IMG/VR virus record: IMGVR_UViG_3300009103_000107
Span: 1 to 31,608 of that record
Strand: one strand, 5' to 3'
DNA length: 31,608 nt
Source of the DNA: a virus
The first letter of the stretch is position 1, and each line of letters opens with the position of its first letter. The notes beneath the pieces are model-generated. The model had not been told where the DNA came from and searched no databases. It was given only the letters and a program-made list of their open reading frames with translations. Made by a program: the position numbers and the translations under genes. Below, piece after piece: positions 1 through 31,608 of the stretch.

Positions 1-231
1 ACCAAAATAAAATGGCGATGGTCTCCAATAATTATAATAATAAGGATATGTATGGTATATAGTTTGATATACTCTTGGTCTTAGCGAGTTTACATCTAAT
101 TGAATTGTATCTCCTTCAGCTGTAACTGCTAGTACTTTAATTGTATTTTCTGGCGCTTGTCGGTAGCTTCCGCAACTAACAATTAACGCAAGAAGTACAA
201 TTACAAATGCAAAATTCTTCCATAATTTCAT
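1..231 (-). CDS. Putative lipoprotein (3' end outside window)
   Basis: This reading frame starts with ATG at 231 and stays open to base 1, giving 77 residues with the C-terminus cut off by the window edge. The N-terminus MKLWKNFAFVIVLLALIVSC is a typical lipoprotein signal: two lysines, a hydrophobic core, and a lipobox I-V-S-C with the lipidated cysteine at residue 20. After the cysteine come G-S-Y-R, and near the end a Tyr/Pro/Trp-rich stretch (residues 58-76). It follows the preceding gene by 28 bp, in the same direction. Known: Bacteroidota use SPII lipoproteins heavily, often surface exposed. Inferred: an envelope-acting phage accessory protein, possibly for exclusion or lysis. I do not recognise a family. 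The signal is clear; the function is unknown. Confidence 0.7.
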   Translation of the reverse strand, partial: MKLWKNFAFVIVLLALIVSCGSYRQAPENTIKVLAVTAEGDTIQLDVNSLRPRVYQTIYHTYPYYYNYWRPSPFYFG

Positions 232-259
232 ATTTTTATTTTAGTTTTTAATAACGTTA

Positions 260-628
260 CTACCTACTTGATCGCTTAAAGTTTTTACTGTTTCTAGGCC
301 TAATAGTATCTCTTAGTATTCTTACATTTGGTCGAAGCCTGTTTTCCATAATTGTTGGATCAGAAGAAAATTTTGGATTTTTCCCAATCTGTAAAGATGG
401 TGTTATTTCATCATCTCCTAATGTAGTTACAAATTGACCTTTTTCATCACTTTGAACTTCACTAACATCTTGTATATTATGTCTCCTATAGTCATCGCCT
501 TCGCTAGCACTAGTATATGTGCCCCCCTCCCAATCATCTTCACTTAATAGGTCGCCTTTTTTATATCTTTTCTTTCCATTATTTAAAGGGCTTTTTGCTA
601 AAAATGGACTTGAAAATTTACTACTCAT
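260..628 (-). CDS. Hypothetical basic, probably disordered protein
   Basis: The 122-residue protein begins MSSKFSSPFLAKSPL. It has an acidic, Gly/Ser-rich middle (about residues 28-60) and a strongly basic, Arg-rich tail from about residue 97 (several R-P, R-N and R-S pairs). There is no signal peptide, no membrane segment and no recognisable domain. It starts 6 bp after the stop of the beta-barrel gene, behind an A/T-rich leader, and ends 28 bp before the lipoprotein gene, so the three look co-transcribed. The basic tail could bind nucleic acid or membrane phosphate; this is only inference. The frame is supported by its position in a tight same-strand gene series. Confidence 0.7.
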   Translation of the reverse strand: MSSKFSSPFLAKSPLNNGKKRYKKGDLLSEDDWEGGTYTSASEGDDYRRHNIQDVSEVQSDEKGQFVTTLGDDEITPSLQIGKNPKFSSDPTIMENRLRPNVRILRDTIRPRNSKNFKRSSR

Positions 629-634
629 AATTAT

Positions 635-1825
635 TTATTTTAATGTTATGTTCAGCCCTACTGAACTGTTATATATTTCTGAATCCCAGAATTTAGTATA
701 TTCTCCTTCGAAAAATACACCAATTGATTTACTTAATTTCCATCCAAATACCAAACCTGCTTGGTAATCTTCCCATTGTTCTCCATCACCAGCGGCATGC
801 ATTTCATCATGACCTTCTGCGCTCCAGCCGTTTCTATGTAAATAACTAAAGCTTTCATCTCCCTTAACATACTTATGGAAAGGAGGTAAATAAGATCCAT
901 ACACATGCATCCAGAAGTTATTTTTGTAATGATACCAGTCAAAACCAACCACTGGAGATACAACACCAAAAGAATCAATGGTATCCCAAATCTCATTATT
1001 ATAACGATTCATAAGATCAGTAAATACTGTTTCTCTGAATTCAAGATCTGTATGAGCTACTATTTCTCCATCTGGATCAGTCCAATACCAATCATATAAT
1101 GTTTGGCCTTGATATTGTGTCGTAGTATAATGATCATCATAACCATAATAAAATCCTAAAGTATACCAAGGATTTACTGCATTACCGTTTTCATTAGTTT
1201 CGTTTAACCATATTTCTACTGGATTATAACCATAAGGACGTTGGTGTGTACGATACATAGCTCCAGCTGATAAACTAAATTTCTTACCAATAGGTAGTTT
1301 AGCTCTTACTTCAGCTGATTGATAATTAAAATCTATTTTCCCCTGCTTTCTACTTTCAACTTTAACCATATGGTATTTACCACTATGTTTTAAAAAGTAT
1401 CTATGGTTGTCATATAATTCATCTCTTTCTCTTTCTTTTTCCCAGTGGAATACATATTCTAATCCTTTAATAGGTGAATTTGTAGCAGATAAACCTACGT
1501 TGTTTTCAGTACCATCATAATATTGTGCACCTTTTACTTCGTAATCATATCTAGCTAATTTACGTATACCTATACCATATCTGTAATCGAATTCATGGTA
1601 AACAGTTCCATCTTCTACAACTGGAATATCATATAATCCACCGCTAGGATTAGTTCTTACGAAATAATCTGGTACATTTTCTTTTGGATTTTGCATATCA
1701 CCAGCTATATATATAGTGCTGTATTTAAATAATTCTTTATAAACATCTTTAAAGAATTTTCCTTTTTCCTGTCCACTTATATTAAATGTAATAAGTACAC
1801 ATAGGGCTAATAAAATTTGTTTCAT
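635..1825 (-). CDS. Predicted outer-membrane beta-barrel protein with signal peptide
   Basis: The protein has 396 residues. Residues 1-18 (MKQILLALCVLITFNISG) form a signal peptide with likely cleavage before or after Q19, the style seen in Flavobacteriia. The mature part is rich in Tyr, Trp and Gly, with many alternating hydrophobic/polar stretches such as residues 165-190 and 350-396. It ends in a beta-strand pattern (SVGLNITLK), as outer-membrane barrels do. There are no transmembrane helices and no catalytic motif that I recognise. I recall closely similar proteins in uncultured marine phage genomes, without known function. The ATG overlaps the stop of the 29-residue gene upstream (TAATG). 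Inferred role: an envelope-inserted host modifier or superinfection-exclusion factor. A virion protein is less likely because of the export signal. Confidence 0.75.
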   Translation of the reverse strand: MKQILLALCVLITFNISGQEKGKFFKDVYKELFKYSTIYIAGDMQNPKENVPDYFVRTNPSGGLYDIPVVEDGTVYHEFDYRYGIGIRKLARYDYEVKGAQYYDGTENNVGLSATNSPIKGLEYVFHWEKERERDELYDNHRYFLKHSGKYHMVKVESRKQGKIDFNYQSAEVRAKLPIGKKFSLSAGAMYRTHQRPYGYNPVEIWLNETNENGNAVNPWYTLGFYYGYDDHYTTTQYQGQTLYDWYWTDPDGEIVAHTDLEFRETVFTDLMNRYNNEIWDTIDSFGVVSPVVGFDWYHYKNNFWMHVYGSYLPPFHKYVKGDESFSYLHRNGWSAEGHDEMHAAGDGEQWEDYQAGLVFGWKLSKSIGVFFEGEYTKFWDSEIYNSSVGLNITLK

Positions 1826-1914
1826 TATTTGTATTTTTTAAACATTAATTTATACATTAATTTATTCCATGCTTCTTGTATTTTATCAATACATTTTTTA
1901 ATTTTTTCTATCAT
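1825..1914 (-). CDS. 29-residue cationic amphipathic microprotein
   Basis: This short frame begins with an ATG whose last bases overlap the stop of the giant gene (ATGA at 1911-1914). It ends with TAA overlapping the next start (TAATG at 1823-1827), so it fills the only gap between two large genes exactly. The peptide starts MIEKIKKCIDKIQEAW. Ile5, Ile9, Ile12, Trp16, Leu19 and Leu23 are spaced 4-3-4-3-4, placing them on one helical face. Nine lysines against three acids give a net charge near +6. The C-terminal half contains a short repeat (LMYK-LMFK). Double coupling argues that it is translated. A membrane-active peptide is a plausible guess; a mere coupling spacer is the alternative. Confidence 0.55.
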   Translation of the reverse strand: MIEKIKKCIDKIQEAWNKLMYKLMFKKYK

Positions 1915-4900
1915 TTCTTTTTCTTTTTAGTTTTAACATAATAAACTACAGTTCCAGCTGGTGACTGCATTTCTACAATATCTTTAGGATCAAAATCTTT
2001 TAAATTTCTATACATAACTTTTTTATAACCCTGCGCCTTTAGCTTTCTAATATCATATTTATAATCATTTTTTGCTTTTTCCTTAGCTTTCTCTTCTCTT
2101 TTAATGGTGCTTTGTAATCCCCAATAGGGTAATCCTACGCTCCAACTACTCCATCCTAACATCAATGCTACTCGTTGCCATGTCCTAGTTTCTTCATCCA
2201 TAGCCATTCTCATATTCATTATCTTTCTTAATACCCTATCTATTGGTATATTTGTAGCCGCAGAAATAAGTTGAGATATAGCTAAATAAGTAGGGTTATC
2301 TAAACTCCATCCACGCTTTTTAATTTCCTCCATATTCCAATTAAATGTTTTAGCCGTTGTTCTTAGTTTACGTACTTTTGAATCTAAAACTGGAGATACA
2401 TTAAATATTTCCCATACTGCTTCTTCATAATCTGGTGATTTTCTATCACTCTCTTCCATCACTTTAAGTAATACATTTTTAAGTGTAGATATTGCAGCAC
2501 CACCAAAACCTAATCCAAATAATAATGAATCTGCCATACCATTTGCAACACCAGCCAGTTTATCTTTTTCTTTTTCTTCACCTTCATCATCAAATAATGC
2601 TGCAAATAATGTTTGTTGTAAGGCATTAAATATTATATTTTGAATTGTAGTATAATAAATTATTTTAGATAAATTACCTAAATCACTTTCTCTTTGTGTT
2701 TGACCAGGGCTCTTCCTTCTATTATATAAATCTCTAATAGATTTTTTGGTCATCCTATTGTATTGCATCGTAACATTCTGGAAAGCTAATATTACCCTAC
2801 CAAATAGACTAGCTTGCTGTTGTGATATTTTACTAGGATTACTAGATTGCTGACTTTCTTCTGATATAGCATAGAAATCATCAAAGGCTTTTGCCTCTGC
2901 TTCTGCTTGAGTATATTTTTTACCAGTTTCTGGGTTTTGTCTTTTTAGCAATGCATCTCTTCTATTTATATAAAAAGTTGCACCACCTGTTGCAATAGCT
3001 AAGCTATCCATAATTCTGGTTATAATAAAACCTTTATCAAGTAAATAAGCTATTGCGCCCTTCATACCACCATCTTTAGCAGCATTGGCTAATTCAGCTT
3101 CATTAACATTAATTCTTAATCCATCACGCCTATTAACTAAATAATCAGAATTCATTAACTTCATTACTGTTGGCCAATATTCTTTACTAGCAAAAGCTTT
3201 AGCGGCTTGATATATATTATTATCACCCCAATTTATAAAGTTTACATTTGATATAAGCTGCAGCAATCCAGATTTAACATTTAAGAACATTACTGCACCA
3301 ACAGAACCATTTAGCCAATCAAGCATTTCATTTACTATTCTAGCTCCACCGCCTTGATATACCGGTCTATTACTACCAGATTTCATTCTACGTAAACTAT
3401 CTTTTAATGCATCAACCCATTTTTTACCATACAGCGCTTCAAGCTTATTCATATTCTTGTCTGAGAATATAATCTTAGTATTCTCATCAAATTCGGTCAT
3501 AACTTGGCGCCTAAAAGTTTTATCTATATTAGACATTATGTCGCTATCAATTGTTCCTCCGGCCCAATTATCAGTTGGCGCTGGGTATTGCTTATCTTTT
3601 TGTATTAATATTACTTCGTCAGCAAAAACATTAAGTTCACTATCTGCTTCTACAGCGGCAACTAAAGCATTTTGATCACGTTTAGAAATACCAGGAATTT
3701 CCATACCTTGCTTATTCCATATATATACCCTCATTGCTTGAGATTTTGTATATGGGCCAACACCAATTTGATCCATTAAAGGATTTCCTTTTAGAGTAGA
3801 TCGAAGTGATTTAAATTTCTTTTTAAGAGCGGCAAAATCATTAGCTACTGTAACTTTAGCAGATAAGATTTGTTGTTCAGCTTTATTATAAGGTCCCATT
3901 AAATTATCTTGAATCCATTTAGCATGTCTATTCCCTTGTTTACTATAACCCATTAGATCTTGCATTAATCCTAAAAAGTCTTCAGCAGAAGGCGTAATAG
4001 TTAATTGTCTACCTAACCATTTAAAAACTCCTTTATCTTTTTTCTTTCCTTCTAATCGTGCTCTAACTGGGGAATATTCTGCTTCAGCTTTTAACCCAGT
4101 TGTTTCTTCTAATATTGTATTAAATTCTGTATCTAAATTTCTTTTTTTACTAGCTTTAGCTATTACTACATCAGACTTAACATCTACTTGATCTAAAATT
4201 TGTTTAACTGCTTTAACATTAGGCATTTGATCATCAGCAAAATAAAAATCATTGTAACCCTCCCCTGTTTTTTGTAATACCCAATTAGCTTTGGCTTGTG
4301 GACTTCCATTTTCTAATCCTGTTATATTTTCCATTGGTATATTTAAACCTATTCCATCTAAAAACATTTTAATAGCTGGAGCTGAAGCTTGAGGTCTTGC
4401 TGTCAATACAAATATATCACCACCACCAAATTTACCTTGGCGTTTTAAAGCGAGGTCAGCTAATGGCCCTTTTTCTGCTCCTTTAACATTTTCAAATTGT
4501 GAAAAATCAAATGAAGCTCCCATTTGTTCTAATTCAATTGCTCGTTCTGCAAATTCAGCAGGGGTCAATTCCATGCTTACTTCTTGACTAGTACCTGGTT
4601 TAAAAGCAGGCGCATATACTATAACCTTTTCTTTAGTTTTAGCCAACGTATCATCAAAATCAAATACACTTATACCCTTTGCTGATCTTTTTTTACTTGC
4701 TAATACTCTAGTTTTAAGATCACTTTCAAATGTATCTTTCACTTCTTGTGATGTCATACCCGGATATGTAATAGTGGGGGCAAATTTTTCGTTAAATGTT
4801 ACTCTAGCATTTTTAGCTATATTAGCCGGGATGGAAACTTTTAAATGTTTAGAAGCTTTAGCTTTACTTATTTCGCCTTTAACAACCGCCATAACTAATT

Positions 4901-7900
4901 CATTTTGATAATGGATTAAAGAACGATTTTGAGCTTGCTGAGGCGTTAAACCTAATCCCATTTCAGAAACTAATGTTTTCTTAGTTTTAGGATTAATAAT
5001 GGTATTTAAATTAACACCTGATGCAGCTAGTCTTGCTAAATCTACATTATCATCGAATATAGTCATACCTTCTGGTAAGGTTGCAGCATATCCCGAATTA
5101 TCTATTCTTGCATCATCTAATTTAGATAATTGAATTTGACCATAATTTTTTACAATAGCATCCATTGTAATATCTACATGGTTATATTTAATAGCCCATA
5201 GTAATGAAGCACCGATTACAGAGGCTGGTGGGCTATGCTCTTCACGATATTTTTCACCTTTACTATACTTCTGCCCTTTGCCATGTTCAAACCTCTTAGA
5301 AGCCCCCTTAAAGCCTGCTGAGATTTTTATTAATCCTGTAGTAGCTTGATATGAAGCTGTAATAAATGGGGCAACACTACTAAGCGGTTGTCCCGATTGT
5401 TCTAATATTTTTGTATATAACCTAAGGGCTTTTTGATTTTCTGCAATCTGGTCCGCATGCTTAGCTAAAAAAGCTTTGTCTATTTTTTTGCCTTTAGGTA
5501 TTTTTATTCTTTTAGGTTTTAAAGCTAATAGCTTTTGATTAAGAGGTGAATTATCATTTTCCTTTGCCGCCTTTATTAACTGTTCATAAGCTGGATCTGA
5601 TTTTCCATAATATGCCCCTGTTTTTGGCATAAATTTTCCTCTATTAATTCCTTTTAAATCAGCAGCTGTAGTTCCTGCTTCTACCCAACTACCATCCATT
5701 AATTGAAAATATTTCTTTGTCCCAGGAGGCCATTTACCCTTAACTTTCTTTACACGAATTGGATTACCATCTTTATCCAAACCTTTACCTTTCCTATCTC
5801 TTCTCCCAAAATTACCAAAGTTAGATAATTCCAAAACAGCAGTTCCTATATCTCCATTAAGAACTGTTTCTAAATCACGTTTGTGTATTTTTTGTATATT
5901 GACTAACGAATTTGGTTTAATAATCTTACCCTTAGGATCTAGTTGTCTTTGAGCTGCATAAATATCATGCTTTGTGCTTAGAACCCTTAACTCCGTGTCT
6001 TGTGTTGGCGTAGGTTTTCTCTTTTTAGAAGCTTTTACTATATCTAAAGATGCAAATTCTTTAGTTCTTCCATCATATATTCTTTCTACTTCATTCATAA
6101 ACTCTTCAGCCGTTAATTCTGATTTAGCTTCTTTTAATTTAAAAGCTAAATCATTCATAAACTCTGTATCAATTTTTACTTCTTGAAATTGTTCAATAGT
6201 TAATCCTTTTGCTAATAAATCTATAAAACTTCTACGCCCACTTTGATCTTTGGTGTAAAAATCTATTAATGCTTGTTTGTTTAATCCAGAGAGTTGATAA
6301 ATACCCGTACCTGCCCCTAAAGTTTCTCTACCTATTTTTTCTATATTAAACCCCTTAACAGTTCTAAATCTCTTTTTCATCGCAGCTATAGGAATAGTCT
6401 CTATATAACCATCATTTATAGCCTTTTTTATAAAATCATTCTGGGCTTTTACACTTTTCCCCATCGCATTTCTTACCGCAATTCTAGTTGCTGTATTTTG
6501 GGCTTTTAATTCTTTTGCAAGTGATGAAGGATCAAGTTTAGTAATTATTTTTTTACCTTTTCCCCCAATTTCTTTTACTTTACCTACAGAACTAGCTATA
6601 AATTGTTTTACGCTATTTTTAATATTTGTTAAAATCTCTGGCCTAACATCAGCGGTTTGTTTTTCTATAACTGCAATATCAGTAGGATATTTTCTTTTTT
6701 CAAATTCTTTATCTGTAGTTTCTTGTGTTTCTTCAGCTTGAAGCTCCCTACCTTTTTCTGTTAATACATCTTGACTTACTTGCTTGCCTTTTCTAGTTGC
6801 TTCTTCTACTATTTTAGGGCCAATACGCTTAGCAATATTTTCCATATATGTAGAAGCCTCTGCTTTGCTAGGATCGAAGTTTTTTGTAAAACTATTAAAT
6901 TCCTTATTTAAAAGACTAGTAACTTCTTCATTAACCTGAGGATTACTAAGATTTATTGGAACACCTCTTTGCCCCGCCCATCTTTTTAAAGCATCCCTAC
7001 CAGTTGCTTGATATTGTTTAGTCAAATCTTCTACATTATCAAAATTCCCATCTTTAAATTCTTTAGTTAACTCTGTTAATTTTTTAACTGATGGTTTAAT
7101 AATAACCGGGGCTTTATCTTCTTTACCCCTAGGCATTCTATATTTTCTTTTAACTAAATCACCCTCAGCGCCTTCATCTAATAATCTTTCTTGCGCTTTA
7201 CTTAATACACCTGATTCACTTCCACGTAACCATCTAGTCTTACCTCTACTGATATTTTTATTATAATCTTTTATAAACTTATAAATATCTTCACCTGTAT
7301 CAAATCTTATATTACCAAACCCTAATGACTGCCATATTCTTCTAAAGAAATCTCCAATTTGTGTTAAAGTTCCTTCATTTAAAACCAGTGCTCCATCAAG
7401 CACTGCTTCAGAAAATAAAGTTAAAACTTCTTCCGCTGCAACTTCATCAGAAATTGTTGGGTCTCCTTGATATTGTCTTACTCTATTTGCAAAATCCCCA
7501 TTTTTCATTAAATCAGGGTTAATTTTTTCCAGATATTGCAATAAATTATTTCCTAATGCTAAAGCAGTTCCTTTACTATTTTTTACTGTATTATAAATTA
7601 CTGCATGTAAAAATTCATGGGCCGCGGTATTAACAGCACCATCTTTTAAAGCCTCTGCTTGATTTAAAATTATTATTTGTTTTCCAGTCTTGGGATTGTG
7701 GAAAAAACTTCCATAATTTGAAGATGATTTTTTATCTAAATTCCACCCATCTTTCTTTAATCTATCTATTTGTTTTTCTACTCCTTTTTTATCTTTAGCA
7801 GTAATATATTTTAATTTACCACTTACTTTTCCATTAATTGCATCTTTAACATTCCCTACCATTCTAAGATATTCTGTTTTAGCGGCTGCATCTAATGCAA

Positions 7901-10541
7901 TACCACTTATTTCTTCAGAAACAATTTTAAGTCTTTCTATTTCAGGGGAACTAATATCTTTATTATTAACTTCTTTTATTTTCTTTTCTAAAGAGTCTTG
8001 TTCTAATAATAATCTTATTAATCGCGGCCTTGTTCTTCCATCAATATTTTGGGGTATTCTTAAGCCAGCATTTCTTAATTCGGAAAGTTGATCTTTTTGT
8101 ATTCGCCCTTCTTCTTTAGTTATTTTACCATTTTCAACTAACTTACTTATTCTATCATTTGCTTGAGTAAAAAATGTTGCTGTAGCATGCATAGTAGGAG
8201 CTAATTTATGCATATCAAATTTTTCAATTACATCTAAAGCCATTTGATTAATTTCTAATGCTGTTTGAGCTCCAAATTTACCTACAACAGGAAGTACTTG
8301 CCCTATAGCTCTACCTACTCTAGCCCCTTCCCAATCAAATTTTGCGCCAGTTAATGCTTCATACCATCCTTCACCAGTTTGTAAACGAACAGTAGCATCA
8401 GAAATATAGCCCTGGAATCCTTCTGTTACTGCCTCACTAGCCCCAGCTATTTCTGCAGCTACATAAGTTCTACCTACGCCTTTGATAAATTTATATAACT
8501 CTCCTCTATATAAAGAAGCTAAGGTTCTTCCCCCTGTAGCATAAGCTCCAAATATAGCATCTATACCTAATTTTTCTAATCCTGCAATAGCACCAGATGC
8601 CATCAACATATATATCATATCTATTGATTCTGGATCTTCTAATTCCGCTATAATATCCTCTACAGTAATTTGGTGACCTTCCCCTTCACGGTTTATAATA
8701 TTTTTTTTCATGGTTTCATACACCATACTAGTCATTTCCGTAGCCATAATAGTTCCAGCACCTAAAAGAGTTAATCCTTTACCGGTAATTTGCATACCTG
8801 CCCCCCATGGGCCTTTAATTCCTTTACCTACTCTTTCTAATATTCCACCGCCTATCATAGGCCCCATTTGAGGTAATTGTTTTATAAAGTTTGCTGCAGT
8901 ATCTATAAATCCTAATTCTTGCAGTCCTCCCCATCCTTCTCCAGTTTCTAATTCATTTAATAAAGATTCAAAATGCTCGTCCTGCATTATCTCTAAAGAT
9001 AATTTAAATATATCTTTTGTAGCTTCTTTATCATATTGCTCAAATCCCTTATAATCTTCAGCCCCTTTAAGTAATTGATTTATAGTGTATTTTCCAAGAA
9101 TCTCTTTAGTTTTTGAATCTTTTGGAGTAGGTGTCCTACCAAGCCAGTTAACAGTAACATCATGATAACGAGCAGATACACTAGCATAAGAATATGCTTT
9201 TTGGAAAGCGCTTTTTTCTACATCTGTTAAAGTGGCCCAATATTCTTTATCAGCCATTTTTTCTCGTAATTGCGCAGTAGTTAAATTTAAAATACCACTT
9301 TTTTCTAACAGTTCTTTATTATCATTAAAGAAATTCCTAATAGTATCTCTTTGATGCATATCTGGTCTAGAAAATGTTGTTTGTAATTGCTTAACCATTT
9401 TGCTAACACTTACCTTAGTTCCAGCCCATGCGTCTCTCAGCTTCCATTGAAGATACTTTCCTTCTTTAAAGTAATCTTCATCTAACTGTGCTAATTCTTC
9501 CTCTTTAGTTCTGCCAAAAGGTTTATATAATTCTTTTAAAGCTGCTTGAGCAAGAAATTTATATTGTCCCACTCTTGATTCAACCTCAGGGGTATAAAAT
9601 AATTCATTATACCTATCTTGAGCCCATTTATCTAATCGGGCTTGCGAGGCTAATAATCCTTCTGGGGTATCTAATTCACCATTTTCTTGGGCTTCCCTCA
9701 TAAATTGATAACCACGCAATCCTTCACTTTCTTTTTTAATTCGAGACTGTGCTAATTTAAAAGCTGCTTGTATAACAGGATCATTCTGTATTGCAGTCCT
9801 TAGTACTGTTTGAGAATTTTCTACAAATTCATCCCAAGTTTCAAATTTACTAAAATCTTCAGCAATAATTAAATTTTTTATATAATCTAAAGCTTCACGA
9901 TTTGGAGTATAATATTGTGTAGTATCTAATTCTTCATCATCTGATATAAAAAAAGGAGGTATAGTAGTTTGTAAATCTCCTAATTCTTGTTTTGTTATAT
10001 CATATCCTACTAATGGAGGGACAGTCTCAATAATTTCATTAACTTTATTAGTAGTGGCTTCTACATCTAATGTCCCATATTGATTCAATACAGGCTGTTC
10101 CATTACCTCATTTACTGCTTCTACTTTTTCTTCAGTTTCTTTATAAAAGTTTGTTTCTTTTGGTGGAGTAGGATTAAATACAGCATCTAATTCTTCTTCA
10201 GTAGTCATTTCTTTTTCCATTGCTATATTACCTATTTTAGTAGGTAAAGTAGTAGTAGGTATAGTAGATTGAACTACGCCGCTTTGAGATCGCTCATCAA
10301 TAATTTGGGGTTTACTTTCTTTTTCCTCTTCTATATTTATAATATCTTTTTCATCTTTATCTAAATTTTCCCATATTTTATTAAGTAAAATATCAGCATC
10401 ACTTTCAACTTCTTCAATAATAGGGGCTTCCTCTACTTCAGTAGCTTCTATTTCTTCTTGTTCCTGATTTTCTTCATCTTCATCTTGCGTTACCACATCA
10501 GTCCCAGGCAATAAATCCCAGATATTGTTTTCGTCAACCAT
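1911..10541 (-). CDS. Giant internal virion / ejection-type protein with HExxH and HAD-phosphatase-like domains
   Basis: At 2876 residues this is the largest gene here, last of the structural series, in the place of T7 gp16-like ejection proteins. Residues 1-130 are very acidic and probably disordered. Hydrophobic segments lie around 560-610 and 640-670, with others near 2620-2650, 2670-2695 and 2785-2810. HEFLH at 975-979, followed by an E-E pair at 1037-1038, resembles a gluzincin zinc site. Residues 1960-2129 look like a complete HAD phosphatase: D1961-x-D1963-x-T1965, then T2047 in VLTAR, K2084, and the acidic pair D2103-D2104. The C-terminal third resembles regions in large polyvalent phage proteins. 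Known: such giants are packed in heads and ejected with DNA. Inferred: a membrane-crossing ejection protein with enzyme cargo. I see no convincing lytic transglycosylase. It ends in a polylysine tail. Confidence 0.85.
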   Translation of the reverse strand: MVDENNIWDLLPGTDVVTQDEDEENQEQEEIEATEVEEAPIIEEVESDADILLNKIWENLDKDEKDIINIEEEKESKPQIIDERSQSGVVQSTIPTTTLPTKIGNIAMEKEMTTEEELDAVFNPTPPKETNFYKETEEKVEAVNEVMEQPVLNQYGTLDVEATTNKVNEIIETVPPLVGYDITKQELGDLQTTIPPFFISDDEELDTTQYYTPNREALDYIKNLIIAEDFSKFETWDEFVENSQTVLRTAIQNDPVIQAAFKLAQSRIKKESEGLRGYQFMREAQENGELDTPEGLLASQARLDKWAQDRYNELFYTPEVESRVGQYKFLAQAALKELYKPFGRTKEEELAQLDEDYFKEGKYLQWKLRDAWAGTKVSVSKMVKQLQTTFSRPDMHQRDTIRNFFNDNKELLEKSGILNLTTAQLREKMADKEYWATLTDVEKSAFQKAYSYASVSARYHDVTVNWLGRTPTPKDSKTKEILGKYTINQLLKGAEDYKGFEQYDKEATKDIFKLSLEIMQDEHFESLLNELETGEGWGGLQELGFIDTAANFIKQLPQMGPMIGGGILERVGKGIKGPWGAGMQITGKGLTLLGAGTIMATEMTSMVYETMKKNIINREGEGHQITVEDIIAELEDPESIDMIYMLMASGAIAGLEKLGIDAIFGAYATGGRTLASLYRGELYKFIKGVGRTYVAAEIAGASEAVTEGFQGYISDATVRLQTGEGWYEALTGAKFDWEGARVGRAIGQVLPVVGKFGAQTALEINQMALDVIEKFDMHKLAPTMHATATFFTQANDRISKLVENGKITKEEGRIQKDQLSELRNAGLRIPQNIDGRTRPRLIRLLLEQDSLEKKIKEVNNKDISSPEIERLKIVSEEISGIALDAAAKTEYLRMVGNVKDAINGKVSGKLKYITAKDKKGVEKQIDRLKKDGWNLDKKSSSNYGSFFHNPKTGKQIIILNQAEALKDGAVNTAAHEFLHAVIYNTVKNSKGTALALGNNLLQYLEKINPDLMKNGDFANRVRQYQGDPTISDEVAAEEVLTLFSEAVLDGALVLNEGTLTQIGDFFRRIWQSLGFGNIRFDTGEDIYKFIKDYNKNISRGKTRWLRGSESGVLSKAQERLLDEGAEGDLVKRKYRMPRGKEDKAPVIIKPSVKKLTELTKEFKDGNFDNVEDLTKQYQATGRDALKRWAGQRGVPINLSNPQVNEEVTSLLNKEFNSFTKNFDPSKAEASTYMENIAKRIGPKIVEEATRKGKQVSQDVLTEKGRELQAEETQETTDKEFEKRKYPTDIAVIEKQTADVRPEILTNIKNSVKQFIASSVGKVKEIGGKGKKIITKLDPSSLAKELKAQNTATRIAVRNAMGKSVKAQNDFIKKAINDGYIETIPIAAMKKRFRTVKGFNIEKIGRETLGAGTGIYQLSGLNKQALIDFYTKDQSGRRSFIDLLAKGLTIEQFQEVKIDTEFMNDLAFKLKEAKSELTAEEFMNEVERIYDGRTKEFASLDIVKASKKRKPTPTQDTELRVLSTKHDIYAAQRQLDPKGKIIKPNSLVNIQKIHKRDLETVLNGDIGTAVLELSNFGNFGRRDRKGKGLDKDGNPIRVKKVKGKWPPGTKKYFQLMDGSWVEAGTTAADLKGINRGKFMPKTGAYYGKSDPAYEQLIKAAKENDNSPLNQKLLALKPKRIKIPKGKKIDKAFLAKHADQIAENQKALRLYTKILEQSGQPLSSVAPFITASYQATTGLIKISAGFKGASKRFEHGKGQKYSKGEKYREEHSPPASVIGASLLWAIKYNHVDITMDAIVKNYGQIQLSKLDDARIDNSGYAATLPEGMTIFDDNVDLARLAASGVNLNTIINPKTKKTLVSEMGLGLTPQQAQNRSLIHYQNELVMAVVKGEISKAKASKHLKVSIPANIAKNARVTFNEKFAPTITYPGMTSQEVKDTFESDLKTRVLASKKRSAKGISVFDFDDTLAKTKEKVIVYAPAFKPGTSQEVSMELTPAEFAERAIELEQMGASFDFSQFENVKGAEKGPLADLALKRQGKFGGGDIFVLTARPQASAPAIKMFLDGIGLNIPMENITGLENGSPQAKANWVLQKTGEGYNDFYFADDQMPNVKAVKQILDQVDVKSDVVIAKASKKRNLDTEFNTILEETTGLKAEAEYSPVRARLEGKKKDKGVFKWLGRQLTITPSAEDFLGLMQDLMGYSKQGNRHAKWIQDNLMGPYNKAEQQILSAKVTVANDFAALKKKFKSLRSTLKGNPLMDQIGVGPYTKSQAMRVYIWNKQGMEIPGISKRDQNALVAAVEADSELNVFADEVILIQKDKQYPAPTDNWAGGTIDSDIMSNIDKTFRRQVMTEFDENTKIIFSDKNMNKLEALYGKKWVDALKDSLRRMKSGSNRPVYQGGGARIVNEMLDWLNGSVGAVMFLNVKSGLLQLISNVNFINWGDNNIYQAAKAFASKEYWPTVMKLMNSDYLVNRRDGLRINVNEAELANAAKDGGMKGAIAYLLDKGFIITRIMDSLAIATGGATFYINRRDALLKRQNPETGKKYTQAEAEAKAFDDFYAISEESQQSSNPSKISQQQASLFGRVILAFQNVTMQYNRMTKKSIRDLYNRRKSPGQTQRESDLGNLSKIIYYTTIQNIIFNALQQTLFAALFDDEGEEKEKDKLAGVANGMADSLLFGLGFGGAAISTLKNVLLKVMEESDRKSPDYEEAVWEIFNVSPVLDSKVRKLRTTAKTFNWNMEEIKKRGWSLDNPTYLAISQLISAATNIPIDRVLRKIMNMRMAMDEETRTWQRVALMLGWSSWSVGLPYWGLQSTIKREEKAKEKAKNDYKYDIRKLKAQGYKKVMYRNLKDFDPKDIVEMQSPAGTVVYYVKTKKKKK

Positions 10542-10550
10542 ATGATTTAA

Positions 10551-12107
10551 TTAAGAATATTTTTTAACAAACTCTTTTTGTTTTGGTGATAGGGTCTTTG
10601 GTAAATTTTTAAGTTCTTCAGGTAATTTTTGATAAAATACTGGCATTCCTGATTGCCATTCTTGTATACCTAACATAATCCTATAGAATTCAGGAATAGG
10701 CATATTATTATTATTGAGAAATTTTATCATTTCCCTACCATTTTCTGTATCTTCAGTTAATGTTTCTTTAACTATAGAGGGTTCATTACCTACTCCAGGT
10801 TGGGGTAATTTTTTATCTAAACTACTTTCTAATTCCCGCTGCATAAACCATGCTTTTTGCGCATTTACTAAACCAACCTTTTGATTACTTTTATTATTTA
10901 AAGTATTAAATTTTTCTCTTAATCCCATATAACCTGTTTTTTCTTCTGGACTTAAACTTTGATACAAAGCTTCTTCTTCAGGTGTAACATTTTCAAAAAA
11001 TCCTTTAGGTAAATCTATGCCTAATCTATTATTAGCGTATCCATATAAAACCCCAGGATTTCCACCACCATTAGCAAACATTCCAGCTACATGAGCATTT
11101 ACTTCAGATTTATATGCTGGATTATTATTAATAGCTTCTGTATTAATAAATTTTATTAAACTTCTACCCATTTTATTTCCTTGTACTCTATACATAGGCA
11201 TTTTTAATGCTGTATCTTCTTCAGGGGTTTCATCATCACTAGTTATAGGCGAACCACCTAAAAAATATTGAGGTTGTAATGTTCCTTTTCTAGTTAATCC
11301 TGCTTCTTCAAAAGCATCACCCACCTTAAAACCTTCTGGAACTTCACTAATAAATTGATTTAATATATTACCATTTTCTATTGAATCCGAACCTACTTCC
11401 CCAGATATTTTGTACCAATGTTTTCCATTTTCATCTTGTTCTAAATTTCTACTTGCCAAAAAATCATCTATAATATAAGGTTTATAATGAAGAAAATCTT
11501 TAAAAGTTTTACCTAATGGATCTATATAGATATCTTGTGTTAAAACTGTTTTTTCGCCAGTTTTAGTGGGTTGAAAATAAAAATCTTTTTTAACTTTTAC
11601 GTCATCATAATAATCAAAATTATTAGCCCAACCAGATGCTTGAAATAAATTATTATCTCTATCTCTTTCATTATATCCATTTATATTAAATTGATTCCAA
11701 TTAGCCAAAAAATCTGGCAAATTATTAGGCTCCATTTCTTCTGTAGCCACACTTAAATACCCACCAACATCACCTATTTGTTTTAATCGATTAAAATAAT
11801 CATTTCTTTGTTTAGTTAATGCTTTAATTTCTACATTACTTAAATTAGGTAATTGGCTATTTAATCGAGTTTGTGCATCTATAACTCCACCCACTCTTTG
11901 TGCTTCTTCTATAAATGCATCTCTAACTTTAATACCTAATTTTTCATCTTCATTCTCATTGGCTGAAAAAGGTGAAAATTGTGCATCTCTAAAATTAATA
12001 CTAGAACGTGTAACAAAATCTAAATCCTTAGCTTGTCTTTTTTGAGAAATATCTACTAATCTATTAATAGCGTTATTATGGGCTTCTATTAAACTTTTTT
12101 GTTTCAT
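10551..12107 (-). CDS. Putative internal virion protein (T7 gp15-like position)
   Basis: The 518-residue protein has no signal peptide and no membrane helix. It is rich in Asn, Glu, Lys and Phe. The N-terminal 120 residues look helical; the middle (about 150-330) has mixed beta character with short Gly-rich turns; the end is helical again, with a terminal K-K-Y-S. No enzyme motif is visible. It lies between the S74-tailed small internal protein and the giant ejection protein, 9 bp before the latter's start. That order matches the three-gene internal core of T7-type phages and the cargo genes of some Bacteroidota phages. Assignment as internal virion protein therefore rests on position only; a tail-associated protein is the alternative. 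Confidence 0.65.
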   Translation of the reverse strand: MKQKSLIEAHNNAINRLVDISQKRQAKDLDFVTRSSINFRDAQFSPFSANENEDEKLGIKVRDAFIEEAQRVGGVIDAQTRLNSQLPNLSNVEIKALTKQRNDYFNRLKQIGDVGGYLSVATEEMEPNNLPDFLANWNQFNINGYNERDRDNNLFQASGWANNFDYYDDVKVKKDFYFQPTKTGEKTVLTQDIYIDPLGKTFKDFLHYKPYIIDDFLASRNLEQDENGKHWYKISGEVGSDSIENGNILNQFISEVPEGFKVGDAFEEAGLTRKGTLQPQYFLGGSPITSDDETPEEDTALKMPMYRVQGNKMGRSLIKFINTEAINNNPAYKSEVNAHVAGMFANGGGNPGVLYGYANNRLGIDLPKGFFENVTPEEEALYQSLSPEEKTGYMGLREKFNTLNNKSNQKVGLVNAQKAWFMQRELESSLDKKLPQPGVGNEPSIVKETLTEDTENGREMIKFLNNNNMPIPEFYRIMLGIQEWQSGMPVFYQKLPEELKNLPKTLSPKQKEFVKKYS

Positions 12108-12109
12108 TA

Positions 12110-13081
12110 TTATATTCTTTTAAATTCAACATCTAGTTTAGAATAATCTACTCTATCATAACCATCTGAATGCTTTATAACTGCCCCTGATGGTATTTCA
12201 TCCGACATTACTCCTTGCCAAATTCCTTCACCAAATATTTTATTTATATATTCAAAAGCATATATTTTAAGACCATTAGGGGATTGCCCAAGAAGTTGAA
12301 TATTTTTCTTTAATCTTCGATCACTTGGATTATTAAGTTGAGCAGCAGCTAAGTTGTTTTGTGATGCTTTTACTCCTAACCCAGCAGTTGCAACACTTCC
12401 AAGTCCACTTGCTACTTGTCCCCAGGCCTGAGAGCCAGCAATTGCAGCTTGATTTTCTTGCTGAGCAAAACCTTGATACATACTTTGATACATGTTAATA
12501 TCATTATTAGTTCTAGCTTCTTGTGCTTGAAATTGAAATATTTCTCCTTGAGCTGCTGCGTCTTCTGCTCTTGTGCCTTGAGCTATAGCAACATCTTGAT
12601 AACGTGTAGTTGCCGCCACCCTAGCACCAATAGCATGTTGTTCGCCTCGCGCTTTTAATTCTGCATTTCTTGCCTCTTGTTCTTCAATACTTGCAGCAAC
12701 GCCTTTTTTAGATTTAAGTGCAGCCATTGCTAAAGCAGTTGCTCCTCCAGCACTAGCGCCTGTCATTTCTAAAGTATCTAAAGTATTAGCCAACGCAATA
12801 TCAGCCTCTTCAGCCTGCATTTCAGCTGCGGCTGTTGATACTTGTAAATTATTAAATGGATTAGTTATTTGACTAGATAAATCACTAGCTAACCCAGATA
12901 AGTCAGTTATTCCTGTATAAGGATTTATAATGTCTTGTCTATCTCTTATTGCCGCAAGCATTCCTGTTTTTGCGTCATTTTTTTCATTTCTAGCTCTCCT
13001 TTCTGCTTTTTTAGCTTTCCCGGCTGCTACGGCTCCTGCGCCTACTACTGCTGCTGCGGCTACTGCTGTTAATGCTGCCAT
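12110..13081 (-). CDS. Internal virion-type protein with C-terminal Peptidase_S74-like chaperone domain
   Basis: The 323-residue protein has an Ala-rich hydrophobic N-terminus (residues 1-20), then basic residues and a long Ala/Gln/Glu-rich helical region (about 60-240) of the kind seen in T7 gp14-like injection proteins. From residue 253 it changes to SDRRLKKN, followed by a compact domain through residue 323 (features G-x-W-Q-G-V and a final D-V-E-F). This is the start signature of the intramolecular chaperone/S74 autoprotease domain; Ser253 and Lys258 have the dyad spacing (+5) known for endosialidase-type domains. The domain is only about 71 residues, shorter than the tail-spike versions, so cleavage is uncertain. 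It sits directly upstream of the 518-residue and giant virion genes. Confidence 0.75.
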   Translation of the reverse strand: MAALTAVAAAAVVGAGAVAAGKAKKAERRARNEKNDAKTGMLAAIRDRQDIINPYTGITDLSGLASDLSSQITNPFNNLQVSTAAAEMQAEEADIALANTLDTLEMTGASAGGATALAMAALKSKKGVAASIEEQEARNAELKARGEQHAIGARVAATTRYQDVAIAQGTRAEDAAAQGEIFQFQAQEARTNNDINMYQSMYQGFAQQENQAAIAGSQAWGQVASGLGSVATAGLGVKASQNNLAAAQLNNPSDRRLKKNIQLLGQSPNGLKIYAFEYINKIFGEGIWQGVMSDEIPSGAVIKHSDGYDRVDYSKLDVEFKRI

Positions 13082-13082
13082 A

Positions 13083-13490
13083 TTATATATTTTTTACTAT
13101 TTCATAAGAGGGCTTATTATCCACATGCCATCCTAATTTTTTATGTGTTTCTATTAACTGTTTATTTCTTCCAATAGAAAATATGTGCAGTTGATTTTGT
13201 TTTTTACAAACTTCTTCTGCCATATTAATTAATAATTCTATTGCTTCTGATCTATCTGCACTTCTATATTCTGGGTTAGATATTATCCATTCTAATAAAA
13301 CTGCTTGAGAATTAGTAAAATAAAGAAATCCAGCCACTATAGGTTGTTTATCTTTTTCTACTATTAATCCCCCAGTACCATTTTCTGGGAGAAAAGATTT
13401 TGGAGGGGTTGTCCATTCAGGCCAACTATCCCACCATTTAACTAAAGTATTCCAATCGGATTCTTTTAGTTTTCTAATATTAAATTTCAT
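13083..13490 (-). CDS. GNAT-family N-acetyltransferase
   Basis: The 135-residue protein has the length and strand/helix order of GNAT enzymes: an N-terminal strand with I-R-K-L and W-rich helix (residues 5-25), a G-T-G-G-L-I-V strand region near 38-45, an A-G-F-L-Y-F strand near 54-59, an E-W-I-I-S-N strand near 68-73, and the acceptor/CoA-binding helix after Y-R at about 77-95. The usual R/Q-x-x-G-x-G/A pyrophosphate loop is degenerate (R-S-A-D-R-S). The end (K-K-L-G-W near residue 118) is typical of the family. It lies between the tail propeller gene and the internal virion gene, with 1-6 bp spacing. The substrate is unknown; a virion or host protein is possible. Confidence 0.7.
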   Translation of the reverse strand: MKFNIRKLKESDWNTLVKWWDSWPEWTTPPKSFLPENGTGGLIVEKDKQPIVAGFLYFTNSQAVLLEWIISNPEYRSADRSEAIELLINMAEEVCKKQNQLHIFSIGRNKQLIETHKKLGWHVDNKPSYEIVKNI

Positions 13491-13495
13491 ATAAT

Positions 13496-14920
13496 TTATC
13501 TATTCATATAATTACTTCCTACAGAAAATAATTGTTTCGCTCCATTTGGGTCTGTAGTCCCATCGGTGGAGAATTTTACTGTTATATAAAAAGCTTTTAC
13601 TCCTGTTTCTTGTGCTCCTGTTGTAATAACTTCTTCAGCACGTGCTGGAGAATTATTATTTAATACTGCATAATAAGTATTTTGTTTTCTATCAAATCCT
13701 GCCCTATAAGGTATACCATTTTCGGTATAATATCCTTCGTCATAACTATAAATTTTAGCTACTGTATCTTGATAAGTAGTATCCCCTAAAGCAGGTTGTT
13801 GTGGATTAGTATCTACTCCAGTTTCTTCTGATTGTACTTGATTAGCATTTATTTCCCATCCATTACTACCTTCATAATTTATAGTTTTAAATGTTTTCAT
13901 TCTAATCGGATCTGGATTAAATACAAAATCTACTGTAGATGGATATGCAGTTCCATAAAAATTATTATAATTTGTTCCACTATAATGTTTCCATACTTTT
14001 TGAGATTTAAAGGAATAAAAACTTCCATTACAACTTGTCATTAATTCTGGGATATAATCAAAAAAGCTACACCATCCATTTATTAATTCATCATAAGCTA
14101 CAGTTTGTCGCGTCTTACCAACACCATCTCCTATAGTAACAACATAGTTTTTATTATAAATATCATAACCTCCTGTTATAATACCACTAAATTCTAATTG
14201 ATCTCTAAAATAATCAATCATTCCCATGTTAGATATTTCTTCAATACCACTTGGTCCTAATTTTAAAACAGCTGATCTATCTTTGTCAGTAAAATATTTA
14301 TTATATCCATATACTGCAAATGAACCAGGGTCTTGTGATATACCAAAATTGCCTTCAAAAGCAGTTGGTGTACCAATTACCATAGATGCCATTGCATTAG
14401 TAGTAAGTGGTTGTCCTTCTTGGGTAAATATAACATCTTTATCTATAGGCGCTCTATTTACTTTCTTTTCTTGTAAAATAAGTAAATTAGTATTTTCTGC
14501 ATATAATTTTTGTACACTTCCCGATGCTGGATCAACAGCACGAGTTATATCTTCACCTATAGGAAATTGATTAGTATTATTTGTACCTGTTCGAGAATTA
14601 TAAATACCAGAATATATTAAAGTATTTTCAAGTCTTTCTTGTTCTGCCTCTTCTTCTACTATATATGCTTTATTACCAAAATCTACACTAGTATTATTAA
14701 AGCCCCCTCTTATTCTAGCTTCTTCTATAAACCAATCTTCTTCTTCTATTTCATCATAATAAGGAACTGCCGCATTGGTTATACCTGTGGAGCTTTGATA
14801 ATATTCATTAGTACCCAAAGCATTAGTATAGTGATCTGGATAGTCTGATGTTACACCTCTATCTTTTAATCTCTTCAACCAGAAGGTGTTGAAATATGAA
14901 ACTTCTAATGTTACTGGCAT
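13496..14920 (-). CDS. Tail nozzle/propeller-type structural protein (second, smaller part)
   Basis: The 474-residue protein consists of repeated beta-rich stretches with Tyr/Asn/Gly turns. Residues 100-170 hold the stretch IGEDITRAVD and then KLYAENTNLLILQEKKV, a pattern I recall from tail structural proteins of uncultured marine podovirus-like phages; in some of them it is joined to the kind of protein encoded just upstream. The blade-like repeats with S-F-Y-S-F and V-x-K-H-Y near 300-312 resemble a beta-propeller. It starts 10 bp after the 1160-residue gene. Inferred: part of a tail nozzle/muzzle complex with that protein. A peripheral tail or receptor-contacting role is the alternative. 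No catalytic motif is seen. Confidence 0.65.
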   Translation of the reverse strand: MPVTLEVSYFNTFWLKRLKDRGVTSDYPDHYTNALGTNEYYQSSTGITNAAVPYYDEIEEEDWFIEEARIRGGFNNTSVDFGNKAYIVEEEAEQERLENTLIYSGIYNSRTGTNNTNQFPIGEDITRAVDPASGSVQKLYAENTNLLILQEKKVNRAPIDKDVIFTQEGQPLTTNAMASMVIGTPTAFEGNFGISQDPGSFAVYGYNKYFTDKDRSAVLKLGPSGIEEISNMGMIDYFRDQLEFSGIITGGYDIYNKNYVVTIGDGVGKTRQTVAYDELINGWCSFFDYIPELMTSCNGSFYSFKSQKVWKHYSGTNYNNFYGTAYPSTVDFVFNPDPIRMKTFKTINYEGSNGWEINANQVQSEETGVDTNPQQPALGDTTYQDTVAKIYSYDEGYYTENGIPYRAGFDRKQNTYYAVLNNNSPARAEEVITTGAQETGVKAFYITVKFSTDGTTDPNGAKQLFSVGSNYMNR

Positions 14921-14930
14921 AATTATATTA

Positions 14931-17900
14931 TTACAAAGATTTAAATAAATCTACAAAATTACTACTTGTAGAGGATTCATAAAATATATCTAAATTACTT
15001 TCTACCGGTTCGGTTTCAGAAACACTTAAAAATGGTTCCATACAATATGTTCCCGCGGCGAGCGCAACATAGGGCTCAGGGAATGAAGTTGTTAAAGGAT
15101 CTACAACTACTTTAGCCCCTAAAGTATTTAATATATTATCAGAATTTACTAATTGAGGTTGGCCTTTTTTAGCACCAACTCTAAAATTACCTGCTAAAGG
15201 ATTTTCTTCTACATTATAAAAACTCTGTGATCCGCCTGGTAGCCCCCATGGGATTCTTCCATCAAGAGTTAAGGGGTCATTATCTGTAGGATTAACAAAA
15301 GCCCCGGCTTCTGCATTAGAAGGGTTAAATGGTGAATTTGCTAATTCTAAACCACCTAATCCAACTGGCCCAATTGTTACTATTTCATCAAATGTTCTAG
15401 TAGGAAAATATTGAGTATTCCATAAATAAGTTATATTAGAAGCATATGCTCCTACTGGAAGATTTCTATTATCTATAGTTGGATTATTTACTCTTCCATA
15501 TACTTTTACTGAAGATGGAAATTCACTTTGTAAAGGCCCGACTTCTTGTAAATCTCTAGGTAATTTATTAATATTATCAGATATAAGAGTAGTAAAAGCT
15601 GTCCTGCCTCTTTCTTTTATAGGAGTTCTAATAGGGTAACCTAAAGTAAAACCTGGCAAATATGCATTATAATATTCTTGTTCTTGTTGCTTTACAACTA
15701 ATTTATAAGATTGCCATCCTAAGGGATTAGGATCCCATACACTTATCTCTACTATACAATTATTAGCGCCACCTACAAGTTGTAGTTCTTCGCTATTTAC
15801 ATACCCAGTTCCTGGATTTACTATTTCAATACTTGTTACAGCACCACCACCACCAACAGTAATAACTTTTACCGTTAACCCACTTCCTAAAGCTTGAGGA
15901 GTTCCAAGACCAGGATTATAAGTAGTAGCATAGGTAGTTCCTGCTGCATAACCTGTGCCTGAAGCATTAATATTAATATCATCAGCGCCCGAGTCAGGAT
16001 AAGATTTATATAAACCAGGTTGGCCATCCGATGTAGCTGCAATATTTATATTAGTATTATTATTTATAGTTAAATTTAAACTATTTCCTAACCATTTATA
16101 AGTTGATAAAGCAGTTGATTGCACATCATCCCATGATTTATAGGGAACATATAGTGTAGAACCCGCGGTATTTGGTATATCATCATTTAGAGATAAGACA
16201 ACACTAGATGCCCTTCCCACTCTATCTGATAATACAAATCCAACTTGATAATTTCTATTTTGTTTTACCGAATGATTAGGGTATTGAGCATAATTATTAT
16301 ATGCAAGAGACTTATTTCCATTAATTACTGAATAATCTAAATTATTTGGCGGTGTATGTTGAGATACAAAATTCCCATATATTACTCTATTAGCACTTAT
16401 TTCTTGCGCTAAAGCTTTAATAGGCACTTTATCATATACTCTATTTTGTTGGCTAGAAGAAAGAGTTTTATAAATCTTAGTGGATTTATAATCAAATTTA
16501 TAATAAAATTGGGTACCGCTTGTATTTGGTAAGGGTTCAATATCCCCACCCACTATATCTGCTACTTGTATTGTTTGTACAACTTTAGTAGATAATCCAT
16601 CTGATTCTTTATAAAGTATATCAATACTTTTTATTTTATAATCATTTGTTAATGCAGTTAGCGCTGTAGCCGCGCTAGTTCCTCCATCAGGTAATGGGAT
16701 TTTAAGAGTTATACTATCTATGCGATTTTCAAACCATTCTAAAATAGTACTTGAAAAAGCATCGTTCATATCTTGTTTAGGATCGGTTAATCCCCATCCA
16801 AATTGACCCCATTGTTTTGGAATAAAACATATTTGACTAAAGGGAGCTGATAAAGAATATTCATTATCTTCATATTTAAATCTATAACTAAATCTTATAA
16901 ATTTTTCTTCTATTAAATCTTCATCTCCCGTAAAGCTACTATTATAATCTGGGTTAGTCCCTACTCTTACTTTGTCAGCAATATTATTTACTCGTACATC
17001 TTTAGTTAAAGTTACTAAAGCATACTTATTAGTAGGATATTGGATAGTAGTACATAAGGTTATAACGGATTGTATAAGTACTTCATCGGCTATTGTTAAT
17101 GGATTTCCCGCTGTATCTGTGATAAAATTACCTGTAAAATTATCACTAGTTATATAATCCCCTACTTTAGGGGTGGGTTGTGGAGAATTTTCTGTCCCTA
17201 CAACATTAGTAAAGTTATAAGCTATAGCAAATTGGGTTCCGGCTGCTATAGTAAAAGGCACAACCGCAGGAGTTACAGGATTATTAGGATCATTACCATC
17301 CCCAGCTCCAACAAATACAGTTGTTTCAAAACCATTTTCATTTAATATACTACTTTCATTAGCCATTGTAGAGCGAGAAAAAGTAATATCTATATTATCA
17401 GTTCCATTATAAGTTCCCGGGGCAGCATTAATAAAATTATTATAAATAGTAACTGAAGTATTAGTTACAATTGTTATAACCTCCCAAAATTCTTGATCCC
17501 CTTGACCAGGAAATCCCGTAGCAATATCTCCAATTTTAATACCCGTGGTATCAGCCATTGTTAAAACATAGCCTCTTAATGCTCCAGCCGCTAAAGCTCC
17601 AGCTGTTATTCCTAATATATTTTGTTGTAATACTAAAGGGGTTTCATAAGGATAATATTTCGCAACTGAAATTTGATCTTCTCTAGTATAATGAGTTGGA
17701 GTATTTACGGGAACAGGATTAGCTAATTCTACATTTATTTTTCTAGGTTGATTTCTATTATCAGTCCAATATAATAAATCATCTAATAAATTTATACCAA
17801 ATATTTTATAATTTTTATTTAAATTTAAAAAATCACCAACAACTAATAATTTTAAAGTATTTGTAGTAACATCTAATTCATGAATCATGTTGGCAAATCC

Positions 17901-18413
17901 AATAGTTATTACATCTAATGCTAACAGAGTTATACTAATATCTATAGTTATATTAGCAGCTGTTACATTGGTCACAACAGGAGCAACAGTGGGTACAACT
18001 CCATTCCAACTATCACCTCTTAATAACATACCAGTTTGTATACCAGAAGCTTGTGGATCAATAACGGTACCAGCTGCAGTAGCTAATGTAATAGTAGTTC
18101 CTGTTTGTCCTACGCTAGAATAAGTGACTTTATCTCTTGGGCAATTTGCAGCGCCGCTATATCCGGCACTCATAATATATATTTTATTATTTTTTTCGTT
18201 AGTAAATTGACCAATAATATCTGCCCCATCTCCAGTTAATAAATCTGCAACTTCTGTATTGCCTAATACATTCTCAAATTCGCCTACACTTGATCCTTGT
18301 GATCTACTAATTTGTAGATTTTGAGCATCCCGGTATTCGCCATTGGGTATTAATCTATCATCTAAGTCTTTATTCATCTTAGATTTTAGAAAAGTATTCT
18401 TTATTTCTGGCAT
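14931..18413 (-). CDS. Large tail nozzle-type structural protein with inserted GxGY beta-module
   Basis: The 1160-residue protein starts MPEIKNTFLKSKMNKDLDD, then R-L-I-P-N-G-E-Y-R-D-A near 21-32, a hallmark I recall from abundant marine phage virion proteins placed after the connector genes. The rest is nearly all beta, with many Thr/Asn/Gly-rich strands; about residues 500-540 and 660-740 look like propeller blades. Around 814-881 there is a Gly-rich insert with two G-T-G-Y turns and G-G-G-G between them. The C-terminus (E-P-V-E-S-N-L-D-I-F-Y-E) is a natural-looking end. Inferred: nozzle or muzzle protein at the end of a short tail, acting with the neighbouring 474-residue product. A tail-fibre role cannot be excluded. 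Confidence 0.75.
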   Translation of the reverse strand: MPEIKNTFLKSKMNKDLDDRLIPNGEYRDAQNLQISRSQGSSVGEFENVLGNTEVADLLTGDGADIIGQFTNEKNNKIYIMSAGYSGAANCPRDKVTYSSVGQTGTTITLATAAGTVIDPQASGIQTGMLLRGDSWNGVVPTVAPVVTNVTAANITIDISITLLALDVITIGFANMIHELDVTTNTLKLLVVGDFLNLNKNYKIFGINLLDDLLYWTDNRNQPRKINVELANPVPVNTPTHYTREDQISVAKYYPYETPLVLQQNILGITAGALAAGALRGYVLTMADTTGIKIGDIATGFPGQGDQEFWEVITIVTNTSVTIYNNFINAAPGTYNGTDNIDITFSRSTMANESSILNENGFETTVFVGAGDGNDPNNPVTPAVVPFTIAAGTQFAIAYNFTNVVGTENSPQPTPKVGDYITSDNFTGNFITDTAGNPLTIADEVLIQSVITLCTTIQYPTNKYALVTLTKDVRVNNIADKVRVGTNPDYNSSFTGDEDLIEEKFIRFSYRFKYEDNEYSLSAPFSQICFIPKQWGQFGWGLTDPKQDMNDAFSSTILEWFENRIDSITLKIPLPDGGTSAATALTALTNDYKIKSIDILYKESDGLSTKVVQTIQVADIVGGDIEPLPNTSGTQFYYKFDYKSTKIYKTLSSSQQNRVYDKVPIKALAQEISANRVIYGNFVSQHTPPNNLDYSVINGNKSLAYNNYAQYPNHSVKQNRNYQVGFVLSDRVGRASSVVLSLNDDIPNTAGSTLYVPYKSWDDVQSTALSTYKWLGNSLNLTINNNTNINIAATSDGQPGLYKSYPDSGADDININASGTGYAAGTTYATTYNPGLGTPQALGSGLTVKVITVGGGGAVTSIEIVNPGTGYVNSEELQLVGGANNCIVEISVWDPNPLGWQSYKLVVKQQEQEYYNAYLPGFTLGYPIRTPIKERGRTAFTTLISDNINKLPRDLQEVGPLQSEFPSSVKVYGRVNNPTIDNRNLPVGAYASNITYLWNTQYFPTRTFDEIVTIGPVGLGGLELANSPFNPSNAEAGAFVNPTDNDPLTLDGRIPWGLPGGSQSFYNVEENPLAGNFRVGAKKGQPQLVNSDNILNTLGAKVVVDPLTTSFPEPYVALAAGTYCMEPFLSVSETEPVESNLDIFYESSTSSNFVDLFKSL

Positions 18414-18417
18414 TTGA

Positions 18418-19686
18418 TTAATGTTTTATCCATTTAGATTTCCCACGCATTACTTGAACTATTTCATCAAGCTTAATATTTGATAATCTTATTTTAGCAT
18501 TTCTTAATTTAGAACTTGCTTCTCTTTTTAATCTTTGTACTATATATTCTGGCTGATTAATTCTTGTAGCTAATATTGCATGACTTAAATATGCATAAAT
18601 AGCTGCTTCAGCTAATTTAGGTATTCTACTATCTAAATCATAAGCAAGTCCATCAGAAAGATATTCTAAGATAATTAATCTTCCATTTAAATTACTTGAA
18701 AAAGATACTTTACCTTCTCTTTCATTTAATGTAAACCAACCATTATATTGAGCATATTGAGGGTCTATTCCATATTGTTCACCCCATCCCCAATACCAAT
18801 AGCCACCATTACCCCAGTTATAGCCAGCCCATAATAATCCTTGGTTATATAATTCCCAATTGAAATCTTGGTTTATCCAACTTACATTAGCAGTCTTCCA
18901 TCTATCTTCTGTAATAGAACTACCTTCAGTATTTTCTCCAAAATTATCTTGAGTAGGAATTCCTAGATTATCTTGTAAAGGCATTGTATAAGGGTTATCT
19001 GTTAGGTTATTTGCAGGGTATATAATTCTTTGTACACCTAATTGATCAATCCATGACATACGTACATAATTGACATAGTCTTGAGGTAATATTACACTTA
19101 GACTAGGTGGTATATTTAATTCTTGGGATTTAACACTTTTTAAAGTATCATAACTAAATTCTTGTAAAGCTCTTTTAGCATGGAATATTACATCGGTTCT
19201 TTTAACATCTGGTATCAATTTATCTTTTCCTACATATCCAACAATAAAATTATTAACTACATCTCCTAATGTAGTATAAGAATAACTTCCATAATTTTCT
19301 TCCACTGTAGTTCCAAATGCATCTCTATTACCAAAACTCCCACCAGTTAAGGTTTTCATTTGGCATACTAATACTTGAGTAGCTGGTAAATTTATAGCTA
19401 AAGTTACAATACTACCACCAGATTCAGGGTTAGTTACAGTATAAGGGCCATAGGCTGCAAAAGCAGATCCAGGAATAATTTCTTCATAAGTTATACCATT
19501 AGTACTACCATAAAGTTTAAAATTATTTAAAGCATAGTCTGCATTAGCTGGATCCCAATTACCCAAAACTAATTGAGTATCAAATGTAAAGGTAAAAGTA
19601 TCTTGATTTGTAGAAATAAAACCCTGCGCCCCTGCGTAATATTGTTGATTAGTTTCGGTGATTAATCCACCATCTGGAATTGCCAT
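18418..19686 (-). CDS. Putative head-tail adaptor/ring protein with N-terminal beta-sandwich
   Basis: The 422-residue protein is modular. Residues 1-130 are a Gly/Thr/Phe-rich beta region (L-Y-G-S-T-N-G near 58-64) that looks like an added carbohydrate-binding or decoration domain. From about 138 (LGDVVNNFIVGYVGKDKL) it becomes a helix-rich core with K-R-A-L-Q-E-F-S-Y at 171-179, continued at 323-410 by strands and amphipathic helices rich in Arg/Lys. This resembles connector/tail-tubular-A-type proteins of short-tailed phages. Residues 277-317 form an unusual Trp/Tyr/Gly patch. Spacing to the neighbours is 4-6 bp. Position between two structural genes supports a ring below the portal. Confidence 0.7.
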   Translation of the reverse strand: MAIPDGGLITETNQQYYAGAQGFISTNQDTFTFTFDTQLVLGNWDPANADYALNNFKLYGSTNGITYEEIIPGSAFAAYGPYTVTNPESGGSIVTLAINLPATQVLVCQMKTLTGGSFGNRDAFGTTVEENYGSYSYTTLGDVVNNFIVGYVGKDKLIPDVKRTDVIFHAKRALQEFSYDTLKSVKSQELNIPPSLSVILPQDYVNYVRMSWIDQLGVQRIIYPANNLTDNPYTMPLQDNLGIPTQDNFGENTEGSSITEDRWKTANVSWINQDFNWELYNQGLLWAGYNWGNGGYWYWGWGEQYGIDPQYAQYNGWFTLNEREGKVSFSSNLNGRLIILEYLSDGLAYDLDSRIPKLAEAAIYAYLSHAILATRINQPEYIVQRLKREASSKLRNAKIRLSNIKLDEIVQVMRGKSKWIKH

Positions 19687-19692
19687 ATTTTA

Positions 19693-20715
19693 TTAACTTT
19701 TTTCATTAGCGTCTTCAGTTGCTACAGCTTGAGAAGCCATTTGTACTATAGACGGATCTTGTATTATAACACCAGCATAAGCTAGTATTCTTAGTATTAT
19801 TTCTGTTTGTTCTGATATATCTAATTCAAAATTGGTAGAACCATAAGTACTTCCAGAATTGAAATCTGCCGCAGTTAAAGTTATAACTGGGCCCGTACTA
19901 CCACCACCCAATTGATTTGGATTTATAGTAATAGTGTCTCCTACAGCAAAACCTGTACCGGGAGTAGTAACAGTTATAGTAACTACAGTGGGGGCGGTGA
20001 CATTAGCACTTAAGGCTAATCCTATACCTGCTCCAGAAGTAGTAAATGTAGGCGTATAAGACCCAATAACTCCACCCGCCAAAGGGGTTGTTAAATTAGT
20101 CAAAGTACCACCATTATTTAATAAGTTGGCCCCATATATAGTAGAATCATATACATATTGGCCCAATGCCCCTTGAGAATATCCCCATCTAACTAAACTT
20201 GGCGTAGCTAAATAAGATATATTTATATCACCTGGAGTAGTAATAGTATTAGGAAAGACAAATAATTGTCCTGACTCATATAAGTATATGGGGAATTTTT
20301 CAGTTGGTTGAGTTAACGGGGAAAGGAATAATTGTGTTACCTCATTTCTTTGAGAATATTGTCCTAATTGTACACCTTGATACATTACAGAACCTAATCT
20401 ATAAAGATCAGTTACTACAGTGGTATCTATTGTAAAAGGATTAGTACCTGTTATAGCACCTGGTGTAGATGTATTATTTATGTATTTTTGAAAGAATTGT
20501 AATTTCTGTTCAATATTTTTTACACGATCTCCATATTCTGTATCATTATCAGGTAATCGATACTGTTGGTTTAAATCGCTTGCGTAACCTTCAAATATAG
20601 TTGATTGCACCTGGATAGCCGTTTTATTGAATTCATCAGGCGTCATATACCCTCTTTGCTGTTGGTTAAGGATTAATAAAACTGTTTTATAAACTATATC
20701 TACGTTTACTGCCAT
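19693..20715 (-). CDS. Putative connector/ring structural protein
   Basis: The 340-residue protein starts with a helical segment (residues 5-60, including I-L-N-Q-Q-Q-R-G-Y and D-E-F-N) that I recall from virion proteins following the capsid gene in marine and Bacteroidota podovirus-like phages. The middle is beta-rich. Residues about 225-282 contain a Thr/Val/Gly-rich module with G-T-G-F-A-V-G-D-T-I that looks inserted. The end (residues 295-335) is helical again, with E-I-I-L-R-I-L-A-Y. No catalytic motif is seen. The ATG lies 50 bp beyond the previous stop, with a GC-rich hairpin between. Likely role: stopper or ring protein joining portal and tail; a tail completion protein is the alternative. 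Confidence 0.65.
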   Translation of the reverse strand: MAVNVDIVYKTVLLILNQQQRGYMTPDEFNKTAIQVQSTIFEGYASDLNQQYRLPDNDTEYGDRVKNIEQKLQFFQKYINNTSTPGAITGTNPFTIDTTVVTDLYRLGSVMYQGVQLGQYSQRNEVTQLFLSPLTQPTEKFPIYLYESGQLFVFPNTITTPGDINISYLATPSLVRWGYSQGALGQYVYDSTIYGANLLNNGGTLTNLTTPLAGGVIGSYTPTFTTSGAGIGLALSANVTAPTVVTITVTTPGTGFAVGDTITINPNQLGGGSTGPVITLTAADFNSGSTYGSTNFELDISEQTEIILRILAYAGVIIQDPSIVQMASQAVATEDANEKS

Positions 20716-20736
20716 TATATTTTTATTATTTAATAT

Positions 20737-20758
20737 AGAGGCGGACGGATCCGCCCCT
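20737..20758 (-). terminator. GC-rich hairpin after the 281-residue gene
   Basis: Read on the minus strand this is a perfect 6-bp stem GGCGGA/TCCGCC around a TCCG loop (core 20740-20755), in a very AT-rich setting between two structural genes. No clear U-run follows, so it may be a weak terminator, a pause or an mRNA-stabilising/processing hairpin. Confidence 0.5.
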
Positions 20759-20765
20759 TATATTA

Positions 20766-21611
20766 TTATTGAAGTTGTTTTTCTATTGACTTATATACTT
20801 CTACACCATCATCTGTTTTAAACCATGCAGCAAGTGCTGTATAAGGATTTTCATCAAATGGTACTGTCATTAACTTTCTATCATTACTACCCCAATGGAA
20901 TGTTCTTTGGTCTTGGGATAATCTAATTAACCCTTGAGACTCAGCTTTAATTCCAGCGTTTCTTAATCCTACATTTTCATCAGCCGCTAAGCTCAAAAAT
21001 AATTGAGGATTTCTTTTAGCTAGTAACATTAGATCTCTTTTAACTTCTTTAGAAGATAAAGAATCTACTACATTTCCTTGTTCTACTCTTACAATAGCTT
21101 CAGCCTGATCTACATCCATAGTTCGTGCTGCAAGTAATGCTTCTAATTCATATTCTAGATCTACTAATTCATCCGATGCAATTTGTTTAGGTATATGTTC
21201 TATATACTTTCTATCTTTCATTGGATGATATAAAGACAATAACTTTTGTAAAGCAATATCTTTACTCGGAACATGTAATGAACCGTCTCTAAAAGTTATA
21301 TGACCCATAGTAACTTCTCCTTTTTGTTCATCTACAAAAGGACTATTCATATTTGTAGCATATCTTAGTTCTCTTTGTTCTTTAGCTGATTCATCAAACC
21401 ATAACAAAGGGTGTCTTCGAGTATGCTTACTTGGAATAGTAAATGTTAAAGGCTCTTTATCGCCTTTAAGTATATAAGTTCTATCTTTTATTTCCCAGTC
21501 ATCTTTTTTAACTGGTTTTACTTTAATCGGTTGCGCTACATTTTCAATTACCTGTCCTTCTACGACTGGTAATTCTTCTATAGCAACCTCTTCTTTTTTT
21601 GTTTTTGCCAT
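20766..21611 (-). CDS. Conserved head-associated protein of unknown function
   Basis: The 281-residue soluble protein has an acidic/Val-rich N-terminal 35 residues, then a beta-type region with Y-I-L-K-G-D-K near 46-52, H-T-R-R-H-P-L-L-W-F near 63-72 and S-P-F-V-D near 89-93. A helical domain follows (about 120-240), including L-L-S-L-Y-H-P near 127-133. I recall relatives next to the MCP gene in Bacteroidota phages but no assigned function. It is flanked on both sides by GC-rich hairpins, so its expression may differ from that of the MCP upstream and the connector downstream. Possible roles are head decoration, completion or assembly; none is shown by a motif. Confidence 0.65.
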   Translation of the reverse strand: MAKTKKEEVAIEELPVVEGQVIENVAQPIKVKPVKKDDWEIKDRTYILKGDKEPLTFTIPSKHTRRHPLLWFDESAKEQRELRYATNMNSPFVDEQKGEVTMGHITFRDGSLHVPSKDIALQKLLSLYHPMKDRKYIEHIPKQIASDELVDLEYELEALLAARTMDVDQAEAIVRVEQGNVVDSLSSKEVKRDLMLLAKRNPQLFLSLAADENVGLRNAGIKAESQGLIRLSQDQRTFHWGSNDRKLMTVPFDENPYTALAAWFKTDDGVEVYKSIEKQLQ

Positions 21612-21633
21612 AATATAATATAATTAAATAGTT

Positions 21634-21674
21634 AAAAATAAAGGTATAGGGGCACCGAAGTGCCCGTTACCTTT
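21634..21674 (-). terminator. Strong rho-independent-type terminator after the major capsid gene
   Basis: On the minus strand the stop of the capsid gene is followed by a hairpin with core GGGCACTTCGGTGCCC (21650-21665). The stem is closed by a C(UUCG)G tetraloop, a very stable RNA loop. An outer 7-bp stem AAAGGTA/TACCTTT (21668-21674 with 21640-21646) extends it, and a run TTTATTTTT follows. This is the best terminator in the window; its place suggests that capsid transcripts end or are processed here. Confidence 0.85.
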
Positions 21675-21681
21675 ACAATGA

Positions 21682-23127
21682 TTATACTCCTTGGAATAAT
21701 ACAAAGTTGTTAGCAGCTTGAGTTACTAAACATCTTTCTGAAAGGAAATTAACTTCCATTGCATCAAGATCACTAGTATAAGCTCCACCTGCAGAACCTG
21801 TTAACCATGATTTCATTCTTCGGTCATCACCTTCAGAAGCTCTATATCTTACATGTAAGAAAGGTCTTCTAATGTTAGTACCAAGAATTTGATCATAGAC
21901 AGTAGTTGTACCAGCAGGAACTAATACTCCTTCTATAGAAGCAGGCCCAGTCATAGCACCACGCGTTGAAGCGTCGTTAAGATATTTCCAGTCTGTTTTA
22001 TAAAAGTCATAAGAACCTCTTCTGAAACCGCTAAAACCTAAGTTTAAGGCCATTTCTTCTGAGTTTTCAAATAGTCCATAAGCAGTACCACCTTGCGCAC
22101 CTGAAGATACACTTGCAAGCATATCATCAAAATCCAAAGCAGTTTGTCTATCTAAGAATAACATGTTTTCTTCAATAGCTCCTTGAGTATCTAGGTTTCT
22201 AAGAATATCATCAAAGTCTCCAAGACCTGTAGCAGCACTAAAGCCAACCATTACATTACCTCTATTCTGAATAGCAGCAAAAAGTCCTTCAGAACCATTT
22301 GCTTCAGTTTGAGGAACGATTGGAGAAGCAGCAGCAACAAGCTCAGCTTCAACACACATCATTTCTAAATAATCTTCAAATCTAAGTCTTGTTTCAGACT
22401 CAGCTTTTAGATACCAAAGGTATCCAGAAGTTCCATCTTCCGTAGCAACTTCAACCCAACCTATTTGAGCCATATCAGAACCAGATACTGTGTATTTGCT
22501 TCTTACAATGATAGGATTGTTTTGGAATTGTGTGAAATTTGGATCAACACTTACGTAGGTAGTTCCAGCAATTAAAGCAGGACCAGCAGCTGCGTTAGGT
22601 GTTGTAGATCCTTTCAGATATTCAGAACCGTAAACAAATATTTTTACGTTTCCAACTAGACCTGCAGCAGCAATAGTAGCCGCTGTATAAGGATCAACGT
22701 TTATAGTAACCGCACCAGGTCCAATGTTAGATGAAACAACTAAACACTTTACTTCTGCACCGAAATCATCCATCACAACGATAGTAGATCTTGGAGATAT
22801 AACGTTAGTTACACCAGCAGGTATAGTAATAGCGTTAGCCGCACCTACACCAGGAGCTGCAAACGTACAGTTATCATAAGCAATATGTAATCTATTTTGT
22901 TCTGACCAGATTACTTGGTCACTTGTCATTGGAAGCTCCGCACCTACCATTCTTAAGAATCCAGATAAAGTTCTATTACCGTATCTTTCAACCTCTTGTT
23001 CGTAGATTTCTGGTAAATATTGCTGAGCGAAAGTAACACCACCGCCGGCAAAATTTAAATAATTCGTAGCAAGTATTTGTTGTACCTGACTAGGGATTAT
23101 CGTTCCAAATTGGGGATTTAAAGGCAT
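21682..23127 (-). CDS. Major capsid protein, probable HK97 fold
   Basis: The 481-residue protein begins MPLNPQFGTIIPSQVQQI. It then has a helical arm with G-G-G-V-T-F-A-Q-Q-Y near 28-37 and E-Q-E-V-E-R-Y-G-N-R near 43-52, followed by a beta-rich region with Gly/Ala/Thr turns (90-200) and a long acidic/hydrophobic helix with R-L-R-F-E-D-Y-L-E-M near 240-250. This order (N-arm, E-loop-like part, spine helix, late beta domain) fits HK97-fold capsids and resembles those I recall in Bacteroidota podovirus-like phages. It directly follows a scaffold-like gene, as expected. The gene is clearly richer in G+C than its neighbours, which suggests codon choice for high expression. A strong terminator follows. 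Confidence 0.85.
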   Translation of the reverse strand: MPLNPQFGTIIPSQVQQILATNYLNFAGGGVTFAQQYLPEIYEQEVERYGNRTLSGFLRMVGAELPMTSDQVIWSEQNRLHIAYDNCTFAAPGVGAANAITIPAGVTNVISPRSTIVVMDDFGAEVKCLVVSSNIGPGAVTINVDPYTAATIAAAGLVGNVKIFVYGSEYLKGSTTPNAAAGPALIAGTTYVSVDPNFTQFQNNPIIVRSKYTVSGSDMAQIGWVEVATEDGTSGYLWYLKAESETRLRFEDYLEMMCVEAELVAAASPIVPQTEANGSEGLFAAIQNRGNVMVGFSAATGLGDFDDILRNLDTQGAIEENMLFLDRQTALDFDDMLASVSSGAQGGTAYGLFENSEEMALNLGFSGFRRGSYDFYKTDWKYLNDASTRGAMTGPASIEGVLVPAGTTTVYDQILGTNIRRPFLHVRYRASEGDDRRMKSWLTGSAGGAYTSDLDAMEVNFLSERCLVTQAANNFVLFQGV

Positions 23128-23138
23128 AATTTTAAATT

Positions 23139-24392
23139 TTAATTGTTAAATGTTCGTTTAATTTTCAATTTAGATGAATCTGTTCCACTAATAGCTCTCA
23201 CTTTTAATCCATCTATAAACACGTCCCCACCGGCAACTTGCCTTGGCGCATCTTTAGCTGGGTTCTTGGATTGCTTGACCATGTTTTTAACACCATCAGC
23301 TTTCCCTTGTTCATAAAAATGACTTGCTAATTTGTCAGCATTCATAGCAGCATATAAAGCTTTATGATAGCCTGCAGTATCATTAATATTTCCTTCTTTA
23401 TCAACAAATTTGTTAATAAAATTATTAATATCAGATTGACTTTTAGCTATTTTTGAAGGATCTTGAACTTTATACCTAAATTTCTTTTCACCTACAGAGT
23501 AATCAAAACCTTTGAATTCTGTATCAAATAAATCTTTGGTCCGTTTTTGAAACGCTTCATGACTTTGCTTTATAGTTTCTTGCTGTTTATTGTAACGATT
23601 GAAAAAATCTGTAGCTTTTTGTTGTTCTTGTGTTATTCCAGGACGTTGTTTAATATCAGCATAATACTTATTTTTTAAACTTTCTAAATCCTTTTTCGCA
23701 AAAGCAACTTCTTCTTTATAAGCTAGTTTTTTTCTACGTATATCTCTTTGTTCGTCTACATCCTCATCTACTTGAAATTTATCTTCAATTAAAAAGCTAA
23801 TTTCATCTTGTGATAAATGAGGTTTTGTTTGTTTATAATATTCATGTAATAAAGAATTATCATCTAATTTACTATAATCCCTATTGAGTTTAACATAATC
23901 CTCTACTGTTCCACCTGTTTCATCCATAAACTTTACAAGTTTATCAACATTTTGTGGTAGTTGTTGTGTTTCCACAACAGGTTCTTTAGTTATCTCTTGA
24001 ATATCTTCAATTTTTTCTGAAGTAGTTTCTTCAATCTCTTCAATTATTTCTTCAATCGGAGTTTGCACCTCAACTTCTGCAACGGGCTCTTCCTTTGTAT
24101 CGCTGACCCGTGTTCCTGTATCCACTTTCTCGCCATCTCCGGTTCGTTTATCCACATCCACTGTCTCTGTTTTTTGCTCTTGAACGGCATCTGTTTTTGG
24201 TTTTGTTAAATCTACTTTTATAGGAGGGGTAATTTTATTATTCCCTTCTAAAGATGTATCTACTTTAGATAAATCTACTTTTACTACTTCATTTTTTGAC
24301 TTACTTCCTAAGTCTTTCATTTTTTTAGGTTTTGACTTTATTTTAAAGTCGCCTTCCTGTTTGACCTCTACGGCCTCTTTTTGTTCTGTCAT
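23139..24392 (-). CDS. Capsid scaffolding-like protein
   Basis: The 417-residue protein is highly charged. Residues 1-150 are acidic and repetitive in Glu/Val/Thr/Pro, likely disordered. Residues about 170-330 are long amphipathic helices rich in Lys, Gln and Glu (coiled coil), and the final 40 residues are basic (K-L-K-I-K-R-T-F). This pattern, with an internal coiled coil and a basic C-terminus that can bind the inner capsid surface, together with its place between portal and MCP, is characteristic of phage scaffolds. No protease motif is visible. It starts 27 bp after the portal and ends 11 bp before the MCP start. Confidence 0.75.
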   Translation of the reverse strand: MTEQKEAVEVKQEGDFKIKSKPKKMKDLGSKSKNEVVKVDLSKVDTSLEGNNKITPPIKVDLTKPKTDAVQEQKTETVDVDKRTGDGEKVDTGTRVSDTKEEPVAEVEVQTPIEEIIEEIEETTSEKIEDIQEITKEPVVETQQLPQNVDKLVKFMDETGGTVEDYVKLNRDYSKLDDNSLLHEYYKQTKPHLSQDEISFLIEDKFQVDEDVDEQRDIRRKKLAYKEEVAFAKKDLESLKNKYYADIKQRPGITQEQQKATDFFNRYNKQQETIKQSHEAFQKRTKDLFDTEFKGFDYSVGEKKFRYKVQDPSKIAKSQSDINNFINKFVDKEGNINDTAGYHKALYAAMNADKLASHFYEQGKADGVKNMVKQSKNPAKDAPRQVAGGDVFIDGLKVRAISGTDSSKLKIKRTFNN

Positions 24393-24419
24393 AATAAAAT
24401 ATAATTAAATAATTAATAA

Positions 24420-26810
24420 TTAAGCCATAGGAAACATTCCTGCTTGGCCTTTGTTTTCAAAATCTATAGGTAATAAATCATTATTTCTTTGATCTATCAT
24501 TTCACTTTGTTGTGATCCTTGGATTTTAACTCTTTTGTCTTTTCTATCTTCTATATCTTTTTCTTTTTGTTGTTCTGCTTGCATTTTCATTTGCTCTAAT
24601 TGCAATTGATAATTAAATTCTTCTGCCATTAATTGACGTTTAATTTCTGCTTCAGTTTGCATTCTTTGAATTTCAAATTGAGATTTACCTTGTTCAATTT
24701 GTAATTCTTTTTCAGCTAAAGCTTGTTGTTTTTGTAATTCTACTTCAGCCGCTTTTTCAGCTGCATCCGCATTTGCTTGTGCTGTTAATTGAATTTGACG
24801 TTCTTGAATTTGCTGATCACGCTGTTCTTTTTGTTTACGTTTTTGTTTTAGTAATTGATTAGCTAATTTTAAATTACGTATTTGTCTAATATCTATAGCA
24901 TCCTCTAAATCAATACCACCCCCTGATAAAGCTACTTGAATATTTTGCTCTAATTGAGCTTTCTCTTCTTCATCAGGTTCTAAATCTAAAAATATGCCAA
25001 AATCATGTAAAGATAAATGATCAATTTCTCTTAATGTTTCTGTATCAAAAGTTGAAATACTTTCTTTTAATGCATTAGCTGTTAAAGGATACTCCAACAT
25101 ATCACCAATTTTTTTGGCAATATTTTCACAAGCTCTTAAAGTTAACCATAAACTTGCATTATTAACATGCTTGGTAGCTATATTAGATTGTTGTGCAGCA
25201 ATTTTTTGTAATCCAACTAAAGTATCTCTATCTGGTAAACTACCATCTCTAGCTTCATTTAATCCAGTCACATCTCTTATCATTTGTAAATAATAATTAT
25301 ACGTTTGAATTAAACTTTGAATCTTAGCTTGACCCGAATTAGTAGCTAATTCTTGTACAGGTATTTTCCCTCTATTTAATTCGCCATCTTGGGTTAAAGA
25401 TCTCCCTACAACTGAACCAGTTTGGAAATACATATTTAATGCTTCTGCTGGATTATAGTTAGTTCCATTACCAAGATCAACCTCAGCTAATCCGTCCATA
25501 TCTAAAAATACACCGTCAGGTACTATTCTAGCTATAACTTGTTGAAGTTTTAAATGTGTTAACTGAATCATATCAGCAAACCCAGTAATTCTACTTACAA
25601 TAGAATCAATACGCCCTTTATATATTCTAGGAGCGCAAATAGCATAATTCATTTCTACTTTAGTAGTATCCGCAAAAGGGCGTGTCATATTTTCTGCCAT
25701 TTCCCATTGCAACATTGTATTAGTTCCTAAAACTTTAACACCTTTATATAAAACCTCTATACTTCTACCTACTCTTTCAAAATTATCATTTTCTGGAGGA
25801 TTAAATGTATCAGGTTTTTCTAATGCTTTTTGTAATCCATAAGGTGTTTCTTTTATTTTAAATACTTGGTCAGTATAAGTTTTATATTCAAAATATAATA
25901 CTTGAACTGTATTTTCATCAAAAGCCCCCCATCCATAAATATAATTTCTATTCCCTTTATTTTGTTGAATTTTTTCTAATTCTTCATTTGGAATATTAGG
26001 AAATTGTTTTTTAAGTTCAGGAATAGTAACTCCTTTTACTTCACCTACATAATATATATCTTCAAAATTAGGATCTTCTGTATAAGAATATACCATATAT
26101 GCAGGATCAACATAATCTACAGTAATACCATTAGCTAAATTAAAATTAGTTTTACATGCTGCAATTCCACAAGTTACTAAATCATAATTTATTCTACGCT
26201 TAATTAAATCAAACCTATTTTGATCTAATACATGATTAATAGCCTCTTCTTCTGCAATTTCAATAGCTTGTTTATAACTTAATTGCATATGAAGTTCTAA
26301 TTCTTCTTTAGTAGTTGGTAATTCTTCTTGTGATATTGTAGTACGAGACAAATCAGAACCTAATTGTTCTGTAATTTGCTTCATAGTATCTTTAGCAAAT
26401 ATATCTTCAGCCAACATTTTTGCATAATTTGTTCTTTTAGTTAAAGATTCTGGGTCTTGAGCATATGCATTTATATCATAATCTTTAGCAGAAATTCCAT
26501 TAGCTAATATATCTACAAATTTAGAAATTATAGGAACAGGTTTCCAATCTAAATTAAGATAGGATAAATCACCATTAATAGATAATTCATCTTTATATTT
26601 TTGCACAGGTTGTTCACCTCTTGCATATAATCTTAATCTATTATAATTATTCCAAGTAGTTAAATATCTATTACCATTAGTACGACCTTGACTAAACCAT
26701 TCGTATTCAATAGCTTTAGCTACTTGTTCTCCATATTCCCAGCTTGATTTCTCTGCGTCACTTACTACTTGACTCGGAAAAGGACTATTAGTATTATAGT
26801 TTATCTTCAT
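24420..26810 (-). CDS. Portal protein
   Basis: The 796-residue protein directly follows the terminase stop (TAA then ATG with no gap). The N-terminal half has mixed alpha/beta segments; residues about 380-580 hold the helical stem/crown-like region, with G-F-A-D-M-I-Q-L and G-L-N-E-A-R-D-G-S near 395-530, patterns I recall from portals of Bacteroidota phages. Residues about 650-770 form a very long Gln/Glu/Lys-rich coiled coil. Function: a twelve-fold ring at one capsid vertex through which terminase pumps DNA. Size and position agree; a scaffold fusion in the C-terminal coiled coil is possible but unproven. Confidence 0.85.
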   Translation of the reverse strand: MKINYNTNSPFPSQVVSDAEKSSWEYGEQVAKAIEYEWFSQGRTNGNRYLTTWNNYNRLRLYARGEQPVQKYKDELSINGDLSYLNLDWKPVPIISKFVDILANGISAKDYDINAYAQDPESLTKRTNYAKMLAEDIFAKDTMKQITEQLGSDLSRTTISQEELPTTKEELELHMQLSYKQAIEIAEEEAINHVLDQNRFDLIKRRINYDLVTCGIAACKTNFNLANGITVDYVDPAYMVYSYTEDPNFEDIYYVGEVKGVTIPELKKQFPNIPNEELEKIQQNKGNRNYIYGWGAFDENTVQVLYFEYKTYTDQVFKIKETPYGLQKALEKPDTFNPPENDNFERVGRSIEVLYKGVKVLGTNTMLQWEMAENMTRPFADTTKVEMNYAICAPRIYKGRIDSIVSRITGFADMIQLTHLKLQQVIARIVPDGVFLDMDGLAEVDLGNGTNYNPAEALNMYFQTGSVVGRSLTQDGELNRGKIPVQELATNSGQAKIQSLIQTYNYYLQMIRDVTGLNEARDGSLPDRDTLVGLQKIAAQQSNIATKHVNNASLWLTLRACENIAKKIGDMLEYPLTANALKESISTFDTETLREIDHLSLHDFGIFLDLEPDEEEKAQLEQNIQVALSGGGIDLEDAIDIRQIRNLKLANQLLKQKRKQKEQRDQQIQERQIQLTAQANADAAEKAAEVELQKQQALAEKELQIEQGKSQFEIQRMQTEAEIKRQLMAEEFNYQLQLEQMKMQAEQQKEKDIEDRKDKRVKIQGSQQSEMIDQRNNDLLPIDFENKGQAGMFPMA

Positions 26811-29027
26811 TTATTGTATAATTTTGGATAGTGCTCCTGTATTGTCGTATTTTTTAATTCCTAAATCATATTCTTGTTTAATAAGTTTAGGAACTGGTCT
26901 ATATTTATTTTTATTACAAGCCATAATTGCTAATCCTGAACTAATGGAAGCATCATGCTTAGTTCTATTATTAATATTAAATTTACTCCAGTCATCTAAT
27001 GTACGTTGAAAATATATATCTCCATAAGTACCATCTTCTTTTAATCCTATATATTCTTCTATATAAGATTCAATTGCTGCAGCATGCGCTTGTATAATAT
27101 CTTGACTTGAATTAGGTATTCCACCTATTTCTCTTTCGGTAACAGATAATTTATTATATATTTTATCTGGTCTATTCATTGCATAACCCCTATATCCTCT
27201 TCTTTTAAAATGATATAATAATCTGGGTTTATTATTTTCACATAATAATGGCATTCCATAAAATATACACGCCATTAATACATCTTCAAAGAATGTTTCA
27301 GCTGTTTGAGGCCTGGCAATATATTCTAAGAAAAAATGATGTGGTGGAATATCTTCCATACTAAATTTAGTTAATCCATGTAATGATCCATTTGAACCTC
27401 TTCCATCTACTGTTCCTGATATATCATAAGGGTCACAACCAAAAGCACCTAAATTTTCATTAGCTGGATATTTTTTCCCTAATTTTAGTATTATATTATT
27501 TTGTAGTCTAGCAGGTGGAACCCATGATACTAAAAATCTACCACTTTTATTAGGTACAAAAATTACTTCAGTATCTTTAATTCCTCCAACCCATTGGAAA
27601 GATCCTTGTGTAATAACACTGCTGTGTTTTATATCAGCATTCCAATCTATTTGTTGGTATATCTTAGTTAAGTTAAATAAAGAATTTTTAGATTCATCTC
27701 TAAAAGCATGTTTAGTAGTTCTTGGGAATTGTCTATAAAATTCATTTAAAGCGTCTTGGTCTTCACTTAAACCATCAACTTCATTTTTCCAATAATCTAA
27801 TACTCCTAATTTAATTTTTTGTCCGTGGGGGTCTTCATCCGGGGTTTTGGGTGTTTCGAATACAGGTAAGCCATGAGAGTTAATGTATCCCTCGTAGTTC
27901 CATTCCATAGGTATGAACAAACTATATAATCCTGAGCGAGTCTGTCCATTGGCGTTTCGTTTTGTAACATCTGAGCTTTCATATAGTTTTTTAAAATTAT
28001 CACCACCTTTATCTAAAGCGTTTGAAGTGCTGCCCATCATACATTTACCAATAATCCTACTCCCTAATCGTAAACATGTTTTAGTAACTCTCCAGTTATT
28101 TAATATATTATTTGGTCTTTCCCATTTACCTGATTCATCGTGCACTAATAGTTTTAATTTTTCACCATCATAACTATTATCTCCTGTATTTTTCCAATCA
28201 ATAGTTGTATCAAGTCCTTCTAATTCTTCAAGTACTTCACCTGTTATAATCTTTCTTCTAGTAAATTTAGAAGCTGGAACCCTATATGCTAATTCTGTTT
28301 TAGGTCGATCCATACCATCTTGAATCGGTTTAAAAAAGAATGGATAGTTAACTGAAATAGGGACAACCTTATCAGTGAACATCGTTTTAGCATCTGGTCC
28401 AGTTTTAGATAATATTCCATACCTAGAATCACTAGATATTGTAGCTAAGTTTACAACCTCTCCTGAGGCCATAAAAGAGAATCCTGACCTACGGTTTTTA
28501 AGGTAACACATTCCATAGCATCTGACGTCTGCTTTGCAAGCTTCCCAGAATATAAAGAATAATCTATTGGCTTCTCTAAAATCTGGTGGCCCAACATCAA
28601 TCTTACTCCACTGCAAGTACATATAGTGAGTGCCAGTAAGATAAATAGGTTTATCTTTATTATAATACCAAAAACCTTGTTCTCTTCTATTAAACTCTTC
28701 GTCAATATAATCATACCACTTTTCTTTAAAATCTTCTGGATATTTATCCCATTCGAATACACTTTTAATATTACCTAATACTTTAGGTAATAAAGTTTTT
28801 TCCCATTTTTCCGATTCAAATTTATGGATATTTTTAGGTTGTTTAGGTAAAGCTATTTTTAATCCTTGAATTTCATATACTTCTCCAATTTCACCCGTCT
28901 TACTAATAACTATAAAATCATGATCTTCATTATATCCATACTCCCATTTTTTATACCTATTATTTCGTTTAAGAATTTTAGATTTAACGTGATTTGGTAA
29001 TATTTTATATAAAGTTTGTTTATACAT
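26811..29027 (-). CDS. terL: Terminase large subunit (packaging ATPase and nuclease)
   Basis: The 738-residue protein shows both terminase domains. ATPase: the Walker A-like loop is LKNRRSGFS at 176-184, with no G-K-S/T; it matches the shifted Lys type (K-x-x-R-x-G-[YF]-S) known from lambda gpA, so K177 would be the phosphate ligand. Walker B is L293-L-V-H-D297-E298, and the coupling motif is G332-S-T-S-N336. RNase H-type nuclease: D532 in G-C-D-P-Y-D, E597 in L-L-C-E-N, and D692 in K-H-D-A-S. It overlaps the upstream small gene (TAATG) and abuts the portal. Role: ATP-driven DNA packaging into the prohead and genome cutting. The family assignment is firm. Confidence 0.95.
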   Translation of the reverse strand: MYKQTLYKILPNHVKSKILKRNNRYKKWEYGYNEDHDFIVISKTGEIGEVYEIQGLKIALPKQPKNIHKFESEKWEKTLLPKVLGNIKSVFEWDKYPEDFKEKWYDYIDEEFNRREQGFWYYNKDKPIYLTGTHYMYLQWSKIDVGPPDFREANRLFFIFWEACKADVRCYGMCYLKNRRSGFSFMASGEVVNLATISSDSRYGILSKTGPDAKTMFTDKVVPISVNYPFFFKPIQDGMDRPKTELAYRVPASKFTRRKIITGEVLEELEGLDTTIDWKNTGDNSYDGEKLKLLVHDESGKWERPNNILNNWRVTKTCLRLGSRIIGKCMMGSTSNALDKGGDNFKKLYESSDVTKRNANGQTRSGLYSLFIPMEWNYEGYINSHGLPVFETPKTPDEDPHGQKIKLGVLDYWKNEVDGLSEDQDALNEFYRQFPRTTKHAFRDESKNSLFNLTKIYQQIDWNADIKHSSVITQGSFQWVGGIKDTEVIFVPNKSGRFLVSWVPPARLQNNIILKLGKKYPANENLGAFGCDPYDISGTVDGRGSNGSLHGLTKFSMEDIPPHHFFLEYIARPQTAETFFEDVLMACIFYGMPLLCENNKPRLLYHFKRRGYRGYAMNRPDKIYNKLSVTEREIGGIPNSSQDIIQAHAAAIESYIEEYIGLKEDGTYGDIYFQRTLDDWSKFNINNRTKHDASISSGLAIMACNKNKYRPVPKLIKQEYDLGIKKYDNTGALSKIIQ

Positions 29028-29305
29028 TATTTAGATCTCCTTTCTGCAAACCCTTTAAAAGATTTTTCTTTCTTTTCTTCTACTTTAGGTTTATCTTCTA
29101 GCATATTTTTTTCTTCTTCAATTCTATTTAAAATTTCAAAAGCATCGAATATAGCTAACTTTTTAGTAGCTGCGGCATTTTTAAGTCTATCTGCGGAAAT
29201 ATCAGTATCAGAATCAACAATAGCTTCTTTAGCAACTTTGATAAGTTCCTCAACGGCTTTATGCCCAGCTTGGATTATATTCTTCTTCGTTTCCTTGGTA
29301 TTCAT
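29027..29305 (-). CDS. Candidate terminase small subunit or small helical protein
   Basis: The 92-residue protein is almost wholly helical. Residues 8-28 (I-I-Q-A-G-H-K-A-V-E-E-L) and 36-66 (A-D-R-L-K-N-A-A-A-T-K-K-L) form two amphipathic helices, followed by a charged Lys/Glu tail and the basic end A-E-R-R-S-K. The start overlaps the previous gene by 47 bp and its stop overlaps the terL start (TAATG). Small terminases usually precede terL and are helical, with a DNA-binding N-terminus, so this is a reasonable candidate. No clear helix-turn-helix motif is seen. ATG at 29305 is chosen because no later Met precedes the conserved-looking helices. Confidence 0.5.
   Translation of the reverse strand: MNTKETKKNIIQAGHKAVEELIKVAKEAIVDSDTDISADRLKNAAATKKLAIFDAFEILNRIEEEKNMLEDKPKVEEKKEKSFKGFAERRSK
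29037..29043 (-). promoter_or_regulatory. Shine-Dalgarno-like AAAGGAG before terL
   Basis: On the minus strand AAAGGAG lies 9 bases before the terL ATG, inside Glu-Arg-Arg codons of the upstream gene. It is the only strong purine-rich site found before a start in this window, where other leaders are A/T-rich. It may be coincidental coding sequence. Confidence 0.3.
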
Positions 29306-29855
29306 ACTTTATAACTATATCATTTGATTTCATACAATATACACGCTCTTTATCAATCATAAACTCCCATTCTCCTCCGGGTTTAAACCCTACTTTGTCT
29401 CCTGGGTTGATTTCAATACCTTTTAAAGTATTATTACCAATTTTTAATACTCCAATACAAGACTCTTCATTATGCGTGCTAAATTCATCTGTATTTTTAA
29501 GGGGTTTTATGAAACATCTATCATTAATAGAGGTCCATTCGCCTGTATTTTTATATAAATAAATTTGTTCTAGTGCTGCAAAATACATATTGTCTCTAAA
29601 ATATGAACGACTATTTTGTTGTTCGCCCTTCATATTATAAAATCTACGAAATATATTTTGATGTACTACAATAATATCCCCTTTTTTAATTGGCGTTTTA
29701 AAAGCTAAAGGTGTTTCAATAACCTTAGCTGTTCTATTTACAAATTTAAAACTTTCAATTTTAGTATTTAATACTAAATTTTTATCTTCTACTGTAGCAG
29801 TATTAGCGTATCTTTCGCCAACAGGCTCTATAATAAAATCATATAAACTTCTCAT
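29259..29855 (-). CDS. Putative double GroES-like co-chaperonin
   Basis: The 198-residue protein looks like two GroES-type beta-barrels in tandem. The second half is clearest: F-I-K-P-L at 115-119, I-G-V-L-K-I-G at 134-140, P-G-D-K-V-G-F at 151-157, then I-D-K-E-R-V-Y-C-M-K-S-N-D-I-V-I at 167-182, which follows the GroES end (I-D-x-E-x-V-x-I-M-S-E-S-D-I-L-A-I). The first half repeats this loosely: F-I-I-E-P-V at 7-12, T-A-K-V-I-E-T at 42-48, K-K-G-D-I-I-V-V at 57-64. Known: T4 gp31 and similar phage proteins replace GroES for capsid folding by GroEL. Placed upstream of the capsid genes, this would fit, but the identity is inferred from pattern only. Confidence 0.5.
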   Translation of the reverse strand: MRSLYDFIIEPVGERYANTATVEDKNLVLNTKIESFKFVNRTAKVIETPLAFKTPIKKGDIIVVHQNIFRRFYNMKGEQQNSRSYFRDNMYFAALEQIYLYKNTGEWTSINDRCFIKPLKNTDEFSTHNEESCIGVLKIGNNTLKGIEINPGDKVGFKPGGEWEFMIDKERVYCMKSNDIVIKYEYQGNEEEYNPSWA

Positions 29856-30082
29856 TAATATTCTAAATCATATTCAATGGATATTGCCATGTTAGAATTA
29901 AACTTCTTCCAAGGCAATACCTCATTGTTTTTCTTTATATAAATATTATAAGATTTATCCTTTTCATCTAATATAATATGAGAAATTTCATGTCCTCCAT
30001 AAACTTGTTGACCAACAGAATAATGCATAGCGTCATTTTTATAATCAGATCCAATACTGATTTTACGGACTACATTATTCAT
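29855..30082 (-). CDS. Small hypothetical protein
   Basis: The 75-residue protein has alternating hydrophobic strands (Y-S-V-G-Q-Q-V-Y-G-G, I-S-H-I-I-L-D-E, Y-N-I-Y-I-K-K) and looks like a small all-beta fold. No signal peptide, membrane segment or motif is present. It begins 2 bp after the previous stop and shares a TAATG-type overlap with the GroES-like gene downstream. The tight coupling supports translation. Function unknown. Confidence 0.65.
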   Translation of the reverse strand: MNNVVRKISIGSDYKNDAMHYSVGQQVYGGHEISHIILDEKDKSYNIYIKKNNEVLPWKKFNSNMAISIEYDLEY

Positions 30083-30084
30083 TA

Positions 30085-30363
30085 CTATTTTTTTTCTTCT
30101 TCTACTGCGTCTTCTTCTTTAGTTTCTGGTTTAATTTCTTCATAAGAACCATCTTGTAAATTTATACTTATTGAACCATACTTTTCTTCTAGTTCTTGTT
30201 TTAATTTTCCTTGATCTTGGTTTAACCCAGCTATTACATGCAATACTGCATGTTTTTCAGTTTCTAATACACCTACATTCTGAATAGCTTTTGCTAATTC
30301 ATTTTGACCATTTACTACTTTTTCTAGTTCTTCTTCTGTAATTTTTTTAACTTCTTCACTCAT
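30085..30363 (-). CDS. Small coiled-coil protein
   Basis: The 92-residue protein is mainly charged helix: residues 1-35 (Glu/Lys/Val) and 38-62 (with A-G-L-N-Q-D-Q-G-K-L) form a probable coiled coil of prefoldin-like or helical-hairpin style. A short strand segment S-I-S-I-N-L-Q-D-G-S follows at 64-73, and then an acidic tail. I recall similar small proteins in marine phage genomes, without function. It lies 11 bp after the secreted protein gene. A chaperone or assembly helper is possible only by context. Confidence 0.65.
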   Translation of the reverse strand: MSEEVKKITEEELEKVVNGQNELAKAIQNVGVLETEKHAVLHVIAGLNQDQGKLKQELEEKYGSISINLQDGSYEEIKPETKEEDAVEEEKK

Positions 30364-30374
30364 TTTTATTTAAT

Positions 30375-30731
30375 TTAATTTGTTATATATTGTCGTTTAT
30401 AAATTGAAATATTATTACTATCACCACTAAATTCACATTTAACAGTATTTTCATCTACCATTGTGTATTTAATTGACACCCACCAGTCATTTTCTGGATT
30501 GTATATTTGTGTAATAATATGTTCCTTTTCTTTTTCTAATACTTCTTCTTTTAAAATATTACCTTCTTCCCAGGATACATTTGTAAATTGTAATTTTTCT
30601 TCTTCATTAATTACTACAAATACATAATGGCTACTACTTTCACCTTTCCATATTCCTGGTAGTTCTTTGCTTATTTGGCTATAACTAGTCATAGCAATAA
30701 GCATACAAATACTTAATAATAATTTTTTCAT
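30375..30731 (-). CDS. Small secreted protein, possible lipocalin-like fold
   Basis: The 118-residue protein starts MKKLLLSICMLIAMTSYSQ, a typical Flavobacteriia Sec signal peptide with likely cleavage near residue 19. The mature part (about 99 residues) begins with P-G-I-W-K-G, followed by alternating strands (H-Y-V-F-V-V-I, L-Q-F-T-N-V-S-W, H-I-I-T-Q-I-Y, W-W-V-S-I-K-Y) as in small lipocalin-like or other eight-strand barrels. No catalytic motif is seen. It sits between the holin and the small helper genes, so a periplasmic role in lysis or envelope change is possible. No family is recognised with certainty. Confidence 0.7.
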   Translation of the reverse strand: MKKLLLSICMLIAMTSYSQISKELPGIWKGESSSHYVFVVINEEEKLQFTNVSWEEGNILKEEVLEKEKEHIITQIYNPENDWWVSIKYTMVDENTVKCEFSGDSNNISIYKRQYITN

Positions 30732-30739
30732 AATTTTTG

Positions 30740-30763
30740 ATTTAATTTAATTTAATTTAATTA
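30740..30763. repeat. Short tandem repeat of TTTAA units
   Basis: Four near-perfect copies of a 5-base unit (TTTAA) lie in the 65-bp gap between the holin and the secreted protein gene, just upstream of the latter's start on the minus strand. Such a slippage-prone tract could change leader spacing, but no direct effect is shown. Confidence 0.6.
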
Positions 30764-30796
30764 TTCTATAATATAATTACCTATTTTTAAGGATTT

Positions 30797-31252
30797 TTAC
30801 TTTTTAAAGATACTAGTTGCCTTTTCAGTGGTACGTCCACCGAAATAAGCTAGAACGACAGCCATCATGACCTTTTCAAAAGTATCATTCCATGTTTCAT
30901 TTATATGGAATGGTATAGTTTCTACGCTATCTAAAATACCGGCCATTGAGAATATAATTATACACCATACTAATACCAGTGGGCGTACATTTTTACTCAT
31001 CCAGGAGTCAGACATAGAATCTGCTTCCCATCTTGATGTAATAGCTTCTAATTCTTTACTCTGTTGGTCGTATATTAATTGTTGTAATTTAACTTTATCT
31101 TCTGCGGGTGCATCGGATTTAGTTATTTCCGCTATTGCTTCTTTTGGTGATGTAACACCTCGTAATACATTTCCTAAAGTAGGATTAATAACAGATGCAG
31201 CGCCAAATAATAATTGCCCTACGGTTGTATCTTTAAATTTCTTTTTACTCAT
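30797..31252 (-). CDS. Holin of the 3-TM family
   Basis: The 151-residue protein has a hydrophobic N-terminal segment (11-30), an acidic/helical middle (35-78), then R-W-E-A-D at 74-78 and W-M-S-K-N-V-R-P-L at 84-92, followed by membrane segment 92-110 and a second one at 125-139 ending Y-F-G-G-R-T-T-E-K (136-144). This sequence order is the signature of the three-TM holin family known from gene-transfer agents and many marine phages. Function: forms lesions in the inner membrane that trigger lysis. Its ATG overlaps the stop of the metallopeptidase-like gene (ATGA), so the two are translated together. Assignment is firm at family level. Confidence 0.85.
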   Translation of the reverse strand: MSKKKFKDTTVGQLLFGAASVINPTLGNVLRGVTSPKEAIAEITKSDAPAEDKVKLQQLIYDQQSKELEAITSRWEADSMSDSWMSKNVRPLVLVWCIIIFSMAGILDSVETIPFHINETWNDTFEKVMMAVVLAYFGGRTTEKATSIFKK

Positions 31253-31572
31253 AATGCTTCGTAATCATCTGTTTTATCATAGGCTTCTTTTTCCCAAGGT
31301 AAATTTGGATTTCCTTCATCCATTTTACTTCTAGGATATTTTTTACCTTTCCAATAAACAGCTTCATCATCATAATCAAGATCACCTCTTTTCATTTGAT
31401 CTATATGAACTTTTTCATGATCGATAATACTTTGTTCATCCTTGGGATGTAATTCATCTGATACTAAAATAGTACCATTTTTGTTTCCTTTGCCTAAAGC
31501 ACCATCCTCTATTTTTGTAGTATAGACAGGTGTCCAATCAAGATCGTATGGAGGTTTTATTTTAAATGCCAT
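31249..31572 (-). CDS. Small HExxH metallopeptidase-like protein
   Basis: The 107-residue protein contains H52-E-K-V-H56 in a helix (I-I-D-H-E-K-V-H-I-D-Q-M), the HExxH zinc signature, with a downstream W-E-K-E-A helix where Glu94 or Glu96 could be the third ligand as in gluzincins. The size matches minimal gluzincin folds. No signal peptide is seen. Its stop overlaps the holin start (ATGA), which suggests a job in lysis, for example cutting a host cell-wall or envelope protein. The alternative is a non-lytic host-protein protease. The motif is visible; zinc binding and activity are inferred. Confidence 0.65.
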   Translation of the reverse strand: MAFKIKPPYDLDWTPVYTTKIEDGALGKGNKNGTILVSDELHPKDEQSIIDHEKVHIDQMKRGDLDYDDEAVYWKGKKYPRSKMDEGNPNLPWEKEAYDKTDDYEAL

Positions 31573-31574
31573 AG

Positions 31575-31608
31575 TTATCGTTTTGAAGGAAACATTTTAT
31601 TTAATATT
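31575..31608 (-). CDS. C-terminal end of an upstream gene (partial)
   Basis: One frame reads in from the window edge, ends I-L-N-K-M-F-P-S-K-R and stops with TAA at 31575-31577, two bases before the next ATG. This matches the tight packing seen elsewhere, so it is probably the last codons of the preceding late gene. Too little is present to name it. Confidence 0.4.
   Translation of the reverse strand, partial: ILNKMFPSKR

Follow-up and report, generated by a model that had tools for sequence, protein, structure and literature searches.

The window analysed here is the whole of a 31,608-nt stretch from IMG/VR virus record IMGVR_UViG_3300009103_000107. Close to one of its ends lies a minus-strand open reading frame of 396 codons (635–1825, read from 1825 to 635), whose product is assigned as an outer-membrane β-barrel protein of 396 aa on the basis of the reading frame, an AlphaFold2 (AF2) model, fold matches in the PDB and viral relatives. 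Its N-terminus, MKQILLALCVLITFNISGQ (residues 1–19; 1769–1825, minus strand), resembles the type I signal peptides of Bacteroidota and is conserved across the family alignment, both as judged by inspection; Q19 is nearly invariant, and the model places a helix at residues 2–17. At the other end, SVGLNITL (residues 388–395; 641–664, minus strand), followed by a final K, matches the BAM β-signal pattern, i.e., polar-x-G-x-x-hydrophobic-x-hydrophobic. The motif is conserved across 188 homologues; T4-like relatives of the barrel end in xGxNYxIF or xGxNYxIL, and the last residue is F, L or Y. A chance open reading frame is far excluded, because 24 homologues at 60–88% identity to the window barrel retain long invariant blocks. 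The initial annotation of this DNA had described a 396-residue barrel-like protein with a signal peptide, and the reading frame, the signal and the barrel-like ending all bear this description out.

The AF2 model of the barrel, computed from 96 homologues, has a pLDDT of 73.3 and a pTM of 0.68 and contains approximately 12 membrane-length strands; it supersedes an earlier, poor model from 25 sequences (pLDDT 62). A large insert of short helices and a hairpin (residues 198–285; 971–1234, minus strand) is placed by the model and the alignment between two barrel strands. Its pLDDT is mostly 72–93, the family alignment varies in length within it, and it is probably one long loop. Hydrophobicity alternates along the barrel strands more strongly than in shuffled sequences, with 44 of 20,000 shuffles reaching the same value. 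In a Foldseek search of the PDB the best matches were all outer-membrane barrels, i.e., EspP, NanC, OmpG, FapF and NalP (E 6e-6 and weaker), with query TM-scores that are low, about 0.2–0.33, and therefore neither the closure nor the strand number of the predicted barrel is established. The best viral fold match in BFVD was A0A516LKJ4 (E 6e-26; 24% identical across the barrel), which is shorter than the window protein, at 342 aa versus 396 aa. The same BFVD search lists several annotated phage porin-like and OmpA-like barrels, so that the earlier remark on the rarity of full-size barrels in phages was too strong. Structure prediction of a closed barrel with a BAM signal had been proposed as a check: the barrel-type fold matches and the β-signal agree with it, and closure is the part that the low TM-scores leave tentative. 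Judged by its anatomy, i.e., signal, β-signal, amphipathic strands, a model of about 12 strands and fold matches, the open reading frame is a predicted outer-membrane barrel.

By homology of its crass muzzle, terminase, portal and capsid genes, the window is one end of the genome of a crassvirus-related podophage. Genes for the terminase, portal, capsid-type virion protein, ring and muzzle match PHROGs families, and the closest cultured terminases are those of the Flavobacterium elemo and Cellulophaga phi13:2-type phages, together with that of a Manatee Spring genome. The muzzle is divided over two adjacent open reading frames of 1160 and 474 aa (13496–18413), both matching what is one muzzle gene in relatives (phrog_14478, 1474 positions); the 474-aa frame matches the crassvirus muzzle C-terminal domain crAss_MUZ_C (E 1.3e-12), and either the gene is really split here or the sequence contains an error. 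The barrel gene closes the minus-strand late block, with the terminase, portal, capsid, muzzle and giant-protein genes preceding it, so its earlier placement at the end of the structural block holds. Directly upstream of it, and in the same position in many relatives, stands the gene of the 2876-aa giant protein (1911–10541, minus strand), presumed to be a multi-domain virion cargo protein. Its sequence contains the motifs HEFLH, which is zinc-protease-like, and FDFDDTLA, which is HAD-like and has a weak DUF2608 match.

On the other side of the barrel gene are a small soluble frame of 122 aa (260–628, minus strand), weak relatives of which adjoin the barrel in a few loci, and a Pro/Tyr-rich lipoprotein of family CL7 with the lipobox LIVSC (1–231, minus strand). 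The contig ends inside the lipoprotein gene, of which 72 of 77 residues are identical in the homologue of the close relative L040. Two further genes are known from relatives and would lie past that end: one for TMcc, as we name a protein of ~95 aa that is anchored in the membrane by its N-terminus and has a coiled coil in the periplasm, and one for a secreted thioredoxin-fold protein (Trx). The order in L040 is barrel, lipoprotein, a 79-aa frame, TMcc, a 69-aa frame and thioredoxin. A holin gene (30797–31252, minus strand; phrog_3427, GTA_holin_3TM-like, PHROGs E 7.7e-18, cluster CL5), also assigned by gene order, sits at the opposite end of the contig from the barrel, and in other lineages its homologues sit directly downstream of barrel and endolysin. 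It is flanked by a gene for a secreted 118-aa protein (30375–30731), which matches no Pfam or PHROGs family, and its start is overlapped by a gene for a 107-aa protein (31249–31572) with an HEKVH motif, which resembles a small zinc peptidase domain and has no Pfam match.

Barrels of the crAss-like type have confirmed relatives on at least 541 IMG/VR contigs, and a second, 34%-identical type likewise on at least 541, two sets that may overlap. A crass-like terminase was found on 20 of 20 tested contigs of the first type; the second type occurs on contigs of up to 246 kb, and 9 of 19 of its contigs carry a T4-like gp23 capsid gene. As a weak test of universality, the barrel was present in all three terminase-first contigs of at least 47 kb, shorter ones being fragments. 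Searches at E values up to 1 gave no match to the barrel in Pfam, including Lom/Ail and other known outer-membrane protein families, or in PHROGs, including head and tail families, and no NCBIfam family for the window barrel (P0001) or those of L125, L120 or L022. A sequence-profile search of the PDB at E up to 10 returned nothing useful, four barrel family members and TMcc, used as tblastn queries on cultured phages, found no relative at a threshold as loose as E 5, and the 46%-identical relative L120 as query recovered no further viral contigs. By these comparisons the barrel family is new to Pfam, PHROGs and NCBIfam; it is widespread but nameless. A 398-aa gene near the endolysin of the elemo phage was considered as a counterpart and rejected; its product has no signal peptide and looks like a fibre protein. 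One 245-kb contig (IMGVR_UViG_3300030098_004828) bears two barrel copies (L201 and L203) separated by ~120 kb, both of which have a holin in the vicinity, and is possibly two joined genomes or a duplication.

The host-type signal peptide would fit a host outer-membrane gene recently acquired by the phage. Matches to the barrel were found in 2 of 396 Flavobacteriales genomes, and both are contigs that we had already found; the seven matches in the genome collection are all in MAGs, four of them beside the phage giant-protein gene, and phages harbour the barrels as an old, diverse family. On the test in the 396 genomes we rejected recent host origin, which we regard as extremely improbable. Contigs of barrel phages that lie inside MAGs of Woesearchaeota, Maricaulis, Alphaproteobacteria and Bacteroidetes (L115–L119) are binning contamination.

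Companions of the barrel were found by gene clustering around 80 or more relatives and by profile searches. TMcc and the thioredoxin-fold protein are constant, and an M15 endolysin, a three-TM holin and the proline/tyrosine-rich lipoprotein are variable. TMcc crosses the membrane once, near its N-terminus, and has an ELPxP linker and a coiled coil that is strongly conserved (heptad signal matched by 163 of 20,000 shuffles), its charge pattern is that of an N-in protein (2.7 versus 1.1 K/R), and its periplasmic part is only about 60 residues long. With its N-terminal anchor, N-in topology and periplasmic coiled coil, the family has the features by which inner-membrane spanins are recognised. 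The thioredoxin fold lacks catalytic cysteines in both phage types, N-x-A-N or close variants replacing CGPC; examples of this periplasmic pseudo-thioredoxin are L035:10134–10532, L125:9374–9703 and their relatives.

Among crAss-like loci with at least 4 kb of sequence downstream, 49 of 51 have TMcc and thioredoxin within 2.5 kb of the barrel, and both partners are near the barrel in 64 of 78 T4-like loci. Scanning from TMcc instead, we found the barrel in 33 of 33 loci having at least 5.5 kb on both sides, and thioredoxin in 74 of 76; the eight loci without a barrel are all short on one flank. Between crAss-like and T4-like phages both TMcc (hhalign 8e-46) and thioredoxin (hhalign 7e-37) are homologous. 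The common gene order is TMcc-Trx-barrel-M15 endolysin-holin, in one tight operon, and the alternative is barrel-(lipoprotein)-TMcc-Trx. A crAss-like lineage (L329–L360), in which a crass-like terminase was confirmed in 18 of 21 records, clusters with T4-like phages in the trees of the barrel and of TMcc, and less cleanly in the Trx tree; with midpoint rooting, this grouping is what one would expect of a module passed whole from phage to phage. Thus, as judged from gene content, the barrel, TMcc and the redox-dead thioredoxin are a genetically linked module in crAss-like and T4-like phages.

The giant virion protein gene lies outside this module, and the fact that the barrel comes after it in the window and in many relatives could point to a virion or particle-associated barrel. 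The module also occurs in gp23-bearing T4-like phages, whose virions are unrelated, and occurrence in such different phages argues against a structural role. Furthermore, the barrel has a predicted cleavable signal peptide and a β-signal, and in other crAss-like loci TMcc and Trx stand between it and the structural genes. We therefore consider a particle-associated barrel very unlikely; a structural virion protein was what the initial annotation had named as refuting its reading.

A holin or endolysin gene lies within 4 kb of the barrel in 50 of the 51 crAss-like loci that extend 4 kb or more downstream. For T4-like loci the corresponding figure is 37 of 67, and 30 of 67 have no holin or endolysin model there. 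On T4-like contigs of 71–246 kb, 9 of 12 holin matches fall within about 4.5 kb of a barrel and 3 of 12 are far away, against roughly 1 in 14 expected for random placement; these distances were computed by hand from coordinates, and related contigs are not independent. The lipoprotein gene overlaps that of TMcc by 32 nt in seven relatives, and most CL7 members contain 9–13% proline. These two features, and the porins and small channels among the Foldseek matches of the barrel, would suit an arrangement in which CL7 pairs with TMcc as a conventional two-component spanin, leaving the barrel an accessory role as porin or channel of the operon, e.g., for the exit of solutes or endolysin and easier release. 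Against this, CL7 or another recurrent lipoprotein is nearby in only about one quarter of crAss-like loci, while TMcc and barrel co-occur in nearly all; no recurrent lipoprotein, i.e., o-spanin candidate, was found between –7 and +5 kb in about three quarters of them. In several loci, moreover, CL7 is 1.4–2 kb from TMcc, on the far side. An accessory porin thus appears unlikely to us.

The conserved partners and the nearby holin and endolysin genes indicate a stage of lysis or envelope disruption. Our leading reading, which we put forward tentatively as a real possibility somewhat short of probable, is that the barrel serves a phage envelope-disruption (lysis) module as its outer-membrane component and is the partner of the spanin-like TMcc. 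Host BAM machinery would insert the barrel late in infection; TMcc, anchored in the inner membrane, would bind it across the periplasm, and the complex would be kept in check while the cell wall is intact. Once holin and endolysin have removed the wall, the bridge between inner and outer membrane would collapse the periplasm and open the outer membrane in the manner of a spanin. For the dead thioredoxin, a role as chaperone or linker in the periplasm is conceivable. More doubtful, though still possible, is the stronger claim of a barrel-type spanin, in which the barrel replaces the o-spanin lipoprotein and performs, with TMcc and the dead thioredoxin, the last lysis step of many marine crAss-like and T4-like phages, the hosts of which are presumably Bacteroidota. 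The barrel would stand in for the o-spanin lipoprotein or, in the window lineage, act together with it; there it may not be the o-spanin, because a Pro-rich lipoprotein gene that overlaps TMcc by 32 nt has the look of a classical one. Among the jobs suggested initially, before the neighbourhood was considered, a change of permeability late in infection comes closest to the lysis context, and receptor masking and exclusion of other phages fit it less well.

Phage outer-membrane proteins that alter the host surface are known, e.g., Lom and Cor, and the barrel could similarly remodel the surface of the infected cell, by receptor block or phage exclusion, with TMcc and Trx as its assembly factors. 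In 71 of 78 T4-like loci a protein with Pfam/NCBIfam matches to a T9SS type A sorting domain directly adjoins the module, and crAss-like L334–L360 also place a T9SS-type secreted protein beside it; these sister lineages therefore appear to dress the host surface. The secreted proteins are of ~630–1000 aa (L125:5015–7999 and relatives; L334, L338, L349, L356 and L360), the T4-like form combining GCTDPxAxNYDPxAxxDDGSC repeats with the sorting domain, and phages that encode them apparently use the type IX secretion system of the host. However, the sorting domain was absent from all 20 contigs of the group to which the window belongs, and the barrel matches none of the known Pfam families. An exclusion protein needs no inner-membrane coiled-coil partner, and sharing an operon with endolysin and holin points to a stage at which exclusion helps little. 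We judge surface remodelling to be improbable, and neither it nor an accessory porin explains the inseparability of TMcc and barrel as well as a lysis module does.

Bacteroidota are one of the dominant groups among marine heterotrophs, and little is known of how their phages open the outer membrane. In the spanin survey of Kongari et al. (2018; PMC6139136), about 13% of the genomes had no recognisable spanin, including those of Bacteroides and Croceibacter phages, and the authors noted that their criteria left aside the possibility that "an OMP could act as an o-spanin". A 2025 survey gives unimolecular spanins as the only kind in Bacteroidetes phages (PMC12596118), and we found no description of a barrel-based spanin in the literature searched. 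The three-gene module of marine crAss-like and T4-like phages makes this possibility directly testable. Because it travels with TMcc and the dead thioredoxin across hundreds of relatives, usually beside lysis genes, the barrel is a tangible candidate for a novel means by which bacterial outer membranes are broken. The lysis reading, if true, would assign a function to gene families without a library name; if surface remodelling holds instead, the module is still a widespread, uncharacterised envelope system common to unrelated phages.

Phage-encoded outer-membrane barrels are represented by the Lom/Ail_Lom family and the PA-2 porin Lc. Lom has 8 strands; the window barrel differs from it in its ~12 modelled strands, in having no Pfam match and in its lysis neighbourhood with a dedicated inner-membrane partner. 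T9SS PorP/SprF resembles the barrel as an outer-membrane barrel of Bacteroidota, and in sister lineages the barrel adjoins a T9SS cargo gene; PorP/SprF identity was considered for this reason and dropped, as there was no NCBIfam match and T9SS cargo is absent from the window group. Unimolecular spanins (T1 gp11), annotated in the flavophages Ingeline and Nekkels (PMC8776804), combine a lipobox with a C-terminal membrane anchor, whereas the module has a barrel, in which sequence and model reveal neither an N-terminal lipobox nor a C-terminal transmembrane helix. The lipobox is also a mark of the outer-membrane subunit of two-component spanins; the barrel sequence has none and is therefore not classed as a classical o-spanin, our claim being that it may work like one. 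The λ Rz/Rz1 two-component spanins (PMC6139136) resemble the module in their N-in inner-membrane protein, periplasmic coiled coil, outer-membrane partner encoded next to it, and usual company of holin and endolysin. They differ in that their outer-membrane partner is a short lipoprotein, whereas the one proposed here is an integral β-barrel of ~400 aa, and in that the module constantly includes a third protein, the dead thioredoxin fold.
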